The notes under the pieces: generated by a model
Told to the model about the DNA's origin: nothing
What the model saw: the letters and a program-made list of their open reading frames with translations, nothing else
Database searches by the model: none
Assembly (NCBI GenBank): GCA_011365025.1
Contig: RDOF01000014.1
Location: 3,138-67,137, forward strand
Length of the DNA: 64,000 nt
Origin: Candidatus Thorarchaeota archaeon
GTDB taxonomy: Archaea > Asgardarchaeota > Thorarchaeia > Thorarchaeales > Thorarchaeaceae
Direction: 5' to 3'
Made by a program: the position numbers and the translations under genes
Shown: positions 1 to 64,000 of the stretch, in pieces
How the letters are laid out: each line of letters opens with the position of its first letter
Position numbering within the stretch: the first letter of the stretch is position 1

Positions 1-837
1 GTCGGGCAACCTGCAGGCGTCTTTGGTATGGACATGGCCATTGAGAAAGCGCAAAGCGAAGGCATTGGCTTAGTGACCGTATTCAACTCGAATCACTATG
101 GATTTGCAGGTTATTATGCAATGAGAGCACTAGAACACAATCTCATCGGAATCTCTCTGACCAACTCCGAACCCTTGGTCGTGCCAACCTTTGCAAGGAA
201 TGCGATTCTGGGAACAAATCCGATCTCTATTGCGGCGCCCAGTTCTAGGAATAGACCATGGGTGATGGACCTCGCAACCAGTGTAGTTCCGCGCGGAAAG
301 CTGGAAGTGTATGATCGGACTGACCAAAAGATTCCTCTTGGATGGGCCACTGATGAAACTGGCAGGAGTACAGAAGACCCCGGCCGCGTTCTTCAAAACG
401 TTCTTTATGGCTACGGCGGTGGCATTCTCCCTTTGGGGGGAGAAGGGGAGCTTTATGGCGGTCACAAGGGCTACGGTCTCTCACTTATGGTGGATGTGCT
501 TTCTGGGATCCTATCAGGGTCCAACTATGGTCCTGATGTTGTATTTCGCAAGGATGGAGATGTGAGCCATCCGCGAGTGGGGCACTTCTTCATGGCATTA
601 GACCCTGCCTTCTTTACGAGTCTTGAATCGTTCAAGAATAGGATGGATGATTACATTGACCTTCTCCACAACTGCGAGCTCGCAGAAGGTTGTCCTCGAG
701 TCTATGTGCATGGAGAGAAGGAGTACGAGATGCACGATCTTCGTGCAAGAAACGGAATACCTCTCGATACTAGAACTGCTGAGAGCCTTAGCGGGTACTC
801 TGAGCAATTTGATGAAGAACTTAGATTCATTTCATGA
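1..837 (+). CDS. Ldh2-family NAD(P)-dependent malate/L-lactate/sulfolactate-type dehydrogenase, C-terminal part (5' end outside window)
   Basis: The reading frame is open to the left edge (the first codons read VGQPAGVFG), so the N-terminus is missing. The protein has the Ldh2 hallmarks: a run around FNSNHYGFAGYYAMRA, the segment LGTNPISIAAP followed by WVMDLATSVVPRGK, and the Gly-rich GGHKGYGLSLMVD near the active site. These enzymes are cytoplasmic NAD(P)-dependent oxidoreductases of 2-hydroxyacids that do not use a classic Rossmann fold. The exact substrate (malate, lactate, sulfolactate, ureidoglycolate) cannot be told from this fragment. The stop codon abuts the stop of the convergent Vps62-like gene, so the two genes share 6 bases. 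Confidence 0.88.
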   Translation, partial: VGQPAGVFGMDMAIEKAQSEGIGLVTVFNSNHYGFAGYYAMRALEHNLIGISLTNSEPLVVPTFARNAILGTNPISIAAPSSRNRPWVMDLATSVVPRGKLEVYDRTDQKIPLGWATDETGRSTEDPGRVLQNVLYGYGGGILPLGGEGELYGGHKGYGLSLMVDVLSGILSGSNYGPDVVFRKDGDVSHPRVGHFFMALDPAFFTSLESFKNRMDDYIDLLHNCELAEGCPRVYVHGEKEYEMHDLRARNGIPLDTRTAESLSGYSEQFDEELRFIS

Positions 838-1584
838 ACACGAGTCATCCACCACTGTATTCACATGAATTGGCTTGTGCAGCGGGGCATTTCTCTCCCT
901 ACTATTGTATGGATTCCTCGGACTTCGTGGGGATTTCTTGTTTCCCCATCTTCCTTCAAACCTATGGAAGTTTGTTTCGTGGAGCGCTTTTAGATTGTCT
1001 TTGGTTTCCCAAGTGTCCCCTCCTTCTTTAGTGTCATCGCGCCAAAATCCAAAGAAAGCTCTCTTCCTACCGTGAGGAGAAAGGTAGTTGGCGTGAGAAC
1101 CCAAGGCTACCCAAACGTGAATATGAAGGTCTGAGAGGATGATTGGACGTGGCATAAAGCCAGGGAGTGTGAAGTGACCCGGATGTGAGCCTAAGACCGC
1201 CTCCAGATGATTTGACAACAACCAAATAGTCCCAGGCGTTTCCGACCCAAGCGGGTAATATCTCACCTCGATATGCTCCCAATCACCAATATGCTGTCCG
1301 AGGCCAAAGGGTGCCTTTGGAAATTTGTTATAATTGTACCAGAACCAGAATTTCATTTGTGTCATACGCTGATGTTGCCACACCTCGTAGTAACAGGGTA
1401 CGTTTTGCTGAAGCTCCTTGGGCTGTAGGTCTTTCTTGAATTGACTCCAATCATCTCCAAACCTTGCAAACACCATTTCAGCATCAGAGGGAAAACAGCA
1501 GTACTCTCCTTCTCTTGGGTGGAAATGAAGAATTGGAGCAAACAAGCTTACAAAATGCTCTGGATCTTCATCCGGGTCGACCAT
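832..1584 (-). CDS. Vps62/DUF946-like protein
   Basis: A 250-residue protein with the signature layout of the Vps62 family: an N-terminal FAPILHFHPREGEYCCFPS segment, an aromatic FWFWYNYNKFP strand, the invariant GDWEHIEVRYY motif, and VWVALGSHANYLSPHG further on. Members occur in fungi (where Vps62 was named from a vacuolar sorting screen), plants and some bacteria; biochemical function is not established. No signal peptide or membrane segment is visible. It is the last gene of a minus-strand unit, 54 bases after the ParA-like ATPase gene. The start ATG lacks a clear ribosome-binding site. The family call rests on the GDWEH and GSHANY motifs. Confidence 0.7.
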   Translation of the reverse strand: MVDPDEDPEHFVSLFAPILHFHPREGEYCCFPSDAEMVFARFGDDWSQFKKDLQPKELQQNVPCYYEVWQHQRMTQMKFWFWYNYNKFPKAPFGLGQHIGDWEHIEVRYYPLGSETPGTIWLLSNHLEAVLGSHPGHFTLPGFMPRPIILSDLHIHVWVALGSHANYLSPHGRKRAFFGFWRDDTKEGGDTWETKDNLKALHETNFHRFEGRWGNKKSPRSPRNPYNSRERNAPLHKPIHVNTVVDDSCS

Positions 1585-1638
1585 GACGGAATACTTGGGC
1601 GCTGCTCATCTTATTGCTCTATCGTACAATGGGCTGCT

Positions 1639-2703
1639 TCAGATGAATCTCCTCTCACTCATGTATCGGTCCAAGTACATCTTCATCCACTGGTAAAAGT
1701 GGCCAAAGATTTCGCGGACTACTGAGAGCTGGATTCCATCGCGAAGAATCATGTCAACAACTGCTTTTCTCAGGAATGGGTAGTAGTGAGGGAGCGGCAG
1801 TACATTAAGCGGAAATGTCCTGTGTTGAGTGAGGAAGATATTGACTCGCTCCACCCATCTCGCGTTGATAATGTCTTCAGAGTAGCTGTCTGGATTCTCT
1901 ACCATCAAGGAATCGATTTCAGCAAGAATTGGCGAGAAGATCTCTCGTTGAAGAAGGTCGAAGGAATATCCCTCAACCTTTGAAACCGGGTTTGTCGCAA
2001 TTTTCTTGTAAAGGTCTGCCAAGTCGTCAGAACCTGGTATCGAATACATGCCTCTTTGGAAATGAAGGAGTCTGGACATCTCTGCAGAGAGTCGGCGTTC
2101 TTTCTCAAGAACACTGAAGATATTGACGAAATTGGTCTTGTCCCAGTACTGCTGATCAAACATGTCCTTATACGTACCAATGGTCAATCTGTATTCTGAG
2201 GGCGTCCGGAGCTCATGCGGACTTGTAATTGACCAGACATTGAAGAACATGAATGGAGAATAGTCTGTTTTGATACCGTCCGGAAGCCTATAGCTTGGGA
2301 AACAGTAATTGCCATCGACAACAATCAGGTCCGGTTCAAAAGGGGCAGTTCCTTTCTGCCTTCCGTACTCTGCTGCTGCCTGGGTTATCATTTCAATTGT
2401 TTGAGGGGGTGATAGGGGCTGAAATGAACTGGGTCGAACGAGGTGAAGGTTAGAACTGTGTGGTAGATAGTATGCTGTTCCCGTCTTGACGAGGGAGAAT
2501 GCCGTTTCAAACTTAGATTCCTCTCCGAGTTCCAAGTGTTGCATTGCTTGGAAGAAATCTTGGTTCGTATGGTTAATGTCAACGACTAGCACTTTCCAAG
2601 GCGTTTTCTTGGATAAGGCCCAAGTTGCCACATTGATTGATATTGGTGTCTTTCCACTGCCACCTTTGTTGCTGGTTATAATGACAGTCAGTGGTTTTTC
2701 CAT
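1639..2703 (-). CDS. ParA/MinD-like P-loop ATPase
   Basis: Begins with a deviant Walker A motif, SNKGGSGKTP at residues 11-20, followed by the switch-type strand VLVVDINHTNQDF; both are typical of the SIMIBI class ParA/MinD/Mrp ATPases, which dimerise on ATP and bind DNA or membrane surfaces. The last position of the motif is Pro where Thr or Ser is usual. The 354-residue length exceeds the classic ParA core (about 260), with an unusual C-terminal half. A GAGGTG ribosome-binding site lies 7 bases before the ATG. It is 11 bases downstream of a multi-spanning membrane protein gene and upstream of the Vps62-like gene, and no ParB homologue is adjacent, so a role in positioning or membrane association is more likely than plasmid partition. 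Confidence 0.72.
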   Translation of the reverse strand: MEKPLTVIITSNKGGSGKTPISINVATWALSKKTPWKVLVVDINHTNQDFFQAMQHLELGEESKFETAFSLVKTGTAYYLPHSSNLHLVRPSSFQPLSPPQTIEMITQAAAEYGRQKGTAPFEPDLIVVDGNYCFPSYRLPDGIKTDYSPFMFFNVWSITSPHELRTPSEYRLTIGTYKDMFDQQYWDKTNFVNIFSVLEKERRLSAEMSRLLHFQRGMYSIPGSDDLADLYKKIATNPVSKVEGYSFDLLQREIFSPILAEIDSLMVENPDSYSEDIINARWVERVNIFLTQHRTFPLNVLPLPHYYPFLRKAVVDMILRDGIQLSVVREIFGHFYQWMKMYLDRYMSERRFI

Positions 2704-2714
2704 TTCGTTTCACC

Positions 2715-3644
2715 TCAAGATAGTATGAACCCGGTTAGGTATTCTAGGATAGTTCCCCATCCGATATAGAGAACAACATCAGTCAGTATCTGCATTAGGA
2801 CTACCCCAACAAAGGCCGTAAGGAGCTTTCTTATGATGCCTCGCGGGGATGATATTCGTTCTAGGTCGTACTGTGATCTTTCAAGAAGCCTCACATCCGC
2901 CTTCATCGTGCGAGTGGCATCTTCCAATTTGGCCTTCACGTAGCCTGAGTCGTTCGAGAACATGCCTTCCTCTAAGAGTATCATGTCATTCTTCCATCTG
3001 TCAAGATACTCTGTGAGTGACTTTGCGATACGGAGTCGGTTTGCCTCGACCATTGTTTCATAGCGTCCCACCTCATATACAACGACCTTCACCACACTGG
3101 CCAGTACAATCAGTGTTCCGAGGCTCAATGCACTACTGAAGAAGAATCCAATATCCAAGAGTGGGCTTTGAGAGTACTCTTGAAGGATTGAGAAGCTTGT
3201 TAGTCCCGTTACCTTATACAATGTGACGTAGAATAGAAGGCGTACAGTAAGAAGGGCTCTGGAAAGACTGAGTCGCCACCATGAAACAGTCGGAGTCCCC
3301 CCTGCGCTGAACGACTTGTGGACGAATACCGAGAAGATTATTCCTCCTGTGTTTAGGATGAACAGGAAGGACATCAATAGGAGCCCCAGACCCAAGGCGA
3401 GTCGAACCCAACCAGTAAGACCCAACACTCCTGTCCCAATCTCTTCAAGGGTATGCTGCAAAGCAATGAAGTCTGCTCCTTGGAGTGCATCTTGAATCGC
3501 TTGGATTAACACAGGATGGGCCAGAAGATACCCGACGTAGAAGACTCCATAGAGGCAAATGGCTGCAACTGACGCCACATTAACTGACATGAACATATTC
3601 TCTAGCCGGCTATCGGCTCTAGACCTATGCGTGGCGTGGCTCAA
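2715..3644 (-). CDS. Multi-spanning membrane protein, unknown function
   Basis: A 309-residue protein with about five hydrophobic segments: near residues 22-45, 100-128, 147-165, 180-205 and 283-305. A charged soluble stretch of roughly 80 residues with heptad-like character (the LTEYLDRWKNDMILLEEGMF area) separates the fourth and fifth segments. I recognise no family. The start codon is TTG, supported by an AGGGGG ribosome-binding site 7 bases upstream. It is first in a unit with the ParA-like ATPase and the Vps62-like protein, which suggests it is the membrane partner of the ATPase; that is inference from order and spacing. Confidence 0.75.
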   Translation of the reverse strand: MSHATHRSRADSRLENMFMSVNVASVAAICLYGVFYVGYLLAHPVLIQAIQDALQGADFIALQHTLEEIGTGVLGLTGWVRLALGLGLLLMSFLFILNTGGIIFSVFVHKSFSAGGTPTVSWWRLSLSRALLTVRLLFYVTLYKVTGLTSFSILQEYSQSPLLDIGFFFSSALSLGTLIVLASVVKVVVYEVGRYETMVEANRLRIAKSLTEYLDRWKNDMILLEEGMFSNDSGYVKAKLEDATRTMKADVRLLERSQYDLERISSPRGIIRKLLTAFVGVVLMQILTDVVLYIGWGTILEYLTGFILS

Positions 3645-3693
3645 TGGACATCCCCCTTAGCTGGCGGCTATTATTGGTGGAGTGACCAAGGGC

Positions 3694-3710
3694 TAATATA
3701 ATATATTTAG
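3694..3710 (-). promoter_or_regulatory. Probable TATA-box promoter of the membrane protein/ParA/Vps62 unit
   Basis: A pure A/T run (minus-strand CTAAATATATTATATTA) lies about 50-65 bases before the TTG start of the membrane protein gene. The placement fits an archaeal TATA box with a start of transcription near 3677 and a leader of about 30 bases holding the AGGGGG site. Confidence 0.5.
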
Positions 3711-3757
3711 GCGTATTGTGTTGGAATATCTATGCCTTATAAGGCAGCAAGCAATTC

Positions 3758-6694
3758 CTACTCTGCTTCAAGTAGAAATGTGGCGATTCGTCGCCCGGGA
3801 ATCTCTGTCTCTAATCTATTGGAATCTCTTAGAACCGCCTTGACCGATGTGTTAGGAGCCTCATCAGCACGCGCACCTATGACCTCTCGCACCTTGAATC
3901 CAAACTGGATGCTACATTTTTTGGTATCCTCTGCTATGTTCCATACCCTTAGAACTAGGCTTTTTCCATCTTCTGATGATTTGAAGGCGGACAGCCTAAT
4001 GTGGGGTGAGTCAATCTGAACGAAGCTCCTATCATAGTGGCCATGTCCATCTTCATCAGGCGGAATGAAATCTGCCTCCATCGGCAACAGGAACTCCTCA
4101 GAATGCTGAACAATATCGCCCCATTCATCTCCACGGTTCTTCGGGGTTATTGAGTATTCGAAAAGCAAGGTGCCTTGACATTGTCCTCCTGGGGTTTCGC
4201 GAATTGGCCCCGCTGCCTCATGACGTGTACTCATCCCAAAACGAGACAGCCAGCCCACAGATCTTACCAGGGTAAGCGCGATAGTTTCACCTCCTTTCTC
4301 TTCGAGGACTTCAAACTCCATTAGACCCAGCGTTGTCACGGTAAGTCCTCTCTTTGGAGATGCCAAGTGAACGAAGCTTCTCATAGGATATGTGGGAACA
4401 ACGGGCTGGTACCAATCTGAGTCGTCAATAGTTGGGCGAACCGGCCTCTCTATAATATCAAAAGCAGAATCTGCGAAAGTTGTCTTTGTATTTGCTCCCG
4501 TCGGGATGAGCACTCGTAATCTGTGGTCTTCCGCATGATTGTCAAATTCAGTCTGAATTCTTACAGTTGGACTGTTTGCATGAAGTGCAATTTCAGTCAC
4601 AAAGTCGCATGTCACCTTTTCTGCCAGCCTACCACTGCAATCCTCCTTTGCTCCAACTGGCAATTCCAATTCGCCTGTTATAATCACTGAACCCACAAGC
4701 GGACCTGAACTACCGATCTCAAAAGACAAGTTTGTTCCGCTGGTTCTGATGGCTTGATGGGTTGGGGCAGGGGCATAATCGTATTCATCGCCTACATCCT
4801 CCGTATCCTCAAAGACGAGCAGCCCAGGATATCGTTCGCCATTCCTCTTATCTGTCAAAGTGACCGATCCATCCTCTTCGACACTCAAAGCTACCAGATT
4901 GTTCTCAAGAGCAAACTCTGCACAGCTTACAGCGCCTTCGACTTGCATATTAGGCCCTTCATCAGAAACCTCAAGGTCAAGACGTTTCATACCTAGGCCC
5001 CCCACGCTGTCCGCCTGAATGGCAACCGTGAGATGCTCTTCTTCTTCTGATAGCCCAATGGATTTTGTATCAACCTCTATGTCGAGCTCAAGAATTTGCC
5101 ATGGTACTTGCTGTCCTGCGGAATCCGTGAGTTTCGGAACTCCTACCATATTGTCCGTTGAGTATGCTTTTCTGGCCCAAACCTCCACAATCCTATTCTG
5201 AGAATTAACGCGAATCCTGTAGGCTGTTGAGAGGTGCCTGATCAGGTCCTTCATCTTCGGCAATAGCATGGCTAATGAGCTGAAGTCAAACTCGTATTCT
5301 ATGAGTTCTTCCTCTCCAATGACAATAGCTCGGGTGGCAGTTGGAGATGGGTCAAAGCCCATGGACTTGACATAGGCGATATGGCCATCGTTCTTCGCTG
5401 CTTCAAGCGGATCACTGGTTATCAAATCCGGGTCTGCCAAGGTTATTCGAGAAAGCCGCGAGTATCTCATATCGGAGACTGGAATTCTTAGAATGGCTAC
5501 ACCGCTTCTTTGAACTGGAGATGGGTTGTGTATTAACACACCTGATTTCTGGTTTGATACCTGATCCAAGATGGTTCTCTCTGTTGAGTCCAGAATTGAT
5601 TCCGCTATCTCGCCTATCCAACGACTTCTTTGGACCATGTCATCGTGAACCTCATCTATGCTACAGCCACATATATCATCATGAGGATGGTTTTTCAGAA
5701 GATACTTCCAAGCAAGACGCAATTCATCAGCTGGGTATGGCAATCCAAGAATATTCGCTATTGCCACCCGGGGCTCAACAATCCGTTCAAGCGTCCTCTG
5801 AGTATATTCATTCATCTGTTTCAGGTAGACTCTTGCGGAATAGACTCCTGATAGTAGATTCTGGTGCTTGGATTGCCTAAACTCCCCTCTATATCTAGCG
5901 AGACCGGCATACTTCTTCCGAACTTGCTCAATAAACATTGGGAGTGTACCCATAACTATCCCCTTCTCATGTTTGCTATTGAATGCCCTAATAACCTCAG
6001 GAACATGCGGCTGGGGCAGCAAGTGGTCTGAGCCATTCATTAAGAGAAGGGTTCCAATACGTGAGTGGTTTCGCAGTTGTTTCACAATTTCCTCTAACGT
6101 AAAGACTGCATCTTCAATATCCTCGGGCAAATTGGCGGCATTCCCGTATGAGAGGGGCAACCAGTGAGCAAGAACTTCACTGCCATCACTACCCTCCCAG
6201 ATGAATTCTGACTTCAGCCTTTCAACCTCGTCGCCGGTTCCTCTTGCAAAGATGACCGAATTGTATCCAAATTGCGATAAGATTTGTGGCACCTGGCTTA
6301 CAAGTCCGAATGGGTCAGGAATGTACCCAATGTCCATGACTCGACCGAACTCCTCTGCAATCCTCCGACCGACAAGCAAGTTACGAATCAAGGCTTCACC
6401 AGAAACTAGAAAGACATCAGGAAGAACATACCATGGTCCAATGTCAATTCGACCATTTTGAACGAGTTTCTTGATTCTCTCCTTCTGCTCAGGCTTGACC
6501 TCAAGATAGTCCTCCAAAACGACGGTTTGACCATCAAAAGTGAAGGTTCGAAACTCTGGGTCCTTTTCGAGAATATCCAAGAGCATATCAACTAGCTTCA
6601 CTAGCTTCAATCTAAACTGCTGAAAGGTCAAATACCATGCGCGGTCCCAATGGGTCTCGCTAATCAGAATTGATTCGAAGTCACTATCTTTCAA
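3758..6694 (-). CDS. Glycoside hydrolase family 38 alpha-mannosidase
   Basis: A 978-residue GH38 enzyme, the usual family size. The N-terminus has the zinc-binding pair in SETHWDRAWY (His15, Asp17); the nucleophile motif IGYIPDPFG places the catalytic Asp near residue 127; the late zinc-site region reads HPHDDICGCSIDEVH. The central three-helix and long C-terminal beta-sandwich domains follow. It retains configuration when cleaving alpha-mannosides; a mannosylglycerate-type substrate is also possible. No signal peptide is seen, so it should act inside the cell. The start appears to be TTG: no ATG exists between it and the HWD motif, and the ribosome-binding site is weak. It lies 68 bases downstream of the galactokinase gene on the same strand, consistent with a sugar-catabolic unit. 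Confidence 0.93.
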   Translation of the reverse strand: MKDSDFESILISETHWDRAWYLTFQQFRLKLVKLVDMLLDILEKDPEFRTFTFDGQTVVLEDYLEVKPEQKERIKKLVQNGRIDIGPWYVLPDVFLVSGEALIRNLLVGRRIAEEFGRVMDIGYIPDPFGLVSQVPQILSQFGYNSVIFARGTGDEVERLKSEFIWEGSDGSEVLAHWLPLSYGNAANLPEDIEDAVFTLEEIVKQLRNHSRIGTLLLMNGSDHLLPQPHVPEVIRAFNSKHEKGIVMGTLPMFIEQVRKKYAGLARYRGEFRQSKHQNLLSGVYSARVYLKQMNEYTQRTLERIVEPRVAIANILGLPYPADELRLAWKYLLKNHPHDDICGCSIDEVHDDMVQRSRWIGEIAESILDSTERTILDQVSNQKSGVLIHNPSPVQRSGVAILRIPVSDMRYSRLSRITLADPDLITSDPLEAAKNDGHIAYVKSMGFDPSPTATRAIVIGEEELIEYEFDFSSLAMLLPKMKDLIRHLSTAYRIRVNSQNRIVEVWARKAYSTDNMVGVPKLTDSAGQQVPWQILELDIEVDTKSIGLSEEEEHLTVAIQADSVGGLGMKRLDLEVSDEGPNMQVEGAVSCAEFALENNLVALSVEEDGSVTLTDKRNGERYPGLLVFEDTEDVGDEYDYAPAPTHQAIRTSGTNLSFEIGSSGPLVGSVIITGELELPVGAKEDCSGRLAEKVTCDFVTEIALHANSPTVRIQTEFDNHAEDHRLRVLIPTGANTKTTFADSAFDIIERPVRPTIDDSDWYQPVVPTYPMRSFVHLASPKRGLTVTTLGLMEFEVLEEKGGETIALTLVRSVGWLSRFGMSTRHEAAGPIRETPGGQCQGTLLFEYSITPKNRGDEWGDIVQHSEEFLLPMEADFIPPDEDGHGHYDRSFVQIDSPHIRLSAFKSSEDGKSLVLRVWNIAEDTKKCSIQFGFKVREVIGARADEAPNTSVKAVLRDSNRLETEIPGRRIATFLLEAE

Positions 6695-6762
6695 GGCTGG
6701 TCACATCGCGAGAAGTTAGGATAGCGAAATATCCCCGCACCATATGAATAGTTCGAACTGGC

Positions 6763-7920
6763 TCAGATGTGGTCAGTAACCACGCCGCCAGGTATGCCTG
6801 TCTCCATGATTCGCGGAGTAGTTCCCGTTGTCGATTCATATTCATGCCCTATGCTCTGTATGAATGACTGGGAGAACTTATCCTCAACTACGGTGAGGGT
6901 TGCCCCACCCAATCCAGCTCCCGTCATACGACTTCCTATAACACCTTTCATGTTTCTTGCAAGGTCTACCAAGATGTCAAGTTTCGGATGCGACACTTCA
7001 TAGAGGTTTCGAGAACTGGCATGGGATTCAAACATCTCTTTTCCAAAGTCCTCAATCCTCCCTTCTCTCAGCGCCTGCACTCCCCTTCTAACTCTCTGGT
7101 TTTCAAGAACGATGTGTTTCACTCTTCTTGCCAATACCGATCCAAGCAGCTCATCAACAAGATGCAGTCTATCCGACTGTATCTCACTAAGACTTGAAAT
7201 CTCCCATCCGGCTTCAATGAGTTCGTGTAGTGCCTGCTGACATTCATGACGTCTCTGATTCAGAACATCCTTGGCGGCTCTGGACACTCCAGACTCGACG
7301 ACTACCAACTTCAACCTAGAATCCCAAGGGATATCTCCCGTGACCATATTCGAGCACCGAATCGCCAAAAGATGGTTTGGCTTGCCAAGCTGTGCAGTGA
7401 ACTGGTCCATGACACCACAAGCAACACCGCAATAGATTCTCTCCGCTTCAAAAGCCAGCATTGCAATGGACTTTGGATTGAGTTCTATTCCGCTCACTCC
7501 CAAGACAAGATTCACCAATGATACTTCAAATGCTGCCGAAGAACTCAGTCCCGCACCTTGTGGAATGTTCCCATGAATAATTGCTGTGATGCCGGATACC
7601 TGGTGTTTTCGTCTTTCGAGTGCCCAATAGATTCCTTTCGCATAACTATCCCATGTCAGATTCTTTGGGGGTGCGATATTCGAAGTTTGAAACCTGACTA
7701 TCTCTTCAAGGTCCACGGAATGTATCTCCACATCTTGAGAACGAATGCCTATACTCCAGACATAACGGTCTATTGTTGCCGCTAGCACTTCGCCTCCATT
7801 GTAGTCGGTGTGATTACCGAGAACCTCAATTCTTCCTGGTGCCCTCACCACAACTGGTGACGGCTTAGGGTCTCCAAGGACATCAACCATTTTCTCGCGT
7901 AGCTTCTGTGGTATCCACAT
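6763..7920 (-). CDS. galK: Galactokinase (GHMP kinase family)
   Basis: A 385-residue GHMP kinase. The galactokinase signature is at residues 27-43 (APGRIEVLGNHTDYNGG), with Asn in the position where Glu is usual (G-E-H-T-D-Y-N). The ATP-binding Gly/Ser loop reads QGAGLSSSAAFE, and the C-terminal GHMP motif reads SRMTGAGLGGAT. It phosphorylates galactose at C1 in the Leloir pathway; a related hexosamine or arabinose kinase cannot be excluded. Its ATG begins at the base immediately before the stop codon of the upstream galT gene, so the two are translationally coupled. No epimerase or mutase gene is nearby. Confidence 0.88.
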   Translation of the reverse strand: MWIPQKLREKMVDVLGDPKPSPVVVRAPGRIEVLGNHTDYNGGEVLAATIDRYVWSIGIRSQDVEIHSVDLEEIVRFQTSNIAPPKNLTWDSYAKGIYWALERRKHQVSGITAIIHGNIPQGAGLSSSAAFEVSLVNLVLGVSGIELNPKSIAMLAFEAERIYCGVACGVMDQFTAQLGKPNHLLAIRCSNMVTGDIPWDSRLKLVVVESGVSRAAKDVLNQRRHECQQALHELIEAGWEISSLSEIQSDRLHLVDELLGSVLARRVKHIVLENQRVRRGVQALREGRIEDFGKEMFESHASSRNLYEVSHPKLDILVDLARNMKGVIGSRMTGAGLGGATLTVVEDKFSQSFIQSIGHEYESTTGTTPRIMETGIPGGVVTDHI

Positions 7921-8859
7921 CTAAATTGCCTCGCGAAGCTGCTTTGCACTGAGCTCAGGGGTTGAATCATTCGTATAAGTTCCTGTTCCCTCTTCAATTC
8001 CTGCAAGGTACTTTCGACGCGACTTGTCTCTCCAAGGGGGGTAGAATTCTACGTGGAAATGCCAGAAAGGGTACTCACCATGAGAAGGGCGTGTATGCAT
8101 AATCATCACATACGCCATCTCGTCGAAAAGCGCCGCGTATCTCCTTGCTACATCCCGAAGCACTTCCCCCAGTTCTTCAAAGCTAAATTCCAACTCTTTT
8201 AGACTTCCAACGTGCTTCTTTGGATAGATGTGAGTTTCATAGGGCAATCTTGCAGCAAACGGAACACAGGAAATGTAGTTTGCAGTTTCATTTAGGACTC
8301 TGATAGCTGCTTTATGTTCGTTTTCTATGGCATCACACACAATGCATCTTTTATCCGCATCCCACGCATTCTTTGCCTGCGCCAGCTCTCTCTCTATCTT
8401 CGGAGGTATGAATGGGAGCGCATACACCTGTGCATGAGGATGATTCAGACTGACTCCAATGGCTCTCCCCCGATTTTCAAATTGAGCAACGTACTTGACA
8501 TTCTGCCCTTCATCAAGCTCCTGAAAGACCTTGGCGAACTCGTGAAGTACTTGTTTGAGCTGGTCGTTGCTCATGTCTTCTAGCTGCTCATCATGATTTC
8601 TCGAGGTAACAATTACTTTGCAATGTCCATGAGCGGCAGTTTCGATGATTAGGTCGCTGAAGAGCGGTGGATATTCCGGGCTCGGCTCAAGTGCAGGATA
8701 TTTGTTGGTAAGCGTCAAGACACTCCATTCACCTGCAGTTTCTCCCTCGTTTGGGCAAAATGGGCACTCCCCTTCTTCTTCTTGAAAGGGTCTACTTGCT
8801 CTTCTTGGCGTAGTAATGACCCATTCGCCCAGCATCTCATTCCATCGAAGTCTTCCCAT
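7921..8859 (-). CDS. galT: Galactose-1-phosphate uridylyltransferase
   Basis: A 312-residue HIT-superfamily transferase. The N-terminal zinc site includes CPFCPNEGETAG, and the active-site segment is NHPHAQVYALP, where the second His of the H-P-H motif is the usual nucleophile. A second His-rich strand, WHFHVEFYPP, lies near the C-terminus. It exchanges UMP between UDP-glucose and galactose-1-phosphate. A GAGGT ribosome-binding site precedes the ATG by about 8 bases. It forms a tight galT-galK pair and is probably co-transcribed with the GH38 gene downstream. Confidence 0.9.
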   Translation of the reverse strand: MGRLRWNEMLGEWVITTPRRASRPFQEEEGECPFCPNEGETAGEWSVLTLTNKYPALEPSPEYPPLFSDLIIETAAHGHCKVIVTSRNHDEQLEDMSNDQLKQVLHEFAKVFQELDEGQNVKYVAQFENRGRAIGVSLNHPHAQVYALPFIPPKIERELAQAKNAWDADKRCIVCDAIENEHKAAIRVLNETANYISCVPFAARLPYETHIYPKKHVGSLKELEFSFEELGEVLRDVARRYAALFDEMAYVMIMHTRPSHGEYPFWHFHVEFYPPWRDKSRRKYLAGIEEGTGTYTNDSTPELSAKQLREAI

Positions 8860-8958
8860 TATTGAACCTCATCTGACCTGATTTCTACACGCACATTAAG
8901 ATGCCGAAACCGCTTCTCCTGATGGGTAGACCCACATGAGAATTTCTATTAGACGCGG

Positions 8959-9735
8959 ATGCACCTCAAACATGACTTGACCGAACTAAATGGGATTTAC
9001 AAACTTGAAACTCTGGCTGCAAATGCATGGCCAGCAAAGGAAACACTGCGCATTGGGGGATGGCTGCTACGTGCAGATAATGGTATAACCCGTAGGGCAA
9101 ACAGCGTTCTTCCATTAGATTCTCCTGCCATGGATGTGGACCTCGCCATTTCCAAAGCGATTGATTTCTATCAGGCGAGAAAAATCATTCCACGTTTCCA
9201 GATGACCCAAGCGTGCAGCCCTCCGGAGTTAGATTTCCTTCTTCAGGAAGGGGGTTTCTCTGTTGGACTCTCGGTCTATATTCAGACCAACTCTCTTGAT
9301 AACATCACAGTTTCAAAAGCAAAGCATGCCGTGAGGTTGGACGCTGCCCCCCAAGACGATTGGATTGCTGCTTACGGTCGCTTGGGTGGGTTCAATGGTT
9401 TGTCTCTTGAAACTCGGCACGGAATCATGAATCGTATTGCCCAGCATAAGGCCTTTGCATCTGTTTCAATGGATGGAGAGATCGTTGGAGTCTGCTTAGG
9501 GGTGGCTGAGCTTTCTTGGCTTGGCCTTTTTGCGTTAGTTGTGGACGAGGATTACAGGCGAATTGGGATTGGCGCTGACTTGAATCGAGGACTTGCAGAA
9601 TGGGCAAAAGGTGTGGGTGCTAGCAATGCATATCTTCAGGTTGAAACAAGGAATGCTCTTGCACTGGACTTCCACAGGAGCCTTGGATTCTCTACATCTT
9701 ACAAGTACTGGTATCGGGTATTGAATGGGGAATGA
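8959..9735 (+). CDS. GNAT-family N-acetyltransferase, probably two GNAT-like halves
   Basis: A 258-residue protein whose C-terminal half is a clear GNAT domain: the acetyl-CoA loop lies in VVDEDYRRIGIGADLNRG (with R-R-I-G-I-G), followed by the later strand and helix YLQVETRNALALDFHRSLGF. The N-terminal half (about residues 1-120) looks like a degenerate GNAT fold of the kind seen in tandem acetyltransferases. Substrate is unknown; small molecules or protein N-termini are both possible. It is transcribed alone, divergent from galT, and ends in a strong hairpin terminator. Confidence 0.82.
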   Translation: MHLKHDLTELNGIYKLETLAANAWPAKETLRIGGWLLRADNGITRRANSVLPLDSPAMDVDLAISKAIDFYQARKIIPRFQMTQACSPPELDFLLQEGGFSVGLSVYIQTNSLDNITVSKAKHAVRLDAAPQDDWIAAYGRLGGFNGLSLETRHGIMNRIAQHKAFASVSMDGEIVGVCLGVAELSWLGLFALVVDEDYRRIGIGADLNRGLAEWAKGVGASNAYLQVETRNALALDFHRSLGFSTSYKYWYRVLNGE

Positions 9736-9748
9736 AGAAAATGAACCG

Positions 9749-9774
9749 AGCTGGAGCATTTGCCTGCTCCAGCT
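9749..9774. terminator. Hairpin terminator between convergent genes
   Basis: A perfect 10-base-pair inverted repeat (AGCTGGAGCA, loop TTTGCC, TGCTCCAGCT) lies 13 bases after the GNAT stop codon and 18 bases from the end of the convergent gelsolin-like gene. It can serve both strands. Confidence 0.7.
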
Positions 9775-9791
9775 TGTTGCCGTTGCATTGG

Positions 9792-10523
9792 CTAAGTCCA
9801 AGACTTGAAATCGCTCTTTGTCTTGGTTGCTGCCTTTGATTCACCAAAGTTTGAGGGGTCCACTTTCAGAATTACCCCGTCCTGTACAGCCTCGATGACC
9901 ATCTCACCAGGTGCTTCAATCTTGACTCCCATCTTGCCGTCCCGCGAGAAGCGTTCGACATACACAAGATCAGAGTTCTTGATTGCTGCATAGAGTAGGA
10001 ATGCCATCTTCTTCTCCACGTCCGATAATGGCGCCGCGTGAGGAACCTTTGGAGGTGCTGGTGGTTCCTCCATAACGGTAGTTGCGGTGACAGTGGGCGT
10101 TTCTTTCTCTACTGGCTTCGGAAGTGGTGCGCCTGCAATCGGTTCTGCTGAGCCTGAAGAGGCGAGTGATGCATCCAATGCCAGAAACTTGTCCTCAAAC
10201 TTCCATTTCCTTGATATTTGCTCTCGGAATCGGTCGATATTTGCAGCCACATCAGGATCACTGTCATCCTTCTCTAGCATTTCAACAAGGTTCGTGGAAG
10301 CCAATCCAATGGTGGTGATGCCAATCTTATATCCGGATTTCTGCACGCTTTTTCCAATACGGAGCGCGTGCATTCTTGTTGGCATGCTAACGTTTCTTCC
10401 GATGAACACCCAGCAGGTATCGCTATACTCATCCAATACAATTACTGCATTGTCACTGTTAACATGTGTCGGGTCGATTTTTGCCGGTTCAACTTCACCA
10501 GAGTCATCCAGAAGCATCAGCAT
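9792..10523 (-). CDS. Protein with N-terminal gelsolin-like segment and proline-rich linker
   Basis: A 243-residue protein. Residues about 23-65 read VIVLDEYSDTCWVFIGR followed by a basic helix (MPTRMHALRIGKSVQK), which matches the core of a gelsolin/villin repeat (strand, W-x-G turn, long helix). A Pro/Ala/Thr-rich linker follows (about 120-165), then a C-terminal domain of about 70 residues with no recognised family. The ATG at 10523 has no ribosome-binding site, but the frame stays open upstream and an AGGAGG box sits 8 bases before an in-frame ATT at 10556, which would add 11 residues. Gelsolin-like proteins are a known feature of Asgard archaea, where they can act on actin; that role here is inference. 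Confidence 0.72.
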   Translation of the reverse strand: MLMLLDDSGEVEPAKIDPTHVNSDNAVIVLDEYSDTCWVFIGRNVSMPTRMHALRIGKSVQKSGYKIGITTIGLASTNLVEMLEKDDSDPDVAANIDRFREQISRKWKFEDKFLALDASLASSGSAEPIAGAPLPKPVEKETPTVTATTVMEEPPAPPKVPHAAPLSDVEKKMAFLLYAAIKNSDLVYVERFSRDGKMGVKIEAPGEMVIEAVQDGVILKVDPSNFGESKAATKTKSDFKSWT

Positions 10524-10553
10524 GTACGGGTTTCTTGATAATGTCTTACTGGG

Positions 10554-10570
10554 AATGCCTAATTCCTCCT
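10554..10570 (-). promoter_or_regulatory. Perfect Shine-Dalgarno box followed by an in-frame ATT, likely true start of the gelsolin-like gene
   Basis: On the minus strand AGGAGG (10570-10565) is followed after 8 bases by ATT (10556-10554), which is in frame with the annotated gene 33 bases upstream of its first ATG. No ATG, GTG or TTG lies at the correct distance. The extra codons read PSKTLSRNPY. Confidence 0.5.
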
Positions 10571-10662
10571 TTGACTAATTGGTCCCACACTTTTTTTGGG
10601 CCTACTCCTTTTTAACAAATACTCGGACAGACCTTTTAGTGGTTGATGGCGAAAGCACTCGG

Positions 10663-10929
10663 CTAGGTTCCGAGACTTGTCGATACCATGTCAACTTCGG
10701 CATCTATTACAAGAAGCGATTGTGTTTCAATAAGACCTGGTATTGGCCGGATTTTTGTCAGGAGAATATCAACAATAGCCTCCATATCTCTGCCTCGTAC
10801 TTCGACAATTATGTCGTAGGGTCCAAAGACCTTGTGTGCCTCTTCTGTAACCGAAAGCTTCAACAGCTCTCTAATAACGGCATCTTCCTTACCACTACTC
10901 GTTTTGATCAGAACATATGCCTTGACCAT
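10663..10929 (-). CDS. Stand-alone Lrp/AsnC-type ligand-binding (RAM) domain protein
   Basis: An 88-residue protein starting VKAYVLIKTSSGKED, with the Lrp/AsnC effector-domain pattern: first strand, helix, then VFGPYDIIVEVRGRD and a late PGLIETQSLLVI strand. It lacks the N-terminal helix-turn-helix, so it belongs to the small stand-alone RAM proteins that bind amino acids and may co-assemble with full-length Lrp regulators. The start at 10929 is chosen over upstream in-frame codons because GAGGAGAAGG lies just before it and the extended N-terminus is not conserved-looking. Confidence 0.85.
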   Translation of the reverse strand: MVKAYVLIKTSSGKEDAVIRELLKLSVTEEAHKVFGPYDIIVEVRGRDMEAIVDILLTKIRPIPGLIETQSLLVIDAEVDMVSTSLGT

Positions 10930-11092
10930 TGACACCTTCTCCTCTTGCTTTCGATTGCAGTCACTTGCCATTGATAACTCTTGCCAATCCGCTTCTGATG
11001 CGTAGGAGTTCTTTCTCCAGTATGTCCGACCACCTCCTCTCCAACACAATACTAGTATATCATATTATAACCTATTCCAATACATTCAAAAA

Positions 11093-11107
11093 TTGTATAT
11101 ATATACG
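11093..11107 (+). promoter_or_regulatory. TATA-like element ahead of the GTPase pseudogene
   Basis: A run TTGTATATATATACG on the plus strand lies about 40-55 bases before the first ATG of the pseudogene, as expected for an archaeal TATA box. An A/T-rich stretch at 11055-11070 could serve the divergent Lrp-like gene. Confidence 0.4.
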
Positions 11108-11147
11108 TCCTTGGGCATCCCCTTCGTGCACTTTTGGATTTACTTGC

Positions 11148-11499
11148 ATGAATCTGAAAGAGTGGGTCCTTGGTGGTCAGGCGAGATTCCGCGATGTGGT
11201 TTCGGAGTACTTCAGGGGGTCGAGAGTGGCCCTAGCAGTTTATGACACCACGCGATACTTCTCTCATGAGCACCTGACTGACTGGATTGAGCGAGTGAAG
11301 CAAAACGCATCTGACTGTTCCATTGTCTTTGAAGGAGGCAAAACAGATGAGCGATCAAATGGCTCCGGAGTGACATTGGAAATGGGAAGGGGGTTTGCTT
11401 CTCAGTAACAATGCTCACTGCCTTGAGGTTTCTGCAAAGGCCGGCGAAAGCGTGAACGAGCTTTTCCAAGTAGTCGCGCAGATGATTGCAGAGAATTAA
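11148..11499 (+). pseudogene. Decayed Ras/Rab-like small GTPase (5' truncated, frameshifted)
   Basis: From 11148 the frame reads EWVLGGQARFRDVVSEYF and then VALAVYDTTRYFSHEHLTDW, which matches switch II and the following strand of Ras-like GTPases (W-D-L-G-G-Q, then L-V-Y-D-x-T). The G3 Asp is replaced by Val, and the G4 N-K-x-D motif by GGKTD. The frame then runs into a stop at 11406-11408, but after a shift between about 11375 and 11395 the next frame reads CLEVSAKAGESVNELFQ to a stop at 11497-11499, the normal G5 region and C-terminal helix. The P-loop and switch I are absent upstream in every frame. This is a remnant of a gene of the kind greatly expanded in Asgard archaea. Confidence 0.75.
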
Positions 11500-11784
11500 T
11501 CCTCTAGTTCTCAATCCCTCTCTACAACCCGGCCTGTAGGGCAATTCCTCCTGTCCCCTATTGGCCACCCTCTTCTTACTGATTTTCCTCTCTCCATATG
11601 GGACTTGGCGTTGCAGGTCAAACTCAAAATGAGGATTGCTCGGAAGAACGAGATTCGCATGTAGACTGAAGAAACAGGTCTTTCGAAGAAATGAAAGTAT
11701 AGGGAGTCCAATGGCACTCAGCCACTGAACTCATCCCGGCATTGAGAACATGTGGAATCTGTTAGGGAATACCCTGGGAATGCT

Positions 11785-11919
11785 CTATTTCATGGCAAAC
11801 CTTGGGCATTTTTCCTTGCTTATTCCGGGTGCTTCGCATGGCTTGTTCATTCCCTCATAGAATTTGAAGCCATCCACCCCACACTTATTCTCTGCTGCAT
11901 TGAACTCTGGGCATGTCAT
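11785..11919 (-). CDS. Candidate 44-residue cysteine-rich microprotein
   Basis: The ORF begins MTCPEFNAAENKCG and ends KEKCPRFAMK, with four Cys (positions 3, 13, 28 and 38) spaced as in small metal- or cluster-binding proteins. A GGAGA sequence lies 9 bases before the ATG. The composition is protein-like and soluble. It lies alone between the GTPase pseudogene and the GDPD gene. I recognise no family, and without comparative data it could be a chance ORF. Confidence 0.45.
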   Translation of the reverse strand: MTCPEFNAAENKCGVDGFKFYEGMNKPCEAPGISKEKCPRFAMK

Positions 11920-11957
11920 TGATTCGGTCTCCAACATTGGTCATAGCGAGTTCAAGT

Positions 11958-11977
11958 CCCTTCACTTACGTGAAGGG
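11958..11977. other. Perfect 8-bp hairpin
   Basis: CCCTTCAC, loop TTAC, GTGAAGGG. It lies downstream of the minus-strand GDPD gene, 94 bases past its stop, and upstream of the small Cys-rich ORF. There is no T-run on either side, so a terminator role is uncertain; a protein-binding palindrome is equally possible. Confidence 0.35.
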
Positions 11978-12070
11978 TAGAACCACCAAAAGGAGGCTTT
12001 CTTTTGCTGCATATTAAGATATTTCGGCTATTTTCTGCGCAGAATGGTTCTCCTAAAGCGAAGGGCTTTG

Positions 12071-12883
12071 CTAGAGGACTCCTCTCCGGGAGAGTGTTTC
12101 TATTAGCAGTCTGGGTTCATCGGTGAAGATTCCGTCTGCGCCAAGATCGATGAGCCATTCCATTGTTGCGGCATCGTTTATTGTCCACACATGAACCGCG
12201 ATATTCCTTCTGTGAGCGCTGTTGACAAAACGTTGACTAACAACTGTCGTTTCGTTCCATTTAATGGGAACTGCAAATGCACGGAATCTAATATGCCTTG
12301 AAAAAAGAGGAATCAATCTCAGCCTCGTTCCATAAACGAAGTTCCTGACCTCCCTGGGGTGTGCATACGTGGGAACTGATGGCATGATCTCTCTGAAGCG
12401 CTCCAGCTGTGGTGGGGTGAAGGAAGCGATAATGACCGAATCTTTTCTCTCTAGCTCTTTGAGAATTGAGGCCAGCATCCCAGGCGCGGCGGAGCCCAAA
12501 TCTCTTATGTCAAGGCTGAAACGCATATTGGGAAATGCCTCCAGTGCTTCTCGAAGAGTGACCACAGTATGACCTTTGTCCCGAAAGGGGAAGCTGCGAC
12601 CGCCATCTAAAGTAAAACCATACCCAAAATCAACTTCTCGAAGCTCATCTAGGGTTAAGTCGCCTACAGATACATCCATTCCTGCGATCCGAGAGAGGTC
12701 CTCATCATGGAACAAGACGAATTCCCTGTCAGCCGTCAGTTGAAGGTCTGTTTCAAGCACATCTGCTCCTGCATCTACAGCTAATTGCATAGACAGTAGG
12801 GTATTCTCGGGCGCGCGACTGGGGTCTCCCCTATGTGCCATTACAAGTGGTCTTCCAATGTCGAATATCTTTGACTCACTCAT
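12071..12883 (-). CDS. Glycerophosphodiester phosphodiesterase
   Basis: A 270-residue GDPD-family TIM barrel. The catalytic motifs are clear: MAHRGDPSRAPENT near residue 15, ETDLQLTADREFVLFHDEDL (metal-binding Glu/Asp and second His), the middle strand LDIRDL, and a C-terminal VHVWTINDA with GADGIFTDEP. It hydrolyses glycerophosphodiesters to an alcohol and glycerol phosphate, a lipid-recycling role. No signal peptide is present, so it should act in the cytoplasm. It stands alone, divergent from the CDF fusion gene. Confidence 0.92.
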   Translation of the reverse strand: MSESKIFDIGRPLVMAHRGDPSRAPENTLLSMQLAVDAGADVLETDLQLTADREFVLFHDEDLSRIAGMDVSVGDLTLDELREVDFGYGFTLDGGRSFPFRDKGHTVVTLREALEAFPNMRFSLDIRDLGSAAPGMLASILKELERKDSVIIASFTPPQLERFREIMPSVPTYAHPREVRNFVYGTRLRLIPLFSRHIRFRAFAVPIKWNETTVVSQRFVNSAHRRNIAVHVWTINDAATMEWLIDLGADGIFTDEPRLLIETLSRRGVL

Positions 12884-12931
12884 GGAGTAAAGCGGAGCAT
12901 ACTCTCCCCTTAAGTCCTACTTCAGCACAAG

Positions 12932-12939
12932 TTTATAAG
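12932..12939 (+). promoter_or_regulatory. TATA box of the CDF fusion gene
   Basis: TTTATAAG lies about 36-43 bases before the TTG start, giving a predicted start of transcription near 12961 and a short leader that includes GAGGGTG. Confidence 0.5.
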
Positions 12940-12974
12940 AAAAGTTAGACGCCTCTAAGTTTGAGGGTGCCCTT

Positions 12975-14417
12975 TTGCCCGAATCCACATCAACAAAGAA
13001 CATAGATGAACTCTGGGACTTCTCAGAGGATGAGCTTCGAAGAGGAATACGTGGTCGAAGGTCGCCTCAAAAGGAGCGTCAGTTGAAGCAAACCTTGCGA
13101 GGAGAACCTGCTGAAACCCTGGTCTATGCTGTTTTGTGCTCAATCTACGAGGGTCATGACACACGTCCCACTCTCTATGACCAATTGGATGCGATGTTTG
13201 TCATGAGACTCGGGCGGTTGTCAATCTCGCCAATTGACATCGATGTTGCTCTGCAGCATGGCACAAATGAAGGATTAGTAGAGCAAAACGAAGGACGGTT
13301 CACTCTCACTCCGAAAGGCACAGATTTGCTTCATACGGCAAGGAGGCACCTATTGCATCAGAGCTATTGGATGAAGCGTGTCCTGACCGAGCGCAATGTT
13401 ATCTTGATGTCTGGGCTATTCCTCATTTCCCTGGTCATCGTGAAGCTCTGGGTTGGCTTCAGTATTTCCAGTCACGCCATAATCGCGGATGGCTTTGAGA
13501 GCCTTACTGACCTAGTCGTCGTCGGGATAATTGCACTTAGCCTGAAGTACAACAAAGATCGTTTTGGCGCAATTGCAATAATGTTCTTCATGCTGGTTTC
13601 AGGAGCTCTAATTGGAATCAATGCTTTCATGAGCCTCTTGTCAGAGGAAGTAATCACAGCGAGTTATTGGGGCTATGTAGTTGCAATCCTCTCCGTAATG
13701 TTGAATCTGATGTTAATTTACATCAAAACTCTGGTTGGACGGATGACCGGAAATCTCGCTTTGGTCAGTGATGCTAAGGAGGATGGTTCGCACATCAAAA
13801 TTGGCGTTGGTGTTATAGTCGGACTGCTCTTTGCCGAGATTGGGATCTATGTTGTTGATTCAATTGTGGCTATTCTCATAGCCCTGATTGTTGTCTGGGA
13901 AGGGATTGAAGCGCTGCGTGAGCTGATTCAGGCTGGTGACGAGCTCAGCGTGGACACAATTCACCTCGCCGCCAGTGATCAATATGACGACCTGATTACT
14001 CACTGGATGCTAGCACAGCTGGCTAGGGAATCAATGACAGAAGATGACCTAACCAATAGATTCCTGCGTGGTGTAAAACTAGGCTTTCGCTATTTTGATG
14101 TACACGCGGTGCTTGGCTTCAAGGACCTTGAGAAAAAAGGGCTATTCAAACATGTCCAAATTGCAAAGAGAAGCGGACTCCTCCACCAAGAAGGGAATGT
14201 GCTTACAATTACGAACAACGGTCTAGCTCTTTTCTACGAGCAAAGAGTTAGGGAAATGAAATCTGTAGGGAAGCAGTTTTCAAGAACCCGTAATAGATGG
14301 ATATCAGCAGGCTATGCAGTATTTGGATGGACTGCTTTCCTTCTCTTTGTGTTCTACGGGGAATCAATCTATCTGTGGTTTGTTGGCCTGCTCCATCTTC
14401 TTGTTGGATTAGCTTGA
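12975..14417 (+). CDS. CDF-like cation transporter flanked by winged-helix domains
   Basis: A 480-residue protein. Residues about 40-125 look like a winged helix (LVYAVLCSIYEG to GRFTLTPKGTDLLHTA). A CDF-type membrane core follows, with the TM2 motif HAIIADGFESLTDLVVV and the TM5 region LALVSDAKEDGSHIKIGV. Residues about 335-420 form a second winged-helix-like segment (LARESMTEDDLTNRF to VLTITNNGLALFYEQR), and two last membrane segments end the chain. In the usual site A (Asp/His-xxx-Asp in TM2 and TM5) several positions are changed (E in TM2; E and H in TM5), so metal choice may differ or transport be lost. TTG start, with GAGGGTG upstream. Fusion of such a transporter to two winged helices is unusual. 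Confidence 0.72.
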   Translation: MPESTSTKNIDELWDFSEDELRRGIRGRRSPQKERQLKQTLRGEPAETLVYAVLCSIYEGHDTRPTLYDQLDAMFVMRLGRLSISPIDIDVALQHGTNEGLVEQNEGRFTLTPKGTDLLHTARRHLLHQSYWMKRVLTERNVILMSGLFLISLVIVKLWVGFSISSHAIIADGFESLTDLVVVGIIALSLKYNKDRFGAIAIMFFMLVSGALIGINAFMSLLSEEVITASYWGYVVAILSVMLNLMLIYIKTLVGRMTGNLALVSDAKEDGSHIKIGVGVIVGLLFAEIGIYVVDSIVAILIALIVVWEGIEALRELIQAGDELSVDTIHLAASDQYDDLITHWMLAQLARESMTEDDLTNRFLRGVKLGFRYFDVHAVLGFKDLEKKGLFKHVQIAKRSGLLHQEGNVLTITNNGLALFYEQRVREMKSVGKQFSRTRNRWISAGYAVFGWTAFLLFVFYGESIYLWFVGLLHLLVGLA

Positions 14418-14514
14418 TTCACGGTCGACAGGCCGACCAAGACAGCGCTTGGGTGTATTTCAAAAGGGTTTTGAAGGTCCTAGGTGCCAATTCAATGTAG
14501 GTGTTGAAGATAGA

Positions 14515-16740
14515 ATGCCCGAAGGTCCCATCTACCTCGACTATAATGCTACCACGCCAATTGCGAAGGAAGTGGCTGATGAGATGGCTCCCTATCTCTA
14601 CGAGCATTTCGGAAATCCATCAAGTAGCCATTCCTATGGTTCCAAGACCAAGAAGGCCATTGAGAATGCAAGAGGGCAAGTCGCATATCTGCTTGGTTGC
14701 AGACCTCACGAAATCGTATTCACAAGCGGAGGGACAGAGAGCAACAACTTCGCCATTAAAGGAGTTGCAATGGCGCGTCGCGATCTTGGCAATCATATAA
14801 TCACCTCAGCAATAGAACATCCCGCAGTGGCTGAGGTTTGCGGGTGGCTGAAAGGACAGGGCTTCCGCATCACCATGCTTCCTGTTGATGAATATGGCCT
14901 TGTTAGCCCTGAGACCCTAAAGGGGGCAATCGACAAGGATACCATACTTGTAACCATCATGCATGCAAATAACGAGGTAGGGACCATACAACCTATTGCC
15001 GAGCTCGCCGATATCGCACATAAGCACGGAGCGCTCTTCCATACAGACGCAGCACAGTCAGTAGGCAAGATTGAGGTGGCTGTTGACAGCCTCCATGCGG
15101 ACCTTCTAAGCGTAGCAGGCCATAAATTATACGCTCCCAAGGGGATTGGTGCGCTCTATGTGAGGTCAGGCATAAAGCTATCAAAATTGATGCACGGCGC
15201 AAATCATGAGCTGGACCGCCGGCCGGGGACTGAGAATGTGCTGGAGATAGTTGGTCTTGGGAAAGCTTGTGAGCTTGCGAAGAGAGACCTAGCCATGAAT
15301 ATGCGCCATTTCAAGGAACTGCGGGACCAGCTTCATGATTCTCTGATTGCCAATCTAGGGGAGGAAAGAGTCAAGCTGAATGGTCATCCTGAGAAACGAC
15401 TGCCCAACACCCTAAGTCTGAGTTTTCGCAGTGTTGAAGCCAACACTCTTCTCTCCGAGATTGGTGATAGGGTTGCAGCATCGGCCGGGGCCGCATGCCA
15501 TGCTGAGGAGATTGAAGTGTCTCAAGTCCTGCAGGCAATGCAACTGCCGACTGAGTGGGCCATGGGAACAATCCGCTTCTCAGTGGGCCGGTATACAACC
15601 TCTGAAGATATAGACAAAGCTGCCGAAGTAGTGACTGAGGCTATAAGGCGGCTTCAGCCTTCAGGTGCAGCCACGGCTCCTGCTGAGATGGATGACAAGA
15701 AGGAATACAAGCTCACACAATACACACATGGACTAGGCTGCGCCTGCAAACTTCGCCCTCAGGCTCTTGAGGAGGTGCTTAGAGACCTCCCTGCTCCTGC
15801 TGATGCATCTGTCCTTGTGGGTATTGAAACCGCTGATGATGCTGCAGTCTACAAACTGAGTGATGAGTACGCCCTCGTGGAAACTGTTGACTTCTTCACG
15901 CCTATTGTTGATGACGCCTATTGGTTTGGAGCCATATCAGCAGCAAACTCGCTCAGCGACATCTATGCAATGGGCGCAAAACCGCTCTTTGCATTGAGTA
16001 TAGTTGGCTTTCCTTCAAATAGACTTCCGTTATCTGTCCTGAAGGATATCTTGAGAGGGGCACAGGATAAGGTCAAAGAAGCCGGAATCAGCATTGTGGG
16101 TGGTCATACCGTTGATGATACCGAACCAAAGTATGGGTTGGCAGTGACTGGATTTGTTCACCCCGATAAGATACTCCGAAATAGTACTGCTCAACTTGGC
16201 GATGTACTTGTCCTGACAAAACCAATCGGTTTGGGAATCATCGCTACTGGCATCAAACGGGGTCTTGTCGATGAGGCGGTGGCGGAAGAAGCAACACGAA
16301 TAATGGCCGAACTTAACAGGAACGCAGCCGATGCCATGATTGAAGTTGGCGTGAGCGCCTGTACGGATATCACCGGGTTTGGCCTTCTTGGACACTTAAG
16401 AGAAATGGCTGCTGGTAGTAAAGTGGATGTTGAACTGGTCGCTAGTCAGGTGCCAATACTCCAAGAGGCGCAAAACCTTGCTGGCGCGAATGTGGTCCCT
16501 GGCGGCACTCTTGATAATCTTGCTCACGTAATGCCATATGTCGATTTTGATGAGGCATTGTCAGAATTGGACCGGGTCCTGCTGGCAGATGCACAGACCT
16601 CTGGTGGACTTCTCATCAGTGTTCCAGAGGCGCGTTGCGACTCACTACTTCGAAATCTCCAAGAACGTCATGTAGAACATGCGAAAGTTATTGGGCGGAT
16701 TACAGCCACGGGCACAGGACGAATCAAAGTGAATCCGTGA
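14515..16740 (+). CDS. selD: Cysteine desulfurase (NifS/IscS class) fused to selenide, water dikinase (SelD)
   Basis: A 741-residue two-enzyme chain. Residues 1-390 are a PLP-dependent NifS-type desulfurase: it begins IYLDYNATTP, the PLP lysine lies in SVAGHKLYAPKG (Lys204), and the catalytic Cys is in SAGAACHAEE (Cys328). Residues about 400-741 are SelD: YTHGLGCACKLRP carries Cys409 in the place of the catalytic Cys/Sec, with Cys411 and Lys412, followed by the ATP-binding Asp motifs and the late GHTVDDTEPKYG and CTDITGFGLLGH strands. The catalytic residue is Cys, not Sec. The desulfurase can release selenium from selenocysteine and hand it to SelD, which makes selenophosphate for tRNA or protein selenium. 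The start at ATG 14515 fits the desulfurase N-terminus better than the in-frame upstream codon. Confidence 0.92.
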   Translation: MPEGPIYLDYNATTPIAKEVADEMAPYLYEHFGNPSSSHSYGSKTKKAIENARGQVAYLLGCRPHEIVFTSGGTESNNFAIKGVAMARRDLGNHIITSAIEHPAVAEVCGWLKGQGFRITMLPVDEYGLVSPETLKGAIDKDTILVTIMHANNEVGTIQPIAELADIAHKHGALFHTDAAQSVGKIEVAVDSLHADLLSVAGHKLYAPKGIGALYVRSGIKLSKLMHGANHELDRRPGTENVLEIVGLGKACELAKRDLAMNMRHFKELRDQLHDSLIANLGEERVKLNGHPEKRLPNTLSLSFRSVEANTLLSEIGDRVAASAGAACHAEEIEVSQVLQAMQLPTEWAMGTIRFSVGRYTTSEDIDKAAEVVTEAIRRLQPSGAATAPAEMDDKKEYKLTQYTHGLGCACKLRPQALEEVLRDLPAPADASVLVGIETADDAAVYKLSDEYALVETVDFFTPIVDDAYWFGAISAANSLSDIYAMGAKPLFALSIVGFPSNRLPLSVLKDILRGAQDKVKEAGISIVGGHTVDDTEPKYGLAVTGFVHPDKILRNSTAQLGDVLVLTKPIGLGIIATGIKRGLVDEAVAEEATRIMAELNRNAADAMIEVGVSACTDITGFGLLGHLREMAAGSKVDVELVASQVPILQEAQNLAGANVVPGGTLDNLAHVMPYVDFDEALSELDRVLLADAQTSGGLLISVPEARCDSLLRNLQERHVEHAKVIGRITATGTGRIKVNP

Positions 16741-16820
16741 AGCTATAATCATGGTGTCAACTCACTTGCAGCAAAGATGATATACGAAGATGAGAATCCT
16801 CTTTACAGTGAGGCATTGCA

Positions 16821-17996
16821 TTGCAGGCCAAATCAAAGAAAGCACTCACCCTTCTTCTGGCTTCAGTCGCCATCATTTGTTGCTGGGCGTATTTTGGACT
16901 TCCGGCACCAACCACATACCAAGGTTGGATGGTAAGGCAATATGATGAGGTTCAGTACAATGTGGAAAGCCGCATAAACGCTGGCAATACGTTCGTCACC
17001 GAGTTTCTGTCCCATTATGGAATAGAGTCCAAAACGACGCTCAAAATACGTGTAGGAGAAACCCCCTCTACCACAAACATTACTTCAATAGCCGAAGGCA
17101 TATACACCTTTACTGGGATGGTGGCTGTGGAGCGGCAAGTTGGCCAAGACTGGGTGCCACTCGAATCAAGTCTGCCTTTCTTTCTTCCCGTTGGGTATTG
17201 GTCTGAGATTGAAACTGGTCTGAACGAGTTTGCCCCTCTTAATCTTAAAGAGGAATGGTGGGGAGAGATGACTCTTGCTGGATCGGTTAGTTCAGAACCG
17301 AATCTGGAATTCTTCATGGCATGGGAGTTTAGAGATGGCGTTCTCCAAGGCCTGACCTTCAATGCAACCTCTTCCAACAGATGGGATTTTGTGCGGTTGG
17401 CACTGTCCTCACAAAAACTGGCATATGAAACAAATATTGATTATATTGTGCAAACTATGGGTGGAAACGCTCCAAGAGTGTTATTCATGCTAGGATTTCT
17501 TGGCCCGGTATGCATTTTACCTCTAGTCTGGCATAAGGAGATTGGGGCTCGTGTATTCACGCCGCTCACAGGTTCGGTGGAAGAACAGCTTGAGGAATAT
17601 GGGCGTAGCTATCTATTCCTCTGGAGTCTTGGTCTATTAATTGCAGTAATAACAGGGTTGTTCGGGTCATTATACGTTTCCGAATCGATTCTGCCCATGT
17701 TTGGTTCATACCTGCTTGCAATCCTTCTTGCTTCAGGTGTGCTGCATTATCGAATAAAACGAATTGAGTGGGACGAGAAACCTTCCGAGATTATCCAGTA
17801 CGCATTCGCTTCTGTAACAGCTTCCATCAGTGGGCTCTTTATATTCGCGCCTGGAGGGGTCACCACCCCCTTAGCTTATTCGTTGCCTCTCGTAATGATG
17901 TTGGGAACCCTAGTCTTTCTTATTGTGATGCATCCTCTGAGAAACATTCGCTCGAGGATTAAGAATCAAAAAAGGTCCGGTGAAGAAGCAGGGTAG
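16821..17996 (+). CDS. Membrane protein with large external domain, unknown function
   Basis: A 391-residue protein. An N-terminal membrane segment (residues 8-27) is followed by about 190 residues predicted to lie outside, rich in aromatic and acidic residues (segments such as FFLPVGYWSEIETG and EEWWGEMTLAG). Five further hydrophobic segments occupy about residues 219-370, and the end is basic (RSRIKNQKRSGE). I recognise no family. TTG start, with a GTGAGG site 8 bases upstream. It lies 80 bases downstream of the NifS-SelD gene on the same strand; a functional link is not evident. Confidence 0.75.
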   Translation: MQAKSKKALTLLLASVAIICCWAYFGLPAPTTYQGWMVRQYDEVQYNVESRINAGNTFVTEFLSHYGIESKTTLKIRVGETPSTTNITSIAEGIYTFTGMVAVERQVGQDWVPLESSLPFFLPVGYWSEIETGLNEFAPLNLKEEWWGEMTLAGSVSSEPNLEFFMAWEFRDGVLQGLTFNATSSNRWDFVRLALSSQKLAYETNIDYIVQTMGGNAPRVLFMLGFLGPVCILPLVWHKEIGARVFTPLTGSVEEQLEEYGRSYLFLWSLGLLIAVITGLFGSLYVSESILPMFGSYLLAILLASGVLHYRIKRIEWDEKPSEIIQYAFASVTASISGLFIFAPGGVTTPLAYSLPLVMMLGTLVFLIVMHPLRNIRSRIKNQKRSGEEAG

Positions 17997-18059
17997 TTGT
18001 CGCATCCTCGTCTTCTAATTGAAAGTGACGAAGAACGATTCTAGGCGTTTCTGGGCTCA

Positions 18060-18494
18060 TCACCCAAACGACTGATTCTTGTAGTCGCCGTGAAATTCGG
18101 TGGGAAGTTCTCGCAGCAGACTTACCAGCCTATCTGTTGCTTTTGCCGTCTTCAGCAGTCTGGGCATATTTCCCTTGATGCTCAGCTTTCTCGTTATGAA
18201 CGCTCGGTTCGCACCAATCTTGCCAAGTAGAATGTCTACCCAAACACGATACGGCGCACTTAGAATGAAAGCGGTCTCTCTCTCTCCAGTCCAGATGTCG
18301 ATCATCTTCCCAGCCTTTATTTGAAAGCCCACGACCATAGTTTCAGGGATTCCCTTATCGGGTTCCGCCTGCAAAACAAGCGTATAGGAATCCTCGACCC
18401 CACTGGCAAGCTCCGCATATTCTTCATCTTTATTCAATTTGCTCTTGAATTGGCTTAGGTAATCATCTGACCCAAGCTCCAGTCTATTAGTCAC
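18060..18494 (-). CDS. SCP2-type sterol/lipid-carrier domain protein
   Basis: A 144-residue protein with the SCP2 fold pattern: an N-terminal helical part, strands MVVGFQIKAGKMIDIWTGER, then ILSAPYRVWVDILLGKI and the hallmark late RKLSIKGNMPRLLKTAK. Such small proteins bind hydrophobic ligands such as acyl-CoA or lipids. The ORF can start at TTG 18500, but GGAGG would then be only one base away; GTG at 18494 is 7 bases from GGAGG and is the better start. It follows the MDR dehydrogenase gene and the ThDP-enzyme gene on the same strand, so it may be co-transcribed. Confidence 0.8.
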   Translation of the reverse strand: MTNRLELGSDDYLSQFKSKLNKDEEYAELASGVEDSYTLVLQAEPDKGIPETMVVGFQIKAGKMIDIWTGERETAFILSAPYRVWVDILLGKIGANRAFITRKLSIKGNMPRLLKTAKATDRLVSLLRELPTEFHGDYKNQSFG

Positions 18495-18508
18495 ATCCAA
18501 TCCTCCAA

Positions 18509-19522
18509 CTACATTTTGACAAGCACCTTCACATCCTGATTGTCTGGACGAGTCAGTGCCTCAAACCCATCCTCCACTACACGCTCCAATGGTATAATTC
18601 TTGTGACCATTGGTGTAGGGTCTATGGCACCCTCAGCAAGGAGTCTAATGGCTTCCGGAAACTCTGCATAGCCCAGATAGCTGAACTGGACTGCAAGTTC
18701 GTTCAGCACACCCCTCATGAAGTCGACCTCGACGGGTTCTTCGCTTATTCCAAGTACGAGGATAGTTCCTCCTCGCCTAGCAAGCTGAAATGCCTCAGAG
18801 GTAGGGCCTGGAACGCCCGTGCATTCAATGACGACATCCGCACCCATACCTTGAGTTAAGCTCTCTATCCTCAGGGGCAGGGACTCCTTGGTCGGATTGA
18901 TAATGAAATCTGCCCCTGCTCTCTTGGCCATCTCAAGCCGTGCAGCCCGCACTTCAGATCCATACACCACTGAGGCGCCTCGCAATCTGGCAAGATACAC
19001 ACTCAAGACTCCAATTGGCCCTGTTCCCAGCACAAGGACGCTACTGCCTTGCTTGAAATCAATTCTATTGAACCCACGGACAACAATTGAAAGCGGCTCT
19101 ACTAATGCACCTTTCTTGTAGTCTATGCTGTCTGGCAGTCGATGCAGCATTTCCTGTGGCACAGCCACGAGCTCCGCTAATCCACCGTTCATTGTAATGC
19201 CTACCATTTGCATGTCGTCGCAAATGGAGAACCTTTCGGATTTGCAGAAGATGCATTGCCCACAGGGCAATAGCCCGTTTGGCACAACCCTGTCACCCTT
19301 CTTCCAATCGGTGACTTCTTCTCCAACCTCTACTACCTCCGCTGAGAACTCATGGCCCATGATTAGCCCTGCCTCGTACATTCCGTATTCCCATGCACTA
19401 AGGTCAGTCCCACAAATTCCGACGAACCTCGGTCTTAGCAACACATCCAAGGGTCCCATCTCAGGTTCAGGAACATCCCTCACCTGTATCTCATGACTGC
19501 CTTCATACACTGCTGCCTTCAT
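18509..19522 (-). CDS. Zinc-dependent MDR-family alcohol/polyol/threonine-type dehydrogenase
   Basis: A 337-residue medium-chain dehydrogenase. The catalytic zinc ligands lie in FVGICGTDLS and GHEFSAEV; the four-Cys structural zinc loop is CGQCIFCKSERFSIC; the NAD(P)-binding loop is VLVLGTGPIGVLS. The substrate could be a polyol, threonine or an alcohol. Its start ATG directly follows the stop of the upstream ThDP enzyme gene (no gap), so the two are translationally coupled, suggesting that one product feeds the other. Confidence 0.88.
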   Translation of the reverse strand: MKAAVYEGSHEIQVRDVPEPEMGPLDVLLRPRFVGICGTDLSAWEYGMYEAGLIMGHEFSAEVVEVGEEVTDWKKGDRVVPNGLLPCGQCIFCKSERFSICDDMQMVGITMNGGLAELVAVPQEMLHRLPDSIDYKKGALVEPLSIVVRGFNRIDFKQGSSVLVLGTGPIGVLSVYLARLRGASVVYGSEVRAARLEMAKRAGADFIINPTKESLPLRIESLTQGMGADVVIECTGVPGPTSEAFQLARRGGTILVLGISEEPVEVDFMRGVLNELAVQFSYLGYAEFPEAIRLLAEGAIDPTPMVTRIIPLERVVEDGFEALTRPDNQDVKVLVKM

Positions 19523-21247
19523 TTACTCCTCTCCAGGAAGCTGGCATCCTTCAAGCCAAACCGACGCAACCGATTCAAAATCGGGGGGAACAAGATTAAC
19601 CTCTGGGTCAATGACAATGTCAAGGACCGCAGGCAAACCTGAGTCCTTCGCTTTTTGCAGAGCGGGGGCGATATCCTCTGGTTTCTCGACTCTCAGACCA
19701 AAGCAGCCCATTGCTTCCGCTATTCTGTCATATCTTACATCGACGAAGTCAACACCCACATATCGCTTCTCGTAAAGCCCTTTCTGACCCGCTTTTATCA
19801 TCCCATACGCTCTATCATTAGCAATGGCTATGGTGAAGGCAGTTCCAAGGCGTCGTGCAGTCTCAAGCTCCTGTGCATTGAACATGAACGCACCATCCCC
19901 CGATATTACATAGACCTCCTTGTCAGGACAGGCAAGCTTTGCCCCAATAGCGTAACCTGTCCCTACACCAAGATGACCCGAGTCGGATGGCCAGAGGAAG
20001 GTCCTTGGTTTGAATATCCTGTTCAGGTAAATCGCCCATACCGCGATGTTGCCACCATCCACAATGGAAATTGCATCTCGAGAGAAGAATTTGCGAACCT
20101 CTTGAACCATTCGCAGGGGATGAATAGGAACCTGTTCTGATTTGCCCTGAGTCACAAAGTCATTGAGCCAGTTCCTTTGAGCCTCTTGGCAATCTGCCAT
20201 CTCAGGTCGCGGTTTTGCCTTGGGTTTGTCTCTTACATGCTTGAGAATCTCTGCCAGTGTGCCTTTTGCGTCTCCAACGATTGCGAGGTCAACAACACGA
20301 TTGTGCGCAATCATCTCTGGTGCTATATCGACCTGTATCAACCGCTGTTCAGCACAGTCTCCCCACCCAGGTGCTCTTCCCCAAAAGTCAAGGTCTCCCA
20401 ATCGGCCCCCTACAAGCAATACTAGATCTGATTGACACTGAGCACCTATAGCACCAAAGCCTGCTGGGACAAGAGAAAGCGGATGGTCTTCTGGGATTAC
20501 ACCTCTTGCAGCCACAGAGGTTGTGACTGGGGCCTGAAGATGTTCTGCAATGGCGATGAGCTCTGCAGAGGCATTTGACGCCAAAACTCCTCCTCCCGCA
20601 TGCAGAAGCGGGAATTTGGCACTCAACAGCATTTTGGCAGCCTCTGCTATCAGATCTGGATTTCCCACTGGAGGACGAGCCATTCGATATTTCTCCGCAG
20701 AAACAATCCCATCTTCCAGGGTCTCCTCTTTGCATTTCAAATAAAGCACGTCTGATGGGAATTCTAGGAAGACTGGACCTGGTTTCCCTGATAGCGCCTC
20801 TCTGAAGGCCCAATGAACTAGATGTGGAATCCTTTGCCAGTGGCTAACCGTTGCACCCCATTTTGTAATTGGTCTGAAGAGGCTGAGCTGGTCAAGGCCT
20901 TGAGTACTGCCGTGGTCTGGACTAATTCGCCAAGATTGATTTTGGGCACATAGCACTATCATTGGAATGCTGTCGGCAAATGCGGCATACACTCCAGGAA
21001 CAAGATCAGCAGCGCCTGGACCCACCGTACCCAAGCAGACTCCCGGTGTACCAGTGGTTCGAGCCCAAGCATCTGCAGCATGCGCAGCCGCTTGCTCATG
21101 CCTGAAGGTCACAAACTCCATTCCTTCAGTCGTATAAATGGAATCGAGCAAGGGATATAGCTGGTCCCCTGGGACTCCAAAGACGTACCTCACTCCTTCT
21201 TCTGCAAGACACTTCGTTAGAACTTCGCCGCCAGTCAACATTGTCAT
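19523..21247 (-). CDS. Thiamine-diphosphate enzyme of the acetolactate synthase/IlvB-like family
   Basis: A 574-residue ThDP-dependent decarboxylase/ligase. The N-terminal domain has YVFGVPGDQLYPLLDSI with the catalytic Glu in FRHEQAAAHAADAWAR; the C-terminal domain carries the ThDP/Mg motif GDGAFMFNAQELETA ending in a downstream Asn. The IlvB family includes acetolactate synthase, glyoxylate carboligase and related enzymes. No regulatory small subunit is adjacent, and the pairing with an MDR dehydrogenase suggests a catabolic carboligase or decarboxylase rather than valine synthesis. The start is set at ATG 21247, after a GGGAG site, rather than at an upstream ORF codon. Confidence 0.85.
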   Translation of the reverse strand: MTMLTGGEVLTKCLAEEGVRYVFGVPGDQLYPLLDSIYTTEGMEFVTFRHEQAAAHAADAWARTTGTPGVCLGTVGPGAADLVPGVYAAFADSIPMIVLCAQNQSWRISPDHGSTQGLDQLSLFRPITKWGATVSHWQRIPHLVHWAFREALSGKPGPVFLEFPSDVLYLKCKEETLEDGIVSAEKYRMARPPVGNPDLIAEAAKMLLSAKFPLLHAGGGVLASNASAELIAIAEHLQAPVTTSVAARGVIPEDHPLSLVPAGFGAIGAQCQSDLVLLVGGRLGDLDFWGRAPGWGDCAEQRLIQVDIAPEMIAHNRVVDLAIVGDAKGTLAEILKHVRDKPKAKPRPEMADCQEAQRNWLNDFVTQGKSEQVPIHPLRMVQEVRKFFSRDAISIVDGGNIAVWAIYLNRIFKPRTFLWPSDSGHLGVGTGYAIGAKLACPDKEVYVISGDGAFMFNAQELETARRLGTAFTIAIANDRAYGMIKAGQKGLYEKRYVGVDFVDVRYDRIAEAMGCFGLRVEKPEDIAPALQKAKDSGLPAVLDIVIDPEVNLVPPDFESVASVWLEGCQLPGEE

Positions 21248-21366
21248 CTGCGTATCTCCCGCTTCTGATGCAAATTCCCTCCTTTCTAGTGCCGAGGTGC
21301 GATTTATCACTTATGACTCACCTGATGTGGTCTCTGTGAGCAAGTGATTACAGGAAAAATGAGAAA

Positions 21367-21388
21367 CAGGAGCGCTTTTGCGCTCCTG
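21367..21388 (-). terminator. Terminator of the porGDAB operon
   Basis: A perfect 9-bp stem (CAGGAGCGC, loop TTTT, GCGCTCCTG) lies 12 bases beyond the porB stop. On the minus strand it is followed by a T-rich tract (TTTCTCATTTTTCC). Confidence 0.75.
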
Positions 21389-21399
21389 AAACATATGGA

Positions 21400-22350
21400 T
21401 CATTCGACGCCACAGCGTTTCTTCAGAAGTTCCCAGTCGTGGTTAATCTGGTCTTGGAGACCTTTCTTGAAGTCACTCCATTTGGGATCCTTTAGGTGCC
21501 GGAACTGACCTTGAAGCCCCCAGTATTCCTCCAGCGGAGTGAGTTCCTTGATGCGTTTGCTTGGCCCTGACATTATCCATTCCTCTCCATCAATCACTTC
21601 GTAGAGTGGATGAATGCCAGCTTCAACAGCCATCTTTGCCAGTTCGATACTTCTTGATGTATCTGACCGCCAGCCTCTTGGACAGGGAGAATACGCATGG
21701 ATGAACGCAGGTCCTTCGACTTCCAATGCCTTTCTGAATTTGGTGATGAAGTCCCTGTAGTGGTACGGGTCAACCGTAGCAACGTATGGTATTTTGTGCG
21801 CGGCAACAATCTCAGCTAAGGGCTTTTTCCGCTGCCGCTTCCCGGGTTCCACCTTGCCTGCCCAAGAAGTCGTTGTTTCCTGTCCGGGCAGTGTAGCTCC
21901 AGACCGCTGGATTCCTGTGTTCTGATAGGCACCATTATCGTATACCATATACACCATATCGTGCCCTCTCTCTAACATACCACTTATTGCTCCGAAACCA
22001 ATGTCAAAGGTTCCACCATCGCCTCCAATAGCTATCACGTCAACATGCTCGTACTCGGAACGGCCTTTCTCTCTCATGATCTTCTGGGCCTCGACAACCC
22101 CCGAAGCCACCGCCGCCGCGTTCTCGAATGCGACGTGAATCCAAGGTATTTCCCAGGCTGTGAAGGGATAGATAGTTGTAGCAACCTCTAGACAACCGGT
22201 GGCCTGACAGACTATTGTAGGGCCTCTGAGTGCCATCCCCATCAATTTCACAATTGTGGGAGCGGCGCAGCCTGCACACATCCTATGTCCCGAGGAGAGG
22301 ATCTGGTCCTTCTTCAGCATGTCCTTGATTGAAACAGCTGCATCTTCCAT
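21400..22350 (-). CDS. porB: 2-oxoacid:ferredoxin oxidoreductase (pyruvate type), beta subunit
   Basis: A 316-residue PorB-type subunit. The cluster Cys pair RMCAGCAAPTIVK sits near residue 22, the ThDP/Mg motif is GGDGGTFDIGFGAISG, and a late Cys lies in SPCPRGWRSD. With the alpha, gamma and delta subunits it oxidatively decarboxylates a 2-oxoacid to an acyl-CoA, passing electrons to ferredoxin. Its ATG overlaps the porA stop by one base, so the subunits are translationally coupled. Subunit layout and order (gamma-delta-alpha-beta) are those of archaeal pyruvate oxidoreductases; specificity for pyruvate over 2-oxoisovalerate is likely but not proved. Confidence 0.92.
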   Translation of the reverse strand: MEDAAVSIKDMLKKDQILSSGHRMCAGCAAPTIVKLMGMALRGPTIVCQATGCLEVATTIYPFTAWEIPWIHVAFENAAAVASGVVEAQKIMREKGRSEYEHVDVIAIGGDGGTFDIGFGAISGMLERGHDMVYMVYDNGAYQNTGIQRSGATLPGQETTTSWAGKVEPGKRQRKKPLAEIVAAHKIPYVATVDPYHYRDFITKFRKALEVEGPAFIHAYSPCPRGWRSDTSRSIELAKMAVEAGIHPLYEVIDGEEWIMSGPSKRIKELTPLEEYWGLQGQFRHLKDPKWSDFKKGLQDQINHDWELLKKRCGVE

Positions 22351-23555
22351 TATTTTCGCACCCCCAAGGTCTCGTACAATGGAGCTTCTCCTTTTTCCAA
22401 GTACTTCTTCGTCTTCTCGTATCCCTCAACAAAGGTTGTCGGGGGCACGTCTCTTCCACCAAGCCCAACTACGAAGTCAGCAACCATTGGTCGCTTTTCA
22501 ACGTCATAAAGGGCGCTTCTCACTTCCATCGCAAGAGGGCTCGTGACAGCACCAAAGGACATCGCTTTCTCGAAGATCATAACCGCTTTGGCTTCACCTA
22601 TCGCCTTGGCAATCTCCGCTGATGGGAAGGGCCTGAACATCTTGAGTCGAATCACTCCCACTTTCTCGCCCTTCTCGCGAAGCACATCGGTGACAGCTTT
22701 TGCAGTGCCTCCCATAGTGCTCATTGCCATGATGATAATCTCAGCATCCTTGGTCTTGTATTCCTCAAACATCCCATAGGATCGTCCGGTCATTTTCTTG
22801 AAATCTTCCTCGACCTTCTTGTAGGCTTTGGGGACTTGCCACATTGCTCTGTCTTGCTGCTCCTTGAACTCAAAGTAGTAGTCAGTCAGAGCTAGTGGAC
22901 CCATGGTTATCGGGTTCTTCGGGTCCAAGGGTTGAACAGGCTCTCGTACTCCGAGGAACTCGTGTATCGCCTCGGTAGGAAGCATCTCTACCCTCTCGAC
23001 ATTGTGGCTGAGGATGAAACCGTCAATACCCACCATGACTGGGAGTAGAACATCGTGGTCCTCTGCCAGCTTGAAAGCCATGATAGTGGTGTCATAAGCC
23101 TCCTGTGAGGATTGGCAGTACAGCTGAACGAAACCGCTGTCGCGCATGCCCATGCCATCGCTATGGTCATTGTGGATATTGATAGGTGCTGACAGTGCAC
23201 GGTTTGCTACAGTGAAGACTATTGGCATTCTCATGGAGGCCGCGCAATAGAGAATCTCCCACATCAGCGCGAGTCCCGCAGATGCTGAGGCCGTTGCAAC
23301 TCTGGCTCCAACAGCTGACGCACCCACGCAAGCGCTCATTGCGCTGTGCTCAGATTCAACCGGAATGACCGCTGTGTGTACCTCTCCATCAGCAGCAAAC
23401 TTCTGGAAGTCTTCCACGATAATGGTCTGGGGCGTGATAGGATATGCAGCCAAGACATCCAAATCACACTGCTTCAGCGCATGTGCAATTGCTGCATCGC
23501 CAGTGAGCCCCTCAATCACAATCTTGTCTTGTGGTACTCTTTCTACAGCCGTCAT
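22350..23555 (-). CDS. porA: 2-oxoacid:ferredoxin oxidoreductase (pyruvate type), alpha subunit
   Basis: A 401-residue PorA-type subunit: the N-terminal GLTGDAAIAHALKQCDLDV and AAYPITPQTIIVEDF segments, the conserved ESEHSAMSACVGASAVGAR helix, and the transketolase-like C-terminal part ending in a PLYETLG motif. It forms the ThDP active site with PorB. The ATG lies immediately beside the porD stop codon. Confidence 0.92.
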   Translation of the reverse strand: MTAVERVPQDKIVIEGLTGDAAIAHALKQCDLDVLAAYPITPQTIIVEDFQKFAADGEVHTAVIPVESEHSAMSACVGASAVGARVATASASAGLALMWEILYCAASMRMPIVFTVANRALSAPINIHNDHSDGMGMRDSGFVQLYCQSSQEAYDTTIMAFKLAEDHDVLLPVMVGIDGFILSHNVERVEMLPTEAIHEFLGVREPVQPLDPKNPITMGPLALTDYYFEFKEQQDRAMWQVPKAYKKVEEDFKKMTGRSYGMFEEYKTKDAEIIIMAMSTMGGTAKAVTDVLREKGEKVGVIRLKMFRPFPSAEIAKAIGEAKAVMIFEKAMSFGAVTSPLAMEVRSALYDVEKRPMVADFVVGLGGRDVPPTTFVEGYEKTKKYLEKGEAPLYETLGVRK

Positions 23556-23852
23556 TTACTCACTCTCCATCTTGATGCTGTCAGTGGGACACTCATTCGA
23601 GCAGATCCCGCAGCCCTTGCATGCATCATAGTTGTACTCATAGCTATACTTTCCATCTTTCTCAATGAGCCGAACAGCCATATCAGGACAGAATATCCAG
23701 CATCTTCCACAGGTGCCATTCTTAATCCAGAGGCAATTTGTGGGATCATGGACCGGTCTTTGTGCACGCCATCCTCCAGTCCGATACTTCACAGCATTGC
23801 CGGGCTCAATGATATTCCCGGCCATTGGAATTTCGTCGAATTTCTCGCTCAT
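23556..23852 (-). CDS. porD: 2-oxoacid:ferredoxin oxidoreductase, delta subunit (2x[4Fe-4S] ferredoxin)
   Basis: A 98-residue ferredoxin-type subunit. The second cluster motif is canonical (CKGCGICSNECP near residue 79). The first reads TCGRCWIFCP, with its first Cys farther upstream (CLWIKNGTC) than the usual spacing. It relays electrons from PorAB to soluble ferredoxin. Start and stop overlap or touch the neighbours in the operon. Confidence 0.9.
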   Translation of the reverse strand: MSEKFDEIPMAGNIIEPGNAVKYRTGGWRAQRPVHDPTNCLWIKNGTCGRCWIFCPDMAVRLIEKDGKYSYEYNYDACKGCGICSNECPTDSIKMESE

Positions 23853-24424
23853 CCTATCTTTGCCTCCTCCACCGCTCGTTTCATGGCTGCCTTATTCAGG
23901 TCGCCAATCTTGCCCGGATATCTCTCTAAAACTTCATGGATGACGGTTTCGATATCAACGACACCAGATGCCTTTACAGCTGCCGCCATCGTGGGCATGT
24001 TGTAAAAAGCGCGCCCGAGAATCTCGAGTGCAATCGTGGTGGCGTCGACAGTGACCACCTTACCGCCTTTGAAGTTGAATTTCTTGCGAATTTCCTCGGG
24101 GCTCAATGTTGTGTTAAGCACAAGCGTTCCATCAGGTTTCAGACCTTCCGAGGGGTCAACCACTTCCAGAAGGGTTGGGTCTATACAGACCACCACGTCA
24201 GGATTATACACCTGAGCGTAGACCTGAATGGGGCTCTTGCTGATTCTCAAAAATGCCCGCACTGGGGCTCCGGTTCGTTCAGGCCCGAACTCAGGGAAGG
24301 CTTGTATATAGTTGCCTTCCGCTAGGGCGGCCTTGCCAAGCATCTGATTCGATGTGACAACACCCTGACCACCTCTGCCGTGCCATCGGAACTCGGTAAT
24401 TCCTTTCGCAAAGTCAAGCGCCAT
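23849..24424 (-). CDS. porG: 2-oxoacid:ferredoxin oxidoreductase, gamma subunit
   Basis: A 191-residue PorG-type subunit with the family opening EFRWHGRGGQGVVTSNQMLGKAA and the segments FPEFGPERTGAPVRAF and ISKSPIQVYAQV. It contributes the CoA-binding part of the complex. First gene of the operon, overlapping porD by four bases. GGTG lies 10 bases before the ATG. Confidence 0.93.
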   Translation of the reverse strand: MALDFAKGITEFRWHGRGGQGVVTSNQMLGKAALAEGNYIQAFPEFGPERTGAPVRAFLRISKSPIQVYAQVYNPDVVVCIDPTLLEVVDPSEGLKPDGTLVLNTTLSPEEIRKKFNFKGGKVVTVDATTIALEILGRAFYNMPTMAAAVKASGVVDIETVIHEVLERYPGKIGDLNKAAMKRAVEEAKIG

Positions 24425-24476
24425 TGTCCATCTTCACCTACATAGGGAAGCTTCACCGCTGGCTCGAGAGGGCATG

Positions 24477-24487
24477 CTTATGTATTT
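24477..24487 (-). promoter_or_regulatory. Probable TATA box of the porGDAB operon
   Basis: On the minus strand AAATACATAAG lies 53-63 bases before the porG ATG, which places the start of transcription near 24456 and leaves room for a leader with the GGTG site. Confidence 0.45.
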
Positions 24488-24556
24488 AGTGGATTGCACC
24501 TGTTCTCATATTGGCATTTGGCTGCGGGGTGGTCGCTCATCTTGAAAAAGAAAAGA

Positions 24557-24586
24557 GATGGCACAGTTGTAGGGTGCTGTGCCATC
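24557..24586 (-). terminator. Terminator of the first beta-helix surface gene
   Basis: A perfect 10-bp inverted repeat (GATGGCACAG, 10-base loop, CTGTGCCATC) starts 14 bases past the stop codon and is followed on the minus strand by a T-rich tract (TCTTTTCTTTTT). Confidence 0.8.
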
Positions 24587-24599
24587 AGATTGTCAATGT

Positions 24600-25853
24600 T
24601 TAAGCACGTCTTTTCATTGTAAGAATAATAGCCACTACAAGAACGACAGCAACTGATCCTCCGGCAATGGATAGGATTTGTGCTGTATTTAGCATGGGTT
24701 GGTTGGCCGTCGTTGTTGCTGTAGTGGTCGTGCTAGTTCCGGTAGTTGTTGTGGTTGTGCTGCTTGTCGCAGTGGTGGTGGGTATCTCTACATCTGTAGC
24801 CGCTCTTGGATGGGGGTCTTGATTTCCCGCTGAGCCGACTATCGAATATGGAACATCAACATAACCATCTGCGTCGTCATCAGGACTTGTCCAATCATCG
24901 AAGTAGTTGTAGATGAATTCATTATCGGCTCCGTTGTCACAAGCCTGACACGATTCGCCGCTATTGACAAAGACGTTGCCCTTTACTGTGAGATTGCTGC
25001 AACCAGTGTTTAGTTCCACTGCATGTGAAATCGAGTCTACAACCCAATTCTCCGTGCAAACAATGTACGAACTTGCACCTACAAGGATGCCATTCGTCCC
25101 ACTACCCCCGATGCTATTTTGTGAAACCACTGAGTCTTTCATGCCGTACAGATACATTCCGCGCGTACCGCTTCCGGTGATTGTATTTCCTGAAATCACT
25201 GAGTCCGTCAATCCGGCAACTTCGATTCCATTCGTGCCTGATGCGGAGATCACATTTTCAGTGATAAGAAAGTGGTCACTAAAGGGGATGAGCATTCCTG
25301 ACATCGCATTGTTTGAAATCGTATTGTCTTCAATGATCAAGTTCGTGGAGCCCGAAAGAATCTCAATTCCATTCTCAGTATTTCCGGCAACCACATTGTC
25401 GCGGATAATTAGATCGCTGCATTCTTGGATTACCATTCCACTGTGTCTTCCCTGGATTGTATTGTTCTCCACCAGTCCGTTAGCGGCATTGTAGAACCAG
25501 GTGCCACATACTGCGCCGGGTTCTATGAAATTGTTCCTAAACTCCCAGTGTAAATCAACGTCCCAGATTCTGATTGGCTGAATATCACTCCCAGTTAGTA
25601 TATAGCCAGTAATCACATAGGGATGGTCTTCTGAGCCATCTCCCTCCCAGCTCTCAGATAGTGCTAGGCTCTGCATGTCTTCATTGCTATAAATCTCAAT
25701 AGAATACCTTGTAACGTAAGTATCACTGATGACCGCCTGGTCTCTGCTATTCACATGCGCAATTGAGGGATTCGGATTTCCTGCACATGCCAATGTCATG
25801 GCTCCAAAAGATACCACTGCAAGTAAGCACAGGCAATAAACTACCTTTCTCAT
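24600..25853 (-). CDS. Secreted right-handed beta-helix (NosD/CASH-like) surface protein with Thr-rich stalk
   Basis: A 417-residue cell-surface protein. A signal peptide (RKVVYCLCLLAVVSFG) is followed by about 300 residues of parallel beta-helix repeats of the type LIIRDNVVAGNTENGIEI, a near-C-terminal Thr-rich stalk, a single hydrophobic anchor (GGSVAVVLVVAIILT) and a basic end (KRRA). This is the layout of a membrane-anchored archaeal surface glycoprotein. The NosD/CASH fold binds or processes carbohydrates in some proteins. ATG 25853 is preferred over an upstream ATG because GGAGATTAG lies in front of it. It is the first of three similar genes and the only one with the Thr-rich stalk. Confidence 0.82.
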   Translation of the reverse strand: MRKVVYCLCLLAVVSFGAMTLACAGNPNPSIAHVNSRDQAVISDTYVTRYSIEIYSNEDMQSLALSESWEGDGSEDHPYVITGYILTGSDIQPIRIWDVDLHWEFRNNFIEPGAVCGTWFYNAANGLVENNTIQGRHSGMVIQECSDLIIRDNVVAGNTENGIEILSGSTNLIIEDNTISNNAMSGMLIPFSDHFLITENVISASGTNGIEVAGLTDSVISGNTITGSGTRGMYLYGMKDSVVSQNSIGGSGTNGILVGASSYIVCTENWVVDSISHAVELNTGCSNLTVKGNVFVNSGESCQACDNGADNEFIYNYFDDWTSPDDDADGYVDVPYSIVGSAGNQDPHPRAATDVEIPTTTATSSTTTTTTGTSTTTTATTTANQPMLNTAQILSIAGGSVAVVLVVAIILTMKRRA

Positions 25854-25988
25854 TTCTCTAATCTCCAACTCCACAGATTGCATGGAGGGTTACTATGTTC
25901 ATAGTCCCGCGCCACAACTACTGCAAACCTAATATTAAGGTCCGTTTCAACGCACAGAGAATTGCTTGCTGGCAATGGTTTGATTCTT

Positions 25989-27206
25989 TCAGTCCAGCTT
26001 CTTGAACGTGAGAATTGCCACTAGAACAACCATGGTGGCAATTACAGAGGCATAGGCAACTACATCTGTGCCCACTTTCCCAAGGACCACAATAAAAACC
26101 CGAACAAGCACCGAGTCGACGGTTTGAAGTCCGCCAGCATCAAGGAGTACAATCGTGTAATTGTACGTTCCAAATCCATGTGTTCGTACTACTACTCCTA
26201 TCTCTTCAATCAGCCAAGTAGTCCCTTCAATTCTGATGCCATTAAGAAGAACACTGTATTCAAGCATGTACTCGTCTGACGCCGTCCAATTGATAATTGG
26301 AGGAATCTCGCCCTCTACAAGATCCAGATCGAAGGGCGTATTCACAAATGGCGCAGATCTATCTTCTAGGGCACGTGGAAAATTATCCGAAGCATTTCCC
26401 AAGCCATCAATCTGATAGATGCCCGTTCCATTATAACCAGTCCAGAAATTCCCGATTGATTCATTATTGTCCCAGAAATTATGTCCAAAGTCTGCTGCAT
26501 GATAGAATGGCTCAGTCTGCCCATCCGGTCCATTCCATCCTATGTGATTGCCAAAGATTGTATTGTTGTATGTCCCATGGGACATTAGAATCCCACTATC
26601 CCTACTTCGGTATATGCTGTTTCCATTGACTGTCCCATTCACCGTCGTTTGGAATCTGATTCCTCTGCTTGTTCTGAAGACCTTGTTATTCGTGATGACT
26701 GGTCGGTAAGATGAAAACACTGCTATGCCCATGCTTTCAGCATCAGCAATCCTGCAGTTCGCAATCCTGCAATCAGAGGTAGATGATAGAAAAGCTCCGT
26801 ATCTTCCTCCAGTTATTATGCAATTCTCGATACTGCCATTTGCAGTGTCTACCAGCTGCAATCCGTCACTAATGCTCTCTGTAACAACTATCAGACAATT
26901 TCTGACTACATAGTGCAACGTTGTTCCTAAGACAATAATGCAATGCAAGGCGCGAGTAGTTATGTTCAAGCCCTCGATGACAAAAGGGCTCTCGGAGGTT
27001 CCATCTCCAGGCCAACCCTGCTCCCTGAACTGGCTATCACCAATGATCCTAACGACATTGTGCTGTGTGTATTGAGGGATTACCTTTGTGACACTATCTA
27101 ATGGTTTGGAGTCTACAAATCTTGGTCCTAGCGTTTCTACTGGCATCACAAGTGCGGTGCTGAGAAAAAGAACAACTACTGCAACTGCGAACCTATCCGA
27201 TGTCAA
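25989..27206 (-). CDS. Secreted beta-helix (NosD-like) surface protein
   Basis: A 405-residue paralogue of the neighbouring genes. A signal peptide (VVVLFLSTALVMPV) leads into IPQYTQHNVVRIIGDSQF and NosD repeats such as GIRFQTTVNGTVNGNSIY. Near the C-terminus an Ig/PKD-like segment (INWTASDEYMLEYSVLL to VRTHGFGTYNYTIV) precedes a membrane anchor (ASVIATMVVLVAILTF). The TTG start has only a weak ribosome-binding site. No catalytic motif is apparent. Confidence 0.8.
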   Translation of the reverse strand: MTSDRFAVAVVVLFLSTALVMPVETLGPRFVDSKPLDSVTKVIPQYTQHNVVRIIGDSQFREQGWPGDGTSESPFVIEGLNITTRALHCIIVLGTTLHYVVRNCLIVVTESISDGLQLVDTANGSIENCIITGGRYGAFLSSTSDCRIANCRIADAESMGIAVFSSYRPVITNNKVFRTSRGIRFQTTVNGTVNGNSIYRSRDSGILMSHGTYNNTIFGNHIGWNGPDGQTEPFYHAADFGHNFWDNNESIGNFWTGYNGTGIYQIDGLGNASDNFPRALEDRSAPFVNTPFDLDLVEGEIPPIINWTASDEYMLEYSVLLNGIRIEGTTWLIEEIGVVVRTHGFGTYNYTIVLLDAGGLQTVDSVLVRVFIVVLGKVGTDVVAYASVIATMVVLVAILTFKKLD

Positions 27207-27285
27207 CAGACTCTAGACGCCTCCTCGAGGTTGGCCGCCCTTAATGCAATCTGGTCACTTATAGCTTGAGAACAACGCATAGCAG

Positions 27286-28503
27286 CTAGTACACAGAGGC
27301 TCTTCTTTGACGAATCTTGAATAAAAGAATCAGTCCTAGCACCAATGCGATGCTACTTGCAGATCCTATTACGAGTTCTGTAGTGCCAATATTGCTGAAA
27401 ACTATGATGAAAACAAAGACTACAACACTATCCAGTGATTCACGCCCATCAAGATCAATGAGTTTAATGTTGAATCTGTGTTCTCCGGGGGGAAGACCAT
27501 CCACTGAAAAGGAAATAGTTCGACTTATCCATGTTCCTTCCTCCTTTACTTCTGCGCCTTTAGTAATAACATACGACCATGGATATTCGTCTGTGGCATT
27601 CCATTGAATCTCATATCCGGTAGACCCTTCGACGTAGAACAAGTCCTCTGCCGGTTCTACATCAGGGTCCTGACCGTCCAGAAGCTGTCTTGGCGAATCA
27701 TCTCTGGACTCCGATGCGCCGGAAATCTCGTACGGTCCCGGAGGAACGTAGTCCGACCAGTAATTGCCAGTCCAAATATTGCGAGTTCCAATATCCTCCG
27801 CGTTGGTTTCAACGACAAGAACCCGATTCCTTCCAACCATGTTCTGGGTCACGATGTTGCCCGTTGCATTCAGTCCCAATCGGATTCCCAATAGAGAATT
27901 TCGGTACACCTTGTTGGAAGTCAGGTTGCACATCTCACTCTGTAGAAGAAAGATGCCAACCTCATTGTTCAGAATTCGGCAACCAGAGCAGTTGAGCATA
28001 GCGGAAGAACCACAGTGAATGCCAGTTGTGGCCTCGAAAAGCACACACCCCTCAATTGTAATGAAAAACGAGTTCATAACCTGAATACCCACGTTTCCGC
28101 CCTGGAAGATGCAGTTTTGAATTGTCGTGTGATTTGAGTTGTCAATCGCCGCACATGTGAGATAATTAACGGTGCATTTGAAGAAGCAATTTCGAATAAT
28201 AACATAACTGGCAATGTCTTGAAGATGCAGACATAATTCTGCAGTGACATTCAACCCTTCGATGACAAACGGATCTTCAGGAGAACCTGAGCCATCAAAA
28301 CCTAGGGTGGTGAAATCACTCGGATGCAGAATTATTATCGGTGGGTGGTGGATGTAGTCTTCAGAACCCTGCAAAAGTGAAGCTAAGACTGGTGCAGTTT
28401 CATAACAGTTTGCAACTGTAGTGCCCGATGCAACAACACAGTGAGCGACGAGAAAGACAACTAGTGTTAGTGCTAGAGGTTGTCTCTCAATCCTTCTTTT
28501 CAT
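27286..28503 (-). CDS. Secreted beta-helix (NosD-like) surface protein
   Basis: A 405-residue paralogue of the two preceding genes. The chosen start, ATG 28503, gives a classic signal peptide (KRRIERQPLALTLVVFLVA) and has GGGTG 6 bases upstream; a GTG at 28542 overlapping the previous stop codon is also possible. NosD-type repeats with many Asn (CHIISNNS-like strands) fill the centre, followed by an Ig-like segment (IQWNATDEYPWSYVI) and a C-terminal membrane anchor. It sits downstream of two unknown genes and may be translationally coupled to them. Confidence 0.8.
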   Translation of the reverse strand: MKRRIERQPLALTLVVFLVAHCVVASGTTVANCYETAPVLASLLQGSEDYIHHPPIIILHPSDFTTLGFDGSGSPEDPFVIEGLNVTAELCLHLQDIASYVIIRNCFFKCTVNYLTCAAIDNSNHTTIQNCIFQGGNVGIQVMNSFFITIEGCVLFEATTGIHCGSSAMLNCSGCRILNNEVGIFLLQSEMCNLTSNKVYRNSLLGIRLGLNATGNIVTQNMVGRNRVLVVETNAEDIGTRNIWTGNYWSDYVPPGPYEISGASESRDDSPRQLLDGQDPDVEPAEDLFYVEGSTGYEIQWNATDEYPWSYVITKGAEVKEEGTWISRTISFSVDGLPPGEHRFNIKLIDLDGRESLDSVVVFVFIIVFSNIGTTELVIGSASSIALVLGLILLFKIRQRRASVY

Positions 28504-28541
28504 CAATAGCACCCGCAGAAACGCCCTACTCACAAGATGCA

Positions 28542-29204
28542 CTATTGCTGCCCGCCTCTTGAATTTTCCGACGTTGATTTGTCACCAAATCGTGTTCTTC
28601 CAACAGAATCGACGAGTTCGCAATGCATTTGATTGAGTTCCAGAAATGCCTCCCTATATTCATCCTCTCTAATTGCCAGATATACTCTGTCCTTGCTCCT
28701 CTCTGTGTCCAGAATTTTTATGGCTCTCTCGAGAGACCTTGGATAGAATCCATATAGCACCATGAAGAGAAGAATCAGCGATGTCATTATCAAGCCGAGG
28801 AGGGGGAACTCAAAGGGTCTCTCCTGAAGCATAGCATTTCTTAGAGATAGAAAGAAGTAGAGTATTGGATAAAACATCAGGAAATATGCGGCAAAGGCAA
28901 TGAATCTCTTCCTTTCGGTTCTTACGCTTCCGCTTCCGTGTCTGACACAGGACGGAATCCAAAAGACCGTTGCTCCTCTAGCAGCTTCGAGCGCTGCCGC
29001 CACCTTATCTCCTCCCTTCCCCCACGATGAATGTATGTCGGAACCGTCTTTGTCTGGTCCCTTTTCAATTACGGTGACTGCTACGAGATCTTCTGCGTCC
29101 TTCAGGCAGACCGGACAGATTTCGGGAAATTGAACATTGGCAATGCTGCACCGAATGACCGAGTCCTCACTTCTATGTGTCCGTTCTGAGTTTCTTTCAG
29201 TCAT
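28542..29204 (-). CDS. Unknown membrane protein with N-terminal CxxC segment
   Basis: A protein of 220 residues with an N-terminal FPEICPVCLKDAEDL segment (a zinc-ribbon-like CxxC half), two hydrophobic segments (AAYFLMFYPILYFFLSL and IMTSLILLFMVLYGF) and a charged C-terminus ending in a Gln/Gly-rich tail. I recognise no family. ATG 29204 has AGAGGA upstream; an in-frame TTG at 29237 overlaps the preceding stop by four bases and would add 11 residues. Its end overlaps the possible GTG start of the beta-helix gene, so it belongs to that unit. Confidence 0.68.
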   Translation of the reverse strand: MTERNSERTHRSEDSVIRCSIANVQFPEICPVCLKDAEDLVAVTVIEKGPDKDGSDIHSSWGKGGDKVAAALEAARGATVFWIPSCVRHGSGSVRTERKRFIAFAAYFLMFYPILYFFLSLRNAMLQERPFEFPLLGLIMTSLILLFMVLYGFYPRSLERAIKILDTERSKDRVYLAIREDEYREAFLELNQMHCELVDSVGRTRFGDKSTSENSRGGQQ

Positions 29205-29233
29205 ATTGTCAGGACTTCCTCTTGCCCATTTTA

Positions 29234-29635
29234 TCAAGACTCTGGGGGCATCACAATGATCTGCACGCTAGTCATTAATCCCTCCTCTTTTGGATCCACG
29301 GCATCAAAAGTGTCGAAAGTCATTTGATAGAGAAACCGTTGCTCCCTCTTCTTCAATTCGTGAGCAATCCGAACCGAAAGGCCAATGCCCTTGAATCCAT
29401 ATCCTCTGATTGCTACCATCCTTGAATCGCTCTTTACAAGGTCTCGAATTGTTCCTGCAATCTGAGGGATGTTAATCTTGCCAACCTTATGGGATATCTC
29501 GAGTAGAATGTAGTCGCCAGTAGGGAATACGGATACATCATCCTCCATTGTGATGGATACAACCTCATCTCTTAGCTTCAGTTGGTCTGGGATTCTATCA
29601 CGGAGTGCCATAATACTTTCTTGAGCTAGTCCCAC
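29234..29635 (-). CDS. Small protein with Alba-like fold pattern, unknown function
   Basis: A 133-residue protein. The central and C-terminal part (AIRGYGFKGIGLSVRIAHEL then LMTSVQIIVMPP) has the strand-helix-strand rhythm of the Alba superfamily of DNA- or RNA-binding proteins, though the usual Alba N-terminus is not obvious. A GTG at 29635 gives the full frame; an ATG at 29611 is an alternative start. It overlaps the next gene by four bases. It is not certain to be an Alba homologue; no other family was recognised. Confidence 0.6.
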   Translation of the reverse strand: MGLAQESIMALRDRIPDQLKLRDEVVSITMEDDVSVFPTGDYILLEISHKVGKINIPQIAGTIRDLVKSDSRMVAIRGYGFKGIGLSVRIAHELKKREQRFLYQMTFDTFDAVDPKEEGLMTSVQIIVMPPES

Positions 29636-29716
29636 TAATCAATTTGCTGTCGTACGGTACGAATGTCAATCCTTAATTGTGGGAAGCTCCGAGAATGGTA
29701 TGTGGAGTTCTTTTTC

Positions 29717-30706
29717 ATGAACAGAAACCAGGCTATGGCAATTGGACTAATTGCGGTAATTGGTGGCTCCGCCCTGCTTATTGCCGTCTGGTACCCAACA
29801 ACAATTCCAGATGTTCGAATCGGATACCTGTCCAAGGACTTGCACCAGCTTGCCCTGCGAGTGGCCCTAGACAATGGGTGGTTTGAGGAGGCCGGAATCC
29901 GCATTAGTTTGGTGACATTTCAGAATGGTGCTTTGGAGATGGATGGGTTCCTTGGGAATCAAATCGATATGGGATACTTAGGAGCAGCCCCTGCTCTAAC
30001 GAAACGAATCAACCAAGACATCCTCATAACGGTCCTTGCAGCTGCAAACTTGGAGGGGTCTGCCATTATGGTGCGCAAGGCCGATTACGACTCTGGAGAT
30101 ATCACTCATATTGCTAATCTGACTGGGAAGGGTGTATATCAGCCTGGTTCTTCAACCGTCCAGAATTTCCTCCTTAGACTGGCTCTTGACCAGGCGGGCA
30201 TGACCTTCACGGATTTGAGTGGTACTCATACCACCTCTCCAGCATACATGGCTAGCTCCTTAACGGAAGAAATCCCTGCCTTTGTTGCATGGGAACCCTT
30301 CAACGCCAAGGCGGAATACGATGGTCTGGCTGAGCCCTTGCTCCTCTCAGGTGACATTTGGCCTCGGCACCCTTGCTGCGTTCTTGCAGCTTCAAGTGAT
30401 TTCATGGAGCAAAGGCCTGACATAGTTCAGAAAGTGGTCGAGATTCACAAACGCGCGCAAGAGTGGATTGTCACACATACTACTGAAGCCATTGCAATAG
30501 CAGTTGACTGGCTCGAGATGGATTTTGAGCCTGTTGAGACTGCCTTCAATCGAATTATCTATGACTACAATGTTAACAGGACCGGCCTTGAGATCTACCT
30601 AGCTTTCTTGGTTGACCAAAGTCTTCTAGATGAGAGCAAGATACCCTCCGACATCCCTGCCTTCATTGATAGTTTTGTTAACACAACCTACATCGAAGAG
30701 AGCTAA
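29717..30706 (+). CDS. NitT/TauT/SsuA-type ABC transporter substrate-binding protein
   Basis: A 329-residue substrate-binding protein. The N-terminus is an uncleaved-looking membrane anchor (AIGLIAVIGGSALLIAVW). The body has the NMT1/SsuA-like pattern: VRIGYLSKDLHQLALRVALD, then IDMGYLGAAPALTKR and TGKGVYQPGSSTVQNFLLR. Such proteins bind nitrate, taurine, sulfonates, aromatic sulfonates or thiamine precursors; the ligand is not readable from sequence. ATG 29717 is chosen because GGAG lies 9-10 bases before it and upstream codons would give a longer, unlikely N-terminus. It opens the importer cluster. Confidence 0.85.
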   Translation: MNRNQAMAIGLIAVIGGSALLIAVWYPTTIPDVRIGYLSKDLHQLALRVALDNGWFEEAGIRISLVTFQNGALEMDGFLGNQIDMGYLGAAPALTKRINQDILITVLAAANLEGSAIMVRKADYDSGDITHIANLTGKGVYQPGSSTVQNFLLRLALDQAGMTFTDLSGTHTTSPAYMASSLTEEIPAFVAWEPFNAKAEYDGLAEPLLLSGDIWPRHPCCVLAASSDFMEQRPDIVQKVVEIHKRAQEWIVTHTTEAIAIAVDWLEMDFEPVETAFNRIIYDYNVNRTGLEIYLAFLVDQSLLDESKIPSDIPAFIDSFVNTTYIEES

Positions 30707-30786
30707 GCCGTTGTGGCTACCCCTCCTAAGATTGCAGTTCAAAAACGGTAGAAACAAAAGCGAGCCACGTTTCCCTATCCATAGAC

Positions 30787-31629
30787 ATGACATCAGAACC
30801 TGCTCTTGATGCAGAAGAGCCAAAGCAAGAAACGGAAGTCCCTCCGAAGAGAAAGCTTGGTTCAATGACCCTTCGTGACTTCCTATTCAAGGCATTTCTT
30901 CCAGCTTTGGTTCTCATCCTGCTTTGGCAGGTAATTTCCATTCCCTCCAGAGTGACTCTCATTGATATTGCCGAAGGCTTCGTGAAACTGGTAGTAGAGG
31001 GTGACAGCGACAATCGTATTCTTCTATTCCATTCCGCCTTGAGTATTATGAGGGTACTTCTTGGATTTCTCGCTGCTGCTATGACTGGAATCCCCTTGGG
31101 CATTGCGATTGGCCGATACAAAGCCGTGGATTCCATTCTTGGACCTGTTGTTGACGCTATGCGGCCCATTCCTCCCATTGCCTGGATTCCCCTTGCCCTC
31201 ATTGTCTTTACAGGAAATCTTCTTGGTGCGCAAATCTTCGTAATCTGGGTGGGAGCTTTCTTTCCGATTCTAATCGATACAACAACCGGCGTGAAACGAA
31301 CAGAGCCAGTGCATATTGATGTTGCAAAGACTTTCGGAGCATCAGAATCAGAGATCTTGGCAAAGGTCGTTGTTCCTTCTGCAGCTCCCGAGATGTTCTC
31401 TGGTTTACGCATTGGCTTCGGAATAGGCTGGATGTGTCTTATGGCTGCAGAGATGATTGGTGGGGGCCTTGGTCTTGGCTATCTGATATGGGACGGCTGG
31501 CAAATAGGGAGAACTGCGGAGGTCATTGCAACGATGCTTGTTGTGGGCGTAATTGGTTTCATCTTTAGCTACGGCTTCCTTAGAGTGGAACGACGCCTTC
31601 TCAAGTGGCGACAGGCGGTTTCAGTCTAG
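30787..31629 (+). CDS. NitT/TauT/SsuC-type ABC transporter permease
   Basis: A 280-residue permease with five to six membrane segments and the EAA loop in DVAKTFGASESEILAKVVVPSAAPEMFSG, characteristic of the TauC/SsuC type of BPD permeases. It is 80 bases downstream of the substrate-binding gene on the same strand. Its 3' end overlaps that of the convergent ATPase gene by 29 bases. Confidence 0.9.
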   Translation: MTSEPALDAEEPKQETEVPPKRKLGSMTLRDFLFKAFLPALVLILLWQVISIPSRVTLIDIAEGFVKLVVEGDSDNRILLFHSALSIMRVLLGFLAAAMTGIPLGIAIGRYKAVDSILGPVVDAMRPIPPIAWIPLALIVFTGNLLGAQIFVIWVGAFFPILIDTTTGVKRTEPVHIDVAKTFGASESEILAKVVVPSAAPEMFSGLRIGFGIGWMCLMAAEMIGGGLGLGYLIWDGWQIGRTAEVIATMLVVGVIGFIFSYGFLRVERRLLKWRQAVSV

Positions 31630-32410
31630 CCTGGTCTTTCATAGCCTTCTCCTGCTCTACCTTGAGAAGATCAAGAATCCGAGCGCGGTATGACAGGCAA
31701 TCCGGTGAGGTTCTGACTCGGGGTTTAGGAAGGGCAACCTCAAACTCAGCAATTATCTTCCCCGGGAGATTGCTCATCACCAGTATTCTGTCTGACATGA
31801 ACACGGCCTCATCCACGTTATGAGACACGAAAAGGACCGTTGATCCCGTTTCCTTGCTTATTCGCATGAACTCCTCCTGAAGATAGTTCCTTGTCTGGGC
31901 ATCTAGGTTCGAAAATGCCTCATCCGCTATCAGGATATCCGGTTTTGTCACAAGACTGCGTGCCATCTCTGTCTTTCTAGCCTGACCGCCAGAGATTTCA
32001 TGAGGTAGATTGTCCTCAAGCCCCCGCATTCCCACAATTGCAATCATTTCGTTTATGAGCCGACTTCTTTCAGGCTCTTCAATATCTGAAATCTCAAGCC
32101 CAAAAGCAACATTTTGCCTGACGGTGCGCCAGGGGAAGAGTGACTCTTGCTGAAAGATATATCCGGCTCTGTTATGGCCCGGCTTTACCTGCACATCATC
32201 TATTGAGACATACCCACTATCCGGTTCAAGAAGACCTGCTATGATTTTGAGTAGTGTTGTTTTGCCGCATCCTGATGGGCCAACAATGCTCAGAAACTCG
32301 CCATTTTCAACGTTGAAAGATATGTCTTCGAGTACTACTGTTTCTCCGTTGTCCTCGTTTGGATACGCTTTGCATATTCCCTGAACGGATAGCCTCGGCA
32401 AGCCAGACAC
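31601..32410 (-). CDS. NitT/TauT/SsuB-type ABC transporter ATPase
   Basis: A 269-residue ABC ATPase with Walker A (GPSGCGKTT), the signature loop (EISGGQARKTEMARSL), Walker B (ILIADEAFSNLD) and the switch His (SHNVDEAV). It powers the adjacent permease and binding protein, so the three form one importer, but this gene is on the opposite strand and tail-to-tail with the permease. A GTG start is used; the TATA-like GTATTTAACC at 32434-32443 would place the start of transcription almost at the start codon. Confidence 0.92.
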   Translation of the reverse strand: MSGLPRLSVQGICKAYPNEDNGETVVLEDISFNVENGEFLSIVGPSGCGKTTLLKIIAGLLEPDSGYVSIDDVQVKPGHNRAGYIFQQESLFPWRTVRQNVAFGLEISDIEEPERSRLINEMIAIVGMRGLEDNLPHEISGGQARKTEMARSLVTKPDILIADEAFSNLDAQTRNYLQEEFMRISKETGSTVLFVSHNVDEAVFMSDRILVMSNLPGKIIAEFEVALPKPRVRTSPDCLSYRARILDLLKVEQEKAMKDQARLKPPVAT

Positions 32411-32433
32411 CTATCCATATGTGAAAGAAAGCC

Positions 32434-32443
32434 GGTTAAATAC
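32434..32443 (-). promoter_or_regulatory. TATA-like box for the ABC ATPase gene
   Basis: On the minus strand GTATTTAACC is centred about 27 bases before the GTG start, implying a leaderless or nearly leaderless message. Confidence 0.4.
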
Positions 32444-32541
32444 TGTCCCTTTTGGCTTTCGTCCCAAATTGCGCAAAAGGACTAAAACCCAGCAAGGTTC
32501 AAAAAGGCGGCTTACGCAGTTGTTGACGTCAGGGTAGATAC

Positions 32542-32550
32542 TATTTATCT
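32542..32550 (+). promoter_or_regulatory. TATA-like box for the propeller-GTPase gene
   Basis: CTATTTATC lies about 43-51 bases before the ATG of the propeller-GTPase gene, leaving a leader of about 20 bases. Confidence 0.4.
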
Positions 32551-32592
32551 TACAAATGGGCTCTAATCCTGCTAGCCTATGGATGGTAGTTG

Positions 32593-34917
32593 ATGGTGAC
32601 CTCCCCAAGGATTCTCTTTGAAGTCGAAGACGATAGGAGCACAAGCGCTATTGCAGTGGGTAACATCACTGGGGCCGGCAGTTCGCAAATCTGTACGGGC
32701 GACCGAGATGGTGTTTTGAAGCTCTATGAAGTACTAAACGGTGAAACCAAGTTTCTTGCACAGAAGGATCTTGAAGGGAGTATCCTCTCAGTAAGGGTCG
32801 CAGATGCAAACAACGATGGTTTCATGGAGATTGTGGTTGGAAGAAGCTTAGGTCCGCATGATATTGAAGGAGAGGCAGGTACAGTCCAAATCTACAGATA
32901 CGCCCCCAGTGGCCAGCTGGAGCTTCTTGCAGAGAAGGCCGTCGGGAGTTTTGTGACGACTGTATACGTGACCGACGTCACAGGGGACAACAAGAATGAG
33001 ATATTGGTGGGGGCAAGTGATTCCACACTCCGGATTTACAAAATGGACACTGAGAACAATCTCACGGAGTATGTCAAGCACAAACTGGAAGACATGCCCA
33101 TTGCAATTGGAACTTGTGATGTAATTGGCGATGAGATTGATGAGATTGTCACAGGCAACTTGGATAAGACCCTTCGTGTCTTCAAGGTTCGCGACCATTC
33201 CATCGAGCAAATCGAGGTCCTTGACCTACCCAGTCCCGTCATCTCCGTCACTGCTGGTGACGTGCTTGGCGACCGAAAGATGGAGCTTGGGGTTGTCACT
33301 CGGGACGGTTCTGTTCGGGTCTACCGCAATGAAGAGAGTAAGCTCGACCTATTCACAAAACTGGACAATGTGAAAGCACTATCTGTGCGAATTGAGGAGA
33401 TCAATGCTGACCATATGGATGAGCTCATCATTGCCACATCAGACTACAAGGTCCTGGTCTATAATCTCCAGATGGCCGAACTCCAAATGATTGCTTCTAT
33501 GGACTTGGGTGTCAAGATACTATCAATCAGCATAGGCGATGCCAATGGTGATGACCGGAAAGAGATACTAGTGGGAATCTCTGATGGCCCGCTCAAGGCA
33601 TTCGAGGGAATGTATCAGATAATCCCCAAGTTTGAGGTGAGTGCAGAGGTCAAGACCAGCGCTGACCTTACGGGAAAACTCACGCTAGCTAATGTTTCTG
33701 ACCAGCCTGTCAATGGAATCACCGGGAAGATCTACTGGTTCCCAAAGGACTACCTAGATGTAACGCCCCAGCAAGTACGCTTTGACCTTGCTCCCGGCGA
33801 AACAAAATGTGCAGAGATACAGCTTGCTCCAAAGAGCGAAGGCTCTGTCATCATAAGGCCAATAGTTCTCATGTGGACAGATGCTGCAGGACAAGTCAAA
33901 CAGGTGACAACCCCTGAGACCGCCATTCTCGTGGAAGAGGGTGCAGTGGTCGCTGCTCCTGCCGCTGAGCCTGCTGTCATGCTTCAGCCCACGACAGAGT
34001 TTACTCCCCACGAAACAATTGTCGAGGACGAATCGCCATTTTCTCCTGTTAGTGGTACGGGCTTTGGAGAAGTCTCCAAGGAGAGGGCGGCGGAGATTCT
34101 ACGCACGACCACCCCTGATGATTCGTCGGAGTCTCTCAAGGCCGCTGAGGAATTGCTTGACCAGCTCTTCGGAATGGAAGAAGAAGGAACACAGGACCTC
34201 TCTGTTTTTGATGATGTGTCTGCGATGATTGAGGAAGAGGCCCCTGTTGTCACACCCCCGCTCGCTGTAGACGAGACCATGACAGAGAGCCTGTTAGTAA
34301 CGGAGATTAGAAACAGGACGCCGAAGCCGCCTCGACCCGGTACGCCTAGCGATACCTATACCTATCTGTTCAAGGTGATGGTCACTGGTGAGGGTGCCGT
34401 TGGTAAGACAACTCTCGTCAATCGCTACGTGACGGGCATCTTCGAGAGAGACTACAAGACCACGATCGGAAGTCAGTTCGCCGTCAAGCTCGCCCACATC
34501 TCACCGCCTGAGACCGACTACTCTGTTGGCATCAAACTGCAAGCCTGGGACGTAGCTGGGCAGGCACGATTCAAGGCGGTGCGGAAGATGTACTATAGCG
34601 GTGCAGCAGGCGTCATTCTTGTCTTTGACGTGACGCGCCGGAGGTCCTTTACGGAGTTGTCAAAGTGGGTTGCAGAGGCTGATGAGTCGGTGGGTTCAAG
34701 AGTTCCAATGATAGTAGTTGGTAACAAGATCGACCTCCCCGATAGGGCGGTACCGTCGGACGAGGCAAAGCGATGGTCCGAGGACCAGGGCTTTCTCTAC
34801 ATGGAGAGCAGTGCAAAGACCGGAGATGGTGTAGCCGATATGTTCTCGGTGCTCTCAGAGATGATGTGGAAGGAAGCCAGAAGAGCCACCGAAGCAAAGA
34901 AGATGAAAGGCAACTAG
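32593..34917 (+). CDS. Seven-bladed FG-GAP/BBS-like beta-propeller fused via a beta-sandwich and linker to a Ras/Rab-like GTPase
   Basis: A 774-residue chain. Seven repeats of a D-x-[NT]-G-D-x-x-x-E-[IL] type motif (for example TDVTGDNKNEILVG, GDANGDDRKEILVG) fill about residues 1-350, the number expected for a seven-bladed propeller. A sandwich-like segment (GKLTLANVSDQPVNG to GSVIIRPIVLMW) spans about 350-455. An acidic, Pro-rich linker runs to about 590. The GTPase has all five motifs: GEGAVGKTTL (about 599), TTIG, DVAGQ (about 653), NKID (about 711) and SSAK. It ends KKMKGN without a lipidation site. Asgard archaea are known to encode many small GTPases; the fused arrangement suggests a scaffold or coat-like function, which is inference. 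ATG 32593 was chosen over an adjacent TTG. Confidence 0.88.
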   Translation: MVTSPRILFEVEDDRSTSAIAVGNITGAGSSQICTGDRDGVLKLYEVLNGETKFLAQKDLEGSILSVRVADANNDGFMEIVVGRSLGPHDIEGEAGTVQIYRYAPSGQLELLAEKAVGSFVTTVYVTDVTGDNKNEILVGASDSTLRIYKMDTENNLTEYVKHKLEDMPIAIGTCDVIGDEIDEIVTGNLDKTLRVFKVRDHSIEQIEVLDLPSPVISVTAGDVLGDRKMELGVVTRDGSVRVYRNEESKLDLFTKLDNVKALSVRIEEINADHMDELIIATSDYKVLVYNLQMAELQMIASMDLGVKILSISIGDANGDDRKEILVGISDGPLKAFEGMYQIIPKFEVSAEVKTSADLTGKLTLANVSDQPVNGITGKIYWFPKDYLDVTPQQVRFDLAPGETKCAEIQLAPKSEGSVIIRPIVLMWTDAAGQVKQVTTPETAILVEEGAVVAAPAAEPAVMLQPTTEFTPHETIVEDESPFSPVSGTGFGEVSKERAAEILRTTTPDDSSESLKAAEELLDQLFGMEEEGTQDLSVFDDVSAMIEEEAPVVTPPLAVDETMTESLLVTEIRNRTPKPPRPGTPSDTYTYLFKVMVTGEGAVGKTTLVNRYVTGIFERDYKTTIGSQFAVKLAHISPPETDYSVGIKLQAWDVAGQARFKAVRKMYYSGAAGVILVFDVTRRRSFTELSKWVAEADESVGSRVPMIVVGNKIDLPDRAVPSDEAKRWSEDQGFLYMESSAKTGDGVADMFSVLSEMMWKEARRATEAKKMKGN

Positions 34918-35519
34918 GCGTTTGCTATCCTCGCAAAGTCATTCTTGCCCCCCTCAAAAGAAACTTGATTGATATCCCACTCTCTCAGAGTTGTCTTCAG
35001 TGCCTCAATGATAGAGTTCTCAGATAATGGTGTTAGTGCACTTGCTACCAGTGCCCCAATCATGTAGACGTTGAGAGAGCGCTTTGTCCCCGCTTTCAGG
35101 AACGCCTCGGAAGGGTCCAGAAGGTATGCCGTCCCGCAAATGGCACGCAGTGATCTCCCAATTGTCGTGACCTCTGGATATACGGCCCTCCCCGCAATTG
35201 ATTCCGGGGTTTCGACTTTCGCAGTGCTAGCAATCGCCGTGGTACGGGGCGTCGCCAAGTCGACCGCTGCTCTGAGCGACTCCAAGGGTTCCAATCCTAG
35301 GAGAAGGTCCAGCTGTCCTTGGGGAATAAGGGGCCCAAGGTCCTCTGAGCCCAAGCGAAGATGTGTCAACACGGTTCCTCCACGCCTAGAGGCTCCGAAG
35401 GTCTCTCCAATTGTGGGGGTGAGTCCCTGTCGAAGTGCTGCTGTGGCCAAAACACGACCACAGACCAAATTCCCCTGCCCTCCAACACCTGCAATCAGGA
35501 TATTGTATTGCTCCTTCAC
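34914..35519 (-). CDS. iorB: Indolepyruvate:ferredoxin oxidoreductase, beta subunit
   Basis: A 201-residue PorG-like subunit: NILIAGVGGQGNLVCGRVLA near the start, then TIGETFGASRRGGTVLTHLRLG and a conserved GLEPLESLRA. Partner of IorA; the pair converts aryl pyruvates (from aromatic amino acids) to aryl-acetyl-CoA with reduction of ferredoxin. Its start overlaps the IorA stop by four bases. Its own stop shares four bases with the end of the propeller-GTPase gene on the other strand. Confidence 0.92.
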   Translation of the reverse strand: MKEQYNILIAGVGGQGNLVCGRVLATAALRQGLTPTIGETFGASRRGGTVLTHLRLGSEDLGPLIPQGQLDLLLGLEPLESLRAAVDLATPRTTAIASTAKVETPESIAGRAVYPEVTTIGRSLRAICGTAYLLDPSEAFLKAGTKRSLNVYMIGALVASALTPLSENSIIEALKTTLREWDINQVSFEGGKNDFARIANA

Positions 35520-37399
35520 GAGTCCTCCCTCCTTATGGCATCATGTGGACAGACCGGGATACACGCGCCACAGCGGACGCACAGGTCCTCATTGACCTCT
35601 GCCTTGTTGTTCTCCTCATTCCACCCCAGCGCCAAGCAAGCGAACTGACTGGTACAAATTCTGCAGCTCTCACCCTTGCAGGATTCGATATCAACAAGGA
35701 CCCTTGAGAGCCCCTCATAGGTCTCTCCTAATCCCTGTTCCTCTAATCTGCAGACGCTCTTGATAAGGAGGACCTTTAGACCACTCATCTTGACGGCATT
35801 ATGGATTGCGTTTATCATAGCCTCAATGTCTGCAGCATCTAGAATCTCAAAATACGCAGGTTCTACTGCCTTTACGATTTTTTCAATACTGACCGGAGAA
35901 TTGCCGGGCGATTGTATGAACGAGCCTGGATGGGATTGAAATCCTGTCATGGCGGTCGTTGAGTTGTCAAGAATTAGGAAGGTGACATTAGCATTCTTGT
36001 GCTTGGCATTTACCAATCCCGGTAGACAGGCATGGAAGAAGGTCGAATCTCCCGCTACAGTCACCACCTTCTGCTTCAAACCGAATCTCTCAAGTTGGCC
36101 CAGTCCATTCGCTGTGCCAATTCCTGAACCCATTGCCTGCATTGTATTCATAGATTCATTGTAGAACACACCCAGTGAGTAGCAACCAATATCCCCGGTG
36201 ACGATCAGTCCTTCTTTGATTCGTCTTCTCACTCTGCCAAGCGCCCAGTATACATTCCGATGAGTACACCCTGCACAGAAGGTCAACGGTCGGGGAATCA
36301 ACATCTCCTTTGCCGACATGATTGTGCTTCTTACTTGCTCATCCTGATCCTTCATCGGGATGCCCAAGACGGATCTGAGGGCTTCCATGACAATATTCGT
36401 ATCGAGTTCACCAAAAGATGGGACAGTGCCATTCCTTTTCCCGGAAAACGTAGGTTTCTTGCTCCACTGCAATTCACCCACCATGGCCAGGACGGCATCC
36501 TCAATGAAGGGGTCTACTTCCTCAATAAAGAGGACCTTCTGCCTTTCCCTAATCCACTCTGCAAGGGTTTCTCGGGGAATAGGATGCGTCGTGACGAGAT
36601 TAGCCACTTGCACAGAGGAGGCACCAAGAAGATCTACAGCTTCCTTTGCATAACGAAAAGCAATACCACTTGCTAGAATGAGTGTGTCTGCTCCAGTGTC
36701 GTTTGATAATCCATTCAACCCGGTTAGCTCAAAGCTCTTCGCGATGTCAGCTAGTTTCTCCACAAGGTTTCTGTGTCTTAGATGGGGATTAGGAACGTTA
36801 TAGGGGGCTTCAGCAAAGTTCTCAGACAGGTGACGGCCGATCGAATCCACTTCTCCAAGCTGAATTACTGAACGAGAGTGACTGAGCCGTGTCGTGCTTC
36901 TAACAATAACGGGTATCTGATATTTCCGTGAAAGCGCAAGCGCCATTGGAATTGCGTCCTTGGCTTGCTGACAAGTTGCTGGCTCCAAAAGAGGAAGATA
37001 TGCCGCTTTCGCAAAAAATCTTGAATCCTGCTCGTTACTGGAACTATGCCCCCTGGGATCATCACAGACGACAATCACAACGCCCCCCGGCCCTATCCCT
37101 GAGAGATTCACATTGAGAAGGAAATCAGCGGCTACGTTCAGACCCAATGATTTCATTGGACAGATTGAAGGAAGTCCAGCCCAGCTTGCCCCGACACAGG
37201 CCTCAAGTGCAACCTTCTCATTCACGCTCCACTCCACATAGATGTCCTGCTCCTCTGAAGCCTTCATCAAGGTGGAAGCAATCTCTGTTGAGGGAGTTCC
37301 AGGATAGGATGCGCAAAAGCAAATGCCCGCTTCAAGTGCACCACGTGCAATGGCTTCATTGCCGCTCATCAAGACCTTGTTTCTGGAGCTAGATTCCAT
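35516..37399 (-). CDS. iorA: Indolepyruvate:ferredoxin oxidoreductase, alpha subunit
   Basis: A 627-residue fused subunit with an N-terminal PorA-like domain (LMSGNEAIARGALEAG, YPGTPSTEI), the ThDP domain (TGDIGCYSLG and GDSTFFHACLPGLVNA), and a C-terminal ferredoxin-like region with VRCGACIPVCPHDAIR and an upstream Cys group (CKGESCRICTSQFAC). ATG 37399 has GGAAGG six bases upstream, whereas longer ORF starts lack support. Together with IorB it oxidises aromatic 2-oxoacids. Confidence 0.92.
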   Translation of the reverse strand: MESSSRNKVLMSGNEAIARGALEAGICFCASYPGTPSTEIASTLMKASEEQDIYVEWSVNEKVALEACVGASWAGLPSICPMKSLGLNVAADFLLNVNLSGIGPGGVVIVVCDDPRGHSSSNEQDSRFFAKAAYLPLLEPATCQQAKDAIPMALALSRKYQIPVIVRSTTRLSHSRSVIQLGEVDSIGRHLSENFAEAPYNVPNPHLRHRNLVEKLADIAKSFELTGLNGLSNDTGADTLILASGIAFRYAKEAVDLLGASSVQVANLVTTHPIPRETLAEWIRERQKVLFIEEVDPFIEDAVLAMVGELQWSKKPTFSGKRNGTVPSFGELDTNIVMEALRSVLGIPMKDQDEQVRSTIMSAKEMLIPRPLTFCAGCTHRNVYWALGRVRRRIKEGLIVTGDIGCYSLGVFYNESMNTMQAMGSGIGTANGLGQLERFGLKQKVVTVAGDSTFFHACLPGLVNAKHKNANVTFLILDNSTTAMTGFQSHPGSFIQSPGNSPVSIEKIVKAVEPAYFEILDAADIEAMINAIHNAVKMSGLKVLLIKSVCRLEEQGLGETYEGLSRVLVDIESCKGESCRICTSQFACLALGWNEENNKAEVNEDLCVRCGACIPVCPHDAIRREDS

Positions 37400-37519
37400 C
37401 TTCATCCTTCCAACTCTCAGGCTGCATTGTATCAGAAAACACTTCCGCCACGTCTTCGCATTGTGATGTACCAAAGAAAAAAAGAAAAGGGGCGCATAAG
37501 GTCAGAATACGAGTAAACA

Positions 37520-38584
37520 ATGACCTCTAAGCCAAAGAGCATGGCTGGAAAAATATCATCCTTGCTTTCAATCTCCCACGACAAAGACGTTGACGGGCTT
37601 GCTTCTGCAGCTATTGTGTGGAGGTATGCCAAATCCAAGAATCTTGACTTTGATGTTATGCTTACTGACTATGGATCATTTGAACAGGTCTTTTCCAGCG
37701 TTGCAACAAGGCGAAATACGCTAATCATTATTACTGACTTGGGCATGGACGAATCCAGTCTGGAACTGGCCCAAAGCGGACTATCACGTGCAATAGCTCA
37801 AGGCTGCCGTGTCGTCTGGCTCGACCACCATCAGTGGTCCGGCCAAACAGCAAAGGCCATTCTTTCTTTGGGAAACAAGCCCGTATTGAAGATAAACCAC
37901 GACCACTGCGCAGCTGAAATTGCTTTCAAGGTACTCATGCCAAGGGACAAGGTCTGCGAGGAACTCGCTCAGATAGCGCACGATACCGATTTCAATCTGA
38001 GAATGATAGACGCCGCAATAGCCCTGACTGATGCAGTATCGATTACGCGATTCAACTCCATTGCGAAAAAAGAAGACGTCACCGACGCACTTCTGCCCCT
38101 CCTCCAAAGTCTCGCAGAAGATGGAATTCAAGGAGTCTGGGATGATTCTGGAAAGAGATTCAAAACCGCTCTTCTTGACCAACAGGTTCGTCAGTACCGC
38201 AAGGAACGCCTTAAACGAATGAGAAAGGCTCTTGCAGGGCATTGCGACCAGAGGATTCACGGAAAGCTTGTACGGATTATTGAAATGCCAAGCGGCGTGA
38301 CCACCACCGATATCGGAACCTACCTGGCTGATGCTGAGAATCTGGAGCTCGAAGGACAAAACTTGGAAGTCGCAGACCTCTTGATAACGCTCAGCCAAGG
38401 TGGGCTTCTGGGTATTAGGCGAGGCAACGACTCCACCCTTTGCGATGCGGCTGCTAAACTCTTCAATGGAGGTGGCCACCCCTATGCCGCCGGAGGGGAG
38501 TATGGTATGTACGAAGACTTCAAGGCAGTCTGTGATGATATCTTCCTAACCCTCTCAAAGAGCCAAGAATGGATTACGAACTAG
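37520..38584 (+). CDS. DHH/DHHA1-family phosphoesterase
   Basis: A 354-residue DHH protein. Motifs in order: ISHDKDVDGLASAA, IITDLGMDESS, WLDHHQWSG (DHH) and the Asp pair in AHDTDFN, and the C-terminal DHHA1 loop FNGGGHPYAAGG. The family includes archaeal RecJ-like exonucleases, oligoribonuclease/pAp phosphatases and cyclic-dinucleotide hydrolases; length and single DHHA1 domain leave the substrate open. It does not have the extra domains of bacterial RecJ. Its stop overlaps the convergent regulator gene by four bases. Confidence 0.88.
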   Translation: MTSKPKSMAGKISSLLSISHDKDVDGLASAAIVWRYAKSKNLDFDVMLTDYGSFEQVFSSVATRRNTLIIITDLGMDESSLELAQSGLSRAIAQGCRVVWLDHHQWSGQTAKAILSLGNKPVLKINHDHCAAEIAFKVLMPRDKVCEELAQIAHDTDFNLRMIDAAIALTDAVSITRFNSIAKKEDVTDALLPLLQSLAEDGIQGVWDDSGKRFKTALLDQQVRQYRKERLKRMRKALAGHCDQRIHGKLVRIIEMPSGVTTTDIGTYLADAENLELEGQNLEVADLLITLSQGGLLGIRRGNDSTLCDAAAKLFNGGGHPYAAGGEYGMYEDFKAVCDDIFLTLSKSQEWITN

Positions 38585-39564
38585 AGCGATTGTTGTTCCT
38601 TCTTCATTCTTGCTACCTGCTCCATTATCAAGCCAAGAAAGTCCTGAGCCTGCGCCCATAGCTTCTCAAAGGAAATAATTGCGTCTTCAATGAAAGATGG
38701 ATTATCTTCATAACGAATGAAGGCTGCAATATCTGCCTGAGCAACATCGGTCAGGTATAGCATAATCCGGTCTTTGTTAACGCCCAGAATTCTATACGTA
38801 CGAATTCCTGGTGGAAGAACTCTGACCTCAAGATTCCCCAGTTGCGTGCTCTTGGTGAACAGCTCTACTACATTCTTCATGTACCCTCCGAGTCGAGTAA
38901 GGTCTGCTGAGTTTCCCTCGCCAGTGAGAATCATCAATCCCTTGACCTTAACGCCTCGAAATGTGGCTTCAATGATTTTCCTGTCTGTTGGACTACTGAG
39001 CAGCCCGGATTCTAAAATAAAGATCGGATTCACCGTCCAAATCTCGTCCCCAGTTCCTGCCCTTCCAATAATCTCCTGGTCAATTACTGCTCTAATATTA
39101 TCAAGACCTTCGATGACTTCCGATTTCGCTCCTAGTCGCTCACCCTTCAGGAAATTCATGACCTCGGTGGCTAGCTGATTACTGTCCGTAGTCCTAAGTA
39201 GCTCTTCTTTTTCAGAGAGAAGTTTCTTCCTTTCTCGTAACTCCAGTTCCCTTTTGCCCTTCTTTCTTTCAACACCTTGCGCTAGTGAATCCTTTGTAAT
39301 CATATATTTGACAGGTCGGGCTATTCTGTCGATTAATACGAAGCCATCTTCTGAGAGCTCATTAAGGCCCTTGTAGAACCATGTTTTGGAGAGCTTCTTG
39401 GATTTAACAGCTCGACTTGTCACCTGTTGCCAAATCTGTTTGGCGGTCACCCATCTTGAGAATCCTCCGGCTACGTCATATAGACACCCCAGCAAGTCAA
39501 TTTCGAAGTCCGAGATCTCAATCCCCAGTCGTCTAAGATTCTTCACTGTTTCCTGGATTTTCAT
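38581..39564 (-). CDS. TrmB-like regulator: winged helix plus PLD-like effector domain (paralogue 3)
   Basis: A 327-residue protein. The N-terminal part (about 1-110) looks like a winged helix with a wing around EDGFVLIDRIARPVKYMIT. A coiled-coil helix follows (about 110-140, rich in Glu/Lys/Leu). The C-terminal region (about 165-310) has the alternating strands and helices of the PLD-like TrmB effector domain (GTGDEIWTVNPIFILE, then RVLPPGIRTYRI), without HKD catalytic residues, and ends in FIEDAIISFEKLW. It resembles the two upstream paralogues. AGGTG lies 7 bases before the ATG. Likely a DNA-binding sensor; ligand unknown. Confidence 0.75.
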   Translation of the reverse strand: MKIQETVKNLRRLGIEISDFEIDLLGCLYDVAGGFSRWVTAKQIWQQVTSRAVKSKKLSKTWFYKGLNELSEDGFVLIDRIARPVKYMITKDSLAQGVERKKGKRELELRERKKLLSEKEELLRTTDSNQLATEVMNFLKGERLGAKSEVIEGLDNIRAVIDQEIIGRAGTGDEIWTVNPIFILESGLLSSPTDRKIIEATFRGVKVKGLMILTGEGNSADLTRLGGYMKNVVELFTKSTQLGNLEVRVLPPGIRTYRILGVNKDRIMLYLTDVAQADIAAFIRYEDNPSFIEDAIISFEKLWAQAQDFLGLIMEQVARMKKEQQSL

Positions 39565-39570
39565 TGTTGA

Positions 39571-40488
39571 TCACCTAGAGCTGCCAAATATGGTTCCTAC
39601 GGGCTCTGCATCCTTGAAGTCTCTGTCGAACGTTGCCATCGCTTGGGCAATGAGCAAAGGATTGCTTGCCTTCGGAATCCACGTCACGGCCATAGGGTTT
39701 TCCGATACGACAAGCACAATTCCTATTCTGGCAATGCCAATGAACTGATACGTGGCTCTTTTTAGAGTCCTAATTCTGTAATCTACATCAAATCCCAAGA
39801 TTTGGGCTATGTCATAGTATTTTCGCATTCTTCGTTGGATTGCCTTTGTAGGCCTGAATTGACCAAGCACCCTAAGCTTCACGCCTCGATCTACAAGGTC
39901 TGACATCCAGGAAAGCCTGTCTGCCGATAGATCCGTTTCAAGATCCAGCCAATCAACTGTGGCTTTGATGACCTCCCCTCTTCTTGCCTTTGAGAAAAGC
40001 TCTGATCTAAAAATACGAAGTAGTCCATCTATTCCGGTCGAAAAGTGCGGGCGGTCTTCTGTCTTTGATCCACTCATAAGTTCGATGAGCGACTTTCCAA
40101 GTTCCGATGATTCCATTTGAGTGAAAGCTTGTAGGTCTTTGTCGATTCTCTTAATCTCTTGGTCCAAGGATGTTTCGCACTGAGAGATCTTCTTTTCGAA
40201 GACCTTTGCTAGTATTCCTATGTCCGTCGTGTATCTATGACGATATCCCCCCTTGTCAGCTCGAACGTAGCCATCACGGACCAATGATTTGAGCTGACGA
40301 TGAATCAATGAGCGGTCAACGCTCTTTCCGTCAGTCGACGCTTCCAATTCGGCTTTTATCTTGGGTAACTCAACAAAGGCTCCAATCTCATTTTCCGCAT
40401 GTATGAGTGCTTTCAAAACTTCCATTCTCTTTGAGGATAGGTCTACCTCAAGAATTTCCATTATCTCCTCTAGCGTGCTTTGCGTCAT
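39571..40488 (-). CDS. TrmB-like regulator (paralogue 2)
   Basis: A 305-residue paralogue of its two neighbours: an N-terminal winged helix (KSVDRSLIHRQLKSLVRDGY with the wing ADKGGYRHRYTT), a coiled-coil stretch, and a C-terminal PLD-like domain (GEVIKATVDWLDLETDL, LRVLGQFRPTKA) ending LIAQAMATFDRDFKD. It overlaps the upstream gene by four bases and is six bases from the downstream one, so all three are one transcriptional unit. Regulatory targets are not evident. Confidence 0.75.
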   Translation of the reverse strand: MTQSTLEEIMEILEVDLSSKRMEVLKALIHAENEIGAFVELPKIKAELEASTDGKSVDRSLIHRQLKSLVRDGYVRADKGGYRHRYTTDIGILAKVFEKKISQCETSLDQEIKRIDKDLQAFTQMESSELGKSLIELMSGSKTEDRPHFSTGIDGLLRIFRSELFSKARRGEVIKATVDWLDLETDLSADRLSWMSDLVDRGVKLRVLGQFRPTKAIQRRMRKYYDIAQILGFDVDYRIRTLKRATYQFIGIARIGIVLVVSENPMAVTWIPKASNPLLIAQAMATFDRDFKDAEPVGTIFGSSR

Positions 40489-41537
40489 ACCCTATTGTCA
40501 CTCTCTTTCTTCTTCAGCCCTTCCAAAAGCACTGCTTGAAGATGTCCTTTCGTACTGATGCCCATCGATTGGAGTTTCTCTCCTGTGAGTTCAAGAACCG
40601 ATACGCCTCGTTCCCAGAGCCTATCAAAATCAGCTATTGCATTGTCAATAAGGTCGGGGTTAAACTCTCTTGTGACCCATGCTGCAGTAAGGGGGTCTTC
40701 GGAAATGAAGAATGCCATGACATCATTGTTTAGTGAAGCGAACTGGTACCCTTTCCTGTCCACTTCAAGAATCCGTAAGTCGATGAGTTTGCCTTCTTTC
40801 CTGAGCGCAAGAATGGCCGCAAGGGTTTGCTGAATCCAGTCTGACGGAACGCCATCCCTTAATGTGTCGCTTCGAGCGAGAAGATCTGGGTGGGCACCAT
40901 ACCTGACTTCTGCCCCCCTCTTTGCTACATCCACAACTCTGCCGAAGCGCTCTGTGGCTCCTTCAGTAAATGGGCCAATCCAAATTAGCGAGTTTCTTAT
41001 CACATCCCCCTTGCCTGCTCTATCGTAGATTGTGGAATCAGTGACTCGATCAAACTCCTCCATCCCTCTGACGAATCTCGAACTTGGCGATACTTGCTTT
41101 CCAGTAATAATCGCCATGATTCCTTGAGAAAGCGCTTTGCAGTCACAGGTTTCAATACTCCTCAGCGTTTCTTCTGTCTTTCTTTTCCTTACCTGAAGCT
41201 CCTTGGTGACCTGCACCTTTAGATTCTCAAGTCCCGCCATCAGTGTATTGGCATCAGCAAGGTACTTCTTGCGGTACTTCGTTTGGCTTTCAAGTCGTAC
41301 CAGTTGATTCTCCACAAGCCATTGTAGTGCCTTATGAACTGCAGGCTTCTTGAGTCCAGCCGAAGGGTAATATGCTTCGAAAGCACTGAAAATTTCTGAG
41401 AAGGAGAAGTGAACAAGCGGCTCTTTCTGCATTCTGAGTAGCGTTGTCAGAACAAGCATATCCCGCGATTCAATTCCATCTTCTGAGAGCAGTTGAAGCG
41501 TCTGCAGAGCCTCCCTTACTTCGCTATCGTATTTCAT
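40485..41537 (-). CDS. TrmB-like regulator (paralogue 1)
   Basis: A 350-residue paralogue with a winged helix (AVHKALQWLVENQLVRLESQ), a coiled coil and a PLD-like effector region (GKGDVIRNSLIWIGPFTEG, then LIDLRILEVDRKGYQF) ending LIDNAIADFDRLWERG. GAGG lies 8 bases before the ATG. First gene of the three-regulator unit, divergent from the candidate RNA region. Confidence 0.75.
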   Translation of the reverse strand: MKYDSEVREALQTLQLLSEDGIESRDMLVLTTLLRMQKEPLVHFSFSEIFSAFEAYYPSAGLKKPAVHKALQWLVENQLVRLESQTKYRKKYLADANTLMAGLENLKVQVTKELQVRKRKTEETLRSIETCDCKALSQGIMAIITGKQVSPSSRFVRGMEEFDRVTDSTIYDRAGKGDVIRNSLIWIGPFTEGATERFGRVVDVAKRGAEVRYGAHPDLLARSDTLRDGVPSDWIQQTLAAILALRKEGKLIDLRILEVDRKGYQFASLNNDVMAFFISEDPLTAAWVTREFNPDLIDNAIADFDRLWERGVSVLELTGEKLQSMGISTKGHLQAVLLEGLKKKESDNRV

Positions 41538-41615
41538 GTGTATTTCCTCTACTCATTATTGAGTTACCTCAAATCATTGCTTGAACGGGCAACTTGTGGA
41601 CATAGTTCAGTTTAC

Positions 41616-41632
41616 AAAAGGAACTTATATAA
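41616..41632 (+). promoter_or_regulatory. Strong BRE/TATA promoter of the candidate RNA
   Basis: AAAAGGAAC followed at once by TTATATAA is the textbook archaeal BRE plus TATA arrangement. Centre-to-start spacing predicts transcription from about 41654, at the first of four hairpins. The TATA core is nearly palindromic, so it could also serve the divergent regulator operon. Confidence 0.6.
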
Positions 41633-41654
41633 TATCTTACAACCCATAAATTTC

Positions 41655-41800
41655 ATGACGGAGAAATCCCCTTTCTCTGTCAAAGCAAATGCAGGAACTC
41701 CGAGTGGATGGATAAAGATCCACTTGGGCATGTTACAGGGCAGCAGCGGACAACGCTGCAAGAAGCAGGGTGCGGGGGGGTTGACCCTGCTTCGACCATT
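41655..41800 (+). ncRNA. Candidate structured non-coding RNA with four consecutive hairpins
   Basis: Four stems follow one another in about 135 bases: GAGAAA/TTTCTC (41661-41677); CCGAGTGGAT/ATCCACTTGG (41700-41727, 10 pairs with one G-T wobble); GCAGCG/CGCTGC (41743-41759); and GAAGCAGGGT/ACCCTGCTTC (41762-41793, perfect 10 pairs) followed by a pyrimidine-rich TTTTCTTC. A strong BRE/TATA sits at the expected distance upstream. A 54-codon ORF on the same strand starts at 41655 but has no ribosome-binding site. I matched it to no known RNA family. The last hairpin could alternatively be the terminator of the convergent lipid reductase. Confidence 0.5.
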
Positions 41801-41805
41801 TTCTT

Positions 41806-43035
41806 CTATAATCCGCTGACTGCAATTGATTTCAGATAGCCCTTACCAATTCTCAAGACCATTGGTAGGAAGTCCCTAAGAAGCGTCATGATATCAGAAA
41901 CCCCTGCATGACCCTGCACCAGAGCATTTAGGGTTCGAGCGTCCAACTGGTTCAGCACAATCTCAGCAGCCTCTATGGGATCATTGAAGCTGGCGTACTT
42001 CGATATGGCCCAGAAACCCTTGCCTGTGTTCTGAATATTCCATGCCAGTTTGGAGCGGCGATACTCCTTCTCATACATCATCATGCTGTTCTTGGAGAAG
42101 TCGTTTTCATTAACAGCCCGTTTCGCGTGCTTTGCTAGGACGGTGCCAGCATGGAAGCAGGTCGTCACTCCTCCTCCCACGATGGACGAAACCTGTCCGG
42201 CGGCATTGCCTACCAGTGCAACTCCAGCATTAGAGAATCTGGGAATAAGTCCTGCGCATGGTACTACTCCTCCATTTTGCGAAGCGATTCTGGCATCCTT
42301 TAAGCCAGGGAGAATCTTCTTGTACTTCTTGAGTACATCGAGGAGGGAGGGCAGCTTCTCCCAGTTCTCCTTTGAGGACGGAACCCTTCCGATTCCCAGG
42401 TTCACCTCTGATTCGGTCCGCGGGTAGAGCCAGAGATATCCCAGTCCGACGTCCTTACCCACATAGAAGTACGCAGTGTCCGCATCCACTCCCCTGCAAT
42501 TCTCAAGCTTCCACCTAATGCCATAAGACAGAAGCCACTTTGGATGCGTGAATCCGGCGGTCTCAGAGACACGACTAAACGACCCATCTGCTCCCACTGT
42601 AAGACTTGCCTTGGCCACCTCAGACTCGTTGTATTTTACGCCAACGACTTGAGAACCTTCTTTAACAACAGAATTGACTCTGGAGTTGTAGCGAAACTCA
42701 GCCCCGTTGGCTACAGCGCGGTCTCTCATCAGTTCCTGACATCTATCCTCGTCAAGCAGAAATGAATCGCCAAGCAATCCCTCTCCCACAGAGATATTGG
42801 CTCCGGTATCAAGACTCTCTCCCACGATTGCCTTGTACTTGTTGCCAACATACTCAGAATCAGGTTTTACTCTAAGAAGTTTTAGTGCGTTCGTGGTCAC
42901 TAATTCTCCCATTAAGGAATCAGTAACAGCTTTTCTTCTCTCAAGTACAAGAGTGTCCAATCCATACTCGGCAGCTCTCTCTGCGGTCATGAGTCCCGCG
43001 GGACCCGTTCCAGTAATTACAAGGTCATGTGGCAT
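41806..43035 (-). CDS. Geranylgeranyl reductase-family FAD-dependent oxidoreductase
   Basis: A 409-residue flavoprotein. It opens HDLVITGTGPAGLMTAERA (FAD-binding Rossmann loop) with the acidic pair in LVLERR, and has GADGSFSRVSETAG and the late FAD-contact motif GLIPRFSNAGVALVGNAAGQV. In archaea this family saturates the geranylgeranyl chains of membrane lipids (digeranylgeranylglycerophospholipid reductase), though other substrates exist. ATG 43035 is chosen because GGGAG lies 8 bases upstream. Confidence 0.87.
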   Translation of the reverse strand: MPHDLVITGTGPAGLMTAERAAEYGLDTLVLERRKAVTDSLMGELVTTNALKLLRVKPDSEYVGNKYKAIVGESLDTGANISVGEGLLGDSFLLDEDRCQELMRDRAVANGAEFRYNSRVNSVVKEGSQVVGVKYNESEVAKASLTVGADGSFSRVSETAGFTHPKWLLSYGIRWKLENCRGVDADTAYFYVGKDVGLGYLWLYPRTESEVNLGIGRVPSSKENWEKLPSLLDVLKKYKKILPGLKDARIASQNGGVVPCAGLIPRFSNAGVALVGNAAGQVSSIVGGGVTTCFHAGTVLAKHAKRAVNENDFSKNSMMMYEKEYRRSKLAWNIQNTGKGFWAISKYASFNDPIEAAEIVLNQLDARTLNALVQGHAGVSDIMTLLRDFLPMVLRIGKGYLKSIAVSGL

Positions 43036-43191
43036 CCTTAGAACTCCCATGGGGCATTTTGCCTGACTGCACAATTTTCGTCTCGTCTATATCTGTTTCC
43101 ATGAGGTAATGAAATCAGGATGCCGATATTGCTATGGTTAAAATAGGGGTCTCATATAGTCAATTCAATTCACCTATGAGAAGGTACTCCA

Positions 43192-44079
43192 ATGAGACTC
43201 AGATCGATAGGATACGGTATATACTTGGCCATTTCACTACTTGTCAGCATTACAATATCTGCAGTTCCAGCAATCTTCTTGGTGGTTGGTGCCTACGACA
43301 AAACGGACGCCTTCATCGACGGTATTGGATGGCCTTTCGTCCATATCAAGGATTTCTTCCAGTTTCTTCTTGGAAGCTCATTTCCGACCGTCGTCTTTGA
43401 GCGCTTCTGGTTCATTGTGTTCCTTCCCACGCTTGCCTTCTTCTGCTATGGCATCTTCCTTTCCCTTCTTGCCATTACCTTTAGGCTTTCACGAAGGGTG
43501 ATCCCCTTCTTGGAAGACGGATACTACCCGATAGAATCAGAAGCATGGCTTCTTTACGAGTTCTACGAGGTCTACTACATTGTGTTTCCATACTTTGCCT
43601 GGTTCTTTTCTGTCTTCTTCGATGTGAAGCCTAGACATATCTGGTTTGGAGCCAAGATTGGAAGTAACACGGTCGTGGGAAATGGGCGATTATTCAATCC
43701 TGAGCGAACTATCATTGGAAACAATTGCTTCTTTGGATATGATGCCATAATGAGTGGTCATGTCTATGAAGATGACAACCTCTATCTTAAGACAGTGAAG
43801 ATTGGAAGCAATGTGACGGTTGGGGCGAACGCTGTTATTCTCGCTGGAGCTGATATTGGCAACAATGTAATCATTGGGGCGAACACTGTGGTGCCTAAGG
43901 ACAAGGTTATTCCTGACAATACCATTTGGGTACATGGTAAGGCCATACCAAGACGCGTGATCGAACCAGCTCCGGAAGCAAACCCACAGGCTGGCGACTC
44001 CTCTACAACCGAAGAAACGGATTACGATAGAGGAACGGCCAAGGAAGACCGGTCTCTGGATGAAGGCGCATCAGTCTAG
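43192..44079 (+). CDS. Membrane-anchored left-handed beta-helix (hexapeptide) acyltransferase-like protein
   Basis: A 295-residue protein. Three to four hydrophobic segments (about residues 8-32, 75-100, 125-147) precede a hexapeptide-repeat left-handed beta-helix (about 150-245), seen in runs such as IGNNCFFGYDAIMSGHV, IGSNVTVGANAVILAGADIG and NNVIIGANTVVP. A polar tail (ETDYDRGTAKEDRSLDEG) ends the chain. Hexapeptide proteins of this sort transfer acetyl or acyl groups to sugars or lipids. Substrate unknown. AAGGT lies 6 bases before the ATG. Confidence 0.82.
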   Translation: MRLRSIGYGIYLAISLLVSITISAVPAIFLVVGAYDKTDAFIDGIGWPFVHIKDFFQFLLGSSFPTVVFERFWFIVFLPTLAFFCYGIFLSLLAITFRLSRRVIPFLEDGYYPIESEAWLLYEFYEVYYIVFPYFAWFFSVFFDVKPRHIWFGAKIGSNTVVGNGRLFNPERTIIGNNCFFGYDAIMSGHVYEDDNLYLKTVKIGSNVTVGANAVILAGADIGNNVIIGANTVVPKDKVIPDNTIWVHGKAIPRRVIEPAPEANPQAGDSSTTEETDYDRGTAKEDRSLDEGASV

Positions 44080-44116
44080 AGCTCAATCTAAGGTATAGCA
44101 GGAGTCTACTCGAACA

Positions 44117-44515
44117 ATGAAGATGCTGATGCTTCATGTGAGCCATTTCTGGTTCATCCCTGAGGAGGACAAATCTTCTGAATCGGCAAAGAAGTCCTTT
44201 GGTGAATCAATCCTTGTCTGGATTCAATCAGAGCGGCACGATAAGGAAGATCGCCCTGGCATTCTTCGAAAAATGACGAAAAACATACGTTGGCTCTGCG
44301 GCAAGGTTGGCGTAGAATCGGTGATTCTCCATTCCTTTGCACACCTTAGTGACAGTAAGGCAAAGTCCTCGGTCGCAAATGGCATTATCGAAGAAACTGC
44401 GGAAAGGCTTCTGGAACGGGGGTTCAAGGTCTATATTGTCCCTTTTGGGCAATTCAACGAGTTTGAAATGCATGTGAAAGCCCCTTCCTTGGCCAAGGTC
44501 TTCAAGAGCTTCTAG
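44117..44515 (+). CDS. Stand-alone ThrRS-editing-domain-like protein
   Basis: A 132-residue protein matching the archaeal threonyl-tRNA synthetase N-terminal editing domain: an opening MLMLHVSHF strand, a central SVILHSFAHLSDSKA (compare Y-P-x-A-H-L-S), and a late VYIVPFGQFNEFEMHVKA (compare P-F-G-W-Y-K). In the archaeal enzyme this domain removes Ser from mischarged tRNA-Thr. Here the Lys of the P-F-G-W-Y-K motif is Asn, so activity may be altered. The protein stands alone, with no synthetase body attached. Whether it still edits tRNA is open. Confidence 0.75.
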   Translation: MKMLMLHVSHFWFIPEEDKSSESAKKSFGESILVWIQSERHDKEDRPGILRKMTKNIRWLCGKVGVESVILHSFAHLSDSKAKSSVANGIIEETAERLLERGFKVYIVPFGQFNEFEMHVKAPSLAKVFKSF

Positions 44516-44519
44516 ATTG

Positions 44520-44765
44520 TTACACAAATGCAAAGAGGTCTAGTGGTAGCCTGACCTCGCATTCTGACGGCGCCGGATTGAAGTCGGAAATCGGAATTCT
44601 CTTCATGTAGTACCTCGAACCGACTCCTTCGCAAATTCCTTCCTTGGACTTGTAGTATCTGCAATCTCCACAAGAGATACTTGCATCAAGTTCAGTCTGA
44701 ACAACAATGTCGACAAAGTCTGCTTTTTCCCGGTCCCATTTCCTCACAACTCTTGTGGTTCTCAT
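44520..44765 (-). CDS. Small four-Cys protein, possible zinc or Fe-S binding
   Basis: An 81-residue protein with Cys at about 32, 35, 45 and 69 (ISCGDCRYYKSKEGICEG and SECEVRLPL). The pattern matches small Cys-rich Fe-S or zinc proteins of unknown function found in archaea. A TATA box (CTTATAATG, minus strand, 44786-44794) puts the start of transcription almost at the ATG, so the message is probably leaderless. It is convergent with the ThrRS-editing gene. Confidence 0.72.
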   Translation of the reverse strand: MRTTRVVRKWDREKADFVDIVVQTELDASISCGDCRYYKSKEGICEGVGSRYYMKRIPISDFNPAPSECEVRLPLDLFAFV

Positions 44766-44785
44766 ACTACACTGTACTTGTCAAA

Positions 44786-44794
44786 CATTATAAG
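44786..44794 (-). promoter_or_regulatory. TATA box of the four-Cys protein gene
   Basis: CTTATAATG on the minus strand, centred about 25 bases before the ATG. Confidence 0.5.
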
Positions 44795-44861
44795 ACCCAC
44801 AAAATAGTCTGACCTGTCTGTGGAACGAGTTCTTAACTCAATGAATGGATGAGCTAGTGAA

Positions 44862-46301
44862 ATGTCAGATGAAAAGCCTAAGTACACGCCTCGCGGGTAT
44901 CAGACTTACATCTTAGACCGCATAGCGCAGCTCAAAGGCACGAATCTTCTATTAGAGCTGGACTGCGGCCTTGGAAAACGATTCATCACTCACAAAATTG
45001 TATCCGACACGTTTCCAGATATGCGATTCATAATCGTAGTCCATTCTTCTTCTTCTCTCGCAGAAACCGTTGACTATCTTCGAAGTGAGTATGGTGGACT
45101 TGATGATGACCTAGGAGAGCTATCTTCTAGAGTGCCCTCAGGCCGGAGACCAAATGTCCTAAGAGAGAGTCGCGTAGTAGTAGCAACTCCACAGGTTCTA
45201 GCAGGACTGGCGAAGAAGGACATGAGTTTATTCGAATCCTTTGATGCTCTCCTAATCAATGAGGTGGACACGCTAATTCGCCGAAGCGGCGGGCGAACCG
45301 CGCTTGTTTTTCCTTGGCTAACGTTGCTTTCACTCTTTCATGACAAATGGATAGTTGGAATGAGTGGAACTCTTCGCGATGATCATGCAGTCTTCACCCA
45401 AGAGCAGGTTCAAATCAGAAATGAACTCAAGACCCTGACTCAATACATTCCTGATGCAGAACTAATCTCCATGGATGAGCTCTATGATACTGACGTAGAA
45501 TCATATCTGGAACCAACCTTCCTTACAATGTCATCAGTGACCGATGTTCGGATTCGTTCAATCTCGAAAGTTCTAGATGAGCTCATTCGAAATACCCGAG
45601 CTGAGATTGTGAATCAATTGGCTGATGATGACAATCTGGACCTTGTCGATGGTGATGCCCGAAGAGTACATTTAATGATAGAACGGCTTCCGATCGCTGA
45701 GGAATTGAAGGGGAGGTACTCCGGCCTTTTGCTCTTGCGAAAGTACGTATTTGCAATGCCACCGAAGCAATTTCTGAAAATGTTTCATTCAGACTATTTG
45801 AAGCACTATTTCAATGTCAATCAGCTTCGCAAGGTCCTCCCGAGGATTTCAGCAAAAAGCACACGTGCTGTTCAGATTTCCCTAAAGTATCGGAAGGCCT
45901 TGATTCTAACATCGTACCTCGAAATGATTTCGCAAATTCGAGATGTTCTGGAGAAGGCAAACGTTCCAGTATTGACAATAACTGGTAAGACCCAGAACAA
46001 AGGTGAAGTCCTCCGAGAATTTCGAGAAAACAGCGACGCTAGAGTCTTGGTAATGTCTCCCGTTGGAGAAAGAGACCTTGACATCCCCCAAGCCGAAGTA
46101 ATGATCGTATGTGACTCGATCAATACTTCGAAGACCATGTATCAAAAATTCAAAAGAACGCGAGGTGGCCTTGTCATACTCCTGGTGTATGAGGGCACCT
46201 CTGAGGAGCGGAAGGTTCGACGACTAATGCAACGGATTATTGAGAGATATCCTTGGTCCACTGCCTTGCTTGAACGCGAGTCGAGGAGTCTTTGGGAGTG
46301 A
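44862..46301 (+). CDS. Superfamily 2 helicase-like protein of the Hef/FANCM clade with degenerate ATPase motifs
   Basis: A 479-residue protein with the SF2 plan. It starts PRGYQTYILDRIAQL like Q-motif/Hef helicases. Motif I reads LDCGLGKRF (Thr/Ser after Lys replaced by Arg), motif II reads LLINEVDTL (Asp of D-E-x-H replaced by Asn), motif III MSGTL, and the C-terminal domain reads VMSPVGERDLDIPQAEVMIV and QKFKRTRGG where active Hef relatives have G-E-E-G-L-D-I-P and Q-R-x-G-R-T-G-R. Hef and FANCM remodel stalled forks; this copy may bind nucleic acid without hydrolysing ATP. No nuclease domain is present. Start ATG, with a weak ribosome-binding site. Confidence 0.75.
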   Translation: MSDEKPKYTPRGYQTYILDRIAQLKGTNLLLELDCGLGKRFITHKIVSDTFPDMRFIIVVHSSSSLAETVDYLRSEYGGLDDDLGELSSRVPSGRRPNVLRESRVVVATPQVLAGLAKKDMSLFESFDALLINEVDTLIRRSGGRTALVFPWLTLLSLFHDKWIVGMSGTLRDDHAVFTQEQVQIRNELKTLTQYIPDAELISMDELYDTDVESYLEPTFLTMSSVTDVRIRSISKVLDELIRNTRAEIVNQLADDDNLDLVDGDARRVHLMIERLPIAEELKGRYSGLLLLRKYVFAMPPKQFLKMFHSDYLKHYFNVNQLRKVLPRISAKSTRAVQISLKYRKALILTSYLEMISQIRDVLEKANVPVLTITGKTQNKGEVLREFRENSDARVLVMSPVGERDLDIPQAEVMIVCDSINTSKTMYQKFKRTRGGLVILLVYEGTSEERKVRRLMQRIIERYPWSTALLERESRSLWE

Positions 46302-46314
46302 TTCTGCAGGGCTG

Positions 46315-47226
46315 CTAAGTAGCTCCGGCAAATGTGGATGATAGAAGCTCCAGTATTGCGGCTTGGTATCTTGGGTCAACTTCTCCCAGTACATACCGAC
46401 AAACGTCAATGAACTCATCAGTTCGGCTATCCGCGTCCATTCCCTTCCCCAGAATCTTTCTGGCGCTCTTCAGAAGGCTCTTCGTGATTCCCTTTCCCTT
46501 GGCATATTCTGCCAATAGTTTTGTTGATTCTTGTTCAATCCGTTGAATTTGCGATTTTACTCTGATATCAGCTAGGTCATCACTACCCAGAGATTTGACC
46601 ATATCCATCAGCACATCAAGAATTGCATTATGAAGTCCTGCGATTAGTGCTTCTACTTCATATGCAGTGAACCTCACTGTGCTATTCCCGTCTCCAAGTC
46701 CCCACTTCAAATCGCTACTCCTACTCACGTGTACCTTGCGTTCTCCCAGAACAATTACCTCATCGTAGAAGCGGCCATTCACACTGCTTTGGACTGCTGT
46801 CTTTACCAAGGCTGCGTCAGCAAGCTTGAGCCTGATTGTTTGCCCTCCATTTGTTACATTAATGCAGAATCCGTTGTTTGGAGTTACCTTTTGGGCATAA
46901 TCCGAGGGAGGTGCCACTTCCACGGGTGGGAGGTGCTTCAGCTTCTCTGCTAGGTCTCGAACCTCCTTTTCTGTGCAGAAGTAGAACTGACGATCGCCGG
47001 AAATGGCTATTGTACCATCGTCGCTCCGTTCGAATTCGATTCTGTTGCCTCCTCCGACATCTGTAGTTTTATGATACACCTGCTTGTAACTGCGTGCTGT
47101 TTGGGCCAGCTTCTCAAGTGCAGCAGCAATCATATGAGCTTCTCCGTAGCCCATTGTAATCTCGGCTTGTCCTTCAGTTGCGCGGCCAATGCCAATTGCA
47201 CCGTCTTGTCTAATCTTAACGTACAT
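46315..47226 (-). CDS. Unknown soluble protein
   Basis: A 303-residue protein without membrane segments. It opens YVKIRQDGAIGIG, has strand-rich repeats (ISGDRQFYFCTEKEVRDLAEKL; VNGRFYDEVIVLGERKVHV) and a helical C-terminal part (IRVKSQIQRIEQESTKLLAEY). I recognise no family. ATG 47226 is preferred over GTG 47238 because GGTGG lies 8 bases upstream. It ends convergently with the helicase gene, whose stop is 13 bases away. Confidence 0.68.
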   Translation of the reverse strand: MYVKIRQDGAIGIGRATEGQAEITMGYGEAHMIAAALEKLAQTARSYKQVYHKTTDVGGGNRIEFERSDDGTIAISGDRQFYFCTEKEVRDLAEKLKHLPPVEVAPPSDYAQKVTPNNGFCINVTNGGQTIRLKLADAALVKTAVQSSVNGRFYDEVIVLGERKVHVSRSSDLKWGLGDGNSTVRFTAYEVEALIAGLHNAILDVLMDMVKSLGSDDLADIRVKSQIQRIEQESTKLLAEYAKGKGITKSLLKSARKILGKGMDADSRTDEFIDVCRYVLGEVDPRYQAAILELLSSTFAGAT

Positions 47227-47345
47227 GTCGCTAACCACCGCGATTTAGGAACAAGGAATGCAGAAAACTATTCCGGCACTGCCTCCGAGAATGGATACCG
47301 ATACGAAATATGATAAGTCAATTGCATATTGCACTCCTGATTGAC

Positions 47346-47519
47346 ATGGGAAAAGAAGAAGCTCCGCAAGAACTCGATAGCGACATTCAAATTGATCAAG
47401 GTGAAGCTTGCCCGTTTTGCAGGTACCAGGGTACTTGGAAGGGAACTGCAATGCTCTTAGTTGCCTGGGTATTCATTCCCTTACTGCTCTTAATGATGGT
47501 GATTCTTACAGAAACTTAG
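47346..47519 (+). CDS. Small zinc-finger-like membrane protein
   Basis: A 57-residue protein with a CPFCRYQGTW segment (one CxxC pair) followed by a single hydrophobic stretch of about 23 residues. It may need a partner to complete a metal site. The ATG lies shortly before a weak ribosome-binding site, so confidence in the start is low. Convergent with the minus-strand gene at 47603. Confidence 0.55.
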   Translation: MGKEEAPQELDSDIQIDQGEACPFCRYQGTWKGTAMLLVAWVFIPLLLLMMVILTET

Positions 47520-47564
47520 TCGTCTCTGGAAGACTATTCCATGTAGTGCAGAACAAAGGACATT

Positions 47565-47587
47565 GCAGAAGGAAAGCGTCCTTCTGC
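47565..47587. terminator. Bidirectional terminator hairpin
   Basis: A perfect 9-bp inverted repeat, GCAGAAGGA, loop AAGCG, TCCTTCTGC, lies between the convergent ends of the genes at 47519 and 47603. Confidence 0.65.
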
Positions 47588-47602
47588 TCATTCCTTCAAT
47601 AC

Positions 47603-47962
47603 CTATATTTCATCATCAACCTCGAAGGCAATCTCTCCAATTTCCTTTGTTTCGAGAGCAATTCCAATCTTGCGAGTGCCTTCGGGAAGAGGGTCGGCTT
47701 TCACATGAATGACAACTTCGACACCAACCTTAATCGGTGCTGGATTGTCTGCGGAAACTTCTGCTGCCGGTATCTCACTACCACCTGTTTTGATAGTGGT
47801 GGCATCTAGAGGGTATTCAGTTCCGTCAATTTTCACTGGCGACATTGAAACAGCTGTGCCATTTGCCAGAGCGTTCTTAATCTTGAAGCTGAATCCGTCA
47901 TCTGAATTTTCGAGGCTTCCTTTCACGTAGAGCCTTTTCAGAATGCTTGGTGGAATTTTCAT
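47603..47962 (-). CDS. Conserved-looking beta-rich small protein, unknown function
   Basis: A 119-residue protein (KIPPSILKRLYVKGSL, then FSFKIKNALANGTAV and KVGVEVVIHVKA). Strand-rich, no Cys, no signal. It looks like a conserved archaeal protein of unknown function. GGAGGAAG lies just before the ATG, and a TATA box (CGTATAAAAG, 48011-48020) is about 50 bases upstream. Confidence 0.68.
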   Translation of the reverse strand: MKIPPSILKRLYVKGSLENSDDGFSFKIKNALANGTAVSMSPVKIDGTEYPLDATTIKTGGSEIPAAEVSADNPAPIKVGVEVVIHVKADPLPEGTRKIGIALETKEIGEIAFEVDDEI

Positions 47963-48010
47963 AGTATCTTCCTCCGCTGAGGTTTCTAAGATGGATGGAA
48001 TAGAGTGAAT

Positions 48011-48020
48011 CTTTTATACG
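48011..48020 (-). promoter_or_regulatory. TATA box of the beta-rich protein gene
   Basis: CGTATAAAAG on the minus strand, giving a start near 47988 and a short leader. Confidence 0.5.
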
Positions 48021-48170
48021 TTGCGAAGTTGATTTAGACGCTGCATTCGCAAAGGTTAGAGGCAACAATAGCATTCTTGGAGCATTTAGCTTCTGGCAAC
48101 TGCCAGGAACCTACAGTCCCGGGATGTTCTCTTCAATAGCTGCTGAATGAAGCTTGGAGTGATGTGAAGA

Positions 48171-49238
48171 ATGGCGACAAATCTGGACACTCTGGATATC
48201 ATTCAATATCGATGCAAGACCTGTAATGCACCATTTCCACTGGGAGCCGATGACGTCATTTCCACTTGCCCATATTGCGGCTACACCTTCGAAGTAGATA
48301 GCGGTGAGATTAGGGAGCATCACATGATACCAAACAAACTGGAAGAAATCGGGGCAACAAAGGTTGCCCTCAATTGGCTGAAAGTCGCAGGAGGAAAGGC
48401 TGTTGGTGCTCGCTTCATTAAGGATATTGAAATGGGAAAGCCCGCGCTGCAATGGATACCCGCCTTTAGAGTTGAGGCTTCATGTGAAACCTATCATTTC
48501 GGGGCCAAGGAAGAACGGGATGGCAATCAAAAAACTTGGCATAGAATTGAGGGTTCTTCTCATGATGATGAAATCGAGTGGGTCCTCGCTCGACGTTATG
48601 CCGCCGCCTTCGGGATTGCAGAGTTCATGGACTCTCTTCAAGATGCAGCAACGGAGAAATTCAAGATTAAGGGGACTGGTGACGCTCCAGTTCTCAATGC
48701 TGAGCTTGATGAGGTTGATGCTCCCTCGCGAGCGAAACAGCAGAAGGCAAAACGAGACCGAAGTGAATTGAAGACGAAGATGACCAAGCTTCTCGACTAC
48801 CGGTTGAACCTGGAGTCCAAGAACGTCACCTATGTTCACGCCCCCTACTGGCTTCTTCGCTATGATCATCGAGGAGGAACATTTAGGATTGCGATTTCCG
48901 GGGCAACGGGTCAAGTTGTTTTAGGGGAGCTGCCTGTCACGAAGAGATACCGAATCAAAAAGTGGTTCACAGCAACATTCATGCTTGTGGTGTCTGCTCT
49001 TCTCTTCCAAGTACTGCCATACATACTCTATGCCCTCTTTGAGGGCAGCTCTTCTGATAGTGATGTCTTTGTTATACCAGTTGCGATGCTACTCCTGGCA
49101 ATAATACTGTGGGCCGGTTCCTATTCCGTTGTGGGTGGTGTTCTAAAATATGAGATACAAATGACCGCGCGCGGGGAAGAAAGAAGTCCGGGATTCACAA
49201 TTGATGATGCAATCGAGAATCTGAGGAGGCGGTTTTGA
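48171..49238 (+). CDS. Zinc-ribbon plus membrane protein (paralogue A)
   Basis: A 355-residue protein. The N-terminus is a zinc ribbon (YRCKTCNAPFPLGADDV then TCPYCGYTFEV, four Cys). A middle domain contains PYWLLRYDHRGGTFRI, and two membrane segments lie near the end (FMLVVSALLFQVLPYILYAL; VIPVAMLLLAIILWA). Its end overlaps the next gene by four bases, and both are followed by a third zinc-ribbon membrane protein and a gelsolin-domain gene, so the cluster may serve one cell-surface or membrane function. I recognise no exact family. Confidence 0.78.
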   Translation: MATNLDTLDIIQYRCKTCNAPFPLGADDVISTCPYCGYTFEVDSGEIREHHMIPNKLEEIGATKVALNWLKVAGGKAVGARFIKDIEMGKPALQWIPAFRVEASCETYHFGAKEERDGNQKTWHRIEGSSHDDEIEWVLARRYAAAFGIAEFMDSLQDAATEKFKIKGTGDAPVLNAELDEVDAPSRAKQQKAKRDRSELKTKMTKLLDYRLNLESKNVTYVHAPYWLLRYDHRGGTFRIAISGATGQVVLGELPVTKRYRIKKWFTATFMLVVSALLFQVLPYILYALFEGSSSDSDVFVIPVAMLLLAIILWAGSYSVVGGVLKYEIQMTARGEERSPGFTIDDAIENLRRRF

Positions 49239-50206
49239 TGACCCAATACCGATGTCCCAACTGTGATGGCCCCTTTGAATTGGCACCACATAGTAGTACT
49301 GTAGTATGCCCGTACTGCAGCACTACCATTCAGGTGAAGACCGGCGAAGTCATCAAAGAGAGCTATGTCATGCGCGTGCAATTCAATTTGACCCAAGTCC
49401 ATGAGAAACTATTTAGCTGGGCCTCAAAACAACTAGGTGTGCCCAAGGACATAGAAGATAAAGCAGAGATCAAGGAAAAATCTCTTGTGTACTATCCTTT
49501 CTGGGTAGTAGAAGTTGAAGCAAAAGCTGACTACTCGGGTGTACAGAAGAAGCCCTATTTTGACGCTGGTTCAAAAATCACCTGGACAGATGTTGTTGAG
49601 TCGGGGCATATCGAAATCGAGCAGGATGTATTCATCCCTGCTGCAAGGGGAATTCCTTCTCAGCTGGAGCGTTATATTATTCCCACAAGGCGAAAGGAGT
49701 TCTTCAGCAAGGAGATTGTAAAGAACCTTGGGGGTGAACTGCTGGGAATCCAAGTTGACAAAGACGCAGCTGTTGAATCATCCAAGGACAAGATGAAGGC
49801 TCGAATATTGGAGGAGGTTCTTAACGAGGTGGACAAGGTAACCGCAGTCCGTGAGGATATCAATGTTCCAGCGGTATTCCTTGTCCACATCCCAATCTGG
49901 CACATCAAATACCGCTATTCGGTGCGAACCTATGATGCTCTTGTGGATGCTGCCTCTGGTAGAGTTATCTCCCTCAAGTTCCCAAGGCAAATTGCTTTCA
50001 GAGCCATGACCCTCTTCGGGGGCCTAATTCATCTGGGAGTTGGCGGTGGGATTGGCTTACTGCTTGTCTACATCGGGTATCTGTGGGGCAATCCCATATT
50101 CCCGACAGTTTTTGGAATTGTCTTCGGACTGGGAATGCTTGGTTTCAGCGTTAGGTTCTTCCTGAAGGCCATATCCCTCCGGGCCGAGGAAGAGATGGCC
50201 GGCTAG
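49235..50206 (+). CDS. Zinc-ribbon plus membrane protein (paralogue B)
   Basis: A 323-residue paralogue: the zinc ribbon (YRCPNCDGPFELAPHSST then VVCPYCSTTIQV), a central domain with YYPFWVVEVEAKADYSG and FLVHIPIWHIKYRYSV, and C-terminal membrane segments (GVGGGIGLLLVYIGYLW; IFPTVFGIVFGLGMLGFSV). It begins inside the last codons of paralogue A (ATGA overlap), showing translational coupling. Confidence 0.78.
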   Translation: MMTQYRCPNCDGPFELAPHSSTVVCPYCSTTIQVKTGEVIKESYVMRVQFNLTQVHEKLFSWASKQLGVPKDIEDKAEIKEKSLVYYPFWVVEVEAKADYSGVQKKPYFDAGSKITWTDVVESGHIEIEQDVFIPAARGIPSQLERYIIPTRRKEFFSKEIVKNLGGELLGIQVDKDAAVESSKDKMKARILEEVLNEVDKVTAVREDINVPAVFLVHIPIWHIKYRYSVRTYDALVDAASGRVISLKFPRQIAFRAMTLFGGLIHLGVGGGIGLLLVYIGYLWGNPIFPTVFGIVFGLGMLGFSVRFFLKAISLRAEEEMAG

Positions 50207-50295
50207 ATACATGCCCACTTAATCTAAATCCGTTCGACAAAGATAATAAGCACAATAGTCTGCGTTCGAGCAAGAGTGTGCCTGAGGATAATCAT

Positions 50296-50664
50296 ATGCA
50301 GTTCGGAGTCTTTGACAGCTTCTTTGGTGTCTTTTGGGAACTATTCGGTATATTCTCAATTATGTTCTTCATAATTCCAGCCGTTGTATGCATCATGGTA
50401 ATTGTCATCATGGCGAAGGCATGTCGGGCTAGCACAGAAGCCATTGGGGGTTTCACTGCCGAAGCCCCATCCTTTGTCATACCTCGACGATACCGTGGAC
50501 AAACCAGAAGCGATGGTTCTGAGATTCGAACTGTGCGATTGCCCGAGAAGTGTCCATCCTGCGGAGCAAGTCTCTCGCATGAGGATATTGACTGGACTGG
50601 GCCTTTGGAAGCTCGATGCAACTATTGCGGTGGTACAGTCCGAGCTCAATTCGACAGAATTTGA
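50296..50664 (+). CDS. Membrane protein with C-terminal zinc ribbon
   Basis: A 122-residue protein. A hydrophobic segment at residues 9-40 (FGVFWELFGIFSIMFFIIPA) is followed by a polar linker and a C-terminal zinc ribbon (KCPSCGASLSHEDIDW and ARCNYCGGTVRA, four Cys). TGAGG lies about 9 bases before ATG 50296; an earlier GTG at 50278 is possible. It follows paralogue B and precedes the gelsolin gene. Confidence 0.75.
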   Translation: MQFGVFDSFFGVFWELFGIFSIMFFIIPAVVCIMVIVIMAKACRASTEAIGGFTAEAPSFVIPRRYRGQTRSDGSEIRTVRLPEKCPSCGASLSHEDIDWTGPLEARCNYCGGTVRAQFDRI

Positions 50665-50717
50665 ACTCGTGCACAATATCACACCGACTTAATAGAAAGA
50701 TATCTTGGCGATTGACC

Positions 50718-50993
50718 ATGGCCAATGTCTTAGAGATGCAGGACGATGGCACCACCATCGAGGTGAACGTGACTAGGGAGACTCTACAATCCGAGTCAGT
50801 CTACTGTCTGGTCGACGAGTCCACGAAAAGCATCTGGCTATGGATTGGCAAGATAGCAGGCGTTCGTCGGCGTTTTGTCGGAGCCCGGACCGCGAACAAA
50901 ATGAGAAATGATCTAGGAACCGGTTTCAGGGTTAAATCACTGGACGAGGGTGAAGAGAGTCCTCATTTCTTTAGCGCACTTGTTGAAGGATAG
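50718..50993 (+). CDS. Single gelsolin-like domain protein
   Basis: A 91-residue protein almost wholly made of one gelsolin repeat: the start strand VNVTRETLQSESVYCLVDES, then SIWLWIGKIAG (strand with the W-x-G turn), VRRRFVGARTANKMRND (long helix) and the closing ESPHFFSALVEG. Gelsolin-type profilin/actin regulators are a known Asgard trait. The ATG at 50718 has only a weak ribosome-binding site. It sits directly between a zinc-ribbon membrane gene and an MDR dehydrogenase. Actin binding is inference by family. Confidence 0.85.
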   Translation: MANVLEMQDDGTTIEVNVTRETLQSESVYCLVDESTKSIWLWIGKIAGVRRRFVGARTANKMRNDLGTGFRVKSLDEGEESPHFFSALVEG

Positions 50994-51045
50994 GCCACAA
51001 GATTCTATAGCAGTACAAGCCTCGCCATCAAAGAGGTCAGAGCTC

Positions 51046-52089
51046 ATGAAAGGACTAATGAAGACCGCCCGCGGCCCCGACAATCTGGAGCTCCGGGATG
51101 TTGATGAACCAAAACCAGGCCGGAACGAAGTTCTGATTGAGGTGGCTGCTGCAGGGATTTGTGGAAGTGATATCCATATCAAGCATGACACAGCTTTCTA
51201 CACGCCTCCCGTAATCCTTGGACACGAATACTCAGGAAGGGTTGTGGAGGTCGGCGAAGACGTTCATGACATCCAGCAGGGCGATCTTGTAGTGTCACCA
51301 GCTACTGCCTACTGCGGCCGGTGCCATCAATGCAAAACTGGACACATGAACCGTTGTACTGCTCCAGACAAACGGATTCTTGGAGTATCGTTGGCTAACG
51401 GCGCCTTTGCAAAATACCTTACTGCACCAGAATACATTGTTCACAAAATTCCTGCTGGAGTGCCCTTGGAAGAAGCCGCTCTTGCTGAGCCAGCAGCCTG
51501 TGTGGTTCATGGTGTGACTGAGAAAATCAACATATGCCCGGGGGACACAGTAGTTGTTCAGGGCCCTGGTACAATGGGCCTAATTGCGGTCCAAGTGGCA
51601 AAAGCAATGGGCGCAGGGAAAGTCATTGTCACTGGAGTTACTACAGATGGATGGCGTCTTGATATTGCTGAGAAGATGGGAGCCGATGTGACAATTGATG
51701 TTCAGGTTGAAGCCAATGCTGGAGATGTTATACGCGGTCTCACGAATGGACTTGGTGCTGATGTTGTCATTGAAGCCTCTGGTGCATGCATTGCCTGTAC
51801 GCAAGCCTTGGACTTTGTGAAAGTAGCTGGCCATGTTTGTCTGATAAGCATAAGAGGCCAACCTGCCACAATCCATTTGGATCCTATCGTTGTGAAGGAG
51901 CTTACAATGACCGGGACATGGGGGACGCTTCCCTCCTCATGGGTCACTACATTGAAACTGATGGGAACCAAGAAACTCGACCTCCGTCCCTTAATCACGC
52001 ATCGTATCTCTCTTGGAGAGTGGGAAGAGGGATTTGACCTAATGGAGTCACAACAGGCAATAAAGGTGCTTTTCACAAAGATGGAGTAA
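51046..52089 (+). CDS. Zinc-dependent MDR-family dehydrogenase (threonine/sorbitol-type)
   Basis: A 347-residue dehydrogenase with catalytic zinc ligands in GICGSDIHIKHD and GHEYSGRV, the structural loop CGRCHQCKTGHMNRC, and the nucleotide-binding loop VVVQGPGTMGLIAVQ. Closest in style to threonine or polyol dehydrogenases. ATG 51046 has AGAGG about 9 bases upstream. Independent of the gelsolin gene. Confidence 0.85.
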   Translation: MKGLMKTARGPDNLELRDVDEPKPGRNEVLIEVAAAGICGSDIHIKHDTAFYTPPVILGHEYSGRVVEVGEDVHDIQQGDLVVSPATAYCGRCHQCKTGHMNRCTAPDKRILGVSLANGAFAKYLTAPEYIVHKIPAGVPLEEAALAEPAACVVHGVTEKINICPGDTVVVQGPGTMGLIAVQVAKAMGAGKVIVTGVTTDGWRLDIAEKMGADVTIDVQVEANAGDVIRGLTNGLGADVVIEASGACIACTQALDFVKVAGHVCLISIRGQPATIHLDPIVVKELTMTGTWGTLPSSWVTTLKLMGTKKLDLRPLITHRISLGEWEEGFDLMESQQAIKVLFTKME

Positions 52090-52098
52090 TTTGCCTGA

Positions 52099-52121
52099 GT
52101 CCTTCTTCTAGGTTCAAGGAC
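52099..52121. terminator. Weak hairpin terminator
   Basis: A 6-bp stem (GTCCTT, 11-base loop, AAGGAC) lies just past the dehydrogenase stop and near the end of the convergent AhpD-like gene. Confidence 0.4.
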
Positions 52122-52142
52122 TGCCAAACTCCCGGTTTCAGT

Positions 52143-52493
52143 CTACTTACTCCGAGGAGCCCATAGGTCCAGTGCATCTTGAACGGTTGCCAGATGTGCT
52201 GCCGCTGGCCCTCCGCCCATTACCATCGCCACCGCTGCAGCTTCCATTATTTCCTCCCTTGTTGCACCTGCTGAGAGCGCCTGTTTTGTGTGATAGACCA
52301 TACAGGACTCGCATGGAGCAAGAATTGAAGCCACTATGCAAATTATCTCCTTGAATTTGGCTGGCAATGCTCCATCCTTGTGAACCGTCTTTAGCAAGTC
52401 GGTGAAAGCATTTCGCGTTTCGGGAATATCTCTATTCAGTGCGCCGAAGTGCTTCTGGAAGCTCTTGAGCGTTTTTTCGACATCATTATCCAT
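52143..52493 (-). CDS. AhpD/carboxymuconolactone decarboxylase-family protein
   Basis: A 116-residue protein with the AhpD-like redox motif PCESCMVYHTKQAL (Cys-x-x-Cys with following His) and the conserved AGATREEIMEAAAVA and GGGPAAAH helices. The family includes peroxide-reducing and decarboxylating members. It lies 6 bases beyond the lipoate ligase gene and may be co-transcribed with it. Confidence 0.85.
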   Translation of the reverse strand: MDNDVEKTLKSFQKHFGALNRDIPETRNAFTDLLKTVHKDGALPAKFKEIICIVASILAPCESCMVYHTKQALSAGATREEIMEAAAVAMVMGGGPAAAHLATVQDALDLWAPRSK

Positions 52494-52498
52494 TCACA

Positions 52499-53305
52499 TC
52501 AACTCGAATCCTTGTCCGGAACTCGTTCTCCTCTGTTCCAGTTGGCATGGCTATATCGGCTCTGATATAAACGCTCTGAATTCTCAAGCTCATCTCTTGT
52601 TAGGGTTCCCAGTTTCAAGGACTCGCCTGTTGTATCTTCAATACTCTGGATGATTGCGTTCTTAATTTCTCCGTCCGGAGGCGGATTCTCCACCTCTCTA
52701 TGAACTGTAGTAACGCTGTCTCTCTTGCTCTCCATACACCTCATTTTACCCTCTCGTAGATACATCGGTTGTATTTCTGGAACGCTAAGGCACCGCTGCA
52801 AAATGTCAATACTCGAATCAATAAGGAGTGTTCCATGAATGAAAGCAACACCCTGCTTGATCCATCCAGCAGTGCCAGTTATTTTCTTCGCGCCTATTCT
52901 GATGCATGATCTTTGCTCGTCGAATTTGGCTGGAATGTCTATTCCTTCTAAGGCCTCTGCGATTCCGCCTACAAAGGACTTGTACAAATTGGGGAGCGGC
53001 CCCCTAGAATAATCTCTTGAGCGGTCTGCGCATACTGTGAAGTTGAGGTTTCCTTTGTCCTGATAGACGGTCCCGCCTCCAGTAAATCTTCGAGCAATTG
53101 CGATCCTCTGCTCTTCACAGAATCCGATGTTTACTTCCTTGTGAAGGCATTGAAATCTTCCAATGACAACTGCTGAATTAGCTCTCCAAAATCTGAGTGT
53201 ATTCCTCTTCTCCTTGGAGATTGCGTTCACCTTGGCTAACGCTTCTTCAATGGCCAGATTTTGGAAAATATCACGACCATCCTCTTCTATGAGTCTCCAA
53301 GGCAT
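52499..53305 (-). CDS. lplA: Lipoate-protein ligase (LplA-type)
   Basis: A 268-residue lipoyl/biotinyl transferase: the lipoate-binding segment AIARRFTGGGTVYQDKGNLNF is canonical, with VVIGRFQCLHKEVN earlier and a late KKITGTAGWIKQG. It attaches lipoate to target lysines. The E2 subunit gene is about 600 bases upstream on the same strand, so the natural target is the lipoyl domain of that complex. ATG 53305 is chosen because GGTGG lies 7 bases upstream. Confidence 0.88.
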   Translation of the reverse strand: MPWRLIEEDGRDIFQNLAIEEALAKVNAISKEKRNTLRFWRANSAVVIGRFQCLHKEVNIGFCEEQRIAIARRFTGGGTVYQDKGNLNFTVCADRSRDYSRGPLPNLYKSFVGGIAEALEGIDIPAKFDEQRSCIRIGAKKITGTAGWIKQGVAFIHGTLLIDSSIDILQRCLSVPEIQPMYLREGKMRCMESKRDSVTTVHREVENPPPDGEIKNAIIQSIEDTTGESLKLGTLTRDELENSERLYQSRYSHANWNRGERVPDKDSS

Positions 53306-53389
53306 GAGTGGGCCACCCACGATGTAGATGTACTATGGCTCCCTTAAGACTTAGCTTCTGAGGGTAAACTACAGAAATGAGAATGTATA

Positions 53390-53496
53390 TGCTGGTGGCA
53401 GAAATAGTCCACCACCAGCAAGCCTCGGAGCAGATTTCGAGGCTAAGAGCAGATGTCGTGTTTTCGAGGCAAGACGCAGGAGGGAAGTTCTGCGTC
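53390..53496 (-). ncRNA. Candidate structured RNA or lplA leader with three consecutive hairpins
   Basis: Read on the minus strand, three perfect stems occur in about 105 bases: GACGCAG/CTGCGTC (53496-53473), AGCCTCG/CGAGGCT (53444-53421), and TGCTGGTGG/CCACCAGCA (53420-53390). A TATA-like CCTTAAATG (about 53520-53527) predicts transcription starting near 53497, at the first stem. A T-rich stretch follows the last hairpin. It lies between the zinc-ribbon gene and lplA and could be a free RNA or the long 5' leader of lplA. No match to a known RNA family was recognised. Confidence 0.45.
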
Positions 53497-53554
53497 ACGA
53501 TTGATACTCTTTCCCTGCATTTAAGGTCCTACAGGAAAAAGCGCCAGAATACGA

Positions 53555-53866
53555 CTACTCTATCTGTGCCCCGCACTCATAGCAAATGCCTTCGCCTGGT
53601 TTTAGTCTGGCACCACAACCTGCACAATGAATTGGTGTGGAACGCTGTTGGAAGGTCAAGAACCTTCCATCTCTCCGAAGGTTAGCCAGACCTGTACCAT
53701 CGCTGTATAGCTCAGTGTATCCACAGTTTGCGCAGGTGAATGCAACAAGCGTCGCAGTGTACATCCCTGGTAGGTCTATCTTGATATGTGCATCTCCACC
53801 CCAAACATTGTGAGGTCCAGCTATCCTTCCATCTTCACACTTTGGGCATTTCTTGGAACGAATCAT
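53555..53866 (-). CDS. Zinc-ribbon protein with eight Cys
   Basis: A 103-residue protein with CxxC pairs near residues 7-10, 45-48, 80-83 and 94-97 (KCPKCEDG, CANCGYTEL, CAGCGARL, CYECGAQI), enough for two zinc ribbons. The middle resembles an archaeal transcription/RNA-type ribbon. Role unknown. First gene of the minus strand after the candidate RNA region. Confidence 0.8.
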   Translation of the reverse strand: MIRSKKCPKCEDGRIAGPHNVWGGDAHIKIDLPGMYTATLVAFTCANCGYTELYSDGTGLANLRRDGRFLTFQQRSTPIHCAGCGARLKPGEGICYECGAQIE

Positions 53867-53921
53867 CCCTTCTCCTCTGGCTTACATGGCGCCGAGAGAT
53901 TCATAATCTTTTGCGCTTATC

Positions 53922-55148
53922 TCAGACTTTCATGAAATAGGGACTCTCAAGGTAGTCTTTTAGTGCCTGCAAGAATTGGCCCGCAGGAGCTCCATCCAGT
54001 ACTCTATGGTCCACAGCACAACTAGCCATCATTGTGGATCGTATGGCAATCATGTCATCCATAACTACGGGCTTCTTCTTTATCTGACCCAGTGCAAGAA
54101 TGGCGGTTTCAGGCGGATTAATGACCGGTATGAAAAGGTCCACCTTGAAAGGACCCAGATTGGAAACAGTAAACGTGCTACCTGTGAGTTCGTCTGGCTG
54201 AATCTCGTTTGTCTTGATCCTCCTCCCCACATCCTTTGTTTCTGCTGCTATTTGCGTGATTGACTTCTTGTTTGCATTTCGAATAGTCGGCACCAAAAGG
54301 CCTGTCTCAGTTGCCATGGCCACTCCTATGTGTATCTCCTCTAGTAGATGCAAATCGTTTCCCACCAGAGTTGCATTGAACTTTGGGAAGCGCTCAAGAA
54401 CGTCAGCAACAGCCTTGACAATTATATCATTGAACGACACTCTGATGCCCTTTTTCTGGGAACGTGCATTGATGTCTTCCCTAAGCGCAACAACCTCTGT
54501 CATGTCAATCTCAGTTATCATGGTTATGTGCGGATTCTGTGCGCTCTGAGTCATCCTTCGCGCAATTGTTCTTCTGAGGGGAGTCAGTGTTTCCACGCCT
54601 CTGACTTTTCGATCCAGAGGAACTGCCGCCGCCTGTGGTTTGTGCGCTTCAACGTCTTTCTCGACAATTCGGCCTTCTGGTCCTGATCCTGTCATAAAGG
54701 TCAGGTCTATCCCCAATTCCTTGGCCTTTTTCTTTGCCCGCGGGGACGCTCGAATACGTCCGCTCGGCATTCGTGATTCCTGATGTTTTGCCTCAATCGG
54801 AGCTACCTTTTCGGTCTTTACGGCTTCTACTTGTGCAGCTGCTGTTTCTGGTATCGCTCCCGCAACCCTGGAGGACAGCTTCTTTGGTTTAATGTCTGGA
54901 ACCTTCTCTCCCTTTTCACCGATGAGCGCAATTGGCTCACTAATTGGAATTTCGTCGTTTACGTCACAAAGTATCTTGAGAAGTATCCCCTCTGCTGGGG
55001 CTTCCAGCTCAAACTCGTTCTTCTCCCCAAAGATTTCAACAACTGGTTCGCCGGCCTTTACTTGATCTCCTTCATTCTTCAGCCACTTCAGAATTACTCC
55101 ATACTCCATGGCGACACTCATTCGTTGCATAATCATGGTTGTGACCAA
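53922..55148 (-). CDS. Dihydrolipoamide acyltransferase (E2) of a 2-oxoacid dehydrogenase complex
   Basis: A 408-residue E2. The lipoyl domain (about 1-80) has VAMEYGVILKWLKNEGD and a lipoylation site in GEKNEFELEAP. A peripheral-subunit-binding domain follows (RIRASPRAKKKAKELG and TGSGPEGRIVEKDVE). The C-terminal catalytic domain carries AVDHRVLDGAPAGQFL with the active His. TTG 55148 has GAGGTG 6-7 bases upstream and gives a standard N-terminus; later ATGs would shorten the lipoyl domain. It accepts acyl groups from the E1 encoded just upstream and transfers them to CoA. No E3 gene is in the window. Confidence 0.92.
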   Translation of the reverse strand: MVTTMIMQRMSVAMEYGVILKWLKNEGDQVKAGEPVVEIFGEKNEFELEAPAEGILLKILCDVNDEIPISEPIALIGEKGEKVPDIKPKKLSSRVAGAIPETAAAQVEAVKTEKVAPIEAKHQESRMPSGRIRASPRAKKKAKELGIDLTFMTGSGPEGRIVEKDVEAHKPQAAAVPLDRKVRGVETLTPLRRTIARRMTQSAQNPHITMITEIDMTEVVALREDINARSQKKGIRVSFNDIIVKAVADVLERFPKFNATLVGNDLHLLEEIHIGVAMATETGLLVPTIRNANKKSITQIAAETKDVGRRIKTNEIQPDELTGSTFTVSNLGPFKVDLFIPVINPPETAILALGQIKKKPVVMDDMIAIRSTMMASCAVDHRVLDGAPAGQFLQALKDYLESPYFMKV

Positions 55149-55158
55149 TCTGTTCACC

Positions 55159-56133
55159 TCAAACGATATCACGAATTGCCTCAGCTATTCTCTTGTGATT
55201 GGGGATGAAGAAGTCCTCAAGCGGAGGACTGAATGGAACCGGGGTGTCGGGGGCGTTCACCCTCTTAATTGGGGCATCCAACCAGTCAAATGCCTCCTCT
55301 TGAACAAGTGCGGCAATCTCGGCCGTGGTCGCCCCAGTCCTTGTTTCTTCAGTTACTAATACTAGTCGACCGGTCTTCTTCACTGAGTCAATTAGGGTCT
55401 TTTTGTCAAGGGGTACTAGCGTTCGCGGGTCAATGACTTCTACGCTTATCCCGTCCTTTGCCAAATCCTCGGCCACTTCAAGCGCCTTGTGCAACATGAA
55501 CCATGTCCCCCATACTGTGACATCTGCCCCTTCTCTTCTTATCTTGGCTTCGCCAAAGGGGATTGTATATTCATCATCAGGGACTTCTTCCTTCTTATCA
55601 TATACCAGCTTGTGTTCAAAGAACATCACTGGGTCGGGGTCTCGAATCGCCGTCTTGATCAATCCTTTTGCGTCAGCTGCAAAGGCTGGGACTGCAATCT
55701 TGAGTCCGGGTGTATGCATGAACCAAGCCTCAAGGCTCTGGGAGTGATGTGATGCAATGTTTTTACCGCCTCCGAAGACGCTGCGCACAACGACAGGTAC
55801 CGAGGTCTGGCTTCCGAACATATATCGCATCTTGGCTGCTTGGTTGCACACCTGATCCATGGCTAGACTTATCAAATCGCCAAACATGATTTCTGCAACG
55901 GGACGCAGTCCTGTGATGGCGGCTCCAATTGCGGCTCCTACTATTGTATTCTCAGAGATGGGCGTGTCACGAACTCGCTCATCACCAAACTCCTCGCCAA
56001 GCCCCTTTGTGACTTTGAAGGCGCCGCCCCAATTCCTGCCAATGTCTTCGCCCAGCAGAAACACAGATTCATCACGGAGCATCTCTTCTCTGATTCCCGC
56101 TTTCAAAGCATCTCGATAGGTCATCTCAACCAT
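55159..56133 (-). CDS. 2-oxoacid dehydrogenase E1 component, beta subunit
   Basis: A 324-residue PdhB/AcoB-like subunit: TYRDALKAGIREEMLRD, VGAAIGAAITGLRPVAEIMF, and VEVIDPRTLVPLD with LVLVTEETRTGATTAEIA. Pairs with the alpha subunit for ThDP-dependent decarboxylation. It begins at the codon after the E1alpha stop and ends 10 bases from the E2 start. Family tests cannot separate pyruvate, acetoin and branched-chain types. Confidence 0.93.
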   Translation of the reverse strand: MVEMTYRDALKAGIREEMLRDESVFLLGEDIGRNWGGAFKVTKGLGEEFGDERVRDTPISENTIVGAAIGAAITGLRPVAEIMFGDLISLAMDQVCNQAAKMRYMFGSQTSVPVVVRSVFGGGKNIASHHSQSLEAWFMHTPGLKIAVPAFAADAKGLIKTAIRDPDPVMFFEHKLVYDKKEEVPDDEYTIPFGEAKIRREGADVTVWGTWFMLHKALEVAEDLAKDGISVEVIDPRTLVPLDKKTLIDSVKKTGRLVLVTEETRTGATTAEIAALVQEEAFDWLDAPIKRVNAPDTPVPFSPPLEDFFIPNHKRIAEAIRDIV

Positions 56134-57102
56134 TTAGGCCACCTCCGCAAACACGTCATCCAACGCCTCTTCTGGCTTAGGAAGCTCTGATTTTACGGCG
56201 AATTCAGCAGCCTTGTCAACTTCCCTTTGAAGCTTCTTCGCGATTCTATCGGCCTCTTTTTCGGTGAGTGCATTCTGTTCAACAGCAATTCTCTTGATGA
56301 TTTCCACAGCATCCCGATTCAACCAGTGTTCTGCCTCCTCTTGTGGCCTATACTTGGCTTGGTCGAATCGAGAATGCCCTCTCATCCTATACGTCTTGCA
56401 TTCAATGAGACTTGGTCCTTCACCCTTTCTAGCCCTTTTCACAGCATCAACGGTGGCTTCATAGACTTCCAGAGCATTATTGCCGTCAACCACTACGGAG
56501 GGAGTACAATACCCTGCTGCGCGATCTGCAATGTTTTGGCTTGGGCAGGTGAGTTGAATTGGTGTTCCCATGGCATACAAATTATTCTCAACCACCCACA
56601 CTACTGGAAGATTCCAGATTGCAGCCATATTGAGGGACTCCCCGAAAGTGCCATTATTTGATGCTCCATCTCCAAAGAAGCATACCACGACTTCATCAGT
56701 GCCTCTCATTTTTGCAGAGAGCGCTGCACCTACAGCTATTGGCAATCCGGATGCAACTACTCCAGTAGCCCCCAGTACGCCGACATCAAACTGCGTGATG
56801 TGCATGCTTCCCCCTTTTCCCTTGCACGAGCCCGTCTTTTTTCCCAGTAGCTCAGCAAGTGCTGCATTCATATCTGCACCCTTGCCAACGACGTGTCCAT
56901 GGCCTCTGTGTGTGCTTTGGATCCAATCTGTCTTCTTTAGTGCCGCAGTTACTCCGGCAGCTACGGCTTCCTGTCCAAGATAGAGGTGGAGCGTGCCCGG
57001 TACTATGTTTTCACCAAACAGCTCCCAGACCTTCTCCTCGAATTTGCGGATTTTGGTAGTGCGTGTATAGAGGTCAATCAGGAGATTCTTCTTTGTCGAC
57101 AT
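56134..57102 (-). CDS. 2-oxoacid dehydrogenase E1 component, alpha subunit
   Basis: A 322-residue PdhA/AcoA-like subunit with the ThDP motif GDGASNNGTFGESLNMA, MHITQFDVGVLGATGVV, and a conserved TYRMRGHSRFDQAKYR (the phosphorylation-loop region). First gene of the E1alpha-E1beta-E2 operon. The long intergenic region upstream may hold its regulation. Confidence 0.93.
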   Translation of the reverse strand: MSTKKNLLIDLYTRTTKIRKFEEKVWELFGENIVPGTLHLYLGQEAVAAGVTAALKKTDWIQSTHRGHGHVVGKGADMNAALAELLGKKTGSCKGKGGSMHITQFDVGVLGATGVVASGLPIAVGAALSAKMRGTDEVVVCFFGDGASNNGTFGESLNMAAIWNLPVVWVVENNLYAMGTPIQLTCPSQNIADRAAGYCTPSVVVDGNNALEVYEATVDAVKRARKGEGPSLIECKTYRMRGHSRFDQAKYRPQEEAEHWLNRDAVEIIKRIAVEQNALTEKEADRIAKKLQREVDKAAEFAVKSELPKPEEALDDVFAEVA

Positions 57103-57616
57103 TGTTCATCTCATCCATTATTGGTTGAGGCTTATGAGGCGCATCGGTTTTCCAGTTCTGATAAAGGCTTCGAACTAGCAAAGGCGGATGCTCTGCTCAT
57201 CTTTAACCGCAACACCTGCGTTTCTCAACACAGTGCAGGTGTACGTCCGTACACAGCAAGCATCATATTCGCGTTTCGATATCCAACGATTGGTTAGGGA
57301 TGTGGAATAGCTCATAGTTGCGTTTGGAATTGTACGGCAAGTACCTCTTTCTGCGTCCCTACAACCTCCTAATTCTTCACGAACAAGAATCTCACATCTT
57401 CCTCAGAACTCCCCCCATCACTCTTGGGGGGTATGGCGTGAAAGAGGCGGGCATCAAGGCAGTCCTCATCTCACGATGAATCCAATCTTGATGCATACTG
57501 GAATAGAATGTAAAAGAAACGTGAGTCATTGATGAGCAATTGTTACTCACAATCATTTCGCAATTACTCTGCTTCGGACTGCTCTAGGTTATTTGAATAG
57601 TAAGAAATAGATCTGA
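57103..57616. other. Long intergenic region upstream of the E1alpha gene with several hairpins and no gene
   Basis: About 510 bases without a convincing ORF. Contents: a stem ACACCTGC/GCAGGTGT with a 15-base loop (57212-57242), a short palindrome GTACGTCCGTAC (57241-57252), and a C6/G6 stem (CCCCCC, 9-base loop, GGGGGG, 57411-57431). Any promoter for the E1alpha operon must lie here on the minus strand, but no classic TATA box stands out. Possible leader structure, small RNA or degenerate sequence; I cannot tell. Confidence 0.4.
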
Positions 57617-57649
57617 GGAAGGCAGCCTGATTTTTCAGTCGTGCCTTCC
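57617..57649 (-). terminator. Terminator of the bactofilin-like gene
   Basis: A compound hairpin: outer stem GGAAGGCA/TGCCTTCC with an inner CTGA/TCAG stem. On the minus strand it is followed by a T-rich stretch. Confidence 0.6.
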
Positions 57650-57664
57650 GTTAAGACTAGCAGC

Positions 57665-58906
57665 CTACTTCATCTGTTCAGGCGGGGGGAGTTGATCGAC
57701 CTTTCTTGGGTCTTCTCTGAAGCGTACATCGCTCTCTGCATCAAGCGTTTCCGTGTAGAGAACCTCCCCTTCAACAATGGATTCACGTTCAATGTAGATT
57801 TTGCGACCATATATGCTTCCGACTCTTGCCCTCTCTTCAATCCTAATATCATCACCATAGAGGGACTTTGTGCGAGCTCTTTCTCTGATGAGAATTTCAG
57901 GGGATTCTACATTGCAGGTGACCTCTGCCCTGCGTCCTATCCTGAATCCATCTTCAGCCTTGACGTAGTCAGCATCGATCTGTCCACCAACGATGATGCG
58001 GAATGTATCTATGCGCCCGCTGGCGGTAACAGTGCCGCCCACTTTGATTTTCTTGTCGCACTTCAGGTTGCCCCCAATTTCAATCTTGCCGCCAACTTCG
58101 AGGTCTCCGGTCAATGTCAACGGTCCCTCAGTGATGAATTTCCCTCCGACATCCACTGTGGCACCATGCGCAGCACCTCCGATAGCCACCTTCCCTCCGA
58201 CATCTATGTCGTCGAAAGTAAGATCTCCGTCAGTTCGGAATGTGCCTCCGACATCAATAGACCCAATCCTGGAGCCTGCCCCAAGAGCAACAGATCCTCC
58301 CACATTAATTTCCTCTATTTCCATGGAACCTGAGGCCTTGAAGCTGCCTCCAACATTGACCTTCTCTATTTTTCCATCTGCAGCTTTCCCAGAGCCTCCG
58401 GCACTCAGCTCCGCGATTGTGCTCCTTCCTTCGATTTTCACTGACCCGCCTCCAGAAACCCTTGCAATCTCTGCGTCACCCTCAACTGATACGGAGCCAC
58501 CGCCGCTAACTTTCTGTGCTTTAGCATTTCCGCCCACTTTCACTGAGCCGCCTCCACTTGCGGAGTTGCATTCCAAATCCTTATCAATTCTAAGAGTACC
58601 ACCAGCTCGAAATTCCTGCCCTTTCGCAGAGCCTTCAACAGCAAGACTGCCTCTGCGATTCTCGGCAAATGATTCTACATTGAGGTTTCCTGAAATTGTG
58701 ATGAGATCACTGCTTTTCCCTGACAGTGAATGTGCTCTCAACGAGCCTTCGAAAACGGTTTCACCTTTGACCTCAACTTGGCCGGTCACAACTATTTCTC
58801 TTCCATCCTTTGGGACAACCGACCTGCACCTGTCAAGGACAAGGTCCCCTTCAATTGTGCCAATTTCAACTACATTTTCATTCTTGAATTTGTGAGAATC
58901 TGCCAT
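57665..58906 (-). CDS. Large bactofilin-like beta-helical repeat protein
   Basis: A 413-residue protein composed almost wholly of short Gly-rich repeats of the type VGGSVKVGGNAKAQKVSGGG and DVGGKFITEGPL, which predict a long right-handed beta-helix of the polymer-forming (bactofilin/DUF-type) kind. It has no signal peptide or membrane segment. It ends in charged repeats (RERARTKSLYGDDIRIEE, GRKIYIERESIVEGEV) and a Pro-rich tail. Bactofilins form scaffolds in bacteria; a related role in Asgard cells is inference. ATG 58906 has AAGGTGA about 8 bases upstream; the ORF could begin at GTG 58918. About twice a typical bactofilin. Confidence 0.72.
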   Translation of the reverse strand: MADSHKFKNENVVEIGTIEGDLVLDRCRSVVPKDGREIVVTGQVEVKGETVFEGSLRAHSLSGKSSDLITISGNLNVESFAENRRGSLAVEGSAKGQEFRAGGTLRIDKDLECNSASGGGSVKVGGNAKAQKVSGGGSVSVEGDAEIARVSGGGSVKIEGRSTIAELSAGGSGKAADGKIEKVNVGGSFKASGSMEIEEINVGGSVALGAGSRIGSIDVGGTFRTDGDLTFDDIDVGGKVAIGGAAHGATVDVGGKFITEGPLTLTGDLEVGGKIEIGGNLKCDKKIKVGGTVTASGRIDTFRIIVGGQIDADYVKAEDGFRIGRRAEVTCNVESPEILIRERARTKSLYGDDIRIEERARVGSIYGRKIYIERESIVEGEVLYTETLDAESDVRFREDPRKVDQLPPPEQMK

Positions 58907-59027
58907 TCTTGTGCTCACCTTGATTATCTAATTCTATGATTAAGGCCCCCAATTCCGTATTTAAAGCGAAGTCACGAAATGAAGTCACAATATGTGACCT
59001 CGCAAACCGAGGATGCACCAGGGGCAC

Positions 59028-59342
59028 TCACATCCCTATGATTGGTTCTGGTATTGGAATTCCCACAAGTCCTGCCATTCTCTTGTAGAGTTCCAAATAC
59101 TGATGTCCTCTCACTGTCACACTGTAGACTCTCTGCCCCTCTTCATCATCTTCTTCCAGGAGGCCTCTCTCACAGAGCTCAGTGATGGTTTCCTTTGCTC
59201 TATCTACGGGCATATTTGTGGAGCGAGCGGCTCTGGTGAGTGGACAGTATCCGTATATGTAGATGACACGAATAATCTCTGCAAATATATCATAGCGTGT
59301 ACGTTTAATCCGTTCGATTTTTTTCTTCTTCGTCGACACCAT
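59028..59342 (-). CDS. Archaeal winged-helix transcriptional regulator
   Basis: A 104-residue DNA-binding protein: a basic N-terminus (STKKKKIERIKRTRYDIF), a helix-turn-helix core (LTRAARSTNMPVDRAKETI) and a wing (GQRVYSVTVRGHQYLELYK). ATG 59342 has AAGGTG in front. It lies between the bactofilin-like gene and the longin/roadblock gene. Targets unknown. Confidence 0.8.
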   Translation of the reverse strand: MVSTKKKKIERIKRTRYDIFAEIIRVIYIYGYCPLTRAARSTNMPVDRAKETITELCERGLLEEDDEEGQRVYSVTVRGHQYLELYKRMAGLVGIPIPEPIIGM

Positions 59343-59444
59343 GCCGCACCTTGAGTATTGGATATTCATTCTCTCATAAAAGTTCATTTGCCTGTGTAAG
59401 AACCTTGAACAGAGTTGCGTGTCGACTATCTACAAGTAAGGCTT

Positions 59445-59460
59445 ATGACCCATATCAAAC
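59445..59460 (+). promoter_or_regulatory. Shared promoter element (copy 1)
   Basis: ATGACCCATATCAAAC, 48 bases before the ATG of the longin/roadblock gene. The same 16 bases with one difference occur ahead of the methylmalonyl-CoA mutase gene, and a CTTAACT block follows each copy within 25 bases. Confidence 0.5.
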
Positions 59461-59492
59461 GCCTTTTCTTAACTGCTAGCTAGGTAGAGAAA

Positions 59493-60236
59493 ATGATACT
59501 TCAGATTCATCTTGTGAAAAGCAATGGCGACACAATCTACGGAAGGTCATACGAGACCGCTCCCCCGACCAGAATGAGTGCTGTTCCTGCACATGTGAAA
59601 GCTTGTGCAACACTCTATCAGTCCAGCGCAAGAACGGTGCGTGATAGAATCTACACCCTTGAACAAGATGATGGGCTCTGGGGGTTCCTATTCCTTGATT
59701 CCTTTGTCTTCGTATTCCTGACGCAGAGGGAGGCCACTCTTTCAACAACAAAGAAGATGATTCTCTCCCTAGGCAAGGAAATCTCTGGTTCTTACGGAGA
59801 TATCATTAATTCATGGAGCGGCAGCATCAGCGATTTTGAAGGAATTGATGGTTTAGTTGATAGGTACCTTAGCTGGGATTTGGGCGCCCCCTCAAAGAAG
59901 GAACTGAAGCTGTTCACCAGGCTAGTCGATTCGGTTCTTGAGAAGGGAAATATAGCTTATGCAGGGATAATTGATGCCAAAGGAAACATGATTGTGGGAA
60001 ATGTCCCTGACAGTCACGTGATTTTCATCAAGAATGAGCTTTCGGATGACGCCATAGATCCATCAAGAGACCTCATTCCCACTTCCATAGAAATCCAAGG
60101 GCATCTCGTGCAGTTGCTTCGAGTCAGGTCTCTAACCATAGTCGCGGCTTCGTATCCTGATGCAGGAAGATTTCCTGCTGTAAAGGCTGTCGATGAGATT
60201 GCGCATGAAATTGCAGCACTGCCCAAGAAGTCATAA
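59493..60236 (+). CDS. Longin-like plus roadblock-like two-domain protein
   Basis: A 247-residue protein. Residues 1-130 have the longin pattern: the opening strand MILQIHLVKSNGDTIYGRSY, the strand pair GFLFLDSFVFVFLTQREA, and a long helix TTKKMILSLGKEISGSYGDI. Residues about 140-245 have a roadblock/LC7-like layout (NIAYAGIIDAKGNMIVGNV; LVQLLRVRSLTIVAASYP). In eukaryotes both folds belong to small-GTPase regulators and adaptor complexes (for example Ragulator, TRAPP and Mon1-type proteins), and Asgard archaea carry both. Its partner GTPase is not shown here. AGGTAGAG lies just upstream of the ATG. Confidence 0.72.
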   Translation: MILQIHLVKSNGDTIYGRSYETAPPTRMSAVPAHVKACATLYQSSARTVRDRIYTLEQDDGLWGFLFLDSFVFVFLTQREATLSTTKKMILSLGKEISGSYGDIINSWSGSISDFEGIDGLVDRYLSWDLGAPSKKELKLFTRLVDSVLEKGNIAYAGIIDAKGNMIVGNVPDSHVIFIKNELSDDAIDPSRDLIPTSIEIQGHLVQLLRVRSLTIVAASYPDAGRFPAVKAVDEIAHEIAALPKKS

Positions 60237-60274
60237 CCTCTAAATCTTAGAGTGAGTACTTGGGATTACAGTGA

Positions 60275-60919
60275 ATGACAATGCTGGTTTTAGGCATCAG
60301 TGGATCCCCAAAGAAAGAGAAGTCGAACACACGGTTCCTTTTGCAGAAGGCGCTTGAGGCCGCATCGGACACTCTCTCTGCTGGGCAGGAAGGGGAGGAG
60401 TCCACTCTCTTGTTGGACCTTTGTGATTATGAAATACGACGATGCACCGGCTGCGATGCATGTGTGAGAAAACGACCTTGCCCAGAGAGTTCTCATGATA
60501 ACATGCCTGAGTTGGAGCGACAACTCCTGCAAGCAGATGCAATAATTATTGCTGCACCGTCCTACTTCACGTCAGTCCCGGGTCTTCTCAAAGACTTCAT
60601 TGATAGAACGCGCACAATGAAGATGCTGGACCATCAATTGAAAGACAAGATCTTCGGCGCAATCACATATGCCGGTCTCAAATACGGGGGACAGGAACAT
60701 GTTATCGACATGCTCAATCGATATGCTCTGGGACAAGGAATGGTCGTTGTTGGCTCTGTAGGTAGTCCTGTTATGCATGGCGCCTTTGGTTCAGGAAGCA
60801 TGCAGACTGACGAGGGAAAATGGCGGCATGCCACTGACGACCTGTTGGCAATAGACGCAAGCAGAGAATTGGGTCGTCGAATTTCTGAGCTTCTTAGGAA
60901 GCTAAAACGCGAGGAGTAA
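60275..60919 (+). CDS. NAD(P)H-dependent FMN reductase / iron-sulfur flavoprotein
   Basis: A 214-residue flavodoxin-fold protein: the FMN loop LGISGSPKKEKSNT, the Cys cluster RCTGCDACVRKRPCPES (Cys-x-x-Cys-x-x-Cys-type Fe-S site), and the flavin-binding APSYFTSVPGLLKDFIDR. It transfers electrons between NAD(P)H or ferredoxin and FMN. It is 2 bases upstream of the cobalamin adenosyltransferase gene, and such flavoproteins can reduce cobalamin, so the pair may supply reduced B12. Confidence 0.88.
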   Translation: MTMLVLGISGSPKKEKSNTRFLLQKALEAASDTLSAGQEGEESTLLLDLCDYEIRRCTGCDACVRKRPCPESSHDNMPELERQLLQADAIIIAAPSYFTSVPGLLKDFIDRTRTMKMLDHQLKDKIFGAITYAGLKYGGQEHVIDMLNRYALGQGMVVVGSVGSPVMHGAFGSGSMQTDEGKWRHATDDLLAIDASRELGRRISELLRKLKREE

Positions 60920-60921
60920 AA

Positions 60922-61485
60922 ATGGCGGGTACATCAGGTCCTGGATTCGTTCAAGTCTACACGGGTAATGGAAAGGGAAAGACCACGTGCGCATTGGGAG
61001 CAGGACTACGAGCTGCGGGACATGGCTTCAGTGTGCTCATGATCTGTTTCATGAAAGCAAGAGTGGCGACACGGTCCGAGGGGAGCGAAGTCAACTATGG
61101 TGAGTTCAAAAGCCTCGATTCCATATCAAACTTCACAATACTGCCTGTTGGAAGAGAAACCTTCGTGAATAAGGAGAATCCAGATCCAATTGACATAGAC
61201 ATGGCCCAAGATGGCCTATCCAGGGCAAGAGATGCGCTTCAAGGTGGTCTATATGATGTCGTGATTCTGGATGAACTCAATGTTGCCGTGGAATGGAATC
61301 TCATATCCTTGGAGGACCAGCTGAGTCTAATCGATTTGAAGCCGCCTCACGTTGAGCTAATTATGACCGGGCGATATGCACATCCAGAGGTTCTTGACAA
61401 AGCTGACCTTGTTACTGAAATGACTGAGGTAAAGCATTACTTTGAAGCAAGGAATGTACTTGCCAGACGCGGGTTTGAATACTAG
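60922..61485 (+). CDS. cobA: Cob(I)alamin adenosyltransferase (CobA/BtuR type)
   Basis: A 187-residue ATP:corrinoid adenosyltransferase with the P-loop YTGNGKGKTTCALGAGLRAAG, the late VVILDELNVAVEWNLI and the helix LIDLKPPHVELIMTGRYAHPEVLD. It makes adenosylcobalamin, the cofactor of the methylmalonyl-CoA mutase encoded nearby. GAGG lies just before the ATG. Confidence 0.92.
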   Translation: MAGTSGPGFVQVYTGNGKGKTTCALGAGLRAAGHGFSVLMICFMKARVATRSEGSEVNYGEFKSLDSISNFTILPVGRETFVNKENPDPIDIDMAQDGLSRARDALQGGLYDVVILDELNVAVEWNLISLEDQLSLIDLKPPHVELIMTGRYAHPEVLDKADLVTEMTEVKHYFEARNVLARRGFEY

Positions 61486-61504
61486 ATCCAAAAGAAAGAG
61501 GTGT

Positions 61505-61527
61505 GCCCGGCACATCTGTAACCGGGC
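61505..61527. terminator. Convergent-gene terminator hairpin
   Basis: GCCCGG, 11-base loop, CCGGGC, between the cobA stop and the end of the YbjN-like gene. Confidence 0.55.
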
Positions 61528-61536
61528 TACTGGCGG

Positions 61537-61938
61537 TTAGGCACCGTATCCCGGACAGAATCTTGCCAGAACGTCGCAGGCTCTCACGGTGTTGTCAATC
61601 AAAATCCTAAGCTCGGCGCCAGTGAGATCGGTATCATTTGTTTCAGCTGTAACTGCAAGGTAGTCGTCAGTTGTAATTACAAACTTCACCCCATTGACCT
61701 TCCATGACGAGGTCAGCATATCATGCATCAGTTGATATCTCTGTTCCTCAGGAATATTGCTGAAACTAGTGAAAAGTGCTGTGATGAACAACCAGTTCTC
61801 ATCAGGACTTGTAAGAATCAAAATCTTGAGGTCGTCAAACTGCTCAGTATCCCATACCATCAAGAGACCACTCTTTTCACGCGAGTAGATGATTCCAATC
61901 TCGTCGAGTGTTTTTGCGATTTCATCCAACTTGCCCAT
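61537..61938 (-). CDS. YbjN / type III secretion chaperone-like domain protein
   Basis: A 133-residue protein with the YbjN pattern: helix LDEIAKTLDEIGIIYS, strands GLLMVWDTEQFDDLKILIL and WLFITALFTSFSNIPEEQR, and a late helix ELRILIDNTVRACDVLA. YbjN-like proteins are regulators or chaperones of unclear function; this one has no signal and stands alone, convergent with cobA and divergent from the mutase gene. Confidence 0.7.
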   Translation of the reverse strand: MGKLDEIAKTLDEIGIIYSREKSGLLMVWDTEQFDDLKILILTSPDENWLFITALFTSFSNIPEEQRYQLMHDMLTSSWKVNGVKFVITTDDYLAVTAETNDTDLTGAELRILIDNTVRACDVLARFCPGYGA

Positions 61939-62024
61939 CGCGGATAACCTCAGCGGTCGTACAGACCTGACTTAGATAAAGCTGTCTAGTGTGCATAATG
62001 GTGGCAAATCGAACAGTTAATATC

Positions 62025-62040
62025 ATGACCTATATCAAAC
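62025..62040 (+). promoter_or_regulatory. Shared promoter element (copy 2)
   Basis: ATGACCTATATCAAAC, 47 bases before the ATG of the methylmalonyl-CoA mutase gene, differing by one base from the copy at 59445-59460. TATATC may be the TATA core. Confidence 0.5.
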
Positions 62041-62071
62041 TGGGCTTAACTCAGAAGGAAGGAGAGCCTCC

Positions 62072-63766
62072 ATGGGAAACGATCAACCAGACAGTTCGAA
62101 ACTTGCTGAGATAAGGGCTGCAAAGGAAAAGTGGGAGGCAGAGGTGCTAAAGCCTCACACCAAGGATTCTCCTGAGATGAAGGAGGAGTTCATCAGCACC
62201 TCAAGCCGTCCAGTTCGTCGGATATACACCCCCCTTGACCTCCCCCACTTCGATTACATGAAGTCCCTCGGATTTCCAAGTCAGTATCCCTTCACACGAG
62301 GTGTTCAGCCCTCGATGTATCGTGGAAGGACCTGGACTATGCGTCAGTTCGCAGGGATGGGCACTGCAGAGGAAACCAATGAGCGATTCAAGTTTCTCCT
62401 AGCAAACGGGCAGACCGGTCTAAGTGTGGCCTTTCATCTACCCACCATCTATGGCCGTGACTCAGACCATCCAGAGAGCTTTGGTGAAGTTGGCAAGCTT
62501 GGTGTTGCAGTTGATACGTTGAAGGACATGGAGATTCTCTTCGATGGAATTCCTCTTGACAAGGTCACCACGTCGATGACCATCAATGCCCCTGCATCTA
62601 TCCTGCTCTCCATGTACATGGTCGCGGCAGAGAAGCAGGGGGTGTCCTCGCGCAAGATTGGGGGCACTATCCAGAACGATATTTTGAAAGAATACCAAGC
62701 CCAGAAGAGCTGGATCTTTGGCCCGAATCCGTCGCTTCGTATTATTGCCAATATCATGGAGTATTGCGCAAAGAACATTCCACGATGGAACACAATCTCC
62801 ATCAGTGGCTATCACATTCGTGAGGCTGGAGCCACAGCCGCGCAGGAGCTTGCATTTACTCTGATGAACGGCATGGAGTACGTGCGAATTGGGATCGAAC
62901 ATGGACTTGATGTTGATATGTTTGCACCTCGATTATCCTTCTTCTTCAATGCTCACAATGACATCTTCGAAGAGGTTGCGAAATACAGAGCTGCCCGGAG
63001 AATCTGGGCAAGGGAGATGAAAGAGACCTTTGGTGCCAAGAAGGAACGGTCTCTCTGGATGAGATTTCATACACAAACCGCAGGTTGCTCTCTGACGGCC
63101 CAACAGCCAACTGTTAATGTGGTTCGTACGGCATACCAAGCACTAGCAGCTGTCTTGGGCGGAACTCAGTCCCTCCACACCAACTCCATGGATGAGGCTC
63201 TCTGCTTGCCAACCGAGGATGCTGTTCGAGTTGCGTTACGTACACAACAAGTGCTCGAACAAGAGAGCGGAGTTCCAAACACGATTGACCCCCTTGCAGG
63301 GTCCTACTATATCGAGGCTCTAACAAACGAGCTTGAAGAAGAGGCGTACAAATACTTCGATAGGGTCAAGTCTCTGGGTGGTGTGGTTCCTGCGATTGAG
63401 AAGGGCTTTTTCCAGAAAGAGATTGCTGACGCAGCTTACCGGTATGAAAAAGAGATAGAGTCCAAGAAGCGCATCATTGTCGGAGTGAACGAATTCATTC
63501 TCGAGGGAGAAGATATCTCCATTCCAGTTCTCAAGATTGATCCTGAGGTGGAGCGTCGTCAGGTGGAGCGGCTAAATCGCACCAGGAAGGACCGCGATAA
63601 CGCAAAGGTTCAGGAAGCTCTTGACAAGCTGAGAAAGGCCTCCGAGGGGGATGCGAACGTGCTACCCTATGTTGTCGAAGCTGTGAAAGCCTACGCATCC
63701 GTTGGTGAGATTTGCGACGTTTGGAGAGATGTCTTCGGTGAATGGACTGAGCCCAAGATCTTCTAA
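62072..63766 (+). CDS. Methylmalonyl-CoA mutase, large (alpha) subunit N-terminal type
   Basis: A 564-residue mutase with the canonical substrate-binding opening [39 protein letters not shown], and [20 protein letters not shown]. It ends [10 protein letters not shown] without a C-terminal B12-binding domain, so the cobalamin domain must be a separate small subunit, as in many archaea and some bacteria. It interconverts succinyl-CoA and methylmalonyl-CoA. GGAGAG lies before the ATG. CobA upstream and a flavoprotein supply the cofactor. Confidence 0.94.
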
Positions 63767-63806
63767 CGGCTCCGATGCATCTAAGCTGGTTCACGAATTC
63801 GGTCAT

Positions 63807-63815
63807 CTATATAAG
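63807..63815 (+). promoter_or_regulatory. TATA box of the zinc-ribbon gene
   Basis: CTATATAAG lies about 40-50 bases before the ATG at 63855. It is flanked by a 5-bp inverted repeat (CGGTC and GACCG), so it may overlap a binding site for a regulator. Confidence 0.5.
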
Positions 63816-63854
63816 ACCGACAGTCCCTTCCAGTGGATGTTATGAGGTATTATC

Positions 63855-64000
63855 ATGGTTACTTGGCCTAGAAACTGCATTGGGTGTGGGACAACCAAGG
63901 TCAGAAAAGAAGTCAAGCTTAGCTTTGATGAATCTGAGGAGGCCAAGGGAAAGGAGTCCTATGGCCCAATTAGAGTGAAGGAAACTATGTCTTACTCCTT
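63855..64000 (+). CDS. Start of a zinc-ribbon gene, 3' end outside window
   Basis: The first 48 codons are open to the window edge and read VTWPRNCIGCGTTKVRKEVK, a CxxC zinc-knuckle segment, then a charged region. GAGGT lies about 6-7 bases before the ATG, and a TATA box is upstream. The protein cannot be identified without the rest. Confidence 0.6.
   Translation, partial: MVTWPRNCIGCGTTKVRKEVKLSFDESEEAKGKESYGPIRVKETMSYS

What the first reader, a model, noticed from the sequence alone, without database searches (positions are those of the whole stretch)
32593..34917. Seven-bladed BBS-like propeller, sandwich and Ras-type GTPase in one chain
The sequence shows seven copies of a D-x-[NT]-G-D-x-x-x-E-[IL] motif, then a beta-sandwich-like domain, an acidic Pro-rich linker and a GTPase with all five G motifs intact. 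In eukaryotes the BBSome pairs propeller proteins (some with a GAE-type sandwich) with the Arf-like GTPase ARL6/BBS3. A covalent fusion of similar parts in an archaeon suggests a coat- or cargo-adaptor ancestor. The comparison to BBS proteins is inference.
Basis: partly seen in the sequence, partly recalled or inferred. Interest (0 to 1): 0.75.

Follow-up and report, generated by a model that had tools for sequence, protein, structure and literature searches.

The report
Rab-like switch fused to propeller adaptor
A conserved protein of Thor archaea, close relatives of eukaryotes, joins in one chain a Rab-like molecular switch to the kind of propeller and ear-like domains that eukaryotes use in membrane-traffic adaptors, which would let one test in a single gene how such switches and adaptors came to work together.

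Summary
The open reading frame is real (32593-34917, +, 774 aa): a seven-bladed beta-propeller (28 strands in the AlphaFold2 model), an immunoglobulin-like sandwich (343-456), an acidic linker of about 130 residues and a small GTPase whose G motifs are invariant or nearly so in 119 full-length family proteins. The fusion is found in 42 of 47 genomes of its class (Thorarchaeia): 35 in one frame, 7 partial. Among 227 genomes of the phylum no close match lies outside that class. A tree of 40 GTPase domains puts the 12 fused ones in one clade beside a free-standing Thor Rab-like GTPase, which suggests one fusion. Three corrections: the GTPase is Rab-like, not Arf/ARL6-like; the BBS affinity is shared with ITFG2 and generic FG-GAP repeats; a class-restricted fusion is a derived form, not an ancestor. 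The helix that joins propeller and ear in BBS proteins is absent in the model. Best reading: a soluble adaptor or scaffold whose target binding is gated in cis by its own Rab-like switch; function is inferred.

The parts
32593..34917 (+). whole gene, 774 aa: propeller - Ig-like sandwich - acidic linker - Rab-like GTPase
32611..33603 (+). seven-bladed beta-propeller, residues 7-337 (28 strands)
   Evidence: AlphaFold2 model; Pfam; fold matches
32803..32829 (+). blade-2 loop D-x-N-x-D-G-x-x-E (residues 71-79), possible calcium site
   Evidence: D71, D75, G76, E79 in 119 of 119 and N73 in 117 of 119 full-length family proteins; calcium binding is inference from BBS2 (PMC7018513, passage)
33256..33342 (+). 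most conserved stretch of the propeller (blade 5, residues 222-250), candidate interaction face
   Evidence: 15-residue windows with the highest information content among windows starting at residues 1-585, 32 sequences non-redundant at 85%
33619..33960 (+). immunoglobulin-like, ear/GAE-like beta-sandwich, residues 343-456
   Evidence: weak Pfam ASH match in 28 of 29 members
33961..34353 (+). acidic linker, residues 457-587, mostly low confidence
   Evidence: pLDDT under 50 at 457-562; composition of 457-585
34126..34170 (+). conserved linker helix, residues 512-526
   Evidence: helix (inside the low-confidence stretch); 8 of 16 positions (512-527) over 4.1 bits
34354..34914 (+). Rab-like small GTPase, residues 588-774
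   Evidence: Pfam Ras 2.5e-44; best PDB match Thor-Rab 7ezb, then Rab14
34387..34410 (+). G1 / P-loop GEGAVGKT
34462..34464 (+). G2 threonine (T624)
34549..34563 (+). G3 DVAGQ
34723..34734 (+). G4 NKID
34807..34818 (+). G5 SSAK

Best explanation
A cytosolic, single-chain adaptor or scaffold whose partner binding is controlled in cis by its own Rab-like switch. The propeller (conserved face on blade 5) and the ear-like sandwich hold a protein target, probably a membrane protein tail or a trafficking or cytoskeletal factor. The GTPase, on a flexible acidic tether of about 130 residues, docks on this platform in one nucleotide state and leaves it in the other, set by GEF/GAP proteins acting in trans. 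It has no prenylation cysteine, so membrane recruitment would be through partners. Shown: domain order, predicted fold of propeller and sandwich, intact G motifs, Rab affinity, class-wide conservation, one clade of fused GTPases. Inferred: GTP hydrolysis, cis docking, target, regulators, membrane role.
Confidence: 0.4

Rival explanations
1. KICSTOR/ITFG2-like nutrient-signalling scaffold: the propeller holds regulators of Rag-like GTPases or of its own GTPase, reporting metabolic state rather than moving cargo.
Against: ITFG2 is not fused to a GTPase (recalled); the sequence match is weak, with no single stretch passing alone; the GTPase is Rab-like. The neighbours lie on various strands, so no co-transcription is shown.
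Confidence: 0.2
2. True relative by descent of the BBSome propeller-GAE subunits (BBS1/2/7/9), with the switch built into the chain.
For: Pfam Beta-prop_BBS7 and BBS2_Mid match 29 of 29 members. BBSome chains take Foldseek places 1-7; the sandwich also matches BBSome GAE regions. Two Asgard FG-GAP-rich proteins score far lower on BBS7 than on FG-GAP_3 (L058: 16.7 against 169.6 bits; L059: 33 against 144.8).
Against: FG-GAP_3 scores as high as BBS7 for this protein (75.0 and 74.2 bits). The helix between propeller and GAE of BBS subunits is absent in the model. The PDB profile search puts BBS7 at E 0.013, behind ITFG2, RACK1-type and other propellers. The GTPase is Rab-like.
Confidence: 0.2
3. 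A lineage-specific signalling protein with no trafficking role: a generic FG-GAP propeller and a generic Ig domain attached to a Rab-like switch, for example in polarity or transcriptional control.
For: Both domains are generic. Other Asgard proteins found with this propeller carry different parts, e.g. PCI/UFL1-like (L055) or glycosyltransferase (L059) domains.
Against: Retention in 42 of 47 class genomes and very strong conservation of the propeller face argue for a specific, basic role, though not for which one.
Confidence: 0.15
4. Assembly or gene-calling artefact.
For: No whole genome is held for the window.
Against: 35 of 47 class genomes carry the whole fusion in one frame, one of them on a 2.6 Mb contig titled chromosome.
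Confidence: 0.01

Closest known systems
BBSome subunits BBS1, BBS2, BBS7, BBS9 (with ARL6/BBS3)
   Same: seven-bladed propeller and an Ig/GAE-like sandwich; a small GTPase recruits the complex (PMC7018513, passages)
   Different: here no helix between propeller and sandwich, no platform or coiled-coil; the GTPase is Rab-like and in the same chain
ITFG2 of KICSTOR
   Same: best sequence-profile and joint-best fold match of the propeller
   Different: no fused GTPase (recalled)
Thor-Rab (PDB 7ezb; KXH73347.1)
   Same: closest solved GTPase (E 5.2e-44); Asgard Rab-like switch without the C-terminal prenylated extension (PMC10933270, passages)
   Different: crystallised as a single small GTPase; its switch-I Arg37 aligns with T623 here
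Haloarchaeal adaptin-like proteins of the Halo_adaptin ESCRT system (PMC10936438)
   Same: WD40/PQQ-like propeller plus adaptin-appendage-like Ig domains in an archaeon (passages)
   Different: several Ig domains, ESCRT gene neighbourhood, no fused GTPase mentioned in the passages seen; not compared by sequence here
Asgard ~560-aa propeller proteins (e.g. L049)
   Same: related propeller, with a stronger BBS7 match in L049 (90.1 bits)
   Different: no GTPase found by BLAST; the C-terminal part of L049 reads as winged-helix-like to me

Membership tests
BBSome propeller-GAE subunits | N-terminal seven-bladed propeller of BBS type | tested here: met
   28 strands; Beta-prop_BBS7 69.7 bits, cut-off 27; not exclusive
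BBSome propeller-GAE subunits | dimerisation helix (hx) between propeller and GAE | tested here: not met
   strand 333-337 is followed by strand 343-349, no helix in the model; architecture from PMC7018513 (passages)
BBSome propeller-GAE subunits | GAE-like Ig sandwich after the propeller | tested here: met
BBSome propeller-GAE subunits | platform and coiled-coil (BBS2, 7, 9; absent in BBS1) | tested here: not met
   the sandwich is followed by a low-confidence linker and the GTPase
BBSome propeller-GAE subunits | binding of Arf-like ARL6-GTP, assembly into an octamer | not testable with these tools
   needs biochemistry
Rab GTPases | five intact G motifs and best similarity to Rabs | tested here: met
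Rab GTPases | C-terminal prenylated cysteine tail | tested here: not met
   Cys in the last 20 residues in 1 of 119 full-length family proteins; none in P0001
Rab GTPases | RabF1-F5 motifs | not tested
   no systematic motif test was run
Arf/ARL6 GTPases | closer to Arf than to Rab/Ras | tested here: not met
   Arf 48.9 bits against Ras 151.2
Arf/ARL6 GTPases | amphipathic helix at the protein's N-terminus, before the G domain | tested here: not met
   the protein begins with the propeller and the G domain starts at about residue 588
ITFG2 / KICSTOR | ITFG2-type propeller | tested here: inconclusive
   Itfg2 38.1 bits, cut-off 27; profile E 7.5e-06; below FG-GAP_3 and BBS7 in Pfam
ASH/MSP-type Rab-binding sandwich (OCRL) | ASH sequence signature over the curated cut-off | tested here: inconclusive
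   28 of 29 members match, best E 3.9e-06; the window's own copy 16 bits, cut-off 27; fn3_6 (18 members) and Transglut_C (13) also match weakly

The most novel reading that the evidence does not exclude
The BBS1-like module (propeller plus ear-like sandwich) existed in Asgard archaea before eukaryotes, already working with small GTPases; Thorarchaeia welded it to a Rab-like switch, giving a living single-chain analogue of a GTPase-gated coat adaptor.
Probability: 0.2. Interest if true: 0.85.

Novelty: new variant of a known kind. Interest (0 to 1): 0.6.

Why it matters
Eukaryotic coats and BBSome/KICSTOR-type complexes are recruited by, or act on, small GTPases, but where that pairing began is unknown. 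A class-wide archaeal protein that carries the switch, a seven-bladed propeller and an ear-like domain in one chain fixes the stoichiometry and could be tried in E. coli. It lets one ask directly whether GTP state gates adaptor-type binding in an Asgard archaeon.

Tried and rejected
Arf/ARL6 assignment of the GTPase: rejected. Assembly artefact: rejected. Operon partner: the neighbours are conserved in order but lie on various strands and give no functional lead. Other propeller-GTPase fusions in Asgard genomes: I fetched 20 propeller loci (19 outside the class, 1 paralogue inside it), a chosen sample of the matches; BLAST found the GTPase in none of their ORFs at E 1e-3, though some loci end at a contig edge (e.g. 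L064), so a cut-off domain could be missed. Two longer GTPase ORFs elsewhere that I opened (L071, L072) read as GTPase-linker-zinc-ribbon-like by eye; others were not opened. Unfused propeller-sandwich forms: of the 120 proteins listed (172 found), five are much shorter (455-620 aa) and lack all or part of the GTPase; four are labelled partial (P0122, P0124, P0125, P0130) and one (P0126, 455 aa) is not, so an unfused or truncated form is not excluded. Alpha_adaptinC2 did not appear among the sandwich's Pfam matches; that is no proof of absence. The window's genome is not held, so its own paralogues could not be listed. I built no propeller phylogeny with eukaryotic BBS/ITFG2 sequences: none were in hand.

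Full report
What is there. The ORF 32593-34917 (+) encodes 774 aa. AlphaFold2 on an alignment of 43 family sequences (the window's and 42 chosen from the 120 listed) gives 28 strands in seven four-stranded blades (residues 7-337), a sandwich (343-456), a linker of mostly low confidence with helices, and a GTPase (mean pLDDT 74.6, pTM 0.56). Residues 602-629 of the GTPase are under pLDDT 50 although much of that sequence is invariant. So the GTPase identification rests on sequence: Pfam Ras 2.5e-44 and PDB Thor-Rab 5.2e-44, then Rab14.

Is it a real, conserved gene? Against the relative in L001 (89% identity) dN is 0.06 and dS about 3, which is saturated. A search of the 227 genomes returned for the phylum with the propeller-sandwich part finds 41 with a close match (E 3e-69 or better); for every other genome the best match is E 2.6e-22 or worse. 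A full-length search of the 47 genomes of the class finds the fusion whole in one frame in 35. Six more have partial copies (G186, G188, G194, G198, G205, G225), three of them with the two parts on separate contigs (G188, G194, G198). One (G220) has only the end of the linker and the GTPase at 73% identity. Five (G191, G195, G204, G208, G223) show only matches at the level of paralogues. Completeness was not stated for these genomes, so absence there is not shown. Named members are titled Thorarchaeota, except L008 (G003), titled Lokiarchaeota but placed in the same class by the tool.

Origin of the fusion. In a tree of 40 GTPase domains (12 fused, of the 120 listed; 28 others from five genomes) the fused ones form one clade (100/100), with free-standing Thor Rab-like GTPases L074/L075 as sister (96/79; the bootstrap had not fully settled). 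This fits a single fusion in the stem of the class. A derived fusion cannot itself be the ancestor of a eukaryotic coat; its separate parts could still be old.

The switch. The G-motif residues checked, including Gln657, are invariant or nearly so in 119 full-length family proteins. The switch-I Arg37 of Thor-Rab aligns with Thr623 here; the Thor-Rab paper infers that Thor Rabs lacking it may need GAPs (PMC10933270, passages). Roadblock-family matches number 7, 10, 11 and 17 in the four class genomes searched. There is no prenylation cysteine.

Surroundings. In 9 of 9 loci compared, transporter permease and ATPase genes lie before the fusion and an oxidoreductase pair after it, in the same strand pattern as in the window; the substrate-binding gene is seen in 8 of 9 (the ninth contig is too short). 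The pair reads to me as indolepyruvate-type; Pfam was run only on the smaller gene (POR). This is conserved order, not an operon.

Literature. Ten full-text searches of the held open library showed no paper describing this architecture. The most direct were Asgard archaea with Bardet-Biedl (2 papers, by title on other subjects), Asgard with KICSTOR (0), Thorarchaeota with propeller (4, by title unrelated) and Asgard, GTPase, fused to, WD40 (4 hold them, 3 listed). I saw listings only, except passages of PMC10933270, PMC6141808, PMC4094338, PMC7018513 and PMC10936438 and one whole section (7) of PMC10933270. That paper reports GTPases fused to roadblock or longin domains, and others with domains of unknown function, in the MK-D1 genome. 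Haloarchaeal propeller-plus-Ig adaptin-like proteins are the nearest archaeal precedent found (PMC10936438). Most subscription papers are not in the library, so priority is not established; public records call members 'GTP-binding protein'.

Verdict. A genuine, class-wide fusion, probably of single origin, of a BBS/ITFG2-type propeller, an ear-like sandwich and a Rab-like GTPase. Membership in the BBS family is not claimed because the defining helix is missing in the model. Working like a GTPase-gated adaptor is the best-supported reading, at about 0.4.

Noticed in passing
L055:2365-5421 (+), genome G084: A 1,019-aa Asgard ORF joins a BBS7-type propeller (E 4.4e-15) to PCI (8.8e-14), DDRGK-like, UFL1-like and zinc-ribbon matches, which recalls eukaryotic UFMylation ligase parts.
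   Followed up: no
L080:904-3343; also G001:C17:16850-17802, G189:C1:2511132-2512114, G185:C1:497890-498794: A Rab-like GTPase gene lies next to a weak roadblock match in 4 of 4 class genomes looked at, one of the four below the family cut-off; that the four GTPases are one orthologue was not tested beyond L079/L080. In L080 a HEAT-repeat protein follows (HEAT_2 5.9e-09) whose later part reads to me like an Ig/appendage domain.
   Followed up: partly
L049, L050, L051, L052, L067: Asgard propeller ORFs of 555-562 aa with no GTPase found by BLAST; L049 has a stronger BBS7 match (2.2e-25) and a tail that looks winged-helix-like to me.
   Followed up: partly
window 30787-37474 and loci L001-L009: Gene order around the fusion (transporter permease and ATPase before, oxidoreductase pair after) is kept in 9 of 9 loci although the genes lie on different strands.
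   Followed up: yes
window 24600-28542 (-): Three NosD/beta-helix proteins in a row.
   Followed up: no
window 29237-29635 (-) and 28545-29237 (-): Two small proteins with no Pfam match at E 0.001, found again in 8 of 9 and 7 of 9 loci compared.
   Followed up: no
L008 (WJMJ01000128.1): The record is titled Lokiarchaeota but falls in the Thor class in the tool's taxonomy and carries the fusion: perhaps an outdated name.
   Followed up: no
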